This document shows, piece by piece, positions 1-64,000 of a DNA stretch of 64,000 nucleotides; position 1 is the first letter of the stretch, and every line of letters begins with the position of its first letter. Position numbers and translations under genes: made by a program. Below the pieces are notes generated by a model that saw nothing but the letters and a program-made list of their open reading frames with translations, had not been told where the DNA came from and made no database searches. The stretch spans positions 1 through 64,000 of the forward strand of contig SAQL01000018.1 of NCBI GenBank assembly GCA_004020645.1, written 5' to 3'. The stretch is from Mesorhizobium sp. (GTDB lineage Bacteria > Pseudomonadota > Alphaproteobacteria > Rhizobiales > Rhizobiaceae).

Positions 1-1106
1 TGGAAGACCAGCTGCAATTCCCGCCGCAGCGGCCGCATGGCCTGACGGTCGGCGGTGGAAATATCGCGATCGCCGAAGCGGATGAGGCCGTCGCTTGGCA
101 GAAGCCGCAGCAAGGCCCGGCCGAGCGTCGATTTTCCCGAACCCGATTCGCCGACGATGCCGATCGTCTGGTTTCGTTTCAGCCGGATCGAAATGCGATC
201 GACTGCGCGCAGGATCAGCGGCTCGCCGGCGAGAAACCCGCCGCCGATCTTGAAGGTCACTTCGACATTTCTGCCTTCGAGCAGAACGGGCGCATTTGGC
301 GGTGGCGGCGCCTTGGTTCCGGTCGGCTCGGCGGCCAACAGCATCTTGGTATAGGCATGCTGCGGGTTGACGAAGATTGCTTCCGCCTCGCCCTCCTCGA
401 CGACTTCGCCGTAGCGCATGACATAGACGCGGTCGGCAAAGCGCCGGACAATGCCGAGATCGTGGGTGATGAAGACGATCGCCATGCCGAGCTTGCGCTG
501 CAGTTCGGCCAACAGCATGAGGATCTGCGCCTGGATCGTCACGTCGAGCGCCGTCGTCGGCTCGTCGGCGATCAGAATGTCGGGGTCGTTGGCCAGCGCC
601 ATGGCGATCATCACCCGCTGTCGCTGGCCACCCGACATTTCGTGCGGATAGGATTTCATCCGCCGCTCGGGATCGGGAATATGGACCAGACGCAAGAGCT
701 TGAGCGCCTCTTCGCGTGCCTCGGCGGCGCTAAGCCCGCGATGCCGGCGGATCGGTTCGATCAGCTGATTGCCGATCGAATAGAGCGGATCGAGCGAGGT
801 CATCGGCTCCTGGAAGATCATGCTGATCTTGCGGCCGCGGATATGATTGAGCTCGGACTTGCCTAGGGTCAAAAGGTTGCGGCCGCGATAGTCCACGACG
901 CCTCTCGCCTCGCCGTTCGAGGCCAGCAGGCTCATCGCCGCCATCATCGTCTGGCTCTTGCCGGAACCGGATTCGCCAACCACGGCAACGGTTTCGCCTG
1001 CATTGACGTGGATGTTGATGCCTTTAACGGCTTCGACCGCGCCATCCAGCGTTCGGAAGCGGACCCGAAGGTCCTTGACGCTGAGGATCGTTTCGGAAGC
1101 GACCAT
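1..1106 (-). CDS. Peptide ABC transporter, fused double ATP-binding protein (3' end outside window)
   Basis: Energises uptake of oligopeptides with the permeases encoded just upstream. The visible ~368 residues hold one full ABC ATPase domain (Walker A GESGSGKS near residues 44-51, signature MSGGQ near 157-161, Walker B LIADEP near 178-183, switch His in FITHD near 212-216). A proline-rich linker (near 265-272) and the start of a second ABC domain follow, with another Walker A GESGSGKS near 319-326. This two-domain fusion is the YejF/GsiA/DppDF type rather than separate OppD and OppF. The ATG lies one base after the oppC stop (TGAGATG), so translation is probably coupled. The C-terminal part runs off the left edge. 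It could equally be called a microcin C/oligopeptide transporter ATPase, and the substrate is not settled by sequence. Confidence 0.93.
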
Positions 1107-1107
1107 C

Positions 1108-2229
1108 TCAACGATCCCTGGGGTCGAGCGCATCGCGCAGGCCGTCGCCGACGAAATTCAGCGCGAACAGCGTCGAGACGAGAAAGAAAGCAGGGAACAA
1201 GAGCAGCCAGTTGGCGGTGCCGATGTTCTTGGCGCCGGTCGAGATCAGCACGCCCCAGCTGGTCATCGGTTCCTGGACGCCGAGCCCGAGGAAGGATAGG
1301 AAGCTCTCCAGGATGATGACATGCGGCACCAGCAGCGTCATGTAGATGACTACCGGGCCAAGCAGGTTTGGAATGACGTGGCGGATCAGGATGCCGCGCT
1401 GGCCGACGCCCATCGCCTCCGCCGCCTGGACATATTCCTGCCGCCGGATCGACAGAGCCTGTCCGCGCACGATGCGTGCCATGTCGAGCCACAGCACGGC
1501 GCCGACCGCCAGGAACATCAGCACGAAGTTCCGGCCGAAGAACACCACCAGCATGATCACGAAGAAGATGAACGGCAGTGAATAAAGCACATCGACGATG
1601 CGCATCATCACCTCGTCGACCTTGCCGCCGGCAAGGCCGGCCGTAGCGCCGTAGAGCACGCCGATAACGCCGGCGACGATCCCGGCGAGCAGGCCGATGG
1701 CCAGCGAGATGCGCCCGGCCATCAGCGTTCGCGACAGGAGATCGCGGCCGGTATTGTCAGTGCCGAACAGGAAATACTGCTGCCTGATCGAAGCGCTCAT
1801 CACCGCTTCAAGGCCGTCAGGCGATTTACCCTCGATCTTTGTGTCATCGAACGCATCCGAACGGTCGAGGTAGCGGACATTGCGGTCGTCGATCAGCTTG
1901 GGCGATGTTACGGTGACGAAGATGCGGTTGCCTTCCTGCCGCCACTCCTTGATGTCGACACGCATGCGCTTGATCGCCTCATTAAGCGCGGTTTCGATCA
2001 TGTCGGCCTTCGGATAGGCCGAGAAGCTCGGCGGCGTGCGCACATGGTCGGCATAGATGGTGGTGTATCGATGCGGCAGCAAAGACGGCCCGAACACGCT
2101 GATGACGGCGATGAAGGCAAGATAATACAGGCTGAACATGGCGGCGCGATTGGCCTTGAGCCGTGCCCAGGCATCGCCCCACAGGGAGCGGCCGACGACG
2201 GCCGGAGCGGTGGCTGCGATGTCAGTCAT
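1108..2229 (-). CDS. oppC: Oligopeptide ABC transporter permease OppC/YejE-like
   Basis: Inner-membrane permease subunit of the DppC/OppC family. An N-terminal membrane segment (MFSLYYLAFIAVISVFG) is followed by a ~100-residue periplasmic loop containing the family stretch FGTDNTGRDLLSR. Then come about five membrane helices and the cytoplasmic EAA loop (AAEAMGVGQRGILIRHVIPN) that docks on the ATPase. The start chosen is the ATG of MTDIAATAP, which overlaps the oppB stop (ATGACTGA). The frame is open 9 codons further upstream but that part lies inside oppB. Length after this choice is about 373 residues, normal for the longer YejE-type permeases. Confidence 0.93.
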   Translation of the reverse strand: MTDIAATAPAVVGRSLWGDAWARLKANRAAMFSLYYLAFIAVISVFGPSLLPHRYTTIYADHVRTPPSFSAYPKADMIETALNEAIKRMRVDIKEWRQEGNRIFVTVTSPKLIDDRNVRYLDRSDAFDDTKIEGKSPDGLEAVMSASIRQQYFLFGTDNTGRDLLSRTLMAGRISLAIGLLAGIVAGVIGVLYGATAGLAGGKVDEVMMRIVDVLYSLPFIFFVIMLVVFFGRNFVLMFLAVGAVLWLDMARIVRGQALSIRRQEYVQAAEAMGVGQRGILIRHVIPNLLGPVVIYMTLLVPHVIILESFLSFLGLGVQEPMTSWGVLISTGAKNIGTANWLLLFPAFFLVSTLFALNFVGDGLRDALDPRDR

Positions 2230-3145
2230 AGCGCACCCTCGGATCGACGAAGGCATACATGACGTCGACGATCAGGTTGAAGACGATGGTGAACAGCGCG
2301 ATCACCACCACAGTGCCCATGACCAGCGTGTAGTCGCGGTTGAGCGCGGCCTCGACGAAATAGCGGCCGATGCCGGGAATAGAAAAGATCGTCTCGACGA
2401 TGATCGAACCGGTGAGCAGCGCGGCAGCCGCCGGGCCGGTGAAGGAGACGATCGGCAGGATGGCGCCGCGCAGCGCATGCTTGACGATGACCGACCAGTC
2501 CGACAGGCCGAGCGCGCGTGCGGTGCGGATGTGGTGAGAGCGCAGCGATTCGATCATCGAGCCGCGCATCAGGCGGGCGACGATGGCGATCTGCGGCAAG
2601 GCGAGCGTCAGCACCGGCCCAACCTTGTTGAGCAGGGCGCCATCGCCCCAGCCGCCGATCGGCAGCAGCTTCCAGGTCAGGCCGAACAAAAGCTGGATCA
2701 CCGGAGCGATGACGAAGGTCGGGATGGTGCTGCCGGCAGCGGCCAGCGCGATCACCGAGTAGTCGGCAAGCTTGTTCTGGTTGAGCGCGGCAACAGTGCC
2801 GAGGAGGCCGCCCAGCAGCAGTGCCAGGATCAGGGCCGAGGCGCCGATCTGGATTGAAACGGGCAGGCCCCTGGCAAACAATTCGGTGACGGTGAAATCC
2901 GGCATGTTGTAGCTCGGACCGAAATTGCCGCGCAGCAGATTGCCGAGATAGTGGACATATTGCAGCCAGAGCGGGTCGTTGAGGCCGAACTGCGCTTCAA
3001 GATTGGCCTTGATCTCGGGGCTCAGGCCCCGCTCCTGATTGAACGGGCCGCCAGGCGCGACACGTATCAGGAAGAACGCCATGGTCACGATGACGAACAG
3101 CGTTGGGATGGCGGTCAGGAGCCGCCGGAATATGTATCGTAGCAT
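2222..3145 (-). CDS. oppB: Oligopeptide ABC transporter permease OppB
   Basis: First permease subunit of the peptide importer. It begins with the characteristic MLRYIFRRLL leader helix and VAPGGPF motif of DppB/OppB. It has six predicted membrane segments, a periplasmic loop with LRGNFGPSY, and the EAA-like coupling loop ARALGLSDWSVIVKHALR. At 307 residues it is full length. It follows oppA across a 157-base gap that holds a strong RNA hairpin, and it overlaps oppC by 8 bases, so oppB, oppC and the ATPase are likely cotranslated. Confidence 0.94.
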   Translation of the reverse strand: MLRYIFRRLLTAIPTLFVIVTMAFFLIRVAPGGPFNQERGLSPEIKANLEAQFGLNDPLWLQYVHYLGNLLRGNFGPSYNMPDFTVTELFARGLPVSIQIGASALILALLLGGLLGTVAALNQNKLADYSVIALAAAGSTIPTFVIAPVIQLLFGLTWKLLPIGGWGDGALLNKVGPVLTLALPQIAIVARLMRGSMIESLRSHHIRTARALGLSDWSVIVKHALRGAILPIVSFTGPAAAALLTGSIIVETIFSIPGIGRYFVEAALNRDYTLVMGTVVVIALFTIVFNLIVDVMYAFVDPRVRYD

Positions 3146-3233
3146 CGGTTCCCCGCTTTGCTAGCAAACCGGAGCCGCCGCCCCTAACGGATGACCAGGC
3201 CCGAAGGTTCGGAAAGGATCACGCGCAAAAACG

Positions 3234-3277
3234 TTACAGCGCCCTTTGCGCGTCCCGAAGGACGCGCGGCGCTGTAA
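3234..3277. repeat. Strong hairpin between oppA and oppB
   Basis: Outer arms TTACAGCGCC and GGCGCTGTAA pair perfectly (10 bp). Inner arms GCGCGTCC and GGACGCGC pair perfectly (8 bp) around a CGAA tetraloop, with a four-base bulge (CTTT) on one side. The element starts 26 bases after the oppA stop. No T-run follows it, so it is not a classic terminator. In rhizobia such palindromes recur between genes. A role in protecting the oppA message from 3' decay, or in partial termination, is inferred. Confidence 0.75.
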
Positions 3278-3302
3278 AGGAACGGCAGTCCGGCCAAGGA
3301 GA

Positions 3303-4895
3303 TCAGTCCTTGGAGATGAAGCGGGACGGATGCACGTCCATGACGTTGTCCTCGAAGCCATGAAGCTTCGGAGAAACGATATCCTTGTAGCTATAATAGA
3401 GAAGCGGGATGTTGCCGACCTCCTCGACGAGGATGCGCTCGGCCTCGGCGAGTTCTTTCATGCGCTCTTCGGGCTTGCCGCCGGCGGCGGCAGCCTCGTC
3501 CATGGCCTTCTCGAATTTCGGGCTGTTGTAGCCCGAATAGTTGTTGCCACTTGCCTTGCGGGAGATGCCGAGGAAGGTTTCCGGATCCTTGTAATCCGCA
3601 ATCCAGCCGGCACGCGCCACGTCGTAGTCGCCCTTCTGCTCAAGGAAGGAGTAGTGGGTCTTGGTGTCGGTGTTGAGCAGCGTGACTTCGACGCCGAGCG
3701 GCTTCAACTGCTCCTGGATGGCGACCGCAGTGTTCTTGTGGTTTTCCGACGTGTTGTAGCGGATTTCCATCTTCAGCGGTTTCTCGGGCGTATAGCCAAG
3801 CTTCTCGAGCACCTTCTTGGCCTCATCCTCGCGGTCGATCTGCGACATGTCCGCGTATTTGGCCATTGCCGGCGTATAGCCCTCAATGCCTGGAGGCACC
3901 ATCGAATAGCCGGGCAGCATTGAGTTCTGCCAGACCTTTTCGGCAAGGAAATCGCGGTCGACTGCCATGGAGATGGCATTGCGCAGTTCGACGTTGTCCC
4001 ACGGGGCCTTGTCGGTCTTGATCGCAAAATAGTAGGTGCCGAGGTAAGGCCCGACGCGAATCTGATCGCCAAACTTGGCCTTGAGGTCGGCGAGCTGCTC
4101 GGTCGGGAGGTCGTCGTAGCTGTCGAGTTCGCCGGCCTCGAACCGCTTCATCGCCGACGAACGATCTTCGGTCGGGATGTAGTTGACGACGTCGAGCTTG
4201 ACGCTTGCAGCATCCCAGAATTTCGGGTTCTTGACCAGTTTGATGTGGTCGTTGGGAACCCACTCCGCCAGTGTAAAGGCGCCGTTGGAGACCAAATTGC
4301 CCGGTTTGATCCAATCGGCGCCGAGCTTGTCAATGGAGGCCTTGCTGACCGGATAAGTCGCCTGATGGGTCAGCATTTCGAGGAAATAGGGCGTGGGCGC
4401 CTTCAGCGTCACTTCCAGAGTGTTTGCGTCGATTGCCTTGACGCCCATCTCCTCGGGCTTCGCCTTCTTGGTATTCACCTCCTCGGCATTCTTCACGGGA
4501 TAGAGCATCGAAGCGTATTCGGCGCCGGTGGCCGGATCTTCCAGCCGTTGGAAAGCGTAGACGAAGTCATCTGCCGTCACCGGAGCGCCATCCGACCAGA
4601 CGGCGCCCTTGCGCAGCTTGAAGGTGTAGACGGTGCCGTCGTCCGATACTGTCCAGCTTTCGGCGGCGCCAGGAATGATGTTCGCCTTCTGGTCTTGCAT
4701 GACCAGTCCCTGGAACAGGTCACGCAAAATATTTGCTTCGTAGATTGTCGAGGTCTTGTGCGGGTCGAGCGACTCCGATTCAGCGGCGCTGCCGCGGTTA
4801 TAGACGACCTCGGCGAAGGCCGGCGTGTAGAACGTGCCGGCGGCCAAGGCCATGGTTGTGGCGAACACCGTCGCCTTCAGCATATTTTTCAGCAT
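3303..4895 (-). CDS. oppA: Oligopeptide ABC transporter substrate-binding protein OppA
   Basis: Periplasmic peptide receptor of SBP family 5. A Sec signal peptide (MLKNMLKATVFATTMALAAG... ending FAEVV near residue 30) precedes the mature chain. The ESLDPHKTSTIYE stretch, FKLRKGAVWSDGAPVTADDF, and WIADYKDPETFL are hallmarks of OppA-type binders. At 530 residues it is full length. It is the first gene of the operon oppA-oppB-oppC-ATPase. Its start is supported by a GGGAGAA Shine-Dalgarno upstream of the ATG. Substrate (oligopeptides, murein peptides) is inferred from family only. Confidence 0.94.
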   Translation of the reverse strand: MLKNMLKATVFATTMALAAGTFYTPAFAEVVYNRGSAAESESLDPHKTSTIYEANILRDLFQGLVMQDQKANIIPGAAESWTVSDDGTVYTFKLRKGAVWSDGAPVTADDFVYAFQRLEDPATGAEYASMLYPVKNAEEVNTKKAKPEEMGVKAIDANTLEVTLKAPTPYFLEMLTHQATYPVSKASIDKLGADWIKPGNLVSNGAFTLAEWVPNDHIKLVKNPKFWDAASVKLDVVNYIPTEDRSSAMKRFEAGELDSYDDLPTEQLADLKAKFGDQIRVGPYLGTYYFAIKTDKAPWDNVELRNAISMAVDRDFLAEKVWQNSMLPGYSMVPPGIEGYTPAMAKYADMSQIDREDEAKKVLEKLGYTPEKPLKMEIRYNTSENHKNTAVAIQEQLKPLGVEVTLLNTDTKTHYSFLEQKGDYDVARAGWIADYKDPETFLGISRKASGNNYSGYNSPKFEKAMDEAAAAGGKPEERMKELAEAERILVEEVGNIPLLYYSYKDIVSPKLHGFEDNVMDVHPSRFISKD

Positions 4896-5245
4896 GAAGT
4901 TCTCCCTGTCGAGGCGGCCCTCAGCTACGCCTCTTGAGTGTTGACGCCCCGAAACCGATTAAATGGCCCCTTTGAGCGCGCCGCCGGTTCCCTTTCCGGC
5001 AGCTGGTGGCCAAACAGTAACGTGGCGATTTTTTATTTCAACAGACTCGTGAGGTCACCCTAAGTAAGGCGGAGCGACAGCCACTTCGCGACCTGGCAGA
5101 ACAGCGGTCGAAACCATTGACTTGGCTTCGTTTCACCCACTCAAGCACTCGTTTCCGGCAAGAAATCTGTCGTCGATTCCACTTTGTCGAATTGTATTAA
5201 GCCGTCTTTAAGCAACCATGGGTTACATCTTGCGCGGGCTTCGGT
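4896..5245. other. Intergenic region between divergent oppA and tadE
   Basis: This 350-base stretch must hold the promoters of the opp operon (reading left) and of the tadE-tadG pair (reading right). Apart from the CtrA-like box listed separately I see no open frame with coding character and no strong hairpin. AT-rich tracts occur near 5028-5045 and 5190-5215. Confidence 0.5.
5197..5211 (+). promoter_or_regulatory. Candidate CtrA binding site (TTAA-N7-TTAA)
   Basis: The sequence TTAA GCCGTCT TTAA matches the full alphaproteobacterial CtrA half-site spacing TTAA-N7-TTAA exactly. It ends about 34 bases before the tadE start. In Caulobacter CtrA directly controls flp/tad pilus genes, which makes the match meaningful here. 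Direct control in this organism is inference. Confidence 0.5.
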
Positions 5246-5746
5246 ATGTCCCGATGGGCGAAGGACATGAACAGCACAGAAACTAAGACAATCTCTATAC
5301 AGCGGCGTAAAATGCAGCCGTTAACACTGAAATTACACCAGTTTAGAGATCAGTCCGGTACTTCCGCGATCGAGTTCGCGCTGCTTTCACCCATTTTTAT
5401 CCTACTTTTGCTCGGAATGATCGCATACGGAATCTATTTTGGTGCAAGCAACTCGGTGCAGCAGATCGCGGCGGACGCCGCTCGCACGGCGATAGCCGGG
5501 CTGAATGAGGGCGAGCGCCAGGCACTGGTGACCAGTTTCGTCAACACCAATGCCGGCGGATATCCGTTCGTCGATTCCACCAAGCTGACCTATCAGGCCA
5601 AGGACAGCACCGCCGACGGAAACCAGTTCGTGGTGTCTATCCAATACGATGCCCGTAACTTGCCGGTCTGGAATCTGTTCCCGGCGCTGCCCATGCCTGG
5701 AACCACGATCTCACGCGAGTCGACAATACGGGTCGGAGGCATCTGA
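5246..5746 (+). CDS. TadE-family pilus assembly/pseudopilin-like protein
   Basis: Small membrane protein of the TadE family, part of Flp (tight adherence) pilus machinery. The diagnostic segment is DQSGTSAIEFALLSPIFILLLLGMIAYG near residues 35-62. It combines a prepilin-like AIEFAL motif with one hydrophobic helix. A periplasmic domain of about 100 residues follows. Three ATG codons are possible (residues 1, 8 and 23), and the first was kept for lack of a clear ribosome site. The gene abuts a TadG-like gene (stop TGA followed directly by ATG). No other tad genes lie nearby, so the rest of the system is presumably elsewhere. Confidence 0.85.
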   Translation: MSRWAKDMNSTETKTISIQRRKMQPLTLKLHQFRDQSGTSAIEFALLSPIFILLLLGMIAYGIYFGASNSVQQIAADAARTAIAGLNEGERQALVTSFVNTNAGGYPFVDSTKLTYQAKDSTADGNQFVVSIQYDARNLPVWNLFPALPMPGTTISRESTIRVGGI

Positions 5747-7522
5747 ATGTCGGAAACTTTGCCGGGGAGGATCGGCCGGGCCGCCCGCTCGATGCTTGGC
5801 GACCTGAGGGCGAACTTCACCGTAATGACCGCGCTGTGCGTACCGTTCGCGCTGGCGCTGGCCGCCTTCGCCATCGATGAAGGCTCGATCTATGTGGAGC
5901 GCCGGGAGGCTCAGTCGCTGGTCGATCTTGCGGCAATCACCGCCGCCTCCAACATCAACAACATTGAGGCCGCGGTGGTGACCACGCTCGGCGACAACGG
6001 AATGCCGGGTATCGTTGTTCAGAAGGCAGGGCAGACGATCGCCCCTGCTCTCGGAAAAACCGTCGTGTCGGTCACCGCCGGCCGATATTCACCAGAGTCG
6101 TCGCTTGGCGTCGACAAGCGTTTCGAGGCCGGCAAGACGCCCTACAACGCCGTCCATGTCACGCTGAAAAAGATTCCTGCCCGCTATTTCGCAAGTTCGC
6201 TTATCCCTACGCCGGTCATCGGCACCCAAGCGGTTGCCAGCGTAGCGCCGCAGGCGATGTTCTCAGTCGGGTCCAGGCTACTCAGCGTCAATGGCGGCAT
6301 CCTCAACGCTCTTCTCAGCAAGCTCCTGGGCGGCAACATTTCACTCAGCGTCATGGACTACAACGCGCTGATCGCTGCCGACGTCAACCTGCTCTCGTTC
6401 TTCGACGCGCTTGCCGTCCAGTTGCAACTGACAGGTGTCAGTTATTCGGAGGTGCTGGCTTCGAAAGCGACGGTGGGCCAGATAGCGACGGCCATGGCTG
6501 ATGTTTCACCCGTTGGCAGCACCAGCACGCTTGCTTTGCAGACAATCGCGTCAAGGACCACCAGCACGGTCAAGATACCGCTCAATCACCTTGTCGACCT
6601 TGGATCAATGGGCCAACTGGGCCTCGGACAACAGTCGGCCGGTTTTTCGGTCGACGCTAGCGCCATGGGTATGCTGACCACCGCCGCTGCACTGGCCAAC
6701 GGCTCGAAGCAGGTCGAGCTCAATCTCGGAGCCACCATTCCGGGGCTTACCTCGACCACGCTTGCCATTGCCATCGGCGAACCTGCGCAATTCTCGCCGT
6801 GGCTGACAATTGGCGAGAAGGGCGCCGTGGTCCGTACGGCGCAGACGCGGATCAAGCTGGTGGCCTCCGTCGGCATCGGCAATTCGAATCTCGGAGGCGG
6901 CACCACTCTCCTGGCCGTCAATCTTCCGCTGCATATCGAAGTGGCCTACGCCGAGGCCAAGCTGACCGACATCAGTTGCCCGACGGGGCGCCCGGACAGT
7001 TTGGAGGTTTCCATCGCGGCGCGTCCAGGCGTTGCCTCGCTGCATCTTGCCGCCAGCGATGCCGACAGCAGCCCCACCGCCTTTGCCGATTTCAGCAATC
7101 CACAGTCGTTCTCTAATGCCCAGATCGCGGCAGTGAGGCTTTTGCTCATTCCATTGCTGTCGGTGAACGGGTCTGCGGCGGTTGATATCACCAACAACGA
7201 TCCGACGACGTTGACCTTCAACAGCACCGAAATCGCCAACAAGACGATAAAAACCGCTTCTACGAAAAACCTGACGCAATCCCTCACGACATCGCTCGTC
7301 GATGAACTGTCGCTCTCGATCAATGCGTTGGGACTAGGGCTGCTGAACGTAACCGCCCTACTTGGAACGGTAAAGCCGGCGGTGATTGCGGCTCTGGACG
7401 CCGTGACGGCGCCGGTCGACGAATTGGTTTATAACGTGCTTGCGGCACTGGGCGTGCATGTCGGCGAGGCAGATGTCCGGGTCATGGGCGCGACTTGCGG
7501 GCGCTCCGTGCTCGTTCAATGA
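5747..7522 (+). CDS. TadG-like pilus assembly / DUF2134-type membrane protein
   Basis: The N-terminal helix (FTVMTALCVPFALALAAFAIDEGSIYVERREAQ) is typical of the Flp-pilus proteins TadG and DUF2134. One membrane anchor and the D..Y.ERR.AQ.L.DLAAI motif are followed by a large exported region. That region (residues ~60-591) is rich in Ala, Leu, Ser and Thr and carries no recognised enzyme motif. A von Willebrand MIDAS motif was not found. Translation is likely coupled to the tadE-like gene. The gene ends 18 bases from the convergent glycogen operon, leaving little room for a terminator. Confidence 0.78.
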   Translation: MSETLPGRIGRAARSMLGDLRANFTVMTALCVPFALALAAFAIDEGSIYVERREAQSLVDLAAITAASNINNIEAAVVTTLGDNGMPGIVVQKAGQTIAPALGKTVVSVTAGRYSPESSLGVDKRFEAGKTPYNAVHVTLKKIPARYFASSLIPTPVIGTQAVASVAPQAMFSVGSRLLSVNGGILNALLSKLLGGNISLSVMDYNALIAADVNLLSFFDALAVQLQLTGVSYSEVLASKATVGQIATAMADVSPVGSTSTLALQTIASRTTSTVKIPLNHLVDLGSMGQLGLGQQSAGFSVDASAMGMLTTAAALANGSKQVELNLGATIPGLTSTTLAIAIGEPAQFSPWLTIGEKGAVVRTAQTRIKLVASVGIGNSNLGGGTTLLAVNLPLHIEVAYAEAKLTDISCPTGRPDSLEVSIAARPGVASLHLAASDADSSPTAFADFSNPQSFSNAQIAAVRLLLIPLLSVNGSAAVDITNNDPTTLTFNSTEIANKTIKTASTKNLTQSLTTSLVDELSLSINALGLGLLNVTALLGTVKPAVIAALDAVTAPVDELVYNVLAALGVHVGEADVRVMGATCGRSVLVQ

Positions 7523-7540
7523 GCTGACAAATGAGAGACA

Positions 7541-9166
7541 TCAGCCGGCTCGTCCGAGGAAGCAGCCCAAGGGCGGCAGCGACAGAATTTTTCCCCGCAA
7601 GGCGGCACCAGCGCCAAGATCGATCGTCTCTGCGACATCGATACCCTGCGGCAACGGCCATTTGGCCGGCTCCTCGGCGAAATTGAAAAGGCAGAGCAGC
7701 TTCTCGCCGCCGCCTTCGCGAACGAAGGCAAGCACATCGCCCTCGGCATCGAGAAAGCGGATCGAACCCTGTACCAGCGCGGCATGCTGCCTGCGCAACG
7801 CCAGCATCGCCCGGTAGCTGGCTAGAACCGACTTTGCCTCGCCGTTTTGGACATCGACCGCGCGGGCGCGATGGCTTTCCGGGATCGGAAGCCACGGCTT
7901 GCCTGTTGAAAACCCGGCGTTCTCGGCGCCTTTCTCCCAGACCATCGGCGTGCGGCATCCATCCCTGCCCTTGAATCCGGGCCAGAAGCGGATGCCGTAT
8001 GGATCGCGCAAATCCTCGAGCGCCAATTCGGCTTCCTCCAGCCCGAGCTCCTCGCCCTGATAGAGGCAGATCGATCCACGCAGGCATGACAGCAGCGCGA
8101 TCGAGAATTTCGCCACTACCTCCGTATTGCCGCCGGGCCTCGTCCAGCGTGTCACGTGGCGAACGACATCGTGGTTGGAAAACGCCCAGCAGACCCAGCC
8201 GTCGGAGACAGCACTCTCGAACGCTTCGACGCATCCGCGCACGTGTGCGGCCGAGAATTGCGGTCCGAGCAGGTCGAATGTGTAGCACATGTCGAGCTTG
8301 TCGCCGCCGCCGGTATAGGCGGCGAGCGTCTGCAACGAGCGGGCTTCGTCGCCAACCTCACCGACGGCGGCGCGGCCCTCATATTCGTCGAGCAGCGCCC
8401 GAAAACGCTTGAGGAAAGCGAGGTTTTCGGGCTGCGTCTTGTCGAACAGATGCTCCTGATAGAGGTAGGGATTGGTTTCGGTGTTGGTGCCGGCAACGCT
8501 CGAAGCCAAAGGCGGATTGCTGCGCAGCCAGCGGTCATGGACATAGTAGTTGACCGTATCGAGCCGAAACCCGTCGACGCCGCGCTCCAGCCAAAACCGC
8601 ACCGTTTCCAGCAGGACATCCTGCACATCTGGATTGTGGAAATTGAGGTCCGGCTGCGAGGCGAGGAAATTGTGCATGTAATATTGCCTGCGGGTCGCGT
8701 CCCACTCCCAGGCTGGGCCGCCGAAGACTGACAGCCAGTTGTTGGGCGCGGTGCCGTCGGGCCTCGGATCGGCCCAGATATACCAGTCCGCCCTGGGGTT
8801 ATCGCGGCTCGCGCGGCTTTCGACGAACCATTCGTGCCGGTCGGACGAATGCGACAGGACCTGGTCGATAATGACTCTAAGGCCCAGACGGTGGGCCTCG
8901 GCGACCACCGCGTCGAAATCCTCTGATGTGCCAAACATCGGGTCGACGGCTGTATAGTCGGATACGTCGTAGCCCATATCGGCCATCGGCGACTTGAAGA
9001 AGGGCGACAGCCAGACGGCGTCGACGCCAAGCGATGCGACATGAGCCAGCCTTGATGCAACGCCGCGCAGATCGCCGCTGCCGTCCCCTGTCGTGTCCTG
9101 GAAGGAGCGCGGATAGATCTGGTAGATGACGCAGCCGCGCCACCACTCGCCGTTCTCACTTGCCAC
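7541..9166 (-). CDS. Alpha-glucosidase, GH13 family
   Basis: Cytoplasmic alpha-glucosidase of the oligo-1,6-glucosidase/trehalulose-hydrolase group. The (beta/alpha)8 barrel begins WWRGCVIYQIYPRSFQDTTGDG. The catalytic triad is visible: Asp in GFRLDTVNYY, Glu in AVGEVGDE, and Asp in SNHDVVRHV. No signal peptide is seen. At 541 residues it is normal length. It is the last gene of the glycogen operon and overlaps glgX by 11 bases, so it probably trims short malto-oligosaccharides released by debranching. The exact bond preference (alpha-1,4 or alpha-1,6) cannot be read from sequence by eye. Confidence 0.92.
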   Translation of the reverse strand: MASENGEWWRGCVIYQIYPRSFQDTTGDGSGDLRGVASRLAHVASLGVDAVWLSPFFKSPMADMGYDVSDYTAVDPMFGTSEDFDAVVAEAHRLGLRVIIDQVLSHSSDRHEWFVESRASRDNPRADWYIWADPRPDGTAPNNWLSVFGGPAWEWDATRRQYYMHNFLASQPDLNFHNPDVQDVLLETVRFWLERGVDGFRLDTVNYYVHDRWLRSNPPLASSVAGTNTETNPYLYQEHLFDKTQPENLAFLKRFRALLDEYEGRAAVGEVGDEARSLQTLAAYTGGGDKLDMCYTFDLLGPQFSAAHVRGCVEAFESAVSDGWVCWAFSNHDVVRHVTRWTRPGGNTEVVAKFSIALLSCLRGSICLYQGEELGLEEAELALEDLRDPYGIRFWPGFKGRDGCRTPMVWEKGAENAGFSTGKPWLPIPESHRARAVDVQNGEAKSVLASYRAMLALRRQHAALVQGSIRFLDAEGDVLAFVREGGGEKLLCLFNFAEEPAKWPLPQGIDVAETIDLGAGAALRGKILSLPPLGCFLGRAG

Positions 9167-11174
9167 CGCCGATCTCCTTTATCTGAGGTTGCGCGGCTTT
9201 GTGTTCGATCATGAAAATCAGCGTTCGCCCCCGCACCGGCCGTGAAATTCCTGCTGCGCCGCCCGGTGTTTCGATGGCTGGCTCCCAGCGAAATCCGTCG
9301 CGCTGCGGCAGCGTGAACATACACGCCCGGCGATCGCCATTGATGACCACGGCAAGGCGGCAATCATCGCCCCCGAGCATCACGACCAGGCGGTACCGCC
9401 CAGGATCGTGCCAGCCTGCCTCGTCGAGCAGCATGCCGGTCTCAGTGAGCCAGACGACGTCCGGTTTTTCTGATCCCGGCGGCGGCTCTCCGGTCAGGAA
9501 GCGCCTGTCGGAAAGCGCCGGCACGGAACGACGCATCGCGGCGAGCAAAACGGCGTATTGTTCCAGCGCCTGGTCGCGCCCGGCCCAGTCGAGCCAGGTG
9601 ATCTCGTTGTCCTGCGCATAGGCGTTGTTGTTGCCCTTCTGGGTGCGGCCGAATTCGTCTCCGGCCGTCAGCATGATCGTGCCGCGTGAGGCAAACAGCG
9701 TGGCCAGCAGCGCACACTGGTCATCGAAACGGGCCGTAACGATCGCCCGGTCGCCGGTCTCACCCTCGACGCCATTGTTCCAGGACAAGTTGTCGTCGTG
9801 GCCATCGCGGTTCTGCTCGCCATTGGCCTCATTGTGCTTGTGCTCATAGGCAACAATGTCGGCCAGCGTCATGCCGTCATGCGCGGCGATGAAATCGACG
9901 CTGCGGCTTGTCTGCTGGCCTGCCTTGGCAAACACGTCGGACGAGCCGGCAAGCCGGGTGGCGAGCGCGCCGACCATGCCGCTATCGCCGCGCCAGAACC
10001 GGCGGATGTCGTCGCGATATCTGTCGTTCCATTCGAGGAAGGGCGGCGGAAAATTGCCAAGCTGATAGCCGTCCGGGCCGATATCCCAAGGCTCGGCGAT
10101 CAGCACCCTGTCACCAAGGGCCGGGTCGTCCCGAATAGCCATGAGCAACGGTGCCGCGGCGTCGAATACGCCATCGACCCGACCCAGAATGGGCGCCAGA
10201 TCGAAGCGGAAACCGTCGACGCCGGCATGGCAGACAAAGTGGCGAAGCGTGTCGAGGACCATTTCCCGGACGACCGGATGATCGCAAGCGACGGTGTTGC
10301 CGGTGCCGGTGTCGTTAGCCAAGCTGCCGTCCGGCCAGTGCCGGTAGTAGGTGCGGCTGTCGAGCCCGCGCAGCGACAGCGTCGGCCCCAGCCTGTCGCT
10401 TTCGCCGGTGTGGTTGAAGACAAGATCGAGGATGACGCCGATGCCGGCCTCACGCAGCGTGGCGACCGTCTGCCGCAATTCTGCGAGACCGCCGGGCGCG
10501 AGGCGCGGATCGAGCGCCATGAAGGTCACGGGATTGTAGCCCCAGGCATTACGCAGCCCGAGCGCCGGCAAATGCCGCTCATCGATCGATGCCGTCACCG
10601 GCATCAGTTCGACCGCCCCGACTCCGAGCTTTTTCAGGTGCTCGACGATGGCCGGATGGGCAAGGGCTGCAATCGTCCCGCGCTTGGGCTTCGGGATGTC
10701 CGGATGCAGCATGGTGAAGGCGCGTACCGGCACTTCGTAGATCAGACCACCGGGCTGGAATAGCGGCGGCAAGGCAGGCACCGGTTGCGGCAGGGTGGCG
10801 GCAATCGCCTTCGGCAGCAGCGGCGCGGTATCGGTGCCCTCGCCCCGGCGCGCGGCGAGCCTGCCATCATAGACATAGGGCCTGTCGACCTCGACGGCAT
10901 AGGGGTCGACCAGCAGCTTGTCGGGATCGAACCAAAGCCCATTCTCGGGCGCATACTCGCCATCGGCCCGAAACCCGTATCGGGTGCCGGCGGCGAGGCC
11001 GGCAACGAAAACCGCGTGAACGCCCTCGCCTTCCGGCTGGAGTTCGAGCCGGTCGATCTCCCGGGTTCCTTCATCGTCGAAGATCGAGACCCAGATGCGC
11101 CGAGCCGACGAAGACCATGCGGCGAAGCGAACGCCTTCTTTGGCGATGATTGCGCCGAGCTGGCTCACGCGCAC
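9156..11174 (-). CDS. glgX: Glycogen debranching enzyme GlgX
   Basis: GH13 isoamylase-type enzyme that hydrolyses alpha-1,6 branches of phosphorylase-limit glycogen. An N-terminal CBM48-like domain (residues ~10-100, [23 protein letters not shown]) precedes the barrel. Catalytic residues are visible in [10 protein letters not shown] (nucleophile Asp), IAEPWDIG (acid Glu) and AAHDGMTL (transition-state Asp), and the [15 protein letters not shown] region is typical of GlgX. Length 672 is normal. It is separated from pgm by a 205-base gap carrying an inverted-repeat element, and may therefore be expressed at a different level from the genes before it. Confidence 0.94.
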
Positions 11175-11223
11175 TCACAACAGCAGATCGTAGACGGTTT
11201 GAGGGGTTGGCAGGTTGGCTCCC

Positions 11224-11359
11224 CCTTCTCCCCTTGTGGGAGGAGGTGTCGCCGAAGGCGGCGGATGAGGGGTGCTCCAGCCTGGCACCTACGACGATCC
11301 GTCCCCTCACCCGTCTCGGCGCTATGCGCCAATCCACCTTCTCCCACAAGGGGAGAAGG
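11224..11359. repeat. Inverted-repeat intergenic element, pgm-glgX gap
   Basis: The 18-base arms CCTTCTCCCCTTGTGGGA (11224-11241) and its perfect complement (11342-11359) flank about 100 bases. Weaker internal complementarity is present (ATGAGGGG near 11266 against CCCCTCA near 11303). The design (outer CT-rich arms, inner second palindrome) is the same as the element at 28010-28163, suggesting one family of mobile palindromic elements common in rhizobial intergenic DNA. It lies inside the glycogen operon and would form a long RNA hairpin. Confidence 0.75.
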
Positions 11360-11379
11360 AAAGCCGCGCCGCGCCAGCT

Positions 11380-13011
<1,632 letters not shown>

Positions 13012-14457
13012 TCAGATAGCCTTTTTCGACAGCAGCAAGTGATAGAGTTCAAGGTATTTTTCTGCGCTTTTGTCCCAGGACACGTCGGCCCTCATGCCTT
13101 GCCGCTGCATCGACATCCAGACCGTGGGGCTGGCATGCGCTTCCACCAGCCGGCGGACAGCGTGCAGGAAATCGCCGGCATTGGCAGGTGCGAACTGGAA
13201 GCCGGTCGCCACACCGGCCGAGATAGCCGCCTCGTTGGCGTCGATGACGGTGTCGGCGAGGCCGCCGGTGCGGGCGACGACCGGCACGCAGCCATAGCGC
13301 AGGCCGTAGAGTTGCGTAAGCCCGCAAGGCTCGAAGCGCGATGGAATGACGATGGCGTCGCAGCCGCCTTGCATGATGTGGGAAAGTGCCTCGTCGTAGC
13401 CAACGACGACGCCGACGCGGCCGCGATGGCGGGCTGCCGCGGCAAGCAGCGCGCCTTCGAGGCCTGCATCGCCGGCCCCCAGGACGGCCAGGCGCGCGCC
13501 CCTAGCGACGATGCCGTCGACGACTGCGGCCAGTATGTCCATGCCCTTCTGCCAGGTGAGCCGGCTGACGACGCAGACGATCGGACTGTCGTCGCGGTCG
13601 AGGTTGAAACGATCCTCGACAGCGGTTCGGTTGGGGTGCCGCGCCTTCAATGTCTTGGCCGTGTAGTTGGAGACCAGATGCTTGTCGGTTTCAGGGTTCC
13701 ATATCTCGGTGTCGATGCCATTGACGATGCCATAGAGATCGACGGACCGCATGTTGATGAGGCCATCGAGCCCCATACCGAATTCCGGCGTGCGAATCTC
13801 CTGTGCATAGGTCGGGCTGACCGTAGTGATTGCCCAGGCGGCCTGCAGGCCGGCCTTCAGGAAACCGACGCCGCCATAATATTCGACGCCGTCGAGCGCC
13901 ATGGCCACCGCCGGCAAGCCAAGCTCGGCAAAGATGCCGGCGCCGAACTGGCCCTGGAAAGCGAGGTTATGGACGGTGATCATCGACGGCGTGCCGACCG
14001 CCTTGCCATAGCGCATATAGGCCAGCGTCATCGCCGATTGCCAGTCATGGGCATGGACGATATCCGGCTGGTAGCCCGAGATGGCGCCGCCGGCGATGTC
14101 GCCACCAGCCTGGCTCAAACCCGCGAAACGCCGCCAATTGTCCGGCCAGTCGGCGCCGGCCGCATTGCCATAGGGGCCGCCGGGACGGTCGAACAGATGT
14201 GGCGCGTCGAGCACGAACAGGTCGAGCCCGGCGATCTGGACGGCATGGACCGAAGCCTTGCCGCCTTGCAGCAGCGGATAGTGGTGTACGGGTTTTTTCT
14301 TCTTGAAGGCCTCCATGACCTGGGGATAGCCGGGAACAAGCGTGCGCATCGTCACGCCCTTGCCAGCGAGCGCGATGGGTAACGCGCCGGTCACGTCGGC
14401 AAGCCCGCCAGTCTTGATAAGAGGAAATATTTCGGGCGTAACCGACAAGACCTGCAT
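13012..14457 (-). CDS. glgA: Glycogen synthase GlgA
   Basis: ADP-glucose:glycogen glucosyltransferase, family GT5. The N-terminal [13 protein letters not shown] motif (residues ~16-28), which binds the nucleotide sugar, is intact. The C-terminal Rossmann domain carries [13 protein letters not shown] and the active-site stretch [14 protein letters not shown]. At 481 residues it is full length. The ATG begins one base after the glgC stop codon region, so the two are probably cotranslated: GlgC makes the substrate and GlgA consumes it. Confidence 0.96.
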
Positions 14458-15726
14458 TCACGACAATCCCAGTTTGTCGATCATGGCCTGCGTGACGAGG
14501 CAGATGCCCTTTTCGGAAACGCGGAAGCGCTTGGCGTCGAGGACGGGATCCTCGCCGACCACGAGGCCTTCGGGAATCCTGACACCATGATCGATCACCA
14601 CGCGCTTCAATCTCGCGCTGCGGCCGACGTGGCAGTCGGGCAGCATGACGACGTCCTCGAGCGTCGAATAGGAGTTGATGCGCGCGCCGGTGAAGATCAG
14701 GCTTCGCTTCAGCGAAGCGCCTGAGACAATGCAATCTCCCGAGACGAGCGAGGATACCGCCGAGCCACGGCGGCCATCCTCGTCATGCACGAACTTTGCC
14801 GGCGGCTTCAGCTCGGCATAGGTCCAGATCGGCCAGTCGCGGTCGTAGAGGTCAAGCTCCGGCGTGATGTCGGTGAGGTCGATATTGGCTTCCCAATAGG
14901 CGTCGACGGTCCCGACATCGCGCCAGTAGGCTTCGTTCTCGGCGGTCGAGCGCACGCAGGATTTGGCGAAGCGATGGGCGATCGCCTTCCCGTGCTCGAC
15001 GACATAGGGGATGATGTCCTTGCCGAAGTCACGGCTTGAGCCCGGTTCGGCCGCGTCGCGACGCAGTTGCTCCATCAGGAACTTGGTTTTGAATACGTAG
15101 ATGCCCATCGAAGCCAGGGCAAAATCCGGCTTGTCGGGAATGCCGGGCGGATCGGCGGGTTTCTCGATGAAGGAGATGATGGTGTCCTTCTTATCGACAT
15201 GCATGACGCCGAAGCCGGTCGCCTCCATGCGCGGCACTTCGAGGCAGCCGACGGTGACGTCGGCGCCGGCGTCGACATGCTGGCGAAGCATCAGCTCATA
15301 GTCCATCTTGTAGACGTGATCGCCGGCCAGGATGACCATGTATTCGGGGCCGTAGGCCTCGATGATATCGATGTTCTGGTAGACGGCATCGGCCGTGCCC
15401 TCATACCATTGCGTTTCCGATACGCGCTGGCTGGCCGGCAGGATATCGAAGCTCTCGTTGCGCTCGGGCCGCAGGAAGTTCCAGCCGCGCTGCAGGTGGC
15501 GGATCAGCGAATGCGCCTTGTACTGGGTGGCAACGCCGAGGCGGCGAATACCGGAATTGAGCGCATTGGAGAGCGCAAAATCGATGATGCGCGTCTTGCC
15601 GCCGAAATAGACCGCGGGCTTGGCGCGCCGGTCGGTCAATTCCTTGAGGCGGCTGCCACGACCGCCGGCCAGAACATAGGCCATGGCATCGCGCGCCAGC
15701 GGCTGGGTCCGTTTTATCTCTACCAT
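14458..15726 (-). CDS. glgC: Glucose-1-phosphate adenylyltransferase GlgC
   Basis: ADP-glucose pyrophosphorylase, the committed step of glycogen synthesis. The nucleotide-binding signature [23 protein letters not shown] is at residues ~16-38. The sugar-phosphate site is seen as FIEKPADPP, and a C-terminal left-handed beta-helix follows. Length 422 is typical of alphaproteobacterial enzymes, which are allosterically activated by fructose-6-phosphate and pyruvate (family knowledge). It lies between glgB (36-base gap) and glgA (adjacent). Confidence 0.96.
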
Positions 15727-15762
15727 TTTTATCCTCCCAAGTTACGCGCTGCGAGACATCGC

Positions 15763-17976
15763 TTAGTCCGGAGCAAATTCGAGCATGATCGTCGACAGCG
15801 GCGGCAACAGCATCGTCGCCGAGATGCCTCCTCCTTCCGCCCGAGCCTCGACGGCACCGCCATTGCCCTTGCCGGAACCGCCATAGTCGGTGGCGTCCGT
15901 GTTGAAGATCTCGCGCCATCTTCCAGCCGTCGGCAACGGCACGCGATAATCGTCACGCGGCACCGGTGTGAAATTGGAGATGACGGCGACCGGGTTTCCG
16001 CCCGGCGCGCTGCGCAGCCAGGCAAAGACAGAGTTCGCGCTATCGTCGACGATCAGCCAGGAAAAGCCCTCCGGCTCGCAATCGCGCGCATGCAATGCCG
16101 GGCGCGAGCGGTAGAGATAGTTAAGATCGCGCACCGTCTGCCAGACGCCGCGGTGGGCCGGTTGATCGAGCAGGTTCCAGTCGAGAGCGCGCGCCTCGCT
16201 CCACTCGCGGCGCTGGGCGAATTCCTGCCCCATGAACAACAGCTTCTTGCCGGGGTAGCCCCACATGAAGGCGTAGTAGGCGCGCAGCGTCGCGAATTTC
16301 TGCCAGTCGTCACCGGCCATCTTGCCGAGCAGCGTCCCCTTGCCGTGCACGACCTCGTCATGGGAGAGCGGCAGCACGAAATTCTCTGAGAAGGCGTAGA
16401 CAAGACCGAAGGTGATGTCGCCGTGGTGATGCTTGCGAAAAATCGGCTCTTTAGAGAAATACTCCAGCGTGTCGTGCATGAAGCCCATGTTCCACTTGAA
16501 GCCGAAACCCAGCCCGCCCTCATGCACCGGCTGCGAAACTTTTGGCCATGAGGTCGATTCCTCGGCAATCGTCATCACACCCGGATGATGGCCGTAGACT
16601 TCCTTGTTCATCCTCTGGAGGAAGCTGACCGCCTCAAGGTTTTCGCGCCCGCCTTTTTCGTTGGGGATCCATTCGCCGGCCTTTCGCGAATAGTCGAGGT
16701 AGAGCATCGAGGCGACGGCATCGACGCGCAAACCGTCGACATGGTATTTCTCGGCCCAAAACAGCGCATTGTTGACCAGGAACGAGACCACCTCGCGCCG
16801 GCCGAAATTGTAGATCGCGGTGTTCCAGTCGGGATGGAAGCCCTTGCGCGGGTCGGCATGCTCATAGAGCGCGGTCCCGTCGAAATTGGCCAGGCCATGC
16901 GCGTCCACCGGAAAATGCGCAGGCACCCAGTCGAGGATGACGCCGATGCCGGCGCGGTGGGCGCCGTCGACGAACCGGGCAAAACCGTCCGGATCGCCGA
17001 AGCGGGCCGACGGCGCGTAGAGGCCCGTCGTCTGGTAGCCCCAGGACGGGTCATAGGGATGTTCGGAGATCGGCATGAATTCGATATGGGTGAAGCCCGT
17101 GTCGACGACATACGGGATCAGCCGGCCGGCAAGCTCGTCCCATGACAGGAAGCTGCCGTCGTCGTGAAGCTGCCAGGAGCCGGCGTGGACCTCGTAGATC
17201 GACACCGCCTCGCGCCTGGGATCGGCGTTGCGCCAGAAATTGCGGTGAGCTTCGTCACCCCATTGATGCGCCGGCGGAAGCGCCGTCACCGAAGCGGTGG
17301 CCGGGCGCAGTTCGGACTTGAAAGCGAACGGATCGGCCTTCAGCGGGAGTCTCACGCCATCGGGCCCGATGATCTCGTATTTGTAGGGCCGGCCGGCGCC
17401 GATGTCGGGAATGAACAACTCCCAGATGCCGGTGTCGCGGCGGACGCGCATCGTATGCCTGCGGCCGTCCCATTCGTTGAAGTCGCCGACCACCGAAACA
17501 CGCCTTGCATTGGGCGCCCAGACGGCGAAATGCACGCCGGACGCACCCTCGTGATCGATGAGATGCGCACCGAGCTTGTCGAACAGCCTGAGGTGCGAAC
17601 CTTCGGCGATGTAATAGTCGTCCAGCGGACCGAGCACCGGACCGAACGAATAGGGATCGGTCAGCCACCAGTCACCGCCTGCATTGCGCGCGTGATAGCG
17701 CAGCGGCTGACGCTTTCTGAGCGACAGGCTGCCCTCGAAGAAGCCGCCTTCGTCGCGCCTGGAGAGTTCGCCGGCTTTCTTGCCGGTCAGCGTATAGGCG
17801 GTGACGAACTCGGCATGAGGGACGAAGCAGCGGGCGACAAAGCCCTTGTCAAACTCGTGCACACCGAGGACAGCGAAAGGATCACCATGCGTGCCGGCGA
17901 CAATTGCCGCGACATCACCAGCTGACGCCAGTCCATCCGGCCCGCTTGTCGCAGCGGTCGCGCGCGGCTTCCTCAT
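15763..17976 (-). CDS. glgB: 1,4-alpha-glucan branching enzyme GlgB
   Basis: GH13 branching enzyme that introduces alpha-1,6 branches. It has an N-terminal extension domain (residues ~20-115), a CBM48 domain (~120-220, SGVHFAVWAPNARRVSVVGDFN), and a catalytic barrel with YEVHAGSW, nucleophile Asp in GLRVDAVASMLY, acid Glu in TIAEESTSWP and Asp in LSHDEVVHGKG. Length 737 is full for the long bacterial type. It is second in the operon, 58 bases after glgP. Confidence 0.96.
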   Translation of the reverse strand: MRKPRATAATSGPDGLASAGDVAAIVAGTHGDPFAVLGVHEFDKGFVARCFVPHAEFVTAYTLTGKKAGELSRRDEGGFFEGSLSLRKRQPLRYHARNAGGDWWLTDPYSFGPVLGPLDDYYIAEGSHLRLFDKLGAHLIDHEGASGVHFAVWAPNARRVSVVGDFNEWDGRRHTMRVRRDTGIWELFIPDIGAGRPYKYEIIGPDGVRLPLKADPFAFKSELRPATASVTALPPAHQWGDEAHRNFWRNADPRREAVSIYEVHAGSWQLHDDGSFLSWDELAGRLIPYVVDTGFTHIEFMPISEHPYDPSWGYQTTGLYAPSARFGDPDGFARFVDGAHRAGIGVILDWVPAHFPVDAHGLANFDGTALYEHADPRKGFHPDWNTAIYNFGRREVVSFLVNNALFWAEKYHVDGLRVDAVASMLYLDYSRKAGEWIPNEKGGRENLEAVSFLQRMNKEVYGHHPGVMTIAEESTSWPKVSQPVHEGGLGFGFKWNMGFMHDTLEYFSKEPIFRKHHHGDITFGLVYAFSENFVLPLSHDEVVHGKGTLLGKMAGDDWQKFATLRAYYAFMWGYPGKKLLFMGQEFAQRREWSEARALDWNLLDQPAHRGVWQTVRDLNYLYRSRPALHARDCEPEGFSWLIVDDSANSVFAWLRSAPGGNPVAVISNFTPVPRDDYRVPLPTAGRWREIFNTDATDYGGSGKGNGGAVEARAEGGGISATMLLPPLSTIMLEFAPD

Positions 17977-18034
17977 CAGGCAGTGACCCTCCCCGGCACC
18001 CGGACCACGTTGTTCGTGGCCTCATGCAATCATA

Positions 18035-20497
18035 TCAGACGGGCACGTTCCAGATTTCTTTCGCATATTGGCGGATCGTGCGATCGGACGAGAACCAGCC
18101 GACGCGAGCGACATTGCGGATTGCCTTGGCATACCAATCCGGGCTGTTGCGCCACACGGCGTCGACATCGCGCTGGGTGGCGGCATAGGCGTCGAAATCC
18201 GCGGCGACCATGAACCAGTCGCTCTGATAGAGGCCGTTCATCAGGTCGCGATAGCGTTCCGGATCATCAGGCGAAAAGACGCCCGACGAAATGGCAGCCA
18301 CTGCCTGCGCCAGTTCGGGAGAGGCTCCGATCACCGATCGCGGATCGTAGCCGTTGCTGCGCCGCTCGGCGACCTCTTCGGTGGTCAGGCCGAAAATGAA
18401 GATGTTGTCGTCGCCGACGCATTCCTTGATCTCGACATTGGCGCCGTCGAGCGTGCCGATGGTCAGCGCACCGTTCAGCGCGAACTTCATGTTGCCGGTG
18501 CCGGAGGCTTCCATGCCGGCGGTCGATATCTGCTCTGAAAGATCGGCGGCCGGCATCATAATCTCTGCCAGGCTGACATTGTAATTCGGCACGAACACCA
18601 CTTTGAGCAAGCCGCGAACGGCCGGGTCGCGGTTGATGACCTTGGCGACGTCGTTGGCGAGTTTGATGATCAGCTTGGCGTTGTGATAGCTGGGCGCCGC
18701 CTTGCCGCCGAAGAACTTGACGCGTGGCATCCAGTTGCGCTCGGGATGGGAGCGGATCTGGTCGTAGAGGGCGACTGTTTCGAGGAGGTTCAGTAGCTGG
18801 CGCTTGTATTCGTGGATGCGCTTGATCTGGATGTCGAACAGCGCCGAGGGATCGACCTTGATGCCGAGGCGGTCGGCCACGAGATTGGCAAGCTTGGCCT
18901 TGTTCGCCCGCTTGACTGCCGCGAACTTGTCGCGGAACGCGGCGTCGTCGGCAAAGGCATCGAGCTCTTTGATCGCGTCTATGTCGTCGAGGAAGCGGTC
19001 GCCGATCGCCTCGCGGGTGAGCGCGGTGAGACCGGGATTGCACTGGATCAGCCAGCGCCGCGGCGTGATGCCGTTGGTCTTGTTGTTGATGCGGTCGGGG
19101 TAGAGCCGGTGGAGCTCGGCAAACACCGTTTCCTTCATCAGCTCGGTGTGAAGGGCAGAGACGCCGTTGATCGAGTGCGAGCCGACAAAGGCCAGATTGC
19201 CCATGCGCACCCGGCGCTCGCCGTTTTCCTGTATCAGCGAGATTTGGCTGATCTGCTCGTCAGAAAACTGGTCGGAGGCGCGCGCCTCCAGCAGCACTTC
19301 TGCGTTGATGGCGTAGACGATCTGCATATGGCGCGGCAACAGCCGCTCGAACAGCGGCACCGGCCAGCTTTCGAGCGCTTCTGGAAGCAGCGTATGATTG
19401 GTGTAGCCGAAAGTGCGCTTGGTGATGCTCCAGGCCTGGTCGAAATCCATGCCGTGGACATCCATCAACAGGCGCATCAGCTCGGGCACGGCGATGGCCG
19501 GATGGGTGTCGTTCAGATGGATCGCCGCCTTGTCAGGCAGCGACTGCAGGTCGCCATACTGGCTGAGATGACGCTGAATGATGTCCTGCAACGATGCGGT
19601 GGAAAAGAAATACTCTTGCCTGAGCCGCAGCTCCTGACCGGCCTTGTGGGAATCAGCAGGGTAAAGGACGCGCGACAAGGCATCGGCCTTGTTGCTCTCG
19701 GCGAGCGCACCGATGTGGTCGCCGGCGTTGAACTTGTCGAGCAGGATCGGATCGATCGGCATGCCGGACCAGAGCCGCAGCGTGTTGACGCGGTTGGCCC
19801 GCCAGCCAACCACCGGCGTATCGTAGGCAACCGCCAGAACATGTTCGATCGGCCTCCACACGTGGCGCTCAAGCCTGCCGTCGTTCGAGGTGATCGATTC
19901 CACCGAGCCGCCGAAACCGACCTCGAATGAGCGTTCGCGCCGCTCGAACTCCCAGGGGTTGCCGTGATCGAGCCAGGTCTCGGGCAGCTCAACCTGCCAG
20001 CCGCCATGGATTTCCTGCCGGAACATGCCATTGGCGTAGCGAATGCCATAGCCGTGCGCGGGAATGTCGACGGTTGCCATGCTTTCCATGAAGCAGGCGG
20101 CGAGCCGGCCGAGACCTCCATTGCCAAGCGCGGCATCTGGTTCGAGGGCCGCGATGAGGTCGAGGTCGACGCCGAGAGACCGCAGCGCTTCGCGCATATT
20201 GTCCATCAGGCCGAGATTGGAGAAGGCGTCGCGCATCAGGCGGCCGATGAGGAATTCCAGTGACAAATAATAGACGCGCTTCTCCTGCTGGGCGTAAGCC
20301 TCTTGCGTCGCCTGCATCCAATGATCGACGATATGGTCGCGCACGACCTTTATCGAGGCGGTGAGCCAATCGTATTGCGTCGCGACGCTGGTCCCCTTGC
20401 CGAGCCTGTATTTGAGGGCCTTCAAGACTTCGTCGGCAAGCGCCTTGGGATCGGAGTTTTCGAGAACGGGAGCTTTGGATGTCATCGCGCGCGTCAT
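18035..20497 (-). CDS. glgP: Glycogen phosphorylase GlgP
   Basis: PLP-dependent phosphorolysis of alpha-1,4 glucan to glucose-1-phosphate (GT35). The conserved ALGNGGLGRLAACF motif (residues ~125-138) and the PLP-lysine motif EASGTGNMKFALNG near 665-678 are intact. At 820 residues it is full length. The ATG of MTRAMTSK has a GAGAGG ribosome site five bases upstream. A second ATG four codons in is less well placed. It is the first gene of the glycogen operon, so degradation and synthesis enzymes share a transcript. Confidence 0.95.
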   Translation of the reverse strand: MTRAMTSKAPVLENSDPKALADEVLKALKYRLGKGTSVATQYDWLTASIKVVRDHIVDHWMQATQEAYAQQEKRVYYLSLEFLIGRLMRDAFSNLGLMDNMREALRSLGVDLDLIAALEPDAALGNGGLGRLAACFMESMATVDIPAHGYGIRYANGMFRQEIHGGWQVELPETWLDHGNPWEFERRERSFEVGFGGSVESITSNDGRLERHVWRPIEHVLAVAYDTPVVGWRANRVNTLRLWSGMPIDPILLDKFNAGDHIGALAESNKADALSRVLYPADSHKAGQELRLRQEYFFSTASLQDIIQRHLSQYGDLQSLPDKAAIHLNDTHPAIAVPELMRLLMDVHGMDFDQAWSITKRTFGYTNHTLLPEALESWPVPLFERLLPRHMQIVYAINAEVLLEARASDQFSDEQISQISLIQENGERRVRMGNLAFVGSHSINGVSALHTELMKETVFAELHRLYPDRINNKTNGITPRRWLIQCNPGLTALTREAIGDRFLDDIDAIKELDAFADDAAFRDKFAAVKRANKAKLANLVADRLGIKVDPSALFDIQIKRIHEYKRQLLNLLETVALYDQIRSHPERNWMPRVKFFGGKAAPSYHNAKLIIKLANDVAKVINRDPAVRGLLKVVFVPNYNVSLAEIMMPAADLSEQISTAGMEASGTGNMKFALNGALTIGTLDGANVEIKECVGDDNIFIFGLTTEEVAERRSNGYDPRSVIGASPELAQAVAAISSGVFSPDDPERYRDLMNGLYQSDWFMVAADFDAYAATQRDVDAVWRNSPDWYAKAIRNVARVGWFSSDRTIRQYAKEIWNVPV

Positions 20498-20755
20498 GCT
20501 GCCTCTCGTGCGGTTGCCATGATCATACCGGCTTTCACCATTCCTCCCAGCCCATGCTAGCGCATATTGTTAAGCGTTCAATCGAGTTAGATTGCCGCGG
20601 GGAAGCTTACCCAACGGCAATTAAAAACTCAAAGCGCATCGCGTTTGGGCGGCCTCTGCGACGCGCCTTAGATCTTAACTATGTACATGTCGTCATCGCA
20701 AAACGGCTGCGCACCCTCGGTTCACGCCCGAGGGTATGCTTTTGGGCGACATGCA
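20498..20755. promoter_or_regulatory. Upstream region of the glycogen operon
   Basis: This gap lies upstream of glgP and downstream of frcA, both on the - strand. Its left half presumably holds the glg promoter, although I could not assign -35/-10 boxes with confidence. Its right half is occupied by the palindromic element at 20631-20756, which may also end frcBCA transcription. Confidence 0.4.
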
Positions 20756-20756
20756 T
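20631..20756. repeat. Two-hairpin intergenic repeat, copy A
   Basis: The first hairpin pairs AAGCGCATCGCG with its imperfect partner GCGACGCGCCTT. The second pairs ACATGTCGTC with GGGCGACATGCAT. Most of the sequence recurs at 61348-61462, including the block ATGTCGTCATCGCAAAAC and the closing GCGACATGCAT. The right end touches the frcA stop codon, so it could act as a terminator-like structure for frcBCA. The family resembles known rhizobial intergenic palindromes. Confidence 0.75.
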
Positions 20757-21538
20757 CAGGCCGCCAGTGCCGCCTCCGGCGGAAGCTTCGCTCCGGTCAT
20801 GAATGCGACGGCGTCGGACATCGTATATTGCTTGGGATCGATGACACAGAGGCGACGGCCCAGCCGATGGATGTGAATGCGATCGGCCACCTCGAAGACA
20901 TGCGGCATGTTGTGCGAGATCAGCACGATCGGCAGGCCGCGCTTCTTGACGTCGAGGATCAGTTCGAGCACGCGACGGCTCTCCTTGACGCCTAACGCCG
21001 CCGTCGGCTCGTCCATGATGACCATCTTCGAGCCGAACGCGGCAGCGCGCGCCACCGCCACGCCCTGGCGTTGGCCGCCCGAGAGCGTTTCCACAGCCTG
21101 GCTGATGTTCTGGATGGTCATCAGGCCAAGTTCGGTGAGCTTGTCGCGGGCGCGCTTTTCCATTGCCGGGCGGTCGAGCATGCGCAGCCAGTCGCCCAGA
21201 AAACCCGGTTTGCGGATCTCGCGACCGAGGAACATATTGTCGGCGATCGAAAGCGCCGGCGACAGCGCCAGGTTCTGGTAGACGGTTTCGATGCCGGCTT
21301 CGCGGGCCTCGATGGGCGACTTGAAGAGCACCTGCTTGCCGTCCAACTCGATGACCCCCTCGTCCGGGACAACGGCGCCCGAGATCGCCTTGATCAGCGT
21401 CGACTTGCCTGCACCATTGTCGCCGATCACGGCCAGGATTTCTCCCGGATAGAGATCGAAATCGCAGCTGTTCAGTGCGGTAACGCGGCCGTAGCGCTTG
21501 ACGAGGCCGCGCGCGGTGAGGATGGGCTCCTGGGTCAT
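20756..21538 (-). CDS. frcA: Fructose ABC transporter ATP-binding protein FrcA
   Basis: Single-domain sugar ABC ATPase (about 260 residues) of the CUT2 class. It has Walker A GDNGAGKST near residues 38-46, signature LSGGQRQGVAVARA, Walker B MVIMDEPTAALG and switch His in LISHNMPHV. The start was set at MTQEPILTARG, two bases after the frcC stop. An upstream in-frame extension lies within frcC and was rejected. Unlike RbsA-type proteins it has one ABC domain, as in Sinorhizobium FrcA. Its stop codon overlaps an intergenic palindrome. Confidence 0.92.
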   Translation of the reverse strand: MTQEPILTARGLVKRYGRVTALNSCDFDLYPGEILAVIGDNGAGKSTLIKAISGAVVPDEGVIELDGKQVLFKSPIEAREAGIETVYQNLALSPALSIADNMFLGREIRKPGFLGDWLRMLDRPAMEKRARDKLTELGLMTIQNISQAVETLSGGQRQGVAVARAAAFGSKMVIMDEPTAALGVKESRRVLELILDVKKRGLPIVLISHNMPHVFEVADRIHIHRLGRRLCVIDPKQYTMSDAVAFMTGAKLPPEAALAA

Positions 21539-21540
21539 GG

Positions 21541-22605
21541 TTACACCGAAACCTTTCTGATCCACTGGTCGATCGCCACGGCGCCGATGATCAGCACACC
21601 GGTGAGCAGCACTTTCCATTGCGGATCGGCGCCCAGCATGTTGAGGCCCATCGAAACGACGCCGACGATCATCGCGCCGAACAGCGTGCCCAGAATAGAG
21701 CCGCGCCCGCCGAAGAGGGAAATGCCGCCGATCACCGTCGCGGTGATCGCCTGCAAATTATAGTCGGTGACGGCGGCGGATGGCGAGATCGAGCCGTTGC
21801 GGCCGATGGAGACCCAGGCAGCGAAAGCGGCGATCAGCCCGGCAAGGGTGTAGACCGAGATCAGCACCTTCTTGGTCTGGATGCCCGACAGCTTGGCCGC
21901 CTCCGGATCGTCGCCGACGGCGTAGACATGGCGCCCCCAGGCCGTGTGATTGAGCACGTACCACAGGATCAGCACCAGCACGACCATGGCAATGACGCCG
22001 AACGTCAGCACCGCGGTGCCGACCCTGAAGTTCAGGCCGAACAGATGCAGCAGCGGCGCCTGGACGGCGACGTCGGCATCGCGGATCGTCTCATTGGCCG
22101 AATAGATGAAGTTCGTGGCCATGACGATGTTCCAGGTGCCGAGCGTGACGATGAAGGGCGGCAGCTTCATGTAGGCGACGAGCAGGCCATTGAGCAGACC
22201 GCAGGCCGCGCCGGCGCCAAGACCGATCACCACGGCAAGCAAAGTCGGCAGGCCATAGGTGACCGCGCAATTGCCCATGATCACGGCCGAAATCACCATG
22301 ATCACGCCGATTGACAAGTCGATGCCGGCTGTAAGGATGACCAGCGTCTGCGCGGCGCCGAGAATACCGACGATGGCGATCTGCTGCAGGATCAACGTCA
22401 GCGTGTAGGACGAAAAGAACCGTCCTCCGATCGTGACGCCGAAGACAGCGATCGACAGAACCAGCACGATCAGCGGCACCGCAGCCGGAGTGGAATGCAG
22501 GAAATGCTGGATGCGCTTGACGAGCGATGTGCCGTGCTCGTCAAAAGCAGCAACGCTTGCGTCGCTGTTCGAGAGAGCTTTCTCGTATTCCTGAACCTGA
22601 GCCAT
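21541..22605 (-). CDS. frcC: Fructose ABC transporter permease FrcC
   Basis: Inner-membrane permease of the RbsC/FrcC family with about eight to ten hydrophobic segments. The family signatures AGIDLSIGVIMVISAV and GRNGSISPSAAVTDYNLQAI are present, with the conserved glycine-rich GGISLFGGRGSILGTLFG near the C-terminus. At 354 residues it is full length, with a cytoplasmic N-terminal tail of about 45 residues. The ATG follows a GGGAGGAAAC ribosome site. It lies 156 bases after frcB; the gap contains a strong hairpin. Confidence 0.93.
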   Translation of the reverse strand: MAQVQEYEKALSNSDASVAAFDEHGTSLVKRIQHFLHSTPAAVPLIVLVLSIAVFGVTIGGRFFSSYTLTLILQQIAIVGILGAAQTLVILTAGIDLSIGVIMVISAVIMGNCAVTYGLPTLLAVVIGLGAGAACGLLNGLLVAYMKLPPFIVTLGTWNIVMATNFIYSANETIRDADVAVQAPLLHLFGLNFRVGTAVLTFGVIAMVVLVLILWYVLNHTAWGRHVYAVGDDPEAAKLSGIQTKKVLISVYTLAGLIAAFAAWVSIGRNGSISPSAAVTDYNLQAITATVIGGISLFGGRGSILGTLFGAMIVGVVSMGLNMLGADPQWKVLLTGVLIIGAVAIDQWIRKVSV

Positions 22606-22709
22606 GTTTCCTCCCGTGAGGCTTCAGCCACGCGCCGACGCCCGTCTACTGTTTCCGATCTGCCGCCGGATTTATTCGCGCTTGCGATTACCGCATCGTC
22701 CACCCGAAG

Positions 22710-22733
22710 CGGCCGGGGATCAAGCCCCGGCCG
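22710..22733. repeat. Strong hairpin between frcB and frcC
   Basis: CGGCCGGGG and CCCCGGCCG form a perfect 9-bp GC stem around a six-base loop, starting 29 bases after the frcB stop. No T-run follows. Its place directly after the gene for the binding protein mirrors the oppA hairpin at 3234-3277, suggesting an mRNA 3'-end stabiliser or partial terminator that raises binding-protein output over permease output (inference). Confidence 0.7.
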
Positions 22734-22761
22734 ATCGGTTCTGTTGCCTGTCAGACCGGCA

Positions 22762-23796
22762 TCAGCCCCAGCACTTGGCGAGGCCTTCCTTGGTGTCGAT
22801 GGACTTCACGCCCTCCGCGGGCTTGTCGGTCACGAGGTTGACGCCCGTGTCGAAGAAATCCTTGCCTTCGGTCGGCTTGGGCTTCGTCCCGTCCTTGGCG
22901 TAAGCGGCGATCGCTTCGATGCCGAGTGCCGCCATCTGCAGCGGATATTGCTGTGAGGTCGCACCGATCACGCCCTCGGCGATCGACTTCACGCCGGGGC
23001 AGCCGCCGTCAACCGACACGATCAGCACGTTGCCTTCGAGACCCACGGCCTTGAGCGCCTGGTAGGCGCCGACGGCTGCCGGCTCGTTGATGGTGTGGAT
23101 GACGTTGATGCCGGGGTCCTTCTGCAGAAGGTTCTCCATCGCCTTGCGGCCACCTTCCTCGTTGCCGTTGGTGACGTCGTGGCCGACGATACGCGGATCG
23201 TCCTCATCGCCGATCTTGTTGGGATCCTTCACGTCGATGCCGTAGCCCATCATGAAGCCTTGGTCGCGCAGCACGTCGACCGTCGGCTGCGAGGGCGTCA
23301 GGTCGAGGAAGCCGATCTTGGCATCCTTCGCCTTGTCGCCGAGCGTCGCGGCGGCCCAAGCGCCGATCAGCTTGCCGGCCTCCAGATTGTCGGTCGCGAA
23401 GGTCGCGTCGGCGGCGTCGAGCGGATCAAGCGGCGTGTCGAGCGCGATCACGAGCAGACCGGCGTCACGTGCCTTCTTCACAGCCGGGACGATGCCCTTG
23501 GTGTCCGACGCGGTGATCAGGATGCCCTTGGCGCCGTCGGCGATGCAGCTTTCGATGGCCGCCACCTGGCTCTCGCTGTCGCCGTCGATCTTGCCGGCGT
23601 AGGCTTTGAGCTCGACGCCGAGTTCTTTAGCCTTGGCGCTCGCGCCTTCCTTCATCTTGACGAAGAACGGGTTGGTGTCGGTCTTGGTGATCAGGCAGGC
23701 GCCGACATCGGCGGCGGACGCAGCCGAGGTGAACGCCATCAGGCCCAGTCCGGCCGCGGCAAACACGGTGGACTTCAATAGTGCTGTCTTGGTCAC
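22762..23796 (-). CDS. frcB: Fructose ABC transporter substrate-binding protein FrcB
   Basis: Periplasmic binding protein of the RbsB/FrcB family (peripla_BP_4). The start chosen is GTG (read as VTKTALLKS) with GGGAGGA six bases upstream. It gives a good Sec signal peptide ending TSAASAADV. The mature N-terminus [20 protein letters not shown] and the motifs [12 protein letters not shown] and [12 protein letters not shown] closely resemble Sinorhizobium meliloti FrcB as I remember it, supporting fructose (also ribose/mannose) as ligand. A longer ATG-started frame exists but places the signal peptide internally. Confidence 0.93.
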
Positions 23797-23911
23797 GATC
23801 TTCCTCCCAGTGGAACCATTTCGGATGCCGGCCAACCGGCATCTGCACGAAGCATCCAGCGACTTCTCCCAGCGTGGACGCCTGCCCTAACAGAATACCA
23901 GACCGAGGTTC

Positions 23912-23949
23912 CTGTCAATAATTAAATCACTCTTATTTATTATTGACAG
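23912..23949. promoter_or_regulatory. Operator/promoter candidate between frcB and frcR
   Basis: Arms CTGTCAATAATTAAAT (23912-23927) and ATTTATTATTGACAG (23935-23949) are inverted repeats with one base missing, around a seven-base spacer. Each arm carries TTGACA (a -35 hexamer) reading outwards, one for frcBCA and one for frcR. The AT-rich palindrome in an otherwise GC-rich genome, sitting between a ROK repressor and its putative target operon, is the expected form of the FrcR operator. Matching -10 boxes are weak. Confidence 0.65.
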
Positions 23950-24012
23950 CGTTGCCTGGTTCACCCATTCTGGCCCGAAAGCATTGAGGGAAAAACGACG
24001 GGAGGAACAGGG

Positions 24013-25239
24013 GTGGAGACCGGCACTACAAGGCACGGTTCGCCCGAGGCAGCCGAGAGCCGCATTCACCGCGGCACTAACCAGAGCGGCATGCGGGACC
24101 ACAATGAGCGGCTGGTGCTGTCGCTGGTGCGTCAGCACGGCAGCCTGGCCAAGTCCGACATTGCGCGCATGACCGGACTTTCTGCGCAGACGGTTTCGGT
24201 TATCATGCGTGAACTCGAGGAGGACAACCTCCTTGTCCGCCAGGCGCCGCTGCGCGGCAAGATCGGTCAACCTTCCATTCCGATGGCGCTCAATCCCGAT
24301 GGCGCCTATTTCATCGGCCTGAAGATCGGCCGTCGCAGCGCCGAACTCGTGCTGATCGACTTTCTCGGCAATGTGCGCTCGATGCTGCAGCATTCCTACC
24401 GCTATCCGGCACCGCGCGAGACGGTCGAATTCGTCACCTCCGGCATGAAGACGATGCGCGGCGAACTCACCCCGGCGCAGGACAAGCGCATTGCCGGACT
24501 TGGCATCGCCATGCCGTTCGAATTGTGGAACTGGGCCGATACGGCAGGTGCGCCGCGCGACGTCATGGACGAATGGCGCCACCGAGACATCCGCGCCGAC
24601 ATCCAGGCGCAGTGCGAATTCCCGGTCTACCTGCAAAATGACGCCACCTCGGCTTGCGGTGCCGAACTGGTGTTCGGCAAGGCGGGCGCGGCGCGCGACT
24701 TCGTCTACTTCTATATCGGCGCCTTCGCCGGCGGCGGCATCGTGCTGAACGGTCACCTTTTCGGCGGGCCGACCGGCAATGCCGGCGCGCTGGGTTCGAT
24801 GCCGGTGCCCGGACCGGACGGCAAGCCGACCCAATTGATCGACGTGGCGTCGATCGCGATGCTGGAAAAGGCGCTCAACGCGCGCGGCGTCGAAGCCTCG
24901 CATCTGTGGACGTCACCGGAGGATTGGGGCGAGATCGGCGTCGAGCTCGACGACTGGATCGCCTGCGCTTCGCAGGCGCTCGCCTATGCTATCGTGGCGG
25001 CGTCCTCGGTTATCGATTTCGAGGCAGCGGTGATCGACGGATGGATGCCGAAGGCCGTGCGGCGCCGGCTCGTCGATGCCGTTATCGAAGCCATCGGCAA
25101 GATCGACGGTGAAGGCCTGAAGCTTCCGGACGTTCGCGAGGGGACTGTCGGCATTCATGCACGTGCCCTGGGCGGGGCCAGCCTGCCGCTTTCCGAGCGC
25201 TTCCTCATCGGTTCGACCACGATTTCCAGGAGCACCTGA
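24013..25239 (+). CDS. frcR: ROK-family transcriptional regulator of the fructose locus
   Basis: DNA-binding repressor of the NagC/Mlc/XylR (ROK) type. A winged-helix motif (residues ~45-68, SLAKSDIARMTGLSAQTVSVIMREL) precedes a ROK sugar-kinase-like domain with GIAMPFELW and YIGAFAGGGIVLNG. The usual zinc motif CxCGxxGCxE is not present: the corresponding region reads GNAGALGSMPVPG. The start is GTG with GGGAGGA upstream; a later ATG (MRDHNERL) is possible. It is divergent from frcBCA and cotranscribed with the mutarotase and kinase genes (stop TGA directly followed by ATG). Control of frc by fructose is inferred from context. Confidence 0.88.
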   Translation: METGTTRHGSPEAAESRIHRGTNQSGMRDHNERLVLSLVRQHGSLAKSDIARMTGLSAQTVSVIMRELEEDNLLVRQAPLRGKIGQPSIPMALNPDGAYFIGLKIGRRSAELVLIDFLGNVRSMLQHSYRYPAPRETVEFVTSGMKTMRGELTPAQDKRIAGLGIAMPFELWNWADTAGAPRDVMDEWRHRDIRADIQAQCEFPVYLQNDATSACGAELVFGKAGAARDFVYFYIGAFAGGGIVLNGHLFGGPTGNAGALGSMPVPGPDGKPTQLIDVASIAMLEKALNARGVEASHLWTSPEDWGEIGVELDDWIACASQALAYAIVAASSVIDFEAAVIDGWMPKAVRRRLVDAVIEAIGKIDGEGLKLPDVREGTVGIHARALGGASLPLSERFLIGSTTISRST

Positions 25240-25686
25240 ATGCTGATCGGAATCCCGGCCCTGCTCGGCCCGGAGCTGCTGGCGATGCTGCGTGCCATGG
25301 GCCATGGCGACGAGATCGCACTTGTCGACGGAAACTACCCGGCGAAGGAACAGGCACACCGGCTCATCCGCGCCGACGGTCACCATCTTGTTCCGATGCT
25401 CGACGCCGTCCTCAGCGTATTGCCTGTCGATGACGCCGTGCCGGCGGCGCTGTTACGCGCCTCGGTCAAAGGCGATCCCAAGCTTGCCGATCCCGTTCAT
25501 CACGAGATGGAGGCGATCTGCGCCACGCGTGCTCCGGGCCGCAAGGTGGTTGCGCTTGCCGGCGCCGACTTCTATCAACGGGTCAGGTCCGCGCACGCGA
25601 TCGTCGCGACAAGCGAGCCGCGGCTCTACGCCAACATCATCATCCGCAAGGGTGTGATCTATCCGCCGGAGACCAGGAAATCATGA
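25240..25686 (+). CDS. RbsD/FucU-family sugar mutarotase
   Basis: Small sugar-ring interconverting enzyme (148 residues) of the RbsD/FucU family. The N-terminal catalytic region GPELLAMLRAMGHGDEIALVDGNYPA contains the conserved His-Gly-Asp, and the C-terminal Tyr-rich YANIIIRKGVI segment is typical. It sits between the ROK regulator and a PfkB kinase and overlaps the kinase by four bases (ATGA). A role in supplying the correct anomer of fructose (or ribose or fucose) to the kinase is inferred. The substrate is not determined. Confidence 0.88.
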   Translation: MLIGIPALLGPELLAMLRAMGHGDEIALVDGNYPAKEQAHRLIRADGHHLVPMLDAVLSVLPVDDAVPAALLRASVKGDPKLADPVHHEMEAICATRAPGRKVVALAGADFYQRVRSAHAIVATSEPRLYANIIIRKGVIYPPETRKS

Positions 25687-26606
25687 TCCTCTGTTGCGGC
25701 GAAGCCCTGATCGACATGCTGCCACGCACCACGACGGAGGGCGAGCCGGCCTTTGCCCCCTATGTCGGCGGCGCGGTCTTCAACACGGCAATAGCGCTTG
25801 GCCGGCTGGGAGCGCCCGCCGGTTTCTTTTCAGGTCTGTCGACGGATCTGTTCGGCAGCCAGTTCGAGGACGCGCTGAGGGCAAGCCAGGTCAGTTCCAC
25901 CTATGCGCACACATCGCCCCGGCCGACCACGCTCGCCTTCGTGCGGCTGGACAACGGCCAGGCGACCTACACGTTCTACGATGAAAACACAGCCGGACGC
26001 ATGCTGACCATCGACGATCTACCGGAGCTCGGCAGCGAGATCGAAGCCATGCTGTTCGGCGCCATCAGCCTGATCTCGGAGCCGGCCGGATCGGCCTACG
26101 AGGAATTCATGCGGCGCGAGCACGGCCACCGCGTCATGATGCTCGACCCCAACATTCGGCCCAATTTCATACCGGACAAGGCCAAGCATCTCAGGCGCAT
26201 CCGCTCGATGATGGCCATGGCCGATGTCGTGAAGCTGTCGGATGAGGACCTGAACTGGTTCGGCGAAGCCGGCTCGCATGAGGACGTCGTCCGCAACTGG
26301 CTGGATCGCGGCCCGACGCTGATCGTTGTTACCCATGGCAGCGAAGGCGCCGTCGGCTACACCAGGGATCACAAGGTGACGGTCGTGCCGGACAAGGTCG
26401 AAGTGATCGATACGGTCGGGGCCGGCGACACGTTCAACGCCGGCATCCTGGCGTCGCTGCACGAGCAAGGCTTGCTGTCGAAGGAGGCGATCGCCAAGCT
26501 GCCGGATGACGCCATCCACAAGGCGTTGGCGCTTGGCGCCAAGGCTGCGGCGGTGACCGTGTCGCGGGCCGGCGCCAACCCGCCCTGGCGGCATGAAATC
26601 GCCTGA
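25683..26606 (+). CDS. PfkB-family fructokinase
   Basis: ATP-dependent sugar kinase of the ribokinase/PfkB family. Signature 1 is seen in YVGGAVFNTAIALGRLGAP (residues ~27-45) and signature 2 in DTVGAGDTFNAG (~243-254), with catalytic base Asp249. The 307-residue length is normal. Given frcBCA and the ROK regulator next door, fructose to fructose-6-phosphate is the most likely reaction, equivalent to FrcK of Sinorhizobium. Start overlaps the preceding stop (ATGA), indicating translational coupling. Confidence 0.88.
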   Translation: MILCCGEALIDMLPRTTTEGEPAFAPYVGGAVFNTAIALGRLGAPAGFFSGLSTDLFGSQFEDALRASQVSSTYAHTSPRPTTLAFVRLDNGQATYTFYDENTAGRMLTIDDLPELGSEIEAMLFGAISLISEPAGSAYEEFMRREHGHRVMMLDPNIRPNFIPDKAKHLRRIRSMMAMADVVKLSDEDLNWFGEAGSHEDVVRNWLDRGPTLIVVTHGSEGAVGYTRDHKVTVVPDKVEVIDTVGAGDTFNAGILASLHEQGLLSKEAIAKLPDDAIHKALALGAKAAAVTVSRAGANPPWRHEIA

Positions 26607-26860
26607 TTGGACGGCGATGCGCTGAAGACGCGCTGGACATCGATCACTTTATGTTTCGCCCAGCCGAGCGCGTGCGACACAAGGGCCGTCTCGTGCGCAA
26701 CAAAGCCCCGGATTTCCGGCGTCTGACGGGGACCTGTCGGAATCAGAGGTAACAGGCTGCGACATTTGAGCAATTCGTGGTTTTGTTCGTGCAGCTTTCT
26801 CGGCTGGCGCAACTCTGCTACCAGCGGCCATTCTCTGGCTAGTACCGTTCTGAGGCCGAC

Positions 26861-28003
26861 ATGCAGTTCATCGATCTAGGCGCGCAGCGCGAACGAATCC
26901 GCGACAGGCTGAAAGCAGCCATCGACCGCGTCGTCGACGAGGGGCGCTATATTCTGGGACCTGAGGTCACCGAATTCGAAAACAAGCTCGCCGCCTATAT
27001 CGGCACCAAGCATGTCATCGCCTGCGCCAACGGCACCGACGCACTGCTGCTGCCGCTGTTTGCGGCCGGCATCGGTCCAGGTGACGCGGTGTTCGTGCCG
27101 AGCTTCACCTTCGCCGCCACGGCGGAAGTGGTGGCGCTGGCCAAGGCCGAGCCGGTTTTCGTCGATGTCGATCCGCAGACCTACAACATCGACATCGCCA
27201 GTCTCGAAGCCGCCATCGCCATGATCAAGGCGGAAGGCCGGCTGAAGCCAAGGGCGATCATTCCCGTCGATCTGTTCGGGCTTGCCGCCGATTACGAGGC
27301 GATCATGGCCATCGCCGACCGCGAAGGGCTGATGGTCATCGAAGATGCCGCGCAGGCGATCGGCGGCTCGATCGACGGCAAGATGTTAGGTTCGTTCGGC
27401 GCGGTCGGCTCGACCAGCTTCTACCCGGCAAAACCGCTCGGCTGCTATGGCGACGGCGGCGCGATGTTCACCAATGACGATGCGCTGGCCGAACAGCTCC
27501 GCTCGTTCGCCTTCCACGGCAAGGGCGAAACCCAATATGACAATGTCCGCGTCGGCATCAATTCGCGGCTCGATACGCTGCAGGCGGCGATCCTGATCGA
27601 GAAGCTGGCCATTCTCGAAGACGAGATGGTTGCCCGGCAGGCGGTCGCCAACCGGTATGCCGAAGGCCTCGGCGACATCGTCAACGCGGCGCGCAACCTG
27701 GACGGCGGCCGTTCGGCCTGGGCGCAATATGCCATCGAGACGCCGAAGCGCGACGGGCTGAAGGCGCATCTCGGAGAAAAAGGCATCCCGTCGGTGATCT
27801 ATTACGTGAAGCCACTGCACAGCCAGATCGCCTACCGCGACTATCCGCGCACGCCGACAGGCCTGGCCGTTTCGGAGGGGCTGCCGAAGCGTATCCTGTG
27901 CCTGCCCATGCACCCTTATCTGAGCGAGGCCGACCAGGACCGGATCATCGAGACGATCCGCAACTATATCGGCTCGAACTCGGCGCAAATCGCCGCGGCG
28001 TAG
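26861..28003 (+). CDS. DegT/DnrJ/EryC1/StrS aminotransferase, WbpE-like
   Basis: PLP-dependent sugar aminotransferase. The opening FIDLGAQRERIRDRL, the RYILGPEVTEFE motif, ANGTDALLLPL and the PLP lysine in FYPAKPLGCYGDGG (Lys191) match WbpE/WlbC-type enzymes, which aminate UDP-3-keto-GlcNAc-uronate. At 380 residues it is full length. It stands alone on the + strand, divergent in direction from the polysaccharide genes. It may supply an amino sugar for surface glycans. A perosamine synthase role (with the Gmd of this window) is less likely because the N-terminus does not look like Per. Confidence 0.87.
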   Translation: MQFIDLGAQRERIRDRLKAAIDRVVDEGRYILGPEVTEFENKLAAYIGTKHVIACANGTDALLLPLFAAGIGPGDAVFVPSFTFAATAEVVALAKAEPVFVDVDPQTYNIDIASLEAAIAMIKAEGRLKPRAIIPVDLFGLAADYEAIMAIADREGLMVIEDAAQAIGGSIDGKMLGSFGAVGSTSFYPAKPLGCYGDGGAMFTNDDALAEQLRSFAFHGKGETQYDNVRVGINSRLDTLQAAILIEKLAILEDEMVARQAVANRYAEGLGDIVNAARNLDGGRSAWAQYAIETPKRDGLKAHLGEKGIPSVIYYVKPLHSQIAYRDYPRTPTGLAVSEGLPKRILCLPMHPYLSEADQDRIIETIRNYIGSNSAQIAAA

Positions 28004-28009
28004 CCGCGT

Positions 28010-28163
28010 AATCTCCCCCCTTGAGGGGGAGATGGCCGGCAGGCCAGAGGGGGTCGCCACGCGTGAAGCGCCGACTTTCCCTCTCGTTTCCATATCCGTC
28101 GCACCTGCCGAGGCGACCCCCTCTGTCGCCTTCGGCGACATCTCCCCCTCAAGGGGGGAGATT
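28010..28163. repeat. Nested inverted-repeat element between converging genes
   Basis: Outer arms of 24 bases pair perfectly (28010-28033 with 28140-28163). Inner arms AGAGGGGGTCGCC (28046-28058) and GGCGACCCCCTCT (28112-28124) also pair perfectly. The element fills the gap between the aminotransferase stop and the cysQ stop and would serve as a bidirectional terminator. Same architecture and CT-rich arms as 11224-11359. Confidence 0.82.
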
Positions 28164-28980
28164 ACTGGCCCGCGCTCTTCCCGCTGGCGATGAAATGCGG
28201 ATTGGCGAAGTCCACGTCATCGCTCTGATTGCGCTTGCCGTAGGCGAGCGGCTGACCATCGAGCGTGCGCGTTATGCCGCCTGCCGCGCGCAGCACCGCG
28301 TCACCGGCCGCGGTGTCCCATTCCATGGTGCGGCCGAAGCGCGGATAGACGTCGGCCTCGGCGCCGGCAACAAGACAGAATTTCAGCGACGAGCCGACCG
28401 AGACGATCTCGGCAGCGCCCACCGTGCGGATATAGGCCTCGGTCTCCGGCGTATTGTGGGACCGGCTGGCGACGATGGTCAGTGGCGCCACACCCGCCCT
28501 CACCGAAATAGGCCGACGGCCGATGATCTGGTAATCGCCATTGACATCGATTGCTTCCGCGCTGCCCGGCCGGCCGGAAAAGAAGCGTCCGGTGCATGGC
28601 GCGAAGACCACACCGATCTCCGGCACGCCGTGGCGAACGAGCGCGATGTTGACGGTGAAGTCGGTCCTGCGATTGACGAATTCCTTGGTGCCGTCGAGTG
28701 GATCCACCAGGAAGAACGCGTCGTCGAGATCAGGCGGCACGATGCCGGCCGATGCCTCTTCCTCAGCCACGCAAGGGATATCGGGGAACGCCGCGCGTAG
28801 CCCGTCGAGAATGATCTTTTCGCTCTCGCGATCGGCCTCGGTCACCGGCGAGCTGTCTGATTTCTGGTCGACCGCGCAGCCGGCATCGAAGACGCGCATC
28901 ACCTCTCGCCCCGCCGCCAAGGCAAGGCGCTCGAACACGCCGAGCATCGCTTCGTCGTCAGATGCCGCCGCCGCTATCAT
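28162..28980 (-). CDS. cysQ: 3'(2'),5'-bisphosphate nucleotidase CysQ
   Basis: Mg2+-dependent, Li+-sensitive phosphatase of the inositol-monophosphatase family that recycles PAP from sulfate assimilation or sulfation. Metal-site motifs are visible: [32 protein letters not shown] and [11 protein letters not shown]. The ATG of MIAAAASDD was chosen; an in-frame TTG five codons upstream is possible. Either start overlaps the cysNC end by 20-40 bases. It completes the cysD-cysNC-cysQ set. Its stop codon is inside the arm of a large palindrome. Confidence 0.92.
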
Positions 28981-30895
28981 ATTGGTTTTCGGCAATGTCG
29001 CGCTCGTTCAGCCAGAGTTCCAGGGCCTCTACCATCTCCTCGGCAGACTTGCCGAGTGTCTTGAGATGGATTTCGGGGTTTTCCGGGGCTTCATACGGTG
29101 AATCGACGCCGGTGAAATTCTTGATTTCGCCATTCAACGCCCGGGCATAGAGGCCCTTCGGATCGCGTCTGGCGCATTCCTCAAAGGGTGTGTCGACAAA
29201 CACCTCGACGAATTCACCGTTGGCCATCAATTCCCTGGCCATGCGCCGCTCGGCGCTGAATGGCGAAATGAAGGAAACGATGACGATCAGCCCGGCATCG
29301 GCCATCAGGCGCGCCACTTCCGCAACGCGGCGAATGTTTTCGACCCGGTCGGCGTCGGTGAAGCCAAGATCGCGGTTGAGGCCATGGCGGACATTATCGC
29401 CATCCAGGATGTAGGTATGGCGGCCGGTGGCGAACAGCTTCTTCTCGAAAAGGTTGGCGATGGTCGACTTGCCCGAGCCCGAGAGCCCGGTGAACCAGAA
29501 CACGGCAGGCCGCTGGTTCTTCATATCGGCGCGGCCGTGCTTGCCGACGTCGAGCGATTGCCAGTGGATGTTTTCGGCGCGGCGCAGCGAGTGCAGGATC
29601 ATGCCGGCGCCGACCGTGGCGTTGGTGATGCGGTCGATCAGGATGAAGGCGCCGGTCGTGCGGTTCTCGGCGAACGTATCGAAGGCGATCGGCGCCCGCG
29701 TCGAGATGTTGCAAATGCCGACCTCGTTCATTTCGAGCGACTTGGCCGCCTCATGGGCAAAGTCGTTGACGTTGACGCGGTATTTCAGGTCGGTGACGGT
29801 TGCGCTGGTCTGATCGGTCTCGGTCCGCAGGATGTAGGAGCGGCCCGGCAGCAGCGCGTGCTCGTCGAACCAGACGATGTTGGCGGCGAACTGATCGGCG
29901 ACCTGCGGCCGCGCCGACGGTGACACCAGCATATTGCCGCGCGAGACCTCTACCTCGTCGTCGAGGACAAGAGTGATGGCCTGGCCGGCCACCGCTTGGC
30001 TCAGATCGCCGCCATGCGAGACGATGCGCCTGACATGAGAAGACTTGCCGGATTTGGCGACAACGACCTCGTCGCCTGGTGAGATGGAGCCGGACGCAAT
30101 CGTGCCGGCAAAACCGCGAAAATCGAGATTGGGGCGGTTCACATACTGCACCGGAAAACGGAACGGCAGTTCGACAACGGCTTCATCGACCGACACGGTT
30201 TCCAGATGTTCGATCAGCGTCGGCCCGGAATACCATTCCGTCTTGTCGGAGCGGCTGGTGACGTTGTCGCCGTAACGGGCAGACATCGGGATGGGCACGA
30301 TCGTCTCGAAGCCGAGCTTGTGCGAGAACTGCCTGAAATCCTCGATGATCCGTTCGAACACGGCCTTGTCGAAGCCGACGAGATCGATCTTGTTGACGGC
30401 CAGGACGATGTGCCGGATGCCCAGCAGCGAGGCGATGATCGAATGGCGCCTGGTCTGGCGCAGCACGCCCTGCCGGGCGTCGATCAGAACGATGGCAAGA
30501 TCGGCGGTCGATGCGCCCGTCGCCATGTTGCGCGTGTACTGTTCGTGGCCGGGCGTGTCGGCAACGATGAATTTGCGTTTCGGCGTGGCGAAAAAGCGAT
30601 AGGCGACATCGATGGTGATGCCCTGCTCACGCTCGGCCTCGAGGCCATCGACCAGCAGCGCGAAATCGACGTCGTCGCCCGTCGTTCCGTGCTTGCGCGA
30701 ATCACGCTCGAGCGCGGCAAGCTGGTCCTCGAAAATCTGCTTGGTATCCGAAAGCAGGCGCCCGATCAGCGTCGACTTGCCGTCGTCCACCGAACCGCAG
30801 GTCAGGAAGCGCAGCAGCGATTTTTGTTCCTGCACCGCCAGGTAGTCACGAATGCCGTCGGTGCGGGCGAGGCTCTCGGCCACGATATGGCGCAT
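28958..30895 (-). CDS. cysNC: Bifunctional sulfate adenylyltransferase subunit 1 / APS kinase (CysN-CysC)
   Basis: The N-terminal GTPase of ATP sulfurylase has P-loop [13 protein letters not shown] (residues ~33-45), [13 protein letters not shown] and NKIDLVG. It is fused to an APS kinase domain (from about residue 440) with P-loop GLSGSGKST and the HGLNRDLGF substrate loop. Together with CysD it makes APS, then PAPS. At 645 residues the fusion matches rhizobial CysNC/NodQ. It starts three bases after cysD. It serves either cysteine synthesis or PAPS-dependent sulfation of glycans; the sequence alone does not decide. Confidence 0.94.
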
Positions 30896-30897
30896 GC

Positions 30898-31803
30898 TCA
30901 GAAATACCCCTCGCGCTTCTTCTTTTCCATCGAGCCGGCTTCATCACGGTCGATCAGGCGGCCCTGCCGTTCGGAGGTGCGCGCCGTCAGCATTTCGCCG
31001 ACAATGGCCTCCAGCGTATCGGCGTCGGATTCGATCGCGCCGGTCAGCGGATAGCAGCCGAGCGTGCGGAACCGCACCAGCCGGTTCTCCACCCTCTCGC
31101 CGGGACGCAGTTCCATACGGTCGTCATCCTTCAGAATGAGCATGCCGTCGCGTTCGACGACCGGTCGCTCCTTGGCGAAATAGAGCGGCACGATCGGGAT
31201 GTCTTCCTGGAGAATATACTGCCAGATATCGAGTTCGGTCCAGTTCGACAACGGAAACACCCGGATCGATTCACCGGTCGCGATGCGGGTGTTGAATATC
31301 TTCCACATCTCCGGCCGCTGGTTCTTCGGATCCCAGACGTGCTGGGCGTTGCGGAAGGAGAATATCCGCTCCTTGGCGCGCGATTTCTCCTCGTCGCGCC
31401 GCGCCCCGCCGAAGGCTGCATCGAAGCCATATTTGTCGAGCGCCTGCCGCAGCGCCACGGTTTTCATCACATGCGTGTGGGTGTTCGAGCCATGATCGAA
31501 GGGATTGATGTTGTCGCGTACGCCGTCTTCGTTGACGTGGACGAGGAGATCGAAGCCGAGCTTTTGCGCCATCTGATCGCGAAAGGCGATCATCTCGCGG
31601 AATTTCCAGGTCGTGTCGACGTGGAGAAAGGGAAAGGGCGGCTTGGCCGGATAAAACGCCTTCATAGCAAGATGCATCAGGACGGAGGAATCCTTGCCGA
31701 CCGAATAGAGCATGACCGGCTTGGCGAAGGCCGCCGCTACCTCGCGAAAGATATGGATGGATTCAGCCTCAAGCCGCTGAAGGTGCGTAAGCGCGATGTT
31801 CAT
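30898..31803 (-). CDS. cysD: Sulfate adenylyltransferase subunit 2 CysD
   Basis: Catalytic subunit of ATP sulfurylase (ATP + sulfate to APS), PAPS-reductase-like fold. The start [19 protein letters not shown] aligns with known CysD N-termini; a longer in-frame ATG 16 codons upstream overlaps a 12-base palindrome and was rejected. Motifs [17 protein letters not shown] (PP-loop), [12 protein letters not shown] and the C-terminal EKKKREGYF end are all present. Length 301 is normal. First gene of cysD-cysNC-cysQ. Confidence 0.94.
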
Positions 31804-32208
31804 GGACTGTAAGCGTTCTCTCGTGCCAATCCAGACCTTGCATCGATGCATCAGGCGCGATTTTCAGCGGCCCGGTTCAAGCTTCACTTCTGGACAATCT
31901 TGTTTTGTGCAGGCGTTCTAGCAGATCGCCATGGTTTATAACAATGCGGGACAGGCCTGACCTGGAGTGGTTCGGGAATGAATTTTCCACGCGGGGACCA
32001 GAACCCGGAAATTCCTGCTCAGCGGGCGATGGGCTGGCGGCCCAAGAAATATTCCTGAAGGGCCGAGATCAGCCCGTGCGGCGCTGGGACAATCGCAATC
32101 CTCTTCTGGACGCAGTCCTGATGATCTTCCTGCTTTCCGCGACATATCCTGGGTCAGGACTCTACCTACCTGCCGCTGATGGAAGAGCGGAGCCGTCGCC
32201 AAGAGGCG
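31804..32208. other. Intergenic region upstream of cysD
   Basis: About 400 bases between the end of the polysaccharide locus and cysD, both on the - strand. It should hold the cysD promoter. The perfect palindrome TGCATCGATGCA (31839-31850) lies 36 bases before the cysD ATG and could be an operator or chance. Open frames here lack coding character. No strong terminator with a T-run was seen. Confidence 0.4.
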
Positions 32209-33528
32209 CTACGAGGGAGCTCCGATCGGAACAAACAACCTGTCACCGTTGTGGTCGATCTCGATCAATTCGTTCTTCTGGGCCGAACGGACTGCAAATC
32301 CTTTGTGGAAGATAATGGCGTTCATAAAGGCGAACGTCATTGCAAGCGCCTCGGTCCGCAATGGATAATCGACGAGTGAATGGATGAGGAGAAAAGACAC
32401 CGAGAGAAACGCCGCCTTTTGAAGGGGATCGCGGCGAACTTTTGTAAGTGCCATAAAAAGCATCATGAAATAAAGCGCCATCAGCAGGACAGCAAGAGCT
32501 CCGCCTTCGAAGGCTATTTCAAGGTATTCGTTGTGGGCGTGGTTTACATACTTGCTATAAATCATTCCTTCCTTTTCGTATATCTGATAAGCCTTCTGAA
32601 AATTCCCAAACCCAACGCCAGTTGCCCAATTCTCTTTGATCCCCTCAATGGTGGTGCGGGCAAACTCTCCTCGCCCGAAAGCTGGATCAATCGCGTCGGC
32701 CTCGATCTTCGTCCATGCGCCTATCGTATAGGCCGAAAGTCCTATGAAAACGGCAAGGATGCTGAGCCGACTCACCCTGGAACGCGCTGAAAGAAACACT
32801 ATGGACAGTACGGTGATCGCTAATCCGATCAGAACGCCGGCACGCGAACCGGCGGCCAAAAGGAGCAGCAAAAGTATGGCCAGCCCGAGCGATCCGGACA
32901 AAAGATGTCCGCGGAACAGACCATAATAAGCGACAAAGGGGACAGAAACAAAAAGTAATGCCGCAAAATGATTCTCGTTGGCAAAAAGCCCGGCATTGAT
33001 CGTGAAAGGCAACAATCCCTTTATGGCGATGTCATCCGAGAGCGAATATTGAATCGCGCCTGCCAAGCCGTTGCAGATAACACCCATAAAAAAGAACGGC
33101 AGAAGCGCACGGACCTGCTCGACACGCAAACGCAACACACTCAAAAAAAACGCCGCCAACGCCACCAGATACAACAGAGATTCGATCGTCCGTCCAACGC
33201 CGACACTGACAAAACGAAATCGGGTTTCTCCAACCAGCCCGGAATCTGCGAGCAACAGTTCCGGTCGCAATCCGCTGAATATCGCCGCAGGCAGCGGGAC
33301 GATTTGTAAAATCACCAATGCCACAGCAAAGATAAGCAACCACAGAACAGAACGGGGGATTCTCTGACCAGAGCTCTGTGAAAAGACCGCCGCCGCCGAG
33401 ATGATTGCCGCGACCTCAATCAGCGTATCCGTATAGAGGCCGCTTGCAGTCCCCCCGCCGATCAGCAGCGCGATAAACAGAACCGATCCAAGGAGATATT
33501 TATCCCATTCCGATGGCCGGTCGCTCAA
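32209..33528 (-). CDS. O-antigen ligase/polymerase-like membrane protein (Wzy_C family)
   Basis: Multi-spanning membrane protein with about ten hydrophobic segments and the Wzy_C/O-antigen ligase signature around GVGFGNFQKAY and YVNHAHNEYLEIAFEGG, which carries the conserved His-Asn-Glu. The likely start is TTG at 33528 (LSDRPSEWDKY), overlapping the stop of the preceding gene as TTGA. The longer upstream frame lies inside that gene. This gives about 439 residues. It is the last gene of the polysaccharide locus. A second Wzy-like protein is encoded at 54433-55947, so this one may be a ligase, a chain-length-related polymerase, or act on another glycan. Confidence 0.82.
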   Translation of the reverse strand: MSDRPSEWDKYLLGSVLFIALLIGGGTASGLYTDTLIEVAAIISAAAVFSQSSGQRIPRSVLWLLIFAVALVILQIVPLPAAIFSGLRPELLLADSGLVGETRFRFVSVGVGRTIESLLYLVALAAFFLSVLRLRVEQVRALLPFFFMGVICNGLAGAIQYSLSDDIAIKGLLPFTINAGLFANENHFAALLFVSVPFVAYYGLFRGHLLSGSLGLAILLLLLLAAGSRAGVLIGLAITVLSIVFLSARSRVSRLSILAVFIGLSAYTIGAWTKIEADAIDPAFGRGEFARTTIEGIKENWATGVGFGNFQKAYQIYEKEGMIYSKYVNHAHNEYLEIAFEGGALAVLLMALYFMMLFMALTKVRRDPLQKAAFLSVSFLLIHSLVDYPLRTEALAMTFAFMNAIIFHKGFAVRSAQKNELIEIDHNGDRLFVPIGAPS

Positions 33529-34799
33529 GATGAAAGTCTCTCGATGCTCAATTTGTGCATTACCAGCGTGCCGACATATCGAAAGCGCCAGCTCTCGGCA
33601 ATGGCGGCAGTTTCCAGCTTCAATAATTGCATGGGGCACCCAGCCGATCCAACCGAAAAATCCTGACTGGGCGCCTGGCGATTGTATGTACCCTCCGGAA
33701 TATTGAACCGCGCTATTTCGCCGCCCGACCCCACGCATCTGATCGACCAGAACAACTCCTTTGGAAGCTTCAGGTTTCTTGCAGAGGCAATCAGAGAAAT
33801 CTTGTAGGAACCGGGGGGCAGCTCAATATACTGTTGAAGGGCTGTCCCCTTGACCGGCGTATTCAGGAAGCGGACCGTCGCTCCGCCCTCGCCTTCGACC
33901 GCATCCTGAGATGTTACAAAGGTAATTTCCAAACCTGACTGACCGCCGACTTGCCAGTCGAAAGGCTTGCCGCTGGGCACTGGTTCAAAGGTACTATTGA
34001 AAATATACCCGCCCAAGTTCCGTTCTTCATCAGACAGGCTGAAAAGAAATAACCGGTATGCTGGTTCATATTGCTTCTGATTGATAAAACCATTGATCAC
34101 AAGGGACAATTCGTTCGATTTTGGTGGTGCGCCTGACCCAGTCAAATCGAGCAACAGCCGATTTGCAGCATCGATCCCGTCGGAGGTTCTGCTAAGGGCG
34201 GCGAAGAGATTGGCCCGCCAAGGCGCCGCGGCCCTGATGGCTGCCAGCACAGCCTGGTATCCCTCGGGGTTGAAGAGGATTGTCGGCAGCCCCTCGGCGA
34301 TTTCAGGAAATCGATCCGGCCAGCGACGCAGCAAAATATCGATCTCGCCAACAGCCTTTGACAGATCGCCTGTTTCGATCGAGCGGCCAATCGACCTCTG
34401 AAGTGCGTGGATTTCGGTCTTGGATAATTTTCGAGCTTGATCGAACAACTCATAGGCTTGGTCTTTTTCACCCTGTCGGTACTTGATCTCGCCGATCAGG
34501 CTGTAAAGACGTGCGTCGGCAAGGTCAAAGAGAAGCGCCCCTTCGGCCTTGGCCAGCAATGCATCGAAATCGGGAGAGTTGCTCGTATCGTTCAGGTCGC
34601 CGGTAATCTCGCCTATCAAGGCATTGACGTTCAACGGATCCAGCGCGAGGGAAACGGCCGGCGTTTCGGTCTCAAGAAACCGACTTAGCCCGATCGACGA
34701 AGCCGCCAACACTAGAACGGATGCGACGAACCAAACGCCTGAACGCCGGAGATTTCGCATAAGCGGGCTGGTCTGCTCCGTCATCGACTTTGCCCTCAA
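33525..34799 (-). CDS. Polysaccharide-locus protein with membrane anchor and TPR-like repeats, function unknown
   Basis: One N-terminal membrane helix (residues ~22-38, VWFVASVLVLAASSIGL) is followed by helical repeats that look TPR-like (ARLYSLIGEIKYRQGEKDQA, DLSKAVGEIDILLRRW). The C-terminal half is beta-rich (residues ~250-420) and resembles a carbohydrate-binding-type jelly roll, with GYIFNSTFEPVPSGKPFDWQV. It is thus probably anchored with its bulk in the periplasm. ATG choices at 34799, 34784 and 34760 all overlap the end of the tyrosine kinase gene by 89-128 bases. Placed between the kinase and the Wzy-like gene, a role in polymerisation or export is likely but unproven. Confidence 0.7.
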   Translation of the reverse strand: MRAKSMTEQTSPLMRNLRRSGVWFVASVLVLAASSIGLSRFLETETPAVSLALDPLNVNALIGEITGDLNDTSNSPDFDALLAKAEGALLFDLADARLYSLIGEIKYRQGEKDQAYELFDQARKLSKTEIHALQRSIGRSIETGDLSKAVGEIDILLRRWPDRFPEIAEGLPTILFNPEGYQAVLAAIRAAAPWRANLFAALSRTSDGIDAANRLLLDLTGSGAPPKSNELSLVINGFINQKQYEPAYRLFLFSLSDEERNLGGYIFNSTFEPVPSGKPFDWQVGGQSGLEITFVTSQDAVEGEGGATVRFLNTPVKGTALQQYIELPPGSYKISLIASARNLKLPKELFWSIRCVGSGGEIARFNIPEGTYNRQAPSQDFSVGSAGCPMQLLKLETAAIAESWRFRYVGTLVMHKLSIERLSS

Positions 34800-37050
34800 G
34801 TTTCGGGGTGCTCGTGCCGTAGTCGTAATACTGGTAATTCATATACTTGTAGGCGTAGTTGTAATCGAACTTGTTCACCGCAAACTTCGACATCGCGGCT
34901 CCCACCACGTTCGCGCCGGCAGCTCGCAGACGCTTCAACGCTGTCTTCGCTGACTTGCGTGTCACCTGATTGGTAGAGATGACCATCAATGTTCCCTCGG
35001 CAAGCCGGCTGAGAATGGGGGCATCTGAAAGGCCGACGATCGGCGGGGCATCGATTATGACTAGATCGAAGCGCTTGCCGAGATTCGTGATGATGAGCGC
35101 CATCTTCGGCGACGAGAGCAGGTCAGCAGGGTTGGGCGGGATCGTTCCAGAGGTCAGGACGGTCACATTAGGATATTTCGTCGCCCTGAAAATGCTTGCC
35201 AAATCCTCCTTGCGGACGGTGTTCGTCAGCAGATTGCTCAGTCCGATTGTGTTGTCGAGGCCAAACAGCCGATGAAGGTTGGGCTTTCGAAGATCGCCGT
35301 CGACAATGAGAACCCTTGCACCGAGTGCGGCAAAATCCTGCCCGAGTTTGAACGAGGTGGTCGACTTGCCTTCCGAGGGTTCCGAACTCGTGACCAGCAG
35401 CGACCGCGGCGCGCCTTCGGCGCCGGAGAACTGCAATGACGTTCGAAGCGAACGGTAGGCTTCGGACAGTCCTGATTTCTGGTCGGTGATGCTGGCTATG
35501 AGTTCCCGGTCATCGACTAGCGGCAAGATGCCGAGCATCGCCAATCCCAATTCCTTTTCGACCTGCTCAGGATTGGTGAAGGTGTTGTTCAACAACTCGA
35601 TGATATAGATAATTGACCCGCTCAAGGCCATGAAAAGAAACAGAGCGATTGCAAGATTGATGATCAAGCGCGGAGAATAAGGGGCATTGGGCGGCGTCGC
35701 GAAATCGACGATCGCGGCACTTTGCGTCTTGAGCTCGGAGCTGACGCCAACCTCGTTCAGCTTGGCAATAAGATTGTCATACTGGGAACGGTTCGAATCG
35801 ACTTCTCGTTTCAAGATCGTATATTTGATGTTCTTATCGTTGAAGATAACCTGCTGCGTCTCCATCTCGGCAAGCTTTGACTTGAGGTCGGCCTCCTTGT
35901 TCTGAGCCTCCTGGTATTTCTGCCGCAGCGAGTCGGTTATAGTCAAAACGCCATTGTTATAAAGTCGTTGCAGCTCCTTGATCTGCGCCTGAAGCTGCTG
36001 CATCTCTGGAAAGCCAGGCTTCAATATGCCCAGCTTCTGCTGATACTGGCTGGTCAAATCCGACAGCTTCTCGGTGATCTTCTGCAGACCTTCGCTCTCC
36101 AGGACTGGGCCGAGGCTCGACCCGCGACCTTTGTCTATCTGGTCCACCATCCGTCCAGCATCAAGGCGTTCCTGGATTGCAGTCGCGAGCGCGGTGTTCA
36201 GAGTCTCGATATTCGACCCTATCAGCGATTTCTCGTCGCCGGTTATCGTAATGCCAACATCCTTTGCATAAGCGACCAGATCCTCTTCGGATTTCTGAAG
36301 CTTCTGCTTTACCTGCAGAACCTGTTCCTGGATGAACTGCCGTGCCAGGTCTGAGGTTTCGCTGGTCTGATCGAGGCGTTGATCGATAAAGCTTTGCGCG
36401 ACCTGATTGGCTATATCGCTTGCATATTTCGGATTCTGATCGGCAAACGTAATCGACAGCAGGCTTGTGTTAGAGACCAGATTGACCGTGAGGTCATTTA
36501 GAACGCGACCAATCGCAATCGCCTCACGTTGCTCCGGGGTTTTCTCTTCAATGGAGGGCGATTTGGAAATTCCGAACGCACGATAGAAAATATTGCTAAG
36601 CGAGAAATTCGGCGTCGGAAACAGGAAATCCGGCTTTTCGCTAAGTCCTAGCTGAAACACCACGCGCTGGGCCAAAGCCCGGCTTTTCAGCTTCTCGCGC
36701 GCGGTCAGAAAGGCTCGCACGTCGCTGCTTTCAGAGACCACCTCAATATCCTGGAAGACCTTGGCCGAAGGAACCAGCACTTCCAATTGCGTTGTTGCCC
36801 GATATTTTGGCGTCTGCATCATCGTAATGACGATGCCGGCGACAAGCCCGGCTGCCGCCATCATGACGATCAGCCACCGATACTGGACAACGTAAAACAG
36901 CAGCCTGAGTGGGTTGAAGCCCTCGTCCTGCTCCGCGTAATCGCGACCGTACGCACTATAGTTTTGCGCACCGTCATAATACAGGTCGGCAGACAAGGCC
37001 TGGCCATGCCCTGGGCCTGCAATTTGATGCTGTCTGTTACGATCGAGCAT
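34672..37050 (-). CDS. Polysaccharide co-polymerase / BY-family tyrosine autokinase (Wzc/ExoP-like)
   Basis: Controls chain length and export. A Wzz domain has membrane helices near residues 60-85 and 480-505 and coiled-coil periplasmic stretches between them. A cytoplasmic BY-kinase domain carries Walker A in SSEPSEGKSTTS (near 557-567), Walker A' in VLIVDGDLRKP and Walker B in LVIIDAPP. A C-terminal tyrosine cluster (YNYAYKYMNYQYYDY, near 730-745) is the autophosphorylation site. The ATG of MLDRNRQ was preferred to an upstream TTG. Unusually, about 40 residues follow the tyrosine cluster, encoded by DNA that also encodes the start of the next gene. Partners: the Wza-like lipoprotein and PHP phosphatase upstream. 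Confidence 0.93.
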   Translation of the reverse strand: MLDRNRQHQIAGPGHGQALSADLYYDGAQNYSAYGRDYAEQDEGFNPLRLLFYVVQYRWLIVMMAAAGLVAGIVITMMQTPKYRATTQLEVLVPSAKVFQDIEVVSESSDVRAFLTAREKLKSRALAQRVVFQLGLSEKPDFLFPTPNFSLSNIFYRAFGISKSPSIEEKTPEQREAIAIGRVLNDLTVNLVSNTSLLSITFADQNPKYASDIANQVAQSFIDQRLDQTSETSDLARQFIQEQVLQVKQKLQKSEEDLVAYAKDVGITITGDEKSLIGSNIETLNTALATAIQERLDAGRMVDQIDKGRGSSLGPVLESEGLQKITEKLSDLTSQYQQKLGILKPGFPEMQQLQAQIKELQRLYNNGVLTITDSLRQKYQEAQNKEADLKSKLAEMETQQVIFNDKNIKYTILKREVDSNRSQYDNLIAKLNEVGVSSELKTQSAAIVDFATPPNAPYSPRLIINLAIALFLFMALSGSIIYIIELLNNTFTNPEQVEKELGLAMLGILPLVDDRELIASITDQKSGLSEAYRSLRTSLQFSGAEGAPRSLLVTSSEPSEGKSTTSFKLGQDFAALGARVLIVDGDLRKPNLHRLFGLDNTIGLSNLLTNTVRKEDLASIFRATKYPNVTVLTSGTIPPNPADLLSSPKMALIITNLGKRFDLVIIDAPPIVGLSDAPILSRLAEGTLMVISTNQVTRKSAKTALKRLRAAGANVVGAAMSKFAVNKFDYNYAYKYMNYQYYDYGTSTPKLEGKVDDGADQPAYAKSPAFRRLVRRIRSSVGGFVDRAKSVS

Positions 37051-37103
37051 GATGCGTGACAACCTTGGGTTTGTCTCTGGGCTTAATTTTAACCGGCGGT
37101 GCT

Positions 37104-37892
37104 TTACAATCCCGGGACCACCGCAAGTCTCGCTGCGCTCGATGCAACTCCGAGAGCGTCCTTGAGATTGTTCATCGCAATTTTCGATTTCGAAGCGAAG
37201 ACGACAATCTTGTCGCCACCATAGATACGTGGATTGCGGCTCTTGCCGGCGCGAATTTCCTCCACATTGTAATTTGCGACCAATGTGTTTGGGCCGATAT
37301 TGCGGTAAACAAAGACCTTTTTTGCATCGCCAACGGCATTGAACCCTCCAGCAAGGGCGATCGCATCGATGAGAGAAGAATTGCTCGACACCGGAAAAAT
37401 ACCGGCCCTGGCGACTTCGCCGTCGACGGTAATGCGCTGTCCGATCGATTCTTTGACGTAGACCGACACGTCGGGCGCCTGCAGATAGTTGGCGCCGTAG
37501 GCCGTTTCGATTTCCTGCTCCAACTGCCGGACGGTTTTCCCTGCCGCGGTGACGGTTCCGATAAGTGGAAGCGAAATTTGCCCGCCGGCATCGACTTGAA
37601 CGGTTCTGTTCAGATTGTCGACCTGGAACACATTCACCTCGAGCACATCATTCGGCGACAAAGGCTGCTCGTTGCCGTTCTGGCTGTTTTGCGGCGCAGG
37701 CAGGTCCTTTACGACCTGCAGCGCACCGCCGCCCGAGAGCGGCGCCGACGATGACGTCAGTTGCAGCGCATCGACCGAAGTCGGCGAAGACGATGCCGTC
37801 GACGAGGTGCTCGTGCAGGCCGACATCGAGAGCGAAGCGAGCAAGACACATATCGTGCCCAAGCAACTTTTTGCGAAATGAAAAACGCCCAT
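37104..37892 (-). CDS. Polysaccharide export lipoprotein (Wza/ExoF-like)
   Basis: Outer-membrane export channel component. A lipoprotein signal peptide ends in LSMSAC with lipidated Cys26. A low-complexity Ser/Thr tract follows, then the Poly_export domain (LSPNDVLEVNVFQVDNLNRTVQVDAGGQISLPLIGTV, residues ~78-115) and one SLBB-type domain (ITVDGEVARAGIFPV). At 262 residues it is shorter than E. coli Wza, as in many alphaproteobacteria. Its ATG overlaps the stop of the phosphatase gene by one base (TAATG). Confidence 0.9.
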   Translation of the reverse strand: MGVFHFAKSCLGTICVLLASLSMSACTSTSSTASSSPTSVDALQLTSSSAPLSGGGALQVVKDLPAPQNSQNGNEQPLSPNDVLEVNVFQVDNLNRTVQVDAGGQISLPLIGTVTAAGKTVRQLEQEIETAYGANYLQAPDVSVYVKESIGQRITVDGEVARAGIFPVSSNSSLIDAIALAGGFNAVGDAKKVFVYRNIGPNTLVANYNVEEIRAGKSRNPRIYGGDKIVVFASKSKIAMNNLKDALGVASSAARLAVVPGL

Positions 37893-38719
37893 TACGCTGT
37901 CCCACCCTTCAACAAGCGACCCAATCCTGCAAAGCGACCGGCGTTGCCGGGGCTTGGCTTTTTCGAGCCTGCCTTTCCGACCGGATCGAGAGGCCGGTTC
38001 GCCAATATTTCGCCCGGACGTTTCAACACCATGTTGCGGGCCTCATCTTCTCCACATCGCTTCGCCGCCGCGGCGACGGCCCGCGTAAGCCCAGGACGCC
38101 GGCGGGTGGCGCCATGGGTGTCCGATGCGATAATATCTACCCTGCCCTCGTCAATCAGCTTTTCCGAATAGTAAAGTGCCGTGCGGCCAAAAGCACCAAC
38201 AATCGAGTCTGCGGTAAGCTGAACAAGGCAGCCGATTGCATTCAACCTCTCGACAACGTCGTAATTTGCCTTGATCCAGGTCAGCCGCTCAGGATGGGTA
38301 AGAATCGGAATGAACCCGGCGTTTATGAGGCGCAGAGCAAGATCTTCCAGCCTTGGCGGCAGAACGTGATGCGGCGGTTCGAATAGAAAATAACGCGACC
38401 TGTTCAAGGTCGGCACGCTACCCAGCGCCAATTGCTCCGGAAGATCCGGCGCTATATGCACGTCGGCGCCAACGTAAAGAGCAAGCGGTATTGCCGCATT
38501 ATGTAGCGCCTGCTCCAACTCTTGAACCGCACTGGCAATATTTACCGATCCGTTTTCGTACATGCCTGGCACGATATGCGGCGTACACGCCATATGCGTC
38601 GTTCCATCTGCCACCGCCAGCCGCGCCATTTCCAGCGATTCAGCAAGACTGGGCGAACCATCGTCAAGCCCGGGCAAGATGTGGGAATGCAGGTCGATCA
38701 TTGGCGTTTGTGGCCACAT
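37892..38719 (-). CDS. PHP-domain tyrosine-protein phosphatase (CpsB/CapC/YwqE type)
   Basis: Manganese-dependent phosphatase likely to dephosphorylate the BY-kinase encoded two genes downstream. PHP metal motifs are visible: IDLHSHILPGLDDGS, ACTPH, LTHPER and IASDTHG. The start used is the ATG of MWPQTPMIDLHSH; the internal ATG of MIDLHSH is equally possible and the long upstream extension is not. The C-terminal tail is Gly/Lys-rich. This type is typical of Firmicutes; most proteobacterial Wzc systems use a low-molecular-weight phosphatase instead. Confidence 0.88.
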   Translation of the reverse strand: MWPQTPMIDLHSHILPGLDDGSPSLAESLEMARLAVADGTTHMACTPHIVPGMYENGSVNIASAVQELEQALHNAAIPLALYVGADVHIAPDLPEQLALGSVPTLNRSRYFLFEPPHHVLPPRLEDLALRLINAGFIPILTHPERLTWIKANYDVVERLNAIGCLVQLTADSIVGAFGRTALYYSEKLIDEGRVDIIASDTHGATRRRPGLTRAVAAAAKRCGEDEARNMVLKRPGEILANRPLDPVGKAGSKKPSPGNAGRFAGLGRLLKGGTA

Positions 38720-39011
38720 TGAAGCAACGTAGCAACTTCTCCCGGATAACAGGTAAATGCGCCATCCGCACGGTAGCGAATGACGCATCCATCAAACAGT
38801 GCGGTAGAACTCAAGCTATTCGCTGACAGATGGGATGAAATCACCCAAGACCAAGCTCATTCAGCTTCAACTAAAGTGAGCGGTATGGTTAATGAATTTC
38901 ATCAGCATCTCCGGCTCCACCCGGCGCACTAACGCTGATGCACAGAGGCATCGGCATACAATACAACAGGGCAGTCACATGCCTCTGCTATATTACCCAC
39001 TGGGCGACGGC
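38720..39011. other. Intergenic region with inverted repeat upstream of the export genes
   Basis: Nearly 300 bases between the FecR-like gene and the phosphatase gene, both on the - strand. CAGAGGCAT (38943-38951) and ATGCCTCTG (38979-38987) form a 9-bp perfect inverted repeat. It could be an RNA hairpin ending the upstream transcript or an operator for an internal promoter of the phosphatase-wza-kinase block. No T-run follows. No coding frame is evident. Confidence 0.4.
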
Positions 39012-39521
39012 TTAAGGGCTGACGCTGTCGCCGTCATCCTGCGTTGCAGCAAGGACACCAGCGCCAAGACCCATGCCCCCAAAAATAAAGAGCGGGGTGT
39101 TGGACCGGGCGCCGCCCGGGGCAATCTGCCCCGTATGCTCAGGGCTCACACCAACGGCCGCCGTCTGCTCGGAGCCCACGACCTTCAGGCAGATATTGTT
39201 CTCGACACGGGAAATGTCGAGGCTTGAATTCGCCGGCACATCCAGGTTGCAGCCACCGACATTGACGGAAGCCGATCCCCTGGCTCCGACCACTATGCGG
39301 CTGCCAAAATCCAGAGCACTTCCCGCTTTGGCCGGGCCATAGCCGGCGGCTTGCGAAACCATGACGTCGCCATTGGCGCGCCCGATGGAACCAATCGAAT
39401 TCGCTGCTGCCTGATAGGCTGTCGTACATGTGCATGGCGCGTCCTGGGCGAAAGACGAAACCGGGCCGAAACCGATCGAGGCGATAAATCCGGCCAACGC
39501 AACTTTTACAGTAAGGTTCAT
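39012..39521 (-). CDS. Secreted FecR-like protein of unknown function
   Basis: Start set at MNLTVKVALAGF, preceded by AAAAAGGA nine bases upstream; the frame is open further upstream but with poor codon character. A Sec signal peptide ends FAQDAPC. The region IGSIGRANGDVMVSQAAGYGP..AKAGSALDFGSRIVVGARGSASVNVGGC has the spacing of a FecR domain (residues ~35-105), ending in the typical beta strand plus small-residue turn. A glycine-rich hydrophobic segment near the C-terminus (TPLFIFGGMGLGAGVLAA) may be a membrane helix. Four cysteines could form disulfides. Function is not known; context suggests surface polysaccharide handling. Confidence 0.68.
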   Translation of the reverse strand: MNLTVKVALAGFIASIGFGPVSSFAQDAPCTCTTAYQAAANSIGSIGRANGDVMVSQAAGYGPAKAGSALDFGSRIVVGARGSASVNVGGCNLDVPANSSLDISRVENNICLKVVGSEQTAAVGVSPEHTGQIAPGGARSNTPLFIFGGMGLGAGVLAATQDDGDSVSP

Positions 39522-39893
39522 TCGTTTCGATCCTTTTTGTCCCGCCGCACCTCGGCCCCGCCCAAGCACCAAGGTATAGACGAAGCGCGTAACAGCTTTC
39601 TGCTTTGATTCCAACCTGTTTCGCATTTGCGAGATGACGTTTCGGCTTCCGCTGTGTTTCATTGGACACACTCAGTTGCCAACTTTAAATCTACCATTTT
39701 TGCTGTCGGCCCCTGTGGAAATTGTCGGAAAAGGCAAGTTTATTTCGTGGCCTTTGATGCCGCCATCGCGCCGGGCTTCGTACAGGGATTATGGTCGACT
39801 CTGTTTGACGTTGTCGCACATCCTGCCTTTCGTTTTATGACTGTCGCGATTCGTGGGAATGACGGACGCGAGGGCAGTTAGCGAAGCCGTGAG
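39522..39893. other. Intergenic region upstream of the FecR-like gene
   Basis: About 370 bases with locally lower GC (for example 39680-39720). It likely holds a promoter for the FecR-like gene. The frame of that gene stays open to 39671, but the upstream codons are not convincing. I see no strong hairpin and no other gene. Confidence 0.4.
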
Positions 39894-40367
39894 CTACGAA
39901 CCCGATAAGCAAGATTTGTAGATCGAACCCGCCTGCGCGGGCTGTCCGCACAAGATGCCATTCTCGGCAAGTTTGGCGGCTAAATCCGCGCCATCGGACG
40001 TGAGGCACTGCACAACGATGGCGTCACCAAACTTTGAGGCGACATTGCCGTCGCAAGGCGTCCCGTTGCCGACCGGCTTGCAGGTCAGGGCGAGCCCTTG
40101 GTAGTCCCGGCGTGCCGCCTCGGTTACCATGGCACGCATGGATTGCGGCTTGGTAAACGCCACGCCGCACAACACAATCTTGCGGCCGGCGACGCGAAGA
40201 TCATCGACTGCCTGAATGGAGAGCTTGCCGTCAAACGGCTCAAGTGCCGCTTGCGGTTTTGGCTCCCGTGCCCCGAGGTCCGTCCCCATCTTGACGACGA
40301 CGATAAGGAAGCCGACTCCAAACACCACGCCTAGAAGCGCAAGCAAGCCCAGCTTTTTAATCGACAA
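39894..40367 (-). CDS. Membrane-anchored thermonuclease-fold protein, ExoI-like
   Basis: The N-terminal membrane helix (residues ~7-26) anchors a domain resembling the rhizobial succinoglycan-locus protein ExoI, a staphylococcal-nuclease homolog: IQAVDDLRVAGRKIVLCGVAF, LTCKPVGNGTPCDG, DAIVVQCLTSDGADLAAKLAENGILC. Six cysteines suggest disulfides outside the cytoplasm. The Arg and acidic residues that make staphylococcal nuclease active (R35, D40, E43 positions) are not evident, so nuclease activity is doubtful. A broken partial copy of this gene lies at 62507-62622. Confidence 0.72.
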   Translation of the reverse strand: MSIKKLGLLALLGVVFGVGFLIVVVKMGTDLGAREPKPQAALEPFDGKLSIQAVDDLRVAGRKIVLCGVAFTKPQSMRAMVTEAARRDYQGLALTCKPVGNGTPCDGNVASKFGDAIVVQCLTSDGADLAAKLAENGILCGQPAQAGSIYKSCLSGS

Positions 40368-40430
40368 AACCCCTCCTTCTAGTGTTTTTGCAATTACCGC
40401 ACCGAGCGCCTTTGTTAGCTGCAGCCTTGG

Positions 40431-42794
40431 CTATGCCAGCCCCAATCGCCGCTCCAGCACTTCCAATTCGACCAGATCGATCACGTCGGCAGCATGTGTC
40501 ACGGTCATCACTGCGTCGGCAGTAAGGTAAAACTGATCGTGCTCAGTGCCTGCCTCCCCGCCCTCCGCTGCAATTTCTGTGAAAAAATGCTGCGCTGTAT
40601 TGTTGATCACCGCCGTGATCGTCCCGGTATTGCCAAGGGAAACGGCAGATCCCGCCGTTAGAGAGCTGGGGCTGCCGTGGAAGACCATAAGCGGGTAACG
40701 AGCCATGCTAAGTCCGCGATTGCGCGAAACCGCTCTTATAGTTATTTCGAGCTCACGATGCCCAAGCTCTTGTATGCCGTAATTGTGCTTTAGCTTGAAC
40801 GGTATTGTGAGCGAAATGGCGCCAACTTGCACAGAGGAATTGCGCAGCACCGCCTTGTAGTGCAAGGTCGGCGACCAGCCGAGATAAGGGACCTGTTTGA
40901 CATAGGCGGCCTTCATGATGACACCCGAGGCCACTTTGCCGCCGGAGACGTATCTGGGGTACGCGCTCGTGTCTGTGTCCCACAGCTCGAACGTGTCGTC
41001 AGAGGCGTTCGCAACCGTAAATGTGCGTTTGTTTAGCTGGGTCATCCCAACGACGCCATCGATGCGAACCACATCGCCGTCCGAACGGCCATGCGCTGGA
41101 GCGACAACCACGCCAGGCTTCGAATTCGTAACAGCCGTTATGCTGGCAACGGTGCCTCGAGCGCCCCATTCGTCAACGACAGGCAGCACGATCGGCTCTG
41201 CTCGCGGCGCCGTGCGTTGAACGGTTCTGCGGATATTCACGATGTTGGCCGTCGTCCTGTCGTCTACTTCAACGAACCCCACATCGTTGGTGATATCGAT
41301 ATCGATGGAATTGACGGCACACCGGCGAATGTAGACTCCATTAACTTCTCGTGCGCCAAGCCCTCCTCGCAAACCGACTATGTCCTCATAGACACGATCG
41401 TATTTTTGCCCGAGATACCGATAAGATGGAAGGCTGATAACGCCACCTGCACCGCTGACAGGCGTTAGGGAAGTATCCACTGATCTGACGCGCTTTGCAT
41501 GCCCGCCGTAACACCTGAGACCGACTAGCGATGCCTGCTGATCAGGAACGATGACGTCCACCACGTCCTCAAACTTCGTTTCAAAGGAAGGATGGCACTC
41601 GACAACAGCAGTATTATTCAAGCCCGTTATGCGTTTTATAGTTGTATTATAAGCCCAATTATTTGCATCTATCGGATGCTGCAGTCCTTCCGCATATATG
41701 TCGCTAAACTCCGAGTTTCTTGATGCGTTCGATACGTTGATTGGATAGCGGCTATTCAACAGGCGCAACCGCTCGCCGCGAACCCCTTCGCACATCCTGA
41801 GAACGAGGCAATCTGTTGCGGCCCGGACTTCAGTTCCCTCCAGCGTCGCATCACAGATGTACGGCGCCTTGAGGCTCGTGAAATCGACGCGTTTTCCAAG
41901 CGCACATTTCCAACTTATTCCGCGCAGGCGAAGCATGCCCGATCGATATATCGAAACGACGGTTTCGAGAGCGGAGAAGTCGAAGTTTGCGGGCTCGACA
42001 AGCGAGACTGCGTTTGCGTTTATTGACGCAATCACGCCAAGCATTTGCTTGTCGTAACCGTACGAAGTCTCAACCTGCGTGTCGCTATTGAGAAAAAGAA
42101 TATCCCCGACATGCGCCGAACTGGCATCATTGACGTTAATGACCATGTCGCCCCACGCGATCGGAGCGGTTAGTGCCAGGTTGGTAGCAACAATTTCCCC
42201 TGAGAAATCAATGCACGCCGGATCGCCCACGTTGATGAGCAGGCGGGTCTTTCCTCGGGACCATATGTCGAGAGTGGTATCTGCTGGAATTATGATTGTA
42301 GACAGCGGCGTGTCTATCGCAATATCACCTGCCGGGAGTTCGAGCGGCTGGTTTAGAAACTGCGCGGTCGCTATGGCGTTGGCAAGACCTGTCGCAGCAT
42401 CGGTTACACCATCAGCCATGACGCCGAACAGCGCCGCGTTGAACGGCGGAACCAGCTCCCACCAGGCACCATCGCGCGTTTGAAATTTGCCGTTGTGTGC
42501 TGGCTGTGAAGCAACCCTCCTGTAAAGGGCATCGGCACCATCCCCAGCCGCGCTATATCCACTTACGCGTAGCGCGCTTGTTCCTGCCGGAACCGAAAGG
42601 GAGGGCATGTCCACCACTGCTGCGTAGATAGGCACATTGCCTCCGCTAACCGCATTGGAGGCATATCGCGCCGCCAAACCGGCAGGTGCATCCGCAGTTG
42701 CATTGGCCGCCACTGCGGCCGGAACGCCCGCAGCAAAGGCCGCAATAGGGGCAGCTTTCAAAAATGATCGGCGATTCGTCGTTGGGGTCTTCAA
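40431..42794 (-). CDS. Tat-exported right-handed beta-helix protein, tail-spike/pectate-lyase-like
   Basis: A twin-arginine signal (NRRSFLKAAPIAAFAAG, residues 7-23) marks export of a folded protein. Residues ~110-140 show the pectate-lyase superfamily entry seen in phage tail spikes (FGVMADGVTDAATGLANAIATAQ). Then comes a long region of short beta-strand repeats (~150-530) consistent with a parallel beta-helix. A module near 590-625 (VVRIDGVVGMTQLNKRTFTVANASDDTFEL) resembles the E1-FCCH-like segment common in phage tail proteins. A C-terminal beta-rich domain ends the 787-residue chain. Its place in the locus suggests a lyase, hydrolase or epimerase acting on the polysaccharide; no active site could be assigned. 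Confidence 0.8.
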   Translation of the reverse strand: MKTPTTNRRSFLKAAPIAAFAAGVPAAVAANATADAPAGLAARYASNAVSGGNVPIYAAVVDMPSLSVPAGTSALRVSGYSAAGDGADALYRRVASQPAHNGKFQTRDGAWWELVPPFNAALFGVMADGVTDAATGLANAIATAQFLNQPLELPAGDIAIDTPLSTIIIPADTTLDIWSRGKTRLLINVGDPACIDFSGEIVATNLALTAPIAWGDMVINVNDASSAHVGDILFLNSDTQVETSYGYDKQMLGVIASINANAVSLVEPANFDFSALETVVSIYRSGMLRLRGISWKCALGKRVDFTSLKAPYICDATLEGTEVRAATDCLVLRMCEGVRGERLRLLNSRYPINVSNASRNSEFSDIYAEGLQHPIDANNWAYNTTIKRITGLNNTAVVECHPSFETKFEDVVDVIVPDQQASLVGLRCYGGHAKRVRSVDTSLTPVSGAGGVISLPSYRYLGQKYDRVYEDIVGLRGGLGAREVNGVYIRRCAVNSIDIDITNDVGFVEVDDRTTANIVNIRRTVQRTAPRAEPIVLPVVDEWGARGTVASITAVTNSKPGVVVAPAHGRSDGDVVRIDGVVGMTQLNKRTFTVANASDDTFELWDTDTSAYPRYVSGGKVASGVIMKAAYVKQVPYLGWSPTLHYKAVLRNSSVQVGAISLTIPFKLKHNYGIQELGHRELEITIRAVSRNRGLSMARYPLMVFHGSPSSLTAGSAVSLGNTGTITAVINNTAQHFFTEIAAEGGEAGTEHDQFYLTADAVMTVTHAADVIDLVELEVLERRLGLA

Positions 42795-42904
42795 TCAGGC
42801 GGCTTCTCAATCGAGGGTGCGAAACCGATACGATGCCATCCTGGTGCCGGCGAAACAACCTTGAGCAGCTTGGCGCAATTCCGGATCCCAGTCCAACCCA
42901 ACGG

Positions 42905-43522
42905 TTACGGTTTTTTGGCGATCACAATCATGCTCTTCGCAAGCACGGGGATACGGCCTACCCGCTCGAAACGTGAAACTTCCAGCCCCGCCTCCTTGAG
43001 CAATATTTCAAGGGTCCGGAAAGACCAGAACTTGATATGACCACCGTCCCACAACGCCCAGAAATGAGCATCCATTCGACCTGTCACCGCCAGTGCCAAA
43101 TTCTTGATATAGCCATGATAAGGCGTTGAAATGACGGCTGTTCCACCCGAATTAAGAAGCTCGTACACGTTCTTGGCAAATGCCCTTGGATCGTAGAGAT
43201 GCTCCACAACCTCAAGACTGAGAACCATGTCAAAAGTGCCATAGCGAGCACGGAGATCATCGTAAGCCGAACCGCTTTCAATCCTGATATCGGGATAGGC
43301 TTTGTTGGCCATGGCTACGGCAGATGTTGACGGATCTATTCCAGTAACCACACACCTGTCACTCAGATGCTTTGCAACGCTGCCGTTGCCGCACCCCAAA
43401 TCAAAGACTGTGGCCGGCGAAAACTCCTTCACGATTTTATCGACGGCAGGCAATAAAATGTTATGTGAATCGTTGGTCTCATGAGAATCATAGAGATATT
43501 CCAGATTCTTTTCCTGACTCAT
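42905..43522 (-). CDS. Class I SAM-dependent methyltransferase (UbiG-like)
   Basis: 205 residues. Motif I VFDLGCGNGSVAKHL (near residues 39-53), motif II acidic end in VTGIDPSTSA, and post-I segment MVLSLEVVEHLYDP are intact. The long insertion HFWALWDGGHIKFWSF is typical of methyltransferases in glycan clusters that act on sugars or lipid-linked sugars. It is 109 bases upstream of the beta-helix gene. The acceptor is unknown. Confidence 0.88.
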   Translation of the reverse strand: MSQEKNLEYLYDSHETNDSHNILLPAVDKIVKEFSPATVFDLGCGNGSVAKHLSDRCVVTGIDPSTSAVAMANKAYPDIRIESGSAYDDLRARYGTFDMVLSLEVVEHLYDPRAFAKNVYELLNSGGTAVISTPYHGYIKNLALAVTGRMDAHFWALWDGGHIKFWSFRTLEILLKEAGLEVSRFERVGRIPVLAKSMIVIAKKP

Positions 43523-43591
43523 TTGACTCTCCTTAGATAAACTACCAGCCCTTGACCTAACGTCAAAGAAATCGCCCAGAGTACCGACTTC

Positions 43592-44521
43592 TCAACTTTC
43601 ATCGACAACAAAACCAGTGCGATCTTTAATAGCACTTGCTATAGATATACCTTTTTTCTTTGCGAGTTCTTCGATCTCAAAAATCTTGGCATCAACCAAA
43701 CTGCGATACCATAGCCCTTGCAAGAGATGGAAATAGAACCCGGGCCTACCGTCGAGAAATCCGAGGCGGATGACATACCGGTATAAAAAGTACGCAATCG
43801 TGCGAACGCCGGCCGGAGTGCGGAGATAAAACTTTTCCTTTAGAAAGCGTCGCGCACGAGCCTGCGGACTGGCACCGGAAGCTGGCAACTTGTCTGCTTT
43901 TAGAAAAGCGAAACGTGCATTCAGCAGATCTATGGCCTCCCGAGAAGCGTATTGATTGTGCTTCGTCGACCACCACGTTAGAGAATTCAAGTTAATGTCC
44001 GAGATTATGATGTCTGATTTTTGGACATTTCCATTGACGATTACATGCTCGTCCATCCAGCGCTGTTCGCAGCGCCCTTGGCCATTGCGCCAAAGCCGAA
44101 GCTGCCAGCTAGGCTCGATCGCTCCATACTTTATACGGCGGCCGAGAAAATAAATTCGGCGCTGCACGAGTATGCCGTCGCAATCGCCTCCCGCTTGCGA
44201 AACAGCTTCAGAAAGCCGGCACGGCGCTGCCGGATGCAACACCTCATCCGCGTCGATTCGCAGGAGCCAGCCTCCCTTGGCAACAAGGGTGGAAATTCCG
44301 AAATTCAACTGAGTCGCATAATTTACCCAAGGATGACGAACTACCTCAGCGCCAAGCTTCTCGGCGATCTCGACCGTCCCATCAGTGGAACCACTATCAA
44401 TGACGGTGATGCTTTCAACTTGATCTTTGCAGCTCTCGATGCAGCGGGCTATGTGAACCGACTCATTTAAAGTAAGAATAACGACGTGAATTCCCACCGC
44501 TATCTTACCTTTATTGCTCAT
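43592..44521 (-). CDS. Glycosyltransferase family 2 (WaaE/KdtX-like)
   Basis: GT-A fold transferase: VVILTLNESVHIARCIESC, VIDSGSTDGTVEIAEKLGAEV and the metal-binding LRIDADEVL are at residues ~13-95. The later YFLGRRIKYGAIEPSWQLRLWRNG resembles the WaaE/KdtX group of inner-core and capsule transferases. At 309 residues the C-terminal third contains a helical membrane-associating region (RTIAYFLYRYVIRLGFLDG). Donor and acceptor unknown. Confidence 0.9.
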   Translation of the reverse strand: MSNKGKIAVGIHVVILTLNESVHIARCIESCKDQVESITVIDSGSTDGTVEIAEKLGAEVVRHPWVNYATQLNFGISTLVAKGGWLLRIDADEVLHPAAPCRLSEAVSQAGGDCDGILVQRRIYFLGRRIKYGAIEPSWQLRLWRNGQGRCEQRWMDEHVIVNGNVQKSDIIISDINLNSLTWWSTKHNQYASREAIDLLNARFAFLKADKLPASGASPQARARRFLKEKFYLRTPAGVRTIAYFLYRYVIRLGFLDGRPGFYFHLLQGLWYRSLVDAKIFEIEELAKKKGISIASAIKDRTGFVVDES

Positions 44522-44564
44522 GTTCGCGTGACCATTTGTAATTCAGGGACAAAACTAAAACTTG

Positions 44565-45113
44565 CTATCGCGAGCCTATCTGATGCGCCGGATTGCCGAC
44601 CACGACAGCTCCATCGGAGACGTCCTTGGTGACCACCGAACGTGCCCCTATGACTGCCCGGCGTCCAACACGCACACCGGGGCCGATGAAAGCCTCAGCC
44701 GCCACCCACGCACCCGTCTCGATCCGGATCGCCCCGACAAAGAGCGGGAAAGCAGGATCGCGATAATCGTGCGTGGCGGCGCAGAGGTGGGCGCCCTGAC
44801 TTATTGTAACGTGGTCCTCGACCGTGATCGAACCGACCGAGTAGCAAATTACTCCGGGCCCGAGGCTGCTCACGGCGCCAAGGCGCAAATTCCAGGGAGC
44901 CCAGATACGCGCCGATGGATAGGGATGAGCGCCCTTGCTTACCGTGGCGCCAAACAGTCGCAACAGGAAACACCGCCAACCATGAGCTGGGACAGGCGAC
45001 CAACTATACAGTGTGGCTTCCACAATTCGCCATACTAATCGCCTTGATTTGTCCTTCAGGCTTGGCGCATGAGACGGCTCAAGCCTAGAACGTCGTGGAA
45101 TCAAATCAGCCAT
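44565..45113 (-). CDS. WcaF-like hexapeptide acetyltransferase
   Basis: Left-handed beta-helix O-acetyltransferase of the CysE/LacA/NodL group. The N-terminal helical part LKDKSRRLVWRIVEATLYSWSPVP is typical of WcaF. Hexapeptide repeats run from about residue 60 to 175, including the catalytic His in AATHDYRDPAFPL. It probably acetylates a sugar of the repeat unit. It starts three bases after the GT4 gene stop. Confidence 0.88.
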   Translation of the reverse strand: MADLIPRRSRLEPSHAPSLKDKSRRLVWRIVEATLYSWSPVPAHGWRCFLLRLFGATVSKGAHPYPSARIWAPWNLRLGAVSSLGPGVICYSVGSITVEDHVTISQGAHLCAATHDYRDPAFPLFVGAIRIETGAWVAAEAFIGPGVRVGRRAVIGARSVVTKDVSDGAVVVGNPAHQIGSR

Positions 45114-45116
45114 GGC

Positions 45117-46277
45117 CTATTCCGATATTACGAAGTGCGGCTGGTCCGCTTGGTTCAAGCACCAAAGGTAGACCTGCTCCATGTTCGTGGCGATCGCGTC
45201 CCAGGTGAAATCACTTTTCATCCATGCGCGACCGCGCGCACCCATAGCATCCAGAACTGCAGAATCCATCTTCATCGCCAAGGTCAAGGTCGCCACAAGG
45301 GGTTCGACGCCATGATCGATCCACCAACCACAACCATGCTTGACAAGCCCGTCCCAAGGAGCGCCACGGGTCGAGACAACCGGGGTGCCGCTTGCCAAGG
45401 CTTCGGCGACGACCATGCCAAAATTTTCATTGAGAGTTGGAAGGACGAACAGATCCGCTTCCGCATAGGCGGCGAGCTTGGCCTTGCCGAACAGGCTATC
45501 TTCGAAGCTAATTCGAGCCAGTCCGAGTGAGCTTGCACGCGCTTTCAATTGGCTGGCATGATCCAGCTCGGACGGACCTACGATTCTGAGTTGCCAATCC
45601 GGGTGCTGGGCTTCCAGCTGCCCCCATGCATCCACCAATCGCTCCAACCCCTTCTTGGGATGAACACGCCCCAGATACAGGAGTGTACGTCGTTGGCCGA
45701 GCCTCGAAATGCTGGTGGGCTCGTTTGCGGTCGGCAAATCGATTCCGTTTGGAATGACGGCAACCGGCTGCCTCAGGCCAACGGCACGGATGTCTTCAAG
45801 TTCCTGCTCACTCGTCGCGTGGAAGCAGGTTACTTGGCGGGCGGCCCTCCCCTGCGCCATTGCCCAGAACCCGCGTTTGAGCAAAGCGGAAAAGCGCAGC
45901 GACTCAGCTCCCAACATTCCCCGCGGAGAGAGGATAAATGGCCGGCCATGCCGGGATGCCACTTCGGCCGGGTAGATGTTGGGCATCATCCAGAGCCCAT
46001 GCGTATGAAAGATGTCAGCGGAAGCTTGCCTCAGCGCGCGCCGCATCGTTTGCGAAACACCAAGCCTGGAAAGGGGACCTGCTCGCTTTAGATCCCAGGC
46101 GTAACGTGTGTGGCGCACGCCGGCCCAATTCCTCGTCCCTGGAAGACCAAGCGAGGCAAGGTCGACTTCGTGCCCGAGGGCGGCAACGGATTGACTGAGG
46201 CGCGGCACGGAATAGGAAGGTCCTGCGGCCTCCTCGTCGACCGAGGCGACGATCTCGAAAATGCGCATGATGTTCAT
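45117..46277 (-). CDS. Glycosyltransferase family 4
   Basis: GT-B transferase, 386 residues. The N-terminal domain opens MRIFEIVASVDEEAAGPSYSV. The acceptor side has FHTHGLWMMPN and FILSPRGMLG. The C-terminal donor domain has LLYLGRVHPKKGLERLVDAW and the EX7E motif in LPTLNENFGMVVAEALASGTPVV. This resembles WcaI/PelF-like retaining enzymes. The donor is unknown. Confidence 0.91.
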   Translation of the reverse strand: MNIMRIFEIVASVDEEAAGPSYSVPRLSQSVAALGHEVDLASLGLPGTRNWAGVRHTRYAWDLKRAGPLSRLGVSQTMRRALRQASADIFHTHGLWMMPNIYPAEVASRHGRPFILSPRGMLGAESLRFSALLKRGFWAMAQGRAARQVTCFHATSEQELEDIRAVGLRQPVAVIPNGIDLPTANEPTSISRLGQRRTLLYLGRVHPKKGLERLVDAWGQLEAQHPDWQLRIVGPSELDHASQLKARASSLGLARISFEDSLFGKAKLAAYAEADLFVLPTLNENFGMVVAEALASGTPVVSTRGAPWDGLVKHGCGWWIDHGVEPLVATLTLAMKMDSAVLDAMGARGRAWMKSDFTWDAIATNMEQVYLWCLNQADQPHFVISE

Positions 46278-46430
46278 TCGGCGTTGGGCCGGTCCGGGAT
46301 GTTGGAGTTTGAGAATCGGCGGATGTTGGCTGTTGGTGCTCGGCGATGGATCGTTACCGATCCAGAAGGGAACCGGTTGTCGTGCCAGACGGCAAGAAAC
46401 CCCGACGAGCCGACGTCCCCAGATCGGCTC
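46278..46430. other. Short gap in the glycosyltransferase run
   Basis: 153 bases without a convincing frame between two GT4 genes on the - strand. No hairpin with T-run is seen. Larger than most gaps in this block. Confidence 0.3.
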
Positions 46431-47624
46431 TCAGGCCGCAGCCGTACTGCGGCTTTTGGCAAGACGATGCCAAGGCGGTATCGGCCGGATTGTCTTCACA
46501 GATTGGCCGCGCGACACGGCCTCTCGATGCTCGAGGATCTTCTCGATATAGCTCGCAGCGGCCTCCGGTGTAATCGATGGACGAAATTCGCGTACAAGGT
46601 CGGCGAGGCCGCTTCCGTTGTGAAGCCGCCGGAAGAGGATATCAAGGCTGTCGGCCAGCGATGCCTCTGATCCGGCACGAAAAACTTGTCCAGCACTGCT
46701 GGTCTCGATCAGCTCCTTGGCGCCAATACCATCGCTGACCACAACTGGAAGGCCCGAAAGCAGCGCTTCGTTGATACGAATCCCCCAGGGCTCTTCAAGC
46801 CCGGGTGCTACGAGCACGTTGCTCCACCGAAACAGTTCCAGCAGACGCTCATTGTCAACGACACCAACAAACTGGACGCGGTTCGCCAGTCCGAGTTTGG
46901 TACTTAGCGTTTTGAGAGCCTCGCCTGCGGAGCCGAACCCTGTTATGATGCATTCGACGGGTACGGAGCGGGCTCGTAATAACGCCAGCGCCTTCAGCAG
47001 GCAATCCTGTCCCTTGAAAGGCTCAAGGTAACCCACACACAGAATGCGTAGAGCTGGTGTGGTGCTTTCGTCTTTCCGTTCCAACAATGGGAAGTTGGGG
47101 AAATAGCCGAACGGGAAGATGCCGTCAGGCGCGAAGCCAAGACTTTCAAATTCGCGCTGCCGATCACCGGACGCCGATAGCACAAATTCCGCCTTGTGAG
47201 CCACCGGTCGCGTTCGCATTGGAGTTATTATCGGTGCAAGCACCGCCTTCAGCATTCTCTTCGCTCCCACCTCGAGGTTGGCCGGGGCTTCCATGATGAC
47301 GCCAAACCGATGACCGCCTTGAGTGAGGCGGAGTGCCACGTAACGAATGCGTTCATTGTGATAGATGCCGTTGACGATATGAATCCCGGGACGGTCATTC
47401 AGATGTTTTTCGACCTTGACCTTCCAGCCCTCGTCGTCAAGAATCTCGAGACGCATTTTACCGTTCTCGGGGATTGACCAGCCCAGCTTCTTGCGGCGTG
47501 TCGGCAGGTCGTACATAGACACAAACAGCACGTCCCGGCCGTAATCCTCCCTCAGGGAACGAAATACCGGGATCATGCTCTTGCACGGTATCCCCCACCA
47601 TACAGTGACCGAGGGCTGTGTCAT
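46431..47624 (-). CDS. Glycosyltransferase family 4
   Basis: GT-B fold, 397 residues. The donor domain is well seen: LCVGYLEPFKGQDCLLKAL, then FVGVVDNERLLELFRWSNVLVAPGLEEPWGIRINEALLSGLPVV containing the EX7E motif (near residues 275-285). The N-terminal half is less familiar and starts with SVTVWWGIPCKSM. Its ATG overlaps the stop of the next upstream gene (ATGA), which implies coupling. Substrates unknown. Confidence 0.88.
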   Translation of the reverse strand: MTQPSVTVWWGIPCKSMIPVFRSLREDYGRDVLFVSMYDLPTRRKKLGWSIPENGKMRLEILDDEGWKVKVEKHLNDRPGIHIVNGIYHNERIRYVALRLTQGGHRFGVIMEAPANLEVGAKRMLKAVLAPIITPMRTRPVAHKAEFVLSASGDRQREFESLGFAPDGIFPFGYFPNFPLLERKDESTTPALRILCVGYLEPFKGQDCLLKALALLRARSVPVECIITGFGSAGEALKTLSTKLGLANRVQFVGVVDNERLLELFRWSNVLVAPGLEEPWGIRINEALLSGLPVVVSDGIGAKELIETSSAGQVFRAGSEASLADSLDILFRRLHNGSGLADLVREFRPSITPEAAASYIEKILEHREAVSRGQSVKTIRPIPPWHRLAKSRSTAAA

Positions 47625-48475
47625 TGCGTTTCTATGGCCTCATTTATGTGGTGTCCGCGCAGGCGCCAGCTATCATACAAGCTTGCTAGATAATTGGGTG
47701 AAGTTGCCCGAAGAGAGGATTGTAACGCGGTCGTGAGAATATCGGGAAAGGCAAGGCTATGACGTTTAGTCATTGCGCCGACGCGATCGACTTCTGCACG
47801 CCTCGCCTCCATCGCTTTTTTCAAACTCGCATCCGGCGCCTCCGAAAACATCGGAGCCGAAGTCTTGGCATCCCGGTGCAAACGATAGCCCCATGTATAT
47901 CTTCTCAACCGAGCGAAACTGGCTCCGCTGATAGCAAAACGCCACCAGAGGTCTGTATCCATAAGGTAATGAAGGCCAAGGTCAACTCCGCCAACCCGAC
48001 CATAGAGATCGCGTTTAAAGAACGCCGAGGGGCCATATGGCGTCAACCGACCCAGGCGCGTAAGCAGCGGCAGATAGCGTTCACCCTTTCGGCAACGCAG
48101 TATCCGGTCCACCTCGTCCATCCATATGATGTTGCCGAAGACACAATCATATCCGGCATCGCTTGCAAACGTGTCTGCAACCTCGCGCAGCGCTCCGGGC
48201 AAAAGGAGATCGTCGGTGTTGAGCCATGTCAGAACGTCGCCCGTTGCACGTGTAAAGCCTTTGTGCAACGCGTCACTCTGCCCGTTGTCACGCTCGGAAA
48301 CGCAACAAGCGAACTTGTCGCGATATTTTTCTACCACTCTCATAGTTTCATCGGTGCTGCCACCGTCAATGAACAATATTTCCTTGTCGTCATAATCCTG
48401 CTCAATAATCGACCGGACAGACGCTTCAACATACTGAGCTTGATTGAATGATGGCATTATAACTGAAATTTTCAT
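47621..48475 (-). CDS. Glycosyltransferase family 2
   Basis: GT-A transferase. Start set at MKISVIMPSFNQAQYVE; a nine-codon upstream extension is not convincing. Motifs LFIDGGSTDETMRVVEKY, SERDNGQSDALHKGF and the DxD-like WLNTDDLLLP are at residues ~30-115, close to the WcaA/Wbd-type enzymes of surface polysaccharides. C-terminal 70 residues are less conserved. It is coupled to the next GT4 gene by a four-base overlap. Confidence 0.91.
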   Translation of the reverse strand: MKISVIMPSFNQAQYVEASVRSIIEQDYDDKEILFIDGGSTDETMRVVEKYRDKFACCVSERDNGQSDALHKGFTRATGDVLTWLNTDDLLLPGALREVADTFASDAGYDCVFGNIIWMDEVDRILRCRKGERYLPLLTRLGRLTPYGPSAFFKRDLYGRVGGVDLGLHYLMDTDLWWRFAISGASFARLRRYTWGYRLHRDAKTSAPMFSEAPDASLKKAMEARRAEVDRVGAMTKRHSLAFPDILTTALQSSLRATSPNYLASLYDSWRLRGHHINEAIETQ

Positions 48476-48548
48476 ACTCGATGTGCACCTGTACATCCGC
48501 ATATTTTCGAAATTACTTCGTAAAGATATCTACCTTAGTTACTTATTA

Positions 48549-49724
48549 TCACGTTGATTTACGACCCCTTGTGACGGCCTCGACTGCAATCTCCTCAAAA
48601 CTCGCTGAGAAGGATCTTACTCGTTGAGGCGTTTCTTCCAAAGCCCTATTCATTCTATTCTCGTCGTCCTGAAGTGAATATTCGTCAAGAAACCGCAGCA
48701 GGCGATCGGCCAGATCCCTCGGGGATCGAGGGTCGAAAAATATTCCGTGGTCAGGCGCTTGCTCACGATGGACTGGAATATCGGATAGAAGAATGGTCTT
48801 ACCCAGCGATTTCGCTTCTTCAACCGTCGTGCTCCAGCCCTCGAACAAAGAGGGGTTGATGACCGCGACCGAGTGCCTCATCAGCGTAGCGAGGTCGCCA
48901 TAGGAAACCAGTCCTAGGACTTTGAGGTCATTTTCGCACCCTGCATCGCGGGCATGCTGCATCAACTGAGGGAAATAGTCAGGATGACGGCTGTCGCTGG
49001 TGTGACCGGTACATACGACTGTCAGCGGCCGGCCCCTGGAACGTGCGAGCGCAAGCGCGTCGACAACCACCGTATGGTTTTTATGGGCCCAAAATTGGTT
49101 TGGCAGATGGAAGAACGGCTCCCGTATGGCATAGCGCGCGCTGAGGCTCTCACGCGTTTCGACCTGATCGGCATTGCTCGCGACCGTCGAGACAAACCGT
49201 AGAATTCGCGCTTTGTCGGCCGCAGAAGGACGGAAGGCGGAAAAATCCCGCTTCGCATCTTCGCTGCTCAGCACAATCCGAGTGGATGCATCGGCGGACT
49301 GGGCGTAGGCGACATCGCGCGCATGACGCTGCTCCGCCGTGAAGAACTCCGGCAGTCGAATGTGCTGGAAATCCGGGATCCAGGTGATCGTCGGAAGATG
49401 CGCGTTGCGGCCCAAATGACCTGAATGCGACAGAACGTCGATATTGTGGTTCCGTAGAAATCGTTCCATCAAGACGTCGCGGTCAAGAATACGCGCGATC
49501 CCTTTGCGCGCCTTGTATAACCATCCCGATGGCTGGACCAAACGAGTTCCAATGATTTCAAGGGGTTGGTCGAACCGAATGCTCGGCGCAAACGCATCCC
49601 CGCTCAAGATCACAGCTTGAATTTTGTTGGACTTCGCGATGGCGCGCAACAAATTCTCGAGGTAGTTCGTCCCACCAATCCATCCGTTCCCTGACGCGTT
49701 CAGAACAAATCCGACACGGATCAA
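48549..49724 (-). CDS. Glycosyltransferase family 4
   Basis: GT-B transferase of about 391 residues. The likely start is TTG at 49724 (read as LIRVGFVLNASG), with AAGGAGG seven bases upstream and overlapping the preceding stop as TTGA. An ATG further upstream lies inside the neighbouring gene. N-terminal GWIGGTNYLENLL, donor-domain FHLPNQFWAHKNHTVVVDAL and EX7E-like PSLFEGWSTTVEEAKSLGK are present. Substrates unknown. Confidence 0.87.
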   Translation of the reverse strand: MIRVGFVLNASGNGWIGGTNYLENLLRAIAKSNKIQAVILSGDAFAPSIRFDQPLEIIGTRLVQPSGWLYKARKGIARILDRDVLMERFLRNHNIDVLSHSGHLGRNAHLPTITWIPDFQHIRLPEFFTAEQRHARDVAYAQSADASTRIVLSSEDAKRDFSAFRPSAADKARILRFVSTVASNADQVETRESLSARYAIREPFFHLPNQFWAHKNHTVVVDALALARSRGRPLTVVCTGHTSDSRHPDYFPQLMQHARDAGCENDLKVLGLVSYGDLATLMRHSVAVINPSLFEGWSTTVEEAKSLGKTILLSDIPVHREQAPDHGIFFDPRSPRDLADRLLRFLDEYSLQDDENRMNRALEETPQRVRSFSASFEEIAVEAVTRGRKST

Positions 49725-50638
49725 TGCGCGCCCTCCTTGAACCACCGGACATATGCGCGCGTTTCGTCTGACCACCGGCGCGATGGCTTCCAACCCCAAG
49801 CGAGGGCTTCCGCGATCTCGGCCTGGTAATGGGCAGGATCGCCGGGGCGCGCCTGGCCGGAAAATTTGAGATCAACCTGGGCGCCAAGTTCATCGGCGAT
49901 CGTGCAAAGAATGACTTTGATGGAGGTCGCCTCGCCGGTTCCGCCATTGACGACAGGGCAATCGGCCGATCCGTGGTCGGCAGCCGCAATCATCAACGCG
50001 GCCGCATCCTCGATATGCAACCAGTCGCGAGTCTCCTCGCCGGTGCCCCCAAAAAGGGCCTCACCTTGGGTCAACTTCGCACACGCATCCCAGAGCAGCT
50101 GCTTTCGCAGCCCGGTCCCATAGATCGAGAACAGCCGCACGATGGCGCTGCGCACGCCGAAATGGCGCCCATAAGATCGGCAAAGATCTTCCGCCAGCTT
50201 TTTGTGCAGCCCATAGGGCGATACCGGGTTAAGGGGAGCCTCGACACTTGTTGGTAAGACGGTGGCAACGCCATAGACACCGGCACTGGAGGGCAGGACA
50301 AGCTTCGCACCAGAATGCGATGTGCGAATGTACTCAAGCACACTGTGCGTCGTCGCCACGGTGCGCTGGTAGTCCTGATAGGGATGGCTTAGCGAAAATG
50401 CCACCGAGCCACTGCCGGCGCAGTGAAAGACGGCTTCGGGCGCGCCCCCGTAAGTCGCCAGCGAATCAATCGTTACATCTGTTGGATGCCACTGAGCAAT
50501 ACCCCAGTCGCGCCACTCGTCGCGGCTCCAAGAGCCATGGCCGATGGCTGTCACCTCGGCTCCCCGCCGGGCAACGGCACGTGCAACATGTCGACCCACG
50601 AAACCGTATGCTCCGGTAACGAGCACCCTCGACCTCAT
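49721..50638 (-). CDS. NAD-dependent epimerase/dehydratase or nucleotide-sugar reductase
   Basis: Extended short-chain dehydrogenase. Start at MRSRVLVTGAYGFVGRHVA, five bases from the upstream methyltransferase stop. Rossmann motif TGAYGFVG (GxxGxxG, residues ~8-14) and catalytic Tyr-Lys in SPYGLHKKLAEDL are present, with upstream Ser in LPSSAGVYG. About 305 residues. Since Gmd is encoded in the same locus and no fucose synthase is seen, a GDP-4-keto-6-deoxymannose reductase (Rmd) role is one option; UDP-sugar 4-epimerase is another. Confidence 0.83.
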   Translation of the reverse strand: MRSRVLVTGAYGFVGRHVARAVARRGAEVTAIGHGSWSRDEWRDWGIAQWHPTDVTIDSLATYGGAPEAVFHCAGSGSVAFSLSHPYQDYQRTVATTHSVLEYIRTSHSGAKLVLPSSAGVYGVATVLPTSVEAPLNPVSPYGLHKKLAEDLCRSYGRHFGVRSAIVRLFSIYGTGLRKQLLWDACAKLTQGEALFGGTGEETRDWLHIEDAAALMIAAADHGSADCPVVNGGTGEATSIKVILCTIADELGAQVDLKFSGQARPGDPAHYQAEIAEALAWGWKPSRRWSDETRAYVRWFKEGAH

Positions 50639-50642
50639 GAAA

Positions 50643-51458
50643 TCAGTCTTTCGTCGAAACGAACGAGTAAAGCCGGCCAGGCCTTTGCGAGAACCGCCCA
50701 GCCAATTTGAGAGCAATATCGGGAACCAGCGCGGGCGAAGGCAATCGGAGTTTCCTTGCGCCCCGCGCTTTGACCGCACTCTTGGTATCGGGAAAGAGAT
50801 TGATATCGCTTTCCAGCGGATTGATCACTTCAACAATGCGAAGCTTGGCATGCCTGATCGCCGAAAGATATTCTTCGAGCAGAAAGGCATTCTCGCCGCC
50901 ATACAACCAATGGAGATTGTGTCCCTTCAGAAACGAGTCCATGTCTGTCTTGCGCGAAATAACGTGTTCGCGGGTCGCCAGCATCAGCCCGCCCACTCGA
51001 AGGACGCGCCCTGCTTCAGCACACAACTCGCGCAGATCGCGCGCATGATGCAGTACTGCCCGGCAATACACCAGGTCGAAACTTGCATCGGCGAAAGGCA
51101 GCTTCTCGCCCCACTCGGTGATGACTTCGATATTAGTCGCCGTCGCATCGCTGAGAGAGCGAATTGCCCCTGCCCCCACGACGTCGCTGGAATCCGGTTC
51201 CAATGCCGTGACCTGCCAGCCGTCGCGGGCGAGAGCGTAAGAAGCGATGCCGCGTCCGGCACCAATTTCAAGCGCTTTTCCTTTGCGACCATCAAGGAGC
51301 ATCTGAACAGCCTTCCACTCGCTCCCTGAATGAAACCGAAGGGCTGACGCCTCCAAAGGGTCATCATAAAAGCAGGCTCGAACGAGATCGGCGCGATCTG
51401 GCTGGGATTTCAACCACTGAACCGCTTCTTCCCAGGTTCGTGTTTCGGGAATGCTCAC
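50643..51458 (-). CDS. Class I SAM-dependent methyltransferase
   Basis: 271 residues. Motif I KALEIGAGRGIASYAL (near residues 60-75), the acidic residue of VTALEPDSSD, and FDLVYCRAVLHHARDL identify a methyltransferase_11-type fold. The C-terminal segment after residue ~180 is specific to this protein. The ATG overlaps the acetyltransferase stop by four bases (ATGA). It probably methylates a sugar of the repeat unit. Acceptor unknown. Confidence 0.88.
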   Translation of the reverse strand: MSIPETRTWEEAVQWLKSQPDRADLVRACFYDDPLEASALRFHSGSEWKAVQMLLDGRKGKALEIGAGRGIASYALARDGWQVTALEPDSSDVVGAGAIRSLSDATATNIEVITEWGEKLPFADASFDLVYCRAVLHHARDLRELCAEAGRVLRVGGLMLATREHVISRKTDMDSFLKGHNLHWLYGGENAFLLEEYLSAIRHAKLRIVEVINPLESDINLFPDTKSAVKARGARKLRLPSPALVPDIALKLAGRFSQRPGRLYSFVSTKD

Positions 51459-52027
51459 GAGACCCCCTGCAACACGCGTGCCGGATTGCCAGCGACAATG
51501 GTAAATGGCTCCACGTTCTTCGTAACAACACTACCTGCACCCACAATCGCTCCTTCGCCAATGGTGACGCCTTTGAGTATTATCGAATTGAATCCAATCC
51601 AGGCGTTGTCGGAAATCCTTACCTTGCCGATTTTCACGTGGGACCAATCTTTCCTGTTGAAATGCCATTCTCGAACATCGGTCTCACGCTTGGTCCAGTC
51701 AGTGGAGTGGGAATTATGATCAACTATAGTGCAGCCCCAAGATATCAATACATTGTTTCCTATACTTATTTCCTCGGCGCACACCAATCGTGAATTTCCC
51801 ACAAAAGTATTATTTCCAACAGAAATTATGGAATTCTCGCGATCAGATATAATGGTAGCCTGGAAAATAGATCCCTCGCCGACTGTTAACGCGGCCGGCG
51901 GCCGTTGGCCAAGATTTCGGTAGCTGATCTTTGTGCCAGCACCTATGCTCAGCGCACACCTCTTTTGGAGCTTCCGCTCCGCAATCTTTTCGGCGAACCT
52001 CGTTATGATTCTTCGCAATCTCGGCAT
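51455..52027 (-). CDS. Hexapeptide-repeat acyltransferase
   Basis: 190-residue left-handed beta-helix transferase. Repeats run from about residue 45 to 180, with the catalytic His region SWGCTIVDHNSHSTDW and the closing GAIVGAGSVVTKNVEPFTIVAGNPAR. A positively charged N-terminal helix (LRRIITRFAEKIAERKLQKR) may bind the membrane. Local GC is lower than in neighbours, hinting at separate origin. Likely O-acetyl transfer to a sugar. Confidence 0.88.
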   Translation of the reverse strand: MPRLRRIITRFAEKIAERKLQKRCALSIGAGTKISYRNLGQRPPAALTVGEGSIFQATIISDRENSIISVGNNTFVGNSRLVCAEEISIGNNVLISWGCTIVDHNSHSTDWTKRETDVREWHFNRKDWSHVKIGKVRISDNAWIGFNSIILKGVTIGEGAIVGAGSVVTKNVEPFTIVAGNPARVLQGVS

Positions 52028-52030
52028 CTC

Positions 52031-53380
52031 CTATTCACCTGTCCTGAAGATTCTGGCGCGAAGAATGAGTGCCGGAATGAGGGTAAATGCGGAGAAGCTA
52101 ATCAAAGTCGCCCAGACCGAACCGGCAATGCCTACCTGATCAATGAAAAAGAGTTTGAGCGTAATCGCCACCGCCGCTGTGAAAAATGCGGCGACCAATT
52201 GGAAGCCAATCACACTCATGCCGTTCAAGAACATGGCCAAGGCAACACCCACCGCCTCCACCACTTTCCACAAACCGAGGCCAAGCAGAAGAAGAAATGG
52301 CGGCGATACGGCCCGGCCCACCCACAATTCGAGAATCCAGGGCGCGGTAATCACCAAAAAGGTGGAACCGAGCGCCGCAGTTCCGGCTGACAACAACAGC
52401 GAGCGTTTCAACGTCCGAGCCACCCAGATCCGATCCCCTCGTGCGATCGCCTCGCCATAGGCCGGCCAAAGCGGCGCAACCACCATCGCCACGACCAAAC
52501 TGATCAAGGCGAACAGCCTTTCAGGCACCGCATAGTCGGCTACCGAAGAAGCGCCCAGCTTGTGCGCAATGATAAAATTATCCGACATGTAGGTCGCGGC
52601 GGCGACAAGCTGCAGGACAAGGAACAGAAAGCCTGTACCGGTCAGGGTTCGAATTGCAGCCCTCGAAACGCTGTAACGATCGGGCGCTATATCCCGTTCT
52701 AGGGAGCCGAAAAACACTATGTTGTTTGCAACGCCCGCCAGCAACGGTGCCCCGACATAGGCCAAGACCAGAAAAGGGAGCGGCGCCTTCAAATGAATAG
52801 CCAGGAGCACGCCGAAGAGCCCCAGGACACTGGCAGCAGCCTGCCAGAGGCTCATCATGTACCCCTTCTGTAATCCCATTTGAGTGCGTTGGACCACTCC
52901 AACCGGAATCGCCAGGGCAAAGCAGCCAATCAGCACGGCGACTGCCGGTCCGGCCTCTGCGCGGGCGAGCTCGGATTGAACGTTGAAAATCCGGTACCAC
53001 GTCACAAAGGGATAACAGATCGCCAGGATTGTCAGCACCGCAACTGCAATCAGGGAGAGCACAAGATACGCACTCGAAACAAGCGTCCGTATGCCAGCGC
53101 GGTCGTCCCGTCCGTGAGCGGAGGCCACCGAGGACAATAGGCCATTGCCGATACCAAGATCCGCGAATGAGAGAAAAGCAACGAGCGAACTCATCACCAT
53201 CCACATGCCATAGCGCTCTGCGCCGAGGTAATGAAGCGTCAGCGGCACCGATACCAATGCCGTCGATACGGAAACAAGCTTGGCAAAGGCCGAAGCGAGC
53301 GCGCTTTTCGCGATGCGCCGCTCGCGCTGCGAGGTATGCCCATCGCGCGCAGTTGCATCAGATTCCATAATTATAGACAA
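52031..53380 (-). CDS. wzx: Lipid-linked oligosaccharide flippase (Wzx, MOP superfamily)
   Basis: Membrane protein of 449 residues with about twelve hydrophobic segments. The N-terminal SALASAFAKLVSVSTALVSVPLTLHYLGAERYG is typical of polysaccharide-type MOP flippases, with FADLGIGNGLLSSV next. It would move the undecaprenyl-linked repeat unit to the periplasmic face for polymerisation. It is the only flippase in the locus. ATG at 53380 used; a second ATG four codons in is possible. Confidence 0.9.
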   Translation of the reverse strand: MSIIMESDATARDGHTSQRERRIAKSALASAFAKLVSVSTALVSVPLTLHYLGAERYGMWMVMSSLVAFLSFADLGIGNGLLSSVASAHGRDDRAGIRTLVSSAYLVLSLIAVAVLTILAICYPFVTWYRIFNVQSELARAEAGPAVAVLIGCFALAIPVGVVQRTQMGLQKGYMMSLWQAAASVLGLFGVLLAIHLKAPLPFLVLAYVGAPLLAGVANNIVFFGSLERDIAPDRYSVSRAAIRTLTGTGFLFLVLQLVAAATYMSDNFIIAHKLGASSVADYAVPERLFALISLVVAMVVAPLWPAYGEAIARGDRIWVARTLKRSLLLSAGTAALGSTFLVITAPWILELWVGRAVSPPFLLLLGLGLWKVVEAVGVALAMFLNGMSVIGFQLVAAFFTAAVAITLKLFFIDQVGIAGSVWATLISFSAFTLIPALILRARIFRTGE

Positions 53381-53459
53381 TCACCGCCCTCACCTCAGCC
53401 CGGCAAACCGTGGTCAGTTGACGATGACCTGGTTGCAAAATCGAAAGTGCCGGAGTTTG

Positions 53460-54254
53460 CTATTGCCAACATTTCGGAAGCACGACCGACGGTTTGCCCG
53501 CTACATTATCCCTGTCGAGCAGATGTGGAAAAGTCAGCTTCGCGTCCGCGTCCGGCACGAACCGATCCTTTCGATAGAAAGTGAACTCCATGACCGCAGG
53601 GATCTCAAGTCCTCCCCGTCGAACTGGCTTCGCATGATTGTTGGGATGAACATGCACGATCTCGTGAAACCGCAGGAGTTTCTGAAACGCGGCACGTATT
53701 ATCCGAAAGGAGAATCTTCCATACAATCGTGACAGATGATGGAACTCTATCGTCATGATGCGAAAACTTTTGAGAGTCTCGTCACTTGCATCAAGCAATA
53801 CCCGGTACTCAGCACCTTCGATATCCATTTGCAAAAGACGATCACCGCCCAGGCCCGCCGGTACAAGCCCGCACAACGAATCAAGCCGTATGTTGGACTC
53901 GTCCTCATGGACATCGACGAACTTTTTCAGGAAGTGAAACCGCGCATCGATGGCGGGCGGGCCCGCGACGGAGGCGTCAGCCATGAACACGTCAATTCCG
54001 CGATCGGCCATCGCCCGGTCGAAGCTCACCTCGGTGGAAACACCCGGTGAGATACACGCTCCTATGCCGTCCAGATCGTTCGGCAAGAGATAGCCACCGT
54101 CTGCAACTCCCCCCAGCCGAATGAGCGGTGCCTTGATGGCTTTCGGTCGCAAGCTCTTAATAAACGATGCAATTTGTTCAGGATCGGCCGAAGGTTCGAT
54201 CCAAACCTTATTACCAGATAATTTTTCAGCCACCCCCTTGAGGAACTCAAACAT
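53460..54254 (-). CDS. FkbM-family methyltransferase
   Basis: 264 residues. The segment LIRLGGVADGGYLLPNDLDGIGACISPGVSTEVSFDRAMADRG corresponds to the conserved entry of FkbM-type SAM methyltransferases, followed by LLQMDIEGAEYRVLLDA with the conserved DIEGAE motif (near residues 143-150). Such enzymes O-methylate sugars in bacterial glycans. The gene is preceded by a 178-base gap. Acceptor unknown. Confidence 0.85.
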   Translation of the reverse strand: MFEFLKGVAEKLSGNKVWIEPSADPEQIASFIKSLRPKAIKAPLIRLGGVADGGYLLPNDLDGIGACISPGVSTEVSFDRAMADRGIDVFMADASVAGPPAIDARFHFLKKFVDVHEDESNIRLDSLCGLVPAGLGGDRLLQMDIEGAEYRVLLDASDETLKSFRIMTIEFHHLSRLYGRFSFRIIRAAFQKLLRFHEIVHVHPNNHAKPVRRGGLEIPAVMEFTFYRKDRFVPDADAKLTFPHLLDRDNVAGKPSVVLPKCWQ

Positions 54255-54432
54255 CCAACAACCCCCAAACCCCTTCGCTAACCTGCATAAAATTGTAACC
54301 CTTCAGGCCGGATTTCCTCGAAACCTGTTCCGGAGACTCAGTTCCGGGTAACGCAATTCCAGAGCCCATACGGCCGGACTCTATCGGGCGACCACACGCC
54401 TCTGGCCGCGATCAAGCGATCCGACACGTCTG

Positions 54433-55947
54433 CTACCAATCGCTCTTTGGAATCGGGTGAGCTTGACCGGCCGGTCGAAACATCGCGTTGCGATCTGGCA
54501 ACCTCGGACCGATACCACGCGCCATGCCAACAATTCGAGCGCCGGCAAGGCATGCTGCACAGACAAACATTGTAACATCGAACAAATAGACGCGCAGGAT
54601 CATCATCAATATGAGAGGAACCATTGCAAGCTGGGCCGCGCGCACGAAGATATCGCGTCTACTATCCAGCCCGGGAGCTATTCGAAGCGGCACTGGCGTC
54701 AGTTTGGCCAGGTAGATCGCCATCAATACCATCATCACAATGCCGCCATTAACAAGAAAATATGTCACACCGGACTTCGGAGCGATGACTCGCCCTTCCA
54801 TATAATGCCGAAGCGCATCAGGAATATATCTATCCACCGTCAAATGACCTAAACCAAACCCACGACCGAGTATCATTGACGAAGGATCGGCAAGAAAGCT
54901 CTTTATGATCACCCAATCCATATCTTCGACTTCTATTCTTCCAAGTGTACGTTGATAAAAAAGATCTCGGACACTATTAGTCTCTTCGACCGATATACTT
55001 GGCATGTCCGTTACCATGAAAGGAGAATTTGCCGGAGAACTCGTAACGTTTGACAAATAAATCACGAGCATGCAGGAAAATGCACCAAGATATACAGCCA
55101 GTACTGCCCCTGAACTCAGAGGGCGCCCAAGGGTCTTTAAAACCAGATACACTCCAAGCCCAATTGGCAGTGCGATAAGCGCCGAGGTCGACTGCGTCAG
55201 GTAGACAATGCAGAGGGCGAGCGCGAAAACGCACAATCGCACTCTCTGCGTTGCAAAAATCTTCTGGCCGAATGCCACGAGAATTATTCCCGCGGACGCG
55301 GCGAAGAGGGCGAGCACCTTAGGCTCGCCTGCAAGCGAACTCGGGCGCAGATCGAGTTCACCGCGGAAGCTCAACATACCTGACCTCTGCGCCTCGTCCC
55401 CGACACTCAACAAACCGATTGGCAGGATATCCGTCCCAAGGACCCGGAAGACTGCATATTGCACGATACCGATCACACACAGGATCGCTACCGAGATCAC
55501 GTAGGTACGCAGCAGGGCCGTAATGTCGTGCTGTACACCACGCGCGAACAGCAGCGCGAACGGCAGAAGCGACAGCAGAAAAGTAATTGTCGAGATTGCT
55601 ACGCGAAGCCCACCGTTCCGCAGGTCACCACCGGCAAACTCGATTCCCAAGTCCGCTATTGCCAGCGTGAAGAAGCCAGAGACAATTCCGATGAAGGTAA
55701 ATAGAGCGATTATCTTAGTATGCGGGATTTGATTTAAGCCAAATCGCCCGTGCAACGAATACTTCAGGGCAAGAAATAGAAATAACACCTTGGAAATCGG
55801 CAAATTGACGCCGACGTCCGGTGTTAAAGCACCCCATGGCAAAAAGAACACTGGGACAGCAAGATCACGACCCAAAGGCTTATAGAGGCAAAGGATAGCA
55901 CCAAGAGCAAGAACGATGAACGGAACGAAGTGTAATCCGCTCATCAT
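54433..55947 (-). CDS. O-antigen/polysaccharide polymerase (Wzy-like)
   Basis: 504 residues with about eleven hydrophobic segments and a large periplasmic loop (residues ~310-390) with the arginine-rich GRGFGLGHL and RHYMEG sequences, as in Wzy polymerases of Wzx/Wzy systems. The family is very divergent, so the call rests on topology and context near wzx. GC is low for the window. A second such protein is encoded at 32209-33528. Confidence 0.78.
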   Translation of the reverse strand: MMSGLHFVPFIVLALGAILCLYKPLGRDLAVPVFFLPWGALTPDVGVNLPISKVLFLFLALKYSLHGRFGLNQIPHTKIIALFTFIGIVSGFFTLAIADLGIEFAGGDLRNGGLRVAISTITFLLSLLPFALLFARGVQHDITALLRTYVISVAILCVIGIVQYAVFRVLGTDILPIGLLSVGDEAQRSGMLSFRGELDLRPSSLAGEPKVLALFAASAGIILVAFGQKIFATQRVRLCVFALALCIVYLTQSTSALIALPIGLGVYLVLKTLGRPLSSGAVLAVYLGAFSCMLVIYLSNVTSSPANSPFMVTDMPSISVEETNSVRDLFYQRTLGRIEVEDMDWVIIKSFLADPSSMILGRGFGLGHLTVDRYIPDALRHYMEGRVIAPKSGVTYFLVNGGIVMMVLMAIYLAKLTPVPLRIAPGLDSRRDIFVRAAQLAMVPLILMMILRVYLFDVTMFVCAACLAGARIVGMARGIGPRLPDRNAMFRPAGQAHPIPKSDW

Positions 55948-56095
55948 CAGCCGCCCAGAGCCTTCAGATGCATCCTCATGACTACAGTCGCACCCTTTTC
56001 AAGCCCAAACATTCGGCCTGCTCCTGAAAACCCGACGATCGTATGCTTCGGCCACTTCTCGGCTTGGGATACACGCTTCATCAAACGACGATCAT

Positions 56096-56854
56096 TTATC
56101 GGCCAGAACTAACCTCAAGATATTGCCCAATCTTTCGCAGCGGCTTGGCAAACAATGCGAAGTCGAGCACCTGTGCGTCCAACCACCTGCGTCGTGAACG
56201 CAATGCCTCAAGGTTGTGACGGATGTGTGATCGAAAGCTTCGCGTGCTGGCACCGCCAACCATCATATCGATCAGAATGTGGTCGACGACTTCGGTACGA
56301 AAGCCGTGCAGTTCTACAGCGCGCAACATCCAATCATAGTCCGACGCGACTTTAAAGTTCAGATCGAAGAGCCCCACCGCCTCTGCAACGGCGCGACGGA
56401 CATAGAACGTTGGGTGTGCGGGCATCCAGCCAGATTTGAATCCCCCCTTGGGGGGACGACCAGCCCGCCAACGCCGCACCACTTCCTTGGCATTGTGATC
56501 CGCGACAAAATCAAGGTGTCCGTGGACAATGTCTGCCTTCGCCAGTCCGTGGGCAACTGAACTCAGCGCCGTACTGTCGTGAAAAGTGTCATCCGAATTG
56601 AGTACACCAATGGCGTCGCCTTTGTAGATGGTCAAAGCCTTGTTGAGCGCGTCATACATGCCGCGATCGGATTCGCTCACCAGTTGGATCTTCTCCGGCG
56701 GATAAGAGCGAACTATCGACAGCGTGTCATCCGAGGAGGCGCCGTCCACGACCACCAGCTCTTTGTCCTGATGATCCTGAGCAAAAAAACTATCAATCGT
56801 GTGTCGGATTGTCGCCGCGGAGTTCCAACAGACGGTCAAGACCGAGATTTTCAT
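56096..56854 (-). CDS. Glycosyltransferase family 2 (WcaA/WbdN-like)
   Basis: GT-A transferase, about 252 residues from the ATG of MKISVLTVCWNSAATIRHT. Motifs LVVVDGASSDDTLSIV, SESDRGMYDALNKAL and GVLNSDDTFHD mark a transferase of the short WbdN/colanic type. The later PAHPTFYVRRAV and VASDYDWMLRAVE are conserved in this group. It is the second transferase after the initiating enzyme, so it may add an early sugar. It starts 21 bases after gmd. Confidence 0.91.
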   Translation of the reverse strand: MKISVLTVCWNSAATIRHTIDSFFAQDHQDKELVVVDGASSDDTLSIVRSYPPEKIQLVSESDRGMYDALNKALTIYKGDAIGVLNSDDTFHDSTALSSVAHGLAKADIVHGHLDFVADHNAKEVVRRWRAGRPPKGGFKSGWMPAHPTFYVRRAVAEAVGLFDLNFKVASDYDWMLRAVELHGFRTEVVDHILIDMMVGGASTRSFRSHIRHNLEALRSRRRWLDAQVLDFALFAKPLRKIGQYLEVSSGR

Positions 56855-56875
56855 GTCGACCCGGCCCAACGTCGC

Positions 56876-57970
56876 TTACTGTGCCGCAACGCGAATGCGG
56901 TCCTCATCCAGGCGCCGGTGTTCGGATTCCCGTCTTACCGTTTCGAGGTCGGACTGAACCATTTCCTGGACCATCGCATCGAGCGAGGTTGTTGCCTTCC
57001 ACCCGAGAACGCGCTCCGCTTTCGAAGGATCGCCGATCAGCAGCTCAACTTCGGTCGGCCTGAAATAGCGCGGATCCACCTCGATCAGGACAGCGCCTGA
57101 TTTTGCGTCGACGCCTTTTTCGTCAATACCGGAACCAACCCACTCGACCTCGATCCCGACCTCGCTGAATGCAAGCTCGACAAAGCGGCGGACCGAATTC
57201 TTTACGCCGGTTGCAAGGACGTAGTCGTCCGGCATTTCATGCTGAAGGATTCTCCACATGCCTTCGACATAGTCGCGGGCATGGCCCCAATCCCGTTCAG
57301 CCGACAGATTGCCGAGGTAGAGCTTGTCCTGGAGGCCGAGCCTGATTGCAGCAGCCGCGCGCGTGATCTTGCGGGTAACGAACGTCTCGCCGCGCATCGG
57401 GCTTTCGTGATTGAACAGGATGCCGTTGGAAGCATGGATATCGTAAGCTTCGCGGTAATTCACGGTGATCCAGTAGGCATAAATCTTTGCCGCCGCATAT
57501 GGCGACCGAGGATAGAAAGGCGTCGTCTCCCGTTGCGGGATCTCCTGCACCTTGCCGTAGAGCTCGGAAGTCGATGCCTGATAAAAACGCGTCTTTTCTG
57601 TCAGGCCAAGCAGCCGGATGGCTTCGAGGAGACGCAATGTGCCGATCGCGTCGGCATTCGCGGTATATTCCGCGGTCTCGAAGCTCACCTGGACATGCGA
57701 TTGTGCGGCGAGATTGTAGATCTCGTCCGGCTGCACTTCCTGGACGATACGGATGAGGTTGGTGGCGTCGGTCATGTCGCCATAGTGCAGCGACAGCCTT
57801 ACGTCCTTCTCATGGGGATCCTGGTAGAGATTATCGATGCGACCGGTGTTGAACGACGAGGAACGCCGCTTGATGCCATGGACTTCATAGCCCTTTGCCA
57901 GAAGAAGTTCCGCCAGATAGGCACCATCCTGGCCGGTGATGCCGGTAATGAGTGCGGTCTTCCTAGTCAT
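56876..57970 (-). CDS. gmd: GDP-mannose 4,6-dehydratase
   Basis: Converts GDP-D-mannose to GDP-4-keto-6-deoxy-D-mannose, precursor of fucose, rhamnose or perosamine. NADP-binding [19 protein letters not shown] (residues ~6-24), [16 protein letters not shown], and the catalytic Tyr-Lys in [13 protein letters not shown] are intact. The [19 protein letters not shown] stretch is diagnostic. 364 residues, full length. GDP-mannose could come from the ManC-AGE gene at the right edge. No obvious fucose synthase is encoded in the window. Confidence 0.96.
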
Positions 57971-58128
57971 AGTGCTTCTCCGAGGTCGATACGACGATAT
58001 TTCTCAACGCTAAATCAGCGTGGCTTTAGACATTACAATGCCCATTTCAGAAAGCTGGTGGCTATTCCCAACGTTTGTGAGATTCGAGCGCGGCTTGGCT
58101 ACACCGGCTACCGATCTTTGCCGCGTTG

Positions 58129-59412
58129 TCAACGCGCGCCAAAACCTGTCAGCATGGTTCGGATGGTACGAAACACAATCAGCACATCGAGCCACGGCGA
58201 GAAATTCTTGATATAGTAGAAGTCGTAGTGAAGTTTTTCCAGAACATCGTCCACGGCCGCAACGTGGCCCTGGTTGACTTGAGCCCACCCCGTAATGCCA
58301 GGCCGAACGATGTGCCGGTATCGATAGAATGGCAGCTCGGCCTCGTACCACTTAGAGAGTACGAGTGCTTCCGGGCGCGGTCCGATCCAGCTCATCTCGC
58401 CGCGCAGGATGTTGAAGGCTTGCGGCAATTCATCGATCCTGGATTTTCTCAAGAACTGCCCAAGGCGCGTAATGCGCGCATCGCCGGCCTTTGTGATGGC
58501 CTCTTCCTTTTCATCGCCAACCGCGGCGCCGAGTTTCATCGTCCGAAATTTATAAACTTCGTAGATCTTTCCTCTGTACCCCATTCTTTTTTGCTTGAAT
58601 AAGGCTGGACCAGCCGAGTCAAATCTTATCGCTATCGCTACGAACAAGAGCAATGGTGAAAAACCCAACAGAATAACTAGTGCCGCAATCCAGTCAGCCG
58701 CCTGTTTGATCTTTAAATAAGCCTGGTTTGGATTCAGTGACCCCAAGGTATTTTCGGAAAGGTGCTCTATTTCTACTCGACCTGTAAGCGACTCGCTGAT
58801 CTGTTTGACATGATAGACGGGCGTTCCCGAGAGCGCGCGATCGGCAATATACCGCTCCCATTGATCCGAAAGATCGGAACGAAGATCGGCAACGACGCCA
58901 TTTACCCGGTCAACGATGATATCGGGCGAGGCAAGCCAATGCCAATTCACGCCGCTAATCTCTTCGAGACGATCGACAGCCCCTCCCGGAATCACGGCGA
59001 GGCTGTAGGGATCCAGGCGCCTGCTCAAGATGCTCAGGCCGAAATACCAGAGAATTGACAGCGTCAAGCTGCCGGCCGCCTGGAATGCGCTGTAGTCGAT
59101 ACGAAACAAGAAAATTGCCAAGTACACGAGTCCGTAGCACATTGCAAATGTTGGCATAATATAACCGGCAGCCGCGACGCCTGGCAAATTGCCTATTCGA
59201 CGAAAGAAAAAAAATCCCAAAGTATGTGCGACGAGGCCGGCGAAAATTGTAATCTGAATGTTTGAATAGGAAAATATATTTGGATCAATCACCATCCTAA
59301 CCAGCACAGGAGTCAGAATTGCAAAGGCCAATCCGCCAAGAAGTTGAAACCTGACGCGGTGTAACAGGTGCCGTTGATTTCGCGGCTTTATGATGGGAGC
59401 ATTCAATTCCAA
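58129..59412 (-). CDS. Initiating sugar-1-phosphate polyprenyl transferase (WcaJ/ExoY-type)
   Basis: Starts repeat-unit assembly by placing a hexose phosphate on undecaprenyl phosphate. Four or five N-terminal helices and a CoA-binding-like cytosolic region (residues ~120-215) precede the catalytic domain (~225-427) with IRFDSAGPALFKQKRMGYRGKIYEVYKFRTM, the SRIDELPQAFNILRGEMSWIGPRPE core and VRPGITGWAQVNQG. The first usable start is TTG; the frame is open 29 codons further upstream but without ATG, GTG or TTG. Follows the NusG paralog across a structured leader. Confidence 0.9.
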   Translation of the reverse strand: MELNAPIIKPRNQRHLLHRVRFQLLGGLAFAILTPVLVRMVIDPNIFSYSNIQITIFAGLVAHTLGFFFFRRIGNLPGVAAAGYIMPTFAMCYGLVYLAIFLFRIDYSAFQAAGSLTLSILWYFGLSILSRRLDPYSLAVIPGGAVDRLEEISGVNWHWLASPDIIVDRVNGVVADLRSDLSDQWERYIADRALSGTPVYHVKQISESLTGRVEIEHLSENTLGSLNPNQAYLKIKQAADWIAALVILLGFSPLLLFVAIAIRFDSAGPALFKQKRMGYRGKIYEVYKFRTMKLGAAVGDEKEEAITKAGDARITRLGQFLRKSRIDELPQAFNILRGEMSWIGPRPEALVLSKWYEAELPFYRYRHIVRPGITGWAQVNQGHVAAVDDVLEKLHYDFYYIKNFSPWLDVLIVFRTIRTMLTGFGAR

Positions 59413-59679
59413 GAACTCACTGGCAGATCGGTAAACAACCCGACCATTCTCAATTTTCGGAGCTCGATAATTCTTCGATCCGACAATAAGGATTTCAAAT
59501 CAAAATTCATCGACCGGTCAACCAATATACCGATGGAGCCGCTGCAGCAGCCCTCGGCTGCCCATCTGTTTTCGCCTGCTTCGGTCAAAAGGCACAATCT
59601 CCGACAATGGCTACCGCACTCCCGGGTGAAACCCGAGAGCCGACATTGCAGCAGCTTGCATCGCATAACCGAGCGTCAA
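59413..59679 (-). promoter_or_regulatory. Structured leader between the NusG paralog and the first polysaccharide gene
   Basis: This 267-base leader has two strong hairpins on the transcript: arms 59619-59627 and 59631-59639 (nine pairs with one G-U, three-base loop), and arms 59547-59552 and 59556-59561 (six GC-rich pairs, three-base loop). Neither is followed by a T-run, so they do not look like terminators. In LoaP-type systems such leader hairpins are the recognition element for the NusG paralog; a similar role is inferred here. Confidence 0.45.
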
Positions 59680-60243
59680 TTATGCGATCGCGACGAGTTC
59701 CCTTGAATCCATGTCAACAGGGATCTCGCCATTCATGATGGCAACCAAAACCCGGGCCCTTCCGGCTGGATCGAGCCGGTCAAGGCGACCGATCATCTCC
59801 GCGAAAGGACCTGAAAGAATCCGAACCGAAGCGCCCGCAGCGAGGCCTCCGCTGAAATCAAGCAGGCCATCCCTGCCAGTCAGGGCTATGAACCGCTCCA
59901 CCAGCCCCGAGGGGACCGGCAATGGCCGTTCGCCCTGCATGATGAGTGAGCGCACACCGAACGTTCCATTCACCGAGCGCCACCGCTGCAGCGCGACATC
60001 GAGGGCGATGAACATGTAACCTGGAAAATAGGCCGCCGGTCGCGTCTCGATGCGCCGGGCATGACGTGTGGTCTTCTCGAAGCGAGGTGTAAACGAGTGA
60101 AACCCCTGCATCCGGAGATGCCGTTCGGCGACGTCTTCTTTTCCCGGAAATACGCTGGCGGCATACCAGCGTGCTGCGGTGCCGGTTGCGGGCCGTTGCA
60201 ATGATACAGTCGCCTTAACAGTTGTTTTTTCCGGGGTGATCAC
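59680..60243 (-). CDS. NusG-family transcription antiterminator (RfaH/LoaP/UpxY-like)
   Basis: About 187 residues from a GTG start with AAGAAGGA five bases upstream; an ATG-started frame 13 codons longer is less convincing. The NGN domain is evident: RWYAASVFPGKEDVAERHLRMQGFHSFTPRF and the PAAYFPGYMFIALD strand. The KOW domain follows (ASVRILSGPFAEMIGRLDRL). The chain is too divergent to be housekeeping NusG. Being the first gene of a 28-kb run of same-strand polysaccharide genes, it probably keeps RNA polymerase processive through them. Confidence 0.9.
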   Translation of the reverse strand: MITPEKTTVKATVSLQRPATGTAARWYAASVFPGKEDVAERHLRMQGFHSFTPRFEKTTRHARRIETRPAAYFPGYMFIALDVALQRWRSVNGTFGVRSLIMQGERPLPVPSGLVERFIALTGRDGLLDFSGGLAAGASVRILSGPFAEMIGRLDRLDPAGRARVLVAIMNGEIPVDMDSRELVAIA

Positions 60244-60671
60244 AAGTATCCTTCTTGGCGGTCTTTGGCACGGTCGGGGCAAGCGTTACGACAGCGCGAA
60301 GATACCAGCAAGCAACCATGTCGTGAGAATCGATTTGGTTGATCGAATCCTGCTAATTGTCCACTATTTTAGCTGCGCCTAAAAGTCATCGCGCCGCTTT
60401 CTTTCATAGCTATCCAGCAGCGGTATCGAGCAATTGCTCCGATATGTAGCTGCCTGGTTACGCTGGCTCGCGATGAATCGCTGGCTCTTCTGGTGCTTAA
60501 TCGGTCGATTTGAACATAGTGTGACGGTATCGTTAGCAAATCGTTACCGACCACCTGGCGGCCGCCTGCTTTGACGAGCACTCGCGGCAGGCCGTCGCCG
60601 AAACGGGACCATTCCACGATCTGTGGTTGCGTGGACTCGATCGGTGCCGCGCCCGATCTATCGGCCAGAGT
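60244..60671 (-). promoter_or_regulatory. Upstream region of the polysaccharide locus
   Basis: About 430 bases between bioY and the NusG paralog. It should contain the main promoter. GGTATCG (60526-60532) and CGTTACC (60542-60548) form a seven-base inverted repeat with one mismatch; ATCGTTA also occurs twice as a direct repeat (60529, 60540). An operator is possible. No coding frame is convincing and -35/-10 boxes cannot be assigned with confidence. Confidence 0.4.
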
Positions 60672-61256
60672 TCAGGCGCGTTTGAGCAGCGACCAGACGG
60701 CTGGCACAAGGCTCGCCGCCAGGCCGACCTTGATCAGGTCGCCGACGATGAAGGGCAGGACGCCGAACTGCCATGACTTTTCCGGGCCGATGAGCAGTGC
60801 CAGCCAGGCAAAGCCCATCGCCATCATGACGATTTCGGCAACCAGCATCGCGTTGAAGAGCTTGATCGGATGGCGATCCCAACCGCGATCGGCGGCCCAG
60901 CCGACGATCGCCGCCATGACCACGAAGCCGGCAAGATAACCGCCGGTCGAACCGAGCATGTAAGCGATGCCGATGCCCTTTTCCGGCGTGCCCTGGAAGA
61001 CCGGCAAGCCCATGGCGCCCTCCGCCATGTAGAGAAGCAGCGTGGCGATGCCGAGGCGCATGCCGAATGCTGCGGCGATCAGAAAGACGGCCAGGGTCTG
61101 CATCGAGATGTCGACCGGTCCGAGCAGAACTCTGGTCTTGGCCGACAAGGTCAGCACTAGCGTTCCAACGATCGCCAGAAAAAGCTGCGTCGCCAGGCGG
61201 GCCACGCCCTTTTCAGGCAGAGCGAGAGAAACAAGCGGTGTCGTTGCAATTGCCAT
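60672..61256 (-). CDS. bioY: Biotin transporter BioY (ECF substrate-binding component)
   Basis: Membrane protein of about 194 residues with six helices. Characteristic BioY segments are ILLGPVDISMQTLAVFLIAAAFG-like (here RVLLGPVDISMQTLAVFL), GLPVFQG and GSTGGYLAGFVVMA. It binds biotin as S-component and works alone or with BioMN, which are not in this window. Start at MAIATTPLVSL preferred over an ATG four codons upstream. Not obviously related to the polysaccharide genes. Confidence 0.93.
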   Translation of the reverse strand: MAIATTPLVSLALPEKGVARLATQLFLAIVGTLVLTLSAKTRVLLGPVDISMQTLAVFLIAAAFGMRLGIATLLLYMAEGAMGLPVFQGTPEKGIGIAYMLGSTGGYLAGFVVMAAIVGWAADRGWDRHPIKLFNAMLVAEIVMMAMGFAWLALLIGPEKSWQFGVLPFIVGDLIKVGLAASLVPAVWSLLKRA

Positions 61257-61347
61257 GGTCTTCCTCATTGCGGACTGCCGCAGATCGCGGCCTTGCGTTT
61301 TCCTATATTGGCTTCCGTGCTATGCGGCAATCGGTTTTGCCGTCTCT

Positions 61348-61462
61348 AAAGCGCGTCACGTTTGACCGGGCGACGCGCTTCAGGTTGTTGTTTTATGCAT
61401 GTCGTCATCGCAAAACCGCTGCACACCCTCGCGTCAGGGGCATGCTTTTGCGCGACATGCAT
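61348..61462. repeat. Two-hairpin intergenic repeat, copy B
   Basis: Second copy of the element at 20631-20756. First hairpin AAAGCGCGTC with GACGCGCTT; second hairpin ATGCATGTCG with CGACATGCAT, flanking TCATCGCAAAACC. It lies between divergent bioY and the MBL-fold hydrolase, within the presumed promoter region, ending 27 bases before the hydrolase ATG. Confidence 0.78.
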
Positions 61463-61489
61463 TTGGAACAGAGCTGAACGACATTTGCC

Positions 61490-62398
61490 ATGGCGCTGAA
61501 ATTCGACACAGACTTCGACCCGGCCTACGGCCAGGGCGTGACGGTTGCGCCCGACGTGCTCCGGATTACCGCGAAAAATCCCAGTCCGTTCACCTTTTAC
61601 GGCACCAACAGCTACATCGTCGGGCGCAAGACGCTGGCGGTGATCGATCCGGGGCCGGATGACGATGCGCATCTCAAAACATTGCTCGAGGTGATCGGAG
61701 ACAGGCCGGTCAGCCACATTTTCGTCAGCCACACGCATCGCGACCATTCTCCGCTGGCAGCGCGGCTGAAGCAGCGCACCGGCGCAATCGTCCTGGCCGA
61801 AGGTCCACATCGGCCGGCGAGGCCGCTGCGCATCGGCGAGGTCAATCCGCTCGACGCCAGCGCCGACACCGCCTTTAATCCGGATATAGCGCTTGCCGAC
61901 GATACGATGGTCGACGGCGACGGCTGGGCGATCAGAACGGTGCTGTCGCCAGGTCATTGCGCCAATCACGCAGCCTTTGCGCTCGAGGGAACCGGCGTCC
62001 TGTTCTCGGCCGATCACGTCATGGCTTGGTCTACCTCCATCGTTGCGCCGCCGGACGGCGCCATGGCCGACTATATGGCCTCGCTGGATCGGCTGATCGA
62101 GCGCGACGACCGCCTGCTGCTGCCCGGCCACGGCGGGCCGGTGACCGCGCCGCGCAGTTTCATGCGCGAGTTGAAGACGCATCGCCAAATGCGAGAACGC
62201 GCGATCCTGGAGCAGATCAGAAGCGGCGACCGGACGATCAAGGAGATGGTCGCGGCGATCTACAGGGATACCGACCCGCGCCTGCACGGCGCGGCCGGCC
62301 TGTCGGTGCTTGCCCATCTCGATGACCTGGTGGCCCGCGGCCTGGTGAGCACCGACGGCGACCCGGCGATCGACGGCATTTTCGCCCCCATCGCGTAG
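61490..62398 (+). CDS. MBL-fold metallo-hydrolase (LACTB2/glyoxalase-II-like)
   Basis: 302 residues. The metal-binding motif SHTHRDH (residues 80-86), the later PGHCANH, FSADHVM and LLPGHGGPV are in the order of the MBL superfamily, and the C-terminal winged-helix-like part (IKEMVAAIYRDTDPRLHGAAGLSVLAHLDDLVARG) is as in LACTB2-type hydrolases. Likely a thioesterase, glyoxalase or RNase-like hydrolase; the substrate is not known. Confidence 0.9.
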   Translation: MALKFDTDFDPAYGQGVTVAPDVLRITAKNPSPFTFYGTNSYIVGRKTLAVIDPGPDDDAHLKTLLEVIGDRPVSHIFVSHTHRDHSPLAARLKQRTGAIVLAEGPHRPARPLRIGEVNPLDASADTAFNPDIALADDTMVDGDGWAIRTVLSPGHCANHAAFALEGTGVLFSADHVMAWSTSIVAPPDGAMADYMASLDRLIERDDRLLLPGHGGPVTAPRSFMRELKTHRQMRERAILEQIRSGDRTIKEMVAAIYRDTDPRLHGAAGLSVLAHLDDLVARGLVSTDGDPAIDGIFAPIA

Positions 62399-62401
62399 GG
62401 G

Positions 62402-62503
62402 CTACTCGGCCGGGGCCGTGCCGACCTGGCCAGCGACCTCCTGATCCAGTTCGGCAAGGAAGTCCAGGATGCGGGCCGAATTGTCGCCAAGGTCGTAGGT
62501 TCA
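62402..62503 (-). pseudogene. C-terminal remnant of a truncated gene (DUF1499-like)
   Basis: On the - strand the frame reads YDLGDNSARILDFLAELDQEV..GTAPAE followed by a stop, with good codon character, but it opens only at a stop near 62503. This resembles the C-terminus of DUF1499 proteins (the DxGxNxxRIxxFL stretch), from memory. The 5' part is gone. It meets the exoI-like remnant within a few bases, so the junction marks a past recombination or deletion. Confidence 0.55.
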
Positions 62504-62506
62504 TCC

Positions 62507-62622
62507 CCGTGAGCAGCGAGCCTATAGGCAAGATTTGTAGGTCGAACCTGCACCAAACTTTGAGGCGACATTGCCGTCGCAAGGCGTCCCCTTGCCGACC
62601 GGCTTCCAGCTCAGGGCGAGCC
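62507..62622 (-). pseudogene. Broken partial copy of the exoI-like gene
   Basis: Two blocks match the exoI-like gene at high identity by eye: 62507-62551 against 39887-39932 (its 3' end, including the stop region) and 62551-62622 against 40025-40096. About 93 bases between them are missing in this copy, and the rest of the gene is absent. No functional product is possible. Confidence 0.85.
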
Positions 62623-62738
62623 ACTCCCGCCGCGGCCAAGCACGTGTCTCTATCACCTCTGGCGGAGACGTCCGGACGACTCACCGTCGCCTGGTCGCAT
62701 TCATTTCAATCGAAGAAACTTCTATTCCGTCAACTGCT

Positions 62739-64000
62739 CTATCGAGCTTCGCCAACGGTGCTGTCGAGATATTGGGTCAGCGCGCAAACCAGATGATAAA
62801 AAATGCTTGCCGGTACATCGGTCGCCAGCGAGCGGCCGCGCTCGTCGATCCGGTCTATCCACAGGCCGAGCGGTGCCGGATCGATGTGCCAACGGAAGAG
62901 GCGGCCGACACGCGCTTCGATCTCGGGCTTGAGGTCGGGGCCGCCTGAACCGTCAAGTGCAATCGCCGCCTTGATTGCTTCGGCCTGCGGCCAACTGCGC
63001 GAGACAAGGTCAAGCGGCAGGCCTTGTCGCGAGACAGCGCCATAGGCGAGGCCGGTGGCGCGATTGAGGCCGTTGGCGATGGCCGAGGCATAGAGCTTTC
63101 TAGCAAAGCCGGTCAGTTCGCCCTGGCCGGTATGCCCGGCGAAGTCTACCAGCAGCGAGGCCCATTCGAAATGGTGGCCGGGTTCCGTCCATGCGCCTTT
63201 TTCGCCCTCCGCCGGCCTCCACTCGGCGTCGAAAAATTCGCCCAGCGTCCAGCTTTCCGAATCGAAGAAATGGCTGCGAAACAGATCTACGATGCGCGCG
63301 GCGCGGCGAAGATAGGCGAGTTCGCCCGTCGCTTGATGCCAGGCCAGGAAAGCCTCGAGCAGATGCATGTGCGGGTTGGAGCGGCGTTCGCCCTCGCCGC
63401 TTGACGTTTCGAGAAAGCCGGTCATCCGGTGATCCTCGAGATGCGCGTCGAGAAACGAAAACGTTTCTTCCGCAAGCCGCAATGCATCAGGATTGCCGAC
63501 CATATGGGCATGCGCCAGCGCCAGCAGCACGCAGGAATGATCATAGGCATCCTCGGCGGCGTCGGCGACCGTTCCGTTGACATTGAGCGTGCGCACCCAG
63601 CCGCCATTGTCGGTGCGGCCGTTCCTGGCCATGAATTCGATGCCGTGGCTGATCAACCGGTCGGCAGGCCCGTCCCAGCCGCGTGCCTTGGCGACAGCGA
63701 AGGCGTAGACTTGCCTGGCCATGGTGCGCATGCGCTTGGGCTTCTTCAGCGGTGTGGCGTCAAAACCGAGCACCTCGTGGAAGCCGCCATGGCGCTCATC
63801 GACCCCGACCGTGGACCAAAGCGGCACCGTCTCTTCGAACAGCCAGTGATGCACACGGCGCCGCCAGGCGCCGCTTTCGATCACGCGGTCGCCGGCGGGC
63901 GTGAACCTGGTTTCCAGCCGGCCGCTCTTTTCCAGCTGCTCGACGATCTTCTTGACGTTCTGGCTGCGGCTGACCGGGGCGACGAAGGTGGCATCGGCGG
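62739..64000 (-). CDS. ManC-type GDP-mannose pyrophosphorylase fused to AGE-family isomerase (5' part outside window)
   Basis: The frame is open from the right edge to the stop. The first ~37 visible residues (ADATFVAPVSRSQNVKKIVEQLEKSGRLE) are the end of a type II mannose-1-phosphate guanylyltransferase, where ManC proteins normally lead into a cupin isomerase. Here the chain continues into a complete N-acylglucosamine 2-epimerase (AGE) domain of (alpha/alpha)6 barrel type, with HMHLLEAFLAWH, EPGHHFEWASLL and SRSWPQAEAIKAA. The His residues of these motifs are the usual AGE active-site residues. A GTG 38 codons in could be misread as a start. Likely makes mannose-6-phosphate and GDP-mannose for the gmd pathway. 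Confidence 0.83.
   Translation of the reverse strand, partial: ADATFVAPVSRSQNVKKIVEQLEKSGRLETRFTPAGDRVIESGAWRRRVHHWLFEETVPLWSTVGVDERHGGFHEVLGFDATPLKKPKRMRTMARQVYAFAVAKARGWDGPADRLISHGIEFMARNGRTDNGGWVRTLNVNGTVADAAEDAYDHSCVLLALAHAHMVGNPDALRLAEETFSFLDAHLEDHRMTGFLETSSGEGERRSNPHMHLLEAFLAWHQATGELAYLRRAARIVDLFRSHFFDSESWTLGEFFDAEWRPAEGEKGAWTEPGHHFEWASLLVDFAGHTGQGELTGFARKLYASAIANGLNRATGLAYGAVSRQGLPLDLVSRSWPQAEAIKAAIALDGSGGPDLKPEIEARVGRLFRWHIDPAPLGLWIDRIDERGRSLATDVPASIFYHLVCALTQYLDSTVGEAR

Follow-up and report, generated by a model that had tools for sequence, protein, structure and literature searches.

The window analysed here is a stretch of 64,000 nucleotides of Mesorhizobium DNA, in which an EPS stretch (window 32000-60000) has a GC content of 52-57%, against 58-65% across the remaining window, as expected for an exchanged island. 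Within the EPS stretch lies the gene for a tailspike-like protein, called the window gene and window protein below. Downstream in gene direction come two small genes (hyp157 and hyp219) and those for CpsB/CapC, Wza and Wzc; upstream are genes for methyltransferases, glycosyltransferases, a WcaF-like acetyltransferase, Wzx, a candidate Wzy, Gmd, a WcaJ-type priming transferase and an RfaH/NusG-like regulator.

34672..37062 (-), Wzc-type tyrosine autokinase / chain-length determinant (TIGR01007, 1.1e-49, over cut-off)
37104..37892 (-), Wza-type polysaccharide export protein (PF02563, 1.7e-21)
37892..38788 (-), CpsB/CapC-type capsule synthesis protein (PF19567, 2.6e-53)
39012..39671 (-), hyp219, small neighbour (no Pfam/NCBIfam match at the limits used)
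39894..40367 (-), hyp157, small neighbour between window gene and CpsB (no Pfam/NCBIfam match at the limits used)
40431..42794 (-), window gene, for the Tat-signalled tailspike-like protein (ORF; stop codon within coordinates)
42905..43522 (-), methyltransferase, directly upstream of the window gene (PF13489, 2.4e-22)
44565..45113 (-), WcaF-family acetyltransferase (PRK10502, 3.5e-50, under its cut-off)
52031..53380 (-), Wzx-type flippase (PF01943, 3.8e-12, over cut-off)
54433..55947 (-), candidate Wzy polymerase (PF04932, 0.0066, under cut-off)
56876..57970 (-), GDP-mannose 4,6-dehydratase, Gmd (TIGR01472, 7e-180)
58129..59412 (-), priming polyprenyl sugar-phosphate transferase of the WcaJ/EPS_sugtrans type (TIGR03025, 2.4e-84, just under cut-off)

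No phage genes were recognised among the flanking genes examined. A preliminary description, drawn up from the DNA before any searches, had placed the gene in a polysaccharide locus and had remarked that it is not surrounded by phage genes; both statements hold, with glycosyltransferase/Wzx genes on one side and CpsB-Wza-Wzc on the other.

Domain layout and predicted fold of the window protein

The window ORF (42794..40431, minus strand) opens with TTG and codes for 787 residues, and the sole full-length match to its product in the window's own 7.66 Mb genome is the window gene itself. The protein can be divided into the following parts.

42699..42794 (-), Tat-type signal peptide, residues about 1-32 (TNRRSFLK, hydrophobic stretch, AVA/ANA end; cleavage point estimated)
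42441..42641 (-), neck-like N module, residues 52-118 (common to phage spikes; pLDDT about 86-95; aligns to the WceF neck region)
42300..42440 (-), predicted cap helix and first beta-helix strands, residues 119-165 (degenerate pectate-lyase entry motif; AF2 helix; phrog_14558)
42009..42179 (-), K1-lyase Rider-like region, weak, residues 206-262 (PF24149, E 8.5e-4, under curated cut-off)
41205..42092 (-), predicted right-handed beta-helix body, residues about 235-530 (fold searches; low-confidence model)
40932..41096 (-), E1_FCCH-like module, residues 567-621 (PF16190, E 6.7e-11, over curated cut-off)
40434..40877 (-), C-terminal domain, residues 640-787 (alignable with an Antarctobacter plasmid protein; pLDDT below 40 in the sole model covering it)

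Judged by its sequence, the window protein bears a Tat-type signal. The N-terminus, TNRRSFLKAAPIAAFAAGVPAAVAANA, contains the RR signal MKTPTTNRRSFLKAAPIAAFAAGVPAAVAANA and is a classical signal of this type. The relative in genome G088 begins in matching register (VKPPTTTRRSFLKAVPPAA, GTG start), and TatC is encoded in the window genome (E 8.8e-69), which bears out the RR signal of the preliminary description. (G000 denotes the window's own genome, the other G labels related genomes, and L labels loci or contigs.)

The pectate-lyase-like entry motif of that description stands in part: a degenerate form, FGVMADGVTDAATGLANAI, starts at residue 123 and the PHROG tail spike phrog_14558 matches residues 123-274 (E 3e-6), but PF12708, the pectate-lyase-like superfamily, is not among its Pfam matches with an E limit of 0.1. 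The cap helix of the AF2 model spans model residues 90-103 (target 134-147). The PF24149 score is 20.1 bits, below the curated cut-off of 27. The E1-FCCH-like module of the preliminary description was found by PF16190, above the curated cut-off; phrog_584, a major tail protein, matches the same region (7.2e-11), and the module is also matched in two phage records. A ubiquitin-activation reading suggested by the name E1_FCCH was dropped because the module matches phage tail proteins too.

The plasmid pSMS3-2 of Antarctobacter heliothermus encodes a 1113-residue protein (L054:10711-14052), annotated from its E1 FCCH domain, that has its body in common with the window protein (25% over residues 199-622) and an alignable C-terminus. 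It also matches PF24149 (8.2e-4), likewise below the cut-off. Its gene lies within a glycosyltransferase cluster, and by eye no Tat signal is apparent.

Two AlphaFold models were built from shallow alignments (40 and 28 rows) in which the non-target rows cover the N-terminal part only. Both are confident at residues about 50-165 and poor elsewhere, with the body mostly below pLDDT 70. The alignment for model 1 included a row that fits the body badly; leaving this row out for model 2, which covers residues 45-545, raised the mean pLDDT only from 49 to 57. A Foldseek search of the PDB with model 1 gave no rows at E <=1e-3, with 15 of its 16 rows being tailspikes, a phage tail fibre or WceF, the tailspike-like protein of Pantoea stewartii. 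Five BFVD rows reached E <=1e-3, the best a Caulobacter phage tail spike (5e-7), and rows past the first few were mixed. In VIA-align, model 1 also met repeat folds other than beta-helices, namely the leucine-rich-repeat chain 7fii (Z 6.8) and the CAP domain 1k8f (Z 6.3). Model 2 is preferred because the VIA-align results of model 1 mix tailspikes with unrelated repeats and the lower BFVD rows are mixed.

With model 2, 3 of 73 Foldseek rows reached E <=1e-3, all of them the K2-2 tailspike (best 1.5e-4); WceF ranked tenth (E 7.4e-3), and tailspikes, a phage tail fibre and WceF made up the top 15 rows. From their titles and the known nature of the proteins, we take the best 50 of the 73 rows to be of the beta-helix type (tailspikes, WceF, polygalacturonases, RbmB, AlgE, PfbA and similar proteins), and in a row titled phage portal complex we take chain B to be the Sf6 spike. 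VIA-align placed model residues 9-217 (target 53-261, the neck and early helix) on WceF residues 166-433 (Z 9.4, rmsd 3.8, 199 aligned). It also aligned the Sf6 tailspike (Z 10.1, rmsd 6.2, 251 aligned) and the Phi92 colanidase (Z 9.1, rmsd 5.3, 235 aligned), the latter among several helices over target residues about 235-530. A phmmer search of PDB sequences with an E limit of 1 gave eight matches, and WceF (6TGF) is not one of them.

The fold matches are only suggestive because confidence in the body model is low, and their support is moderate because best Z values of 7-8 are, according to the tool, common by chance (Z 8 was reached by 29 of 135 chains with model 2) and leucine-rich-repeat chains reach 6.8 and, with model 2, 7.6. 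The neck is modelled with confidence and can be aligned to WceF; the helix body is a low-confidence prediction. As the preliminary description had proposed, structure prediction and fold searches were thus applied to its beta-helix-like body: they returned mainly tailspikes and WceF and agree on a beta-helix, with model pLDDT mostly below 70. Its tail-spike-type architecture is upheld by the fold searches and by the neck-like module common to phages.

The models do not allow catalytic residues to be named. The window protein might be a lectin-like binder or cross-linker of the strain's own EPS, or a modifier of the C5-epimerase or esterase type, and not a cutter: beta-helices include the AlgE epimerases, which are also in the fold lists, and WceF itself clusters with stewartan and cuts slowly (PMC7949094). 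The nearest fold matches are nonetheless tailspikes and WceF, a hydrolase, and we consider a binder or modifier unlikely.

The same place in related Mesorhizobium loci

Of the 146 genomes of the genus, 43 have a relative of CpsB. All 43 loci were read, short of their far ends, as 40 segments upstream of CpsB (15 kb or to the contig end, five of them shorter than 9 kb) and three further loci. A Tat-signalled beta-helix-like protein is encoded beside CpsB in 10 of the 43 EPS loci (G000, G088, G142, G136, G050, G118, G091, G075, G007 and G015). No such gene was seen beside CpsB in the other 33, and the gene is therefore accessory. An eleventh protein, in G034, lies at the opposite locus end beside priming-transferase and RfaH-like genes; that of G052 is on another contig than CpsB, in a Wzx/glycosyltransferase region, and the few scanned neighbours of that of G126 are non-EPS genes. 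The beta-helix assignment rests on PF12708 over its cut-off for G142 and G118, Beta_helix just under its cut-off for G136 and G050, only the entry motif by eye for G007 and G015, and only the N module for G088 and G034. The small neighbour hyp219 occurs in all 40 EPS segments and hyp157 in 35 of them, and both look exported by eye.

A regex Tat detector matched 14 of 291 ORFs in the 40 EPS segments, seven of them Tat-signalled beta-helix-like proteins and seven non-signals by eye. In 40 control segments it matched 6 of 387 ORFs of at least 350 residues, all six being internal or membrane-protein stretches by eye. The controls were other 15-kb segments of the same genomes, three of which (L207, L223 and L230) lie within 5 kb of an EPS stretch; the regex, the by-eye verdicts and the segment selection are choices of this analysis. 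A tblastn search for decayed copies, with the 13 Tat proteins against the 33 segments, gave one short match, in G016 (88 residues, E 6e-4). This stretch (L110:6654-6887) resembles the Tat protein of the G136 type in its N-terminal part (44% over 88 residues) and is perhaps, on its sequence, a decayed copy. A by-eye lead to another in G053 was not confirmed.

All-against-all blastp sorts the 13 Tat proteins into eight body types at E 1e-3. Four are groups, G136 with G050 (73%), G118 with G091 and G075 (95-99%), G007 with G015 (84%) and G052 with G126 (31% end to end), and four are singletons, the window protein among them. The ten CpsB-side proteins comprise six body types without detectable mutual similarity. 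Neighbouring genes in common were counted among these ten loci (genes of at least 180 residues, at least 50% identity, Tat protein excluded, genome relatedness uncorrected). All five same-body pairs have such genes in common (5, 8, 10, 10 and 11), against 0-1 in 34 of the 40 different-body pairs and 7-8 in the other six, which are the pairs of the G118 group with G007 or G015. In most cases, then, a body keeps company with its own set of neighbouring genes, mainly for sugar assembly. The six pairs that differ in body yet have 7-8 neighbours in common are the one clear exception and show that body and polymer genes can part.

These observations bear on whether the window protein acts outward, on a foreign glycan such as the plant cell wall or the polymer of a competitor or other strain, and sits in an EPS locus by chance of acquisition. 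Mesorhizobium includes root symbionts, and pectinase-type folds are in the match list. Against this stand the repeated finding of such proteins next to CpsB (10 of 43 loci) and the neighbouring genes held in common within each body type, and the Tat pathway delivers to the periplasm; outward action seems improbable.

Relatives in phages and other genomes

With the whole protein as query, 12 of the 146 genus genomes and 30 of the 394 in a family sample gave matches, mostly over residues 15-180 only; both counts take in the window's own genome. The N module was found again by blastp in 34 ORFs from these searches, directly preceded by a Tat signal in six, all from Mesorhizobium (G000, G034, G052, G088, G126 and G142); two more regex matches among the 34 are, by eye, not signals. 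With the exception of G052 and G126, these six proteins can be aligned only within their first 210 or so residues, and under other settings the window protein and that of G088 show a weak extension to residue 300 (31% over 308). An N-module profile gave 15 loci in GTDB, of which four have the Tat signal, all in Mesorhizobium and all within the six genomes named above.

In IMG/VR, a relative of the N module is encoded in 40 of 52 pattern matches. None of these 40 loci has a Tat signal ahead of the module by detector and eye together; the lone regex match, L166, is by eye not a signal. Instead, 37 loci have other sequence ahead of the module, estimated at 54-463 residues, and in three (L182, L188 and L193) the module stands at the frame start. 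The best phage match, L154, has 61% identity over 88 residues, and a linker of this spike (ARDIAAGYASDAVSQGNV) is nearly repeated right behind the Tat signal of the G088 protein (ARDEAAGYASDAVSQGNV) and, less exactly, in the window protein. On this sequence evidence the window protein may be read as a spike in which an export signal has taken the place of the original front part. In a tree of the N module with 42 rows, the six Tat rows need five changes (bootstrap 5-6), and 126 of 500 shuffles are equally low; neither a single capture nor several are claimed because the tree cannot resolve them.

Relatives of the body are scarcer. A whole-protein scan of IMG/VR confirmed one stretch, possibly from the window's own genome, and returned no loci, and a GTDB scan confirmed none of 18 stretches. 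An IMG/VR profile of the body and the Antarctobacter protein matched 58 stretches, none of them confirmed, and a degenerate body motif matched two, neither a relative. A class-level search of 385 genomes gave weak partial matches in only two others; in an order-level search of 297 genomes with residues 194-787, ten others matched, nine of them in the FCCH part only.

The genus also has N-module spikes that by eye adjoin phage-like genes, e.g. in L049 and L051. In genome G121, a spike gene (L050:13267-16062) directly adjoins two glycosyltransferase genes; its product combines a phage-type N-terminus with the N module, and the gene is possibly an intermediate, or else a stray from a prophage. 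Spikes of the former kind raise the prospect that the window gene, too, is a stray prophage spike gene without a host role. This we regard as highly improbable: no phage gene was recognised around it, it has a Tat signal where phages have other sequence, and other Tat-signalled beta-helix-like proteins occupy the same place in other species. The takeover of a phage-type fold by the host, as put forward in the preliminary description, is partly supported, by the architecture, the Tat-type signal, the EPS setting and the recurrence in relatives, and would be one possible direction of transfer.

Possible function and comparison with known systems

The window protein is probably a WceF-like, self-acting EPS depolymerase or chain trimmer, that is, a phage-tailspike-type protein that serves its host. 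Cutting is one of three roles that the preliminary description had put forward, beside epimerising and binding of the host's polymer. Its signal suggests that the protein would be exported folded through Tat, as that description had also proposed, and tailspikes and WceF suggest that it would be a trimer. The neck-like module and beta-helix may offer a groove that suits the repeating unit of the EPS made by its own locus. As a slow endo-depolymerase, it could trim growing or finished EPS and thereby set chain length and viscosity, in the manner of WceF with stewartan, and its origin may lie in a phage. The idea of a tailspike-type enzyme acting on the cell's own slime would then hold for Mesorhizobium as well as for enterobacterial plant pathogens, and the window gene may be an instance of genes passing between phages and host surface-polymer loci.

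More tentatively, and with some doubt on our part, the EPS locus of the genus may have a cassette for a self-acting depolymerase. Its different Tat-exported bodies, six of the proteins being built on a Tat-plus-neck chassis, would be swapped largely together with the sugar-assembly genes, so that each polymer has its own trimming enzyme, and phage spikes would have been recruited repeatedly. If so, matched pairs of polymer and enzyme could be obtained from genome reading alone. If each body matches its polymer, such reading would give polymer-specific EPS-cutting enzymes, and the setting of Wzy-type EPS chain length by factors besides Wzc would become testable.

Several known systems resemble the window protein in part. 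RbmB of Vibrio cholerae acts on its own matrix polymer. It is a beta-helix polysaccharide lyase (PDB titles 9OZL and 9OZD), but its only link to the window protein is a fold match with the low-confidence body. The secretome reported for Rhizobium leguminosarum includes a protein with beta-helix repeats, whose export runs through PrsDE and not through Tat (PMC2275737). The phage tailspike depolymerases (K2-2 TSP, CBA120 TSPs, Phi92 colanidase and Sf6 TSP) have the neck-like module by sequence and, as far as the modelled fold indicates, the cap helix and beta-helix; the window protein differs in having a Tat signal and short linker in place of the virion-attachment part, and its gene lies in a bacterial EPS locus, with no virion genes among the flanking genes examined.

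WcaM of E. coli likewise has a Tat signal, a gene in an EPS (colanic acid) cluster and homology to a phage spike. It appears in lists of Tat substrates (PMC7549933, PMC3027627) and matches the Phi92 gp150 colanidase (E 6e-24) and phrog_6117, colanic acid degradation (6.6e-52); the Phi92 enzyme is called a colanidase in two papers (PMC11126041, PMC11640937) and in its PDB title. The wcaM gene of E. coli K-12 (L138:2503-3897) thus encodes a Tat-signalled relative of a phage enzyme that degrades the product of that cluster. WcaM differs in belonging to another body family: at E 1, blastp matched it to none of the 13 Tat proteins from Mesorhizobium, the window protein included. A role of WcaM in colanic acid was not found in the literature searched, and no title or opening abstract there, mostly outside subscription journals, concerned such a Mesorhizobium protein or a link between WcaM and the colanidase.

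By analogy, the best model for the window protein would be WceF. Its description (PMC7949094) presents a Tat-signalled, trimeric, tailspike-like beta-helix encoded within the stewartan cluster, which slowly hydrolyses its own polymer and whose loss lengthens that polymer; its authors speculate that it was acquired during coevolution with phages. Both proteins are bacterial, not viral, and have a Tat signal (by sequence in the window protein), a gene inside an EPS cluster with Wzc, and a tailspike-type neck; the right-handed beta-helix that follows the neck in WceF is predicted, with low confidence, for the window protein. In WceF (PDB 6TGF), a P22-type head domain, about 110 residues long, precedes the neck (PMC7949094); the window protein is without such a head, having only about 20 residues between the estimated cleavage point and the N module, and has an E1_FCCH-like module and another C-terminal domain. 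A tailspike-type protein used by a bacterium on its own polymer is not a new idea in kind, WceF being a proven precedent (PMC7949094); the present analysis adds that in Mesorhizobium such a place recurs in the EPS locus, with bodies that are swapped.
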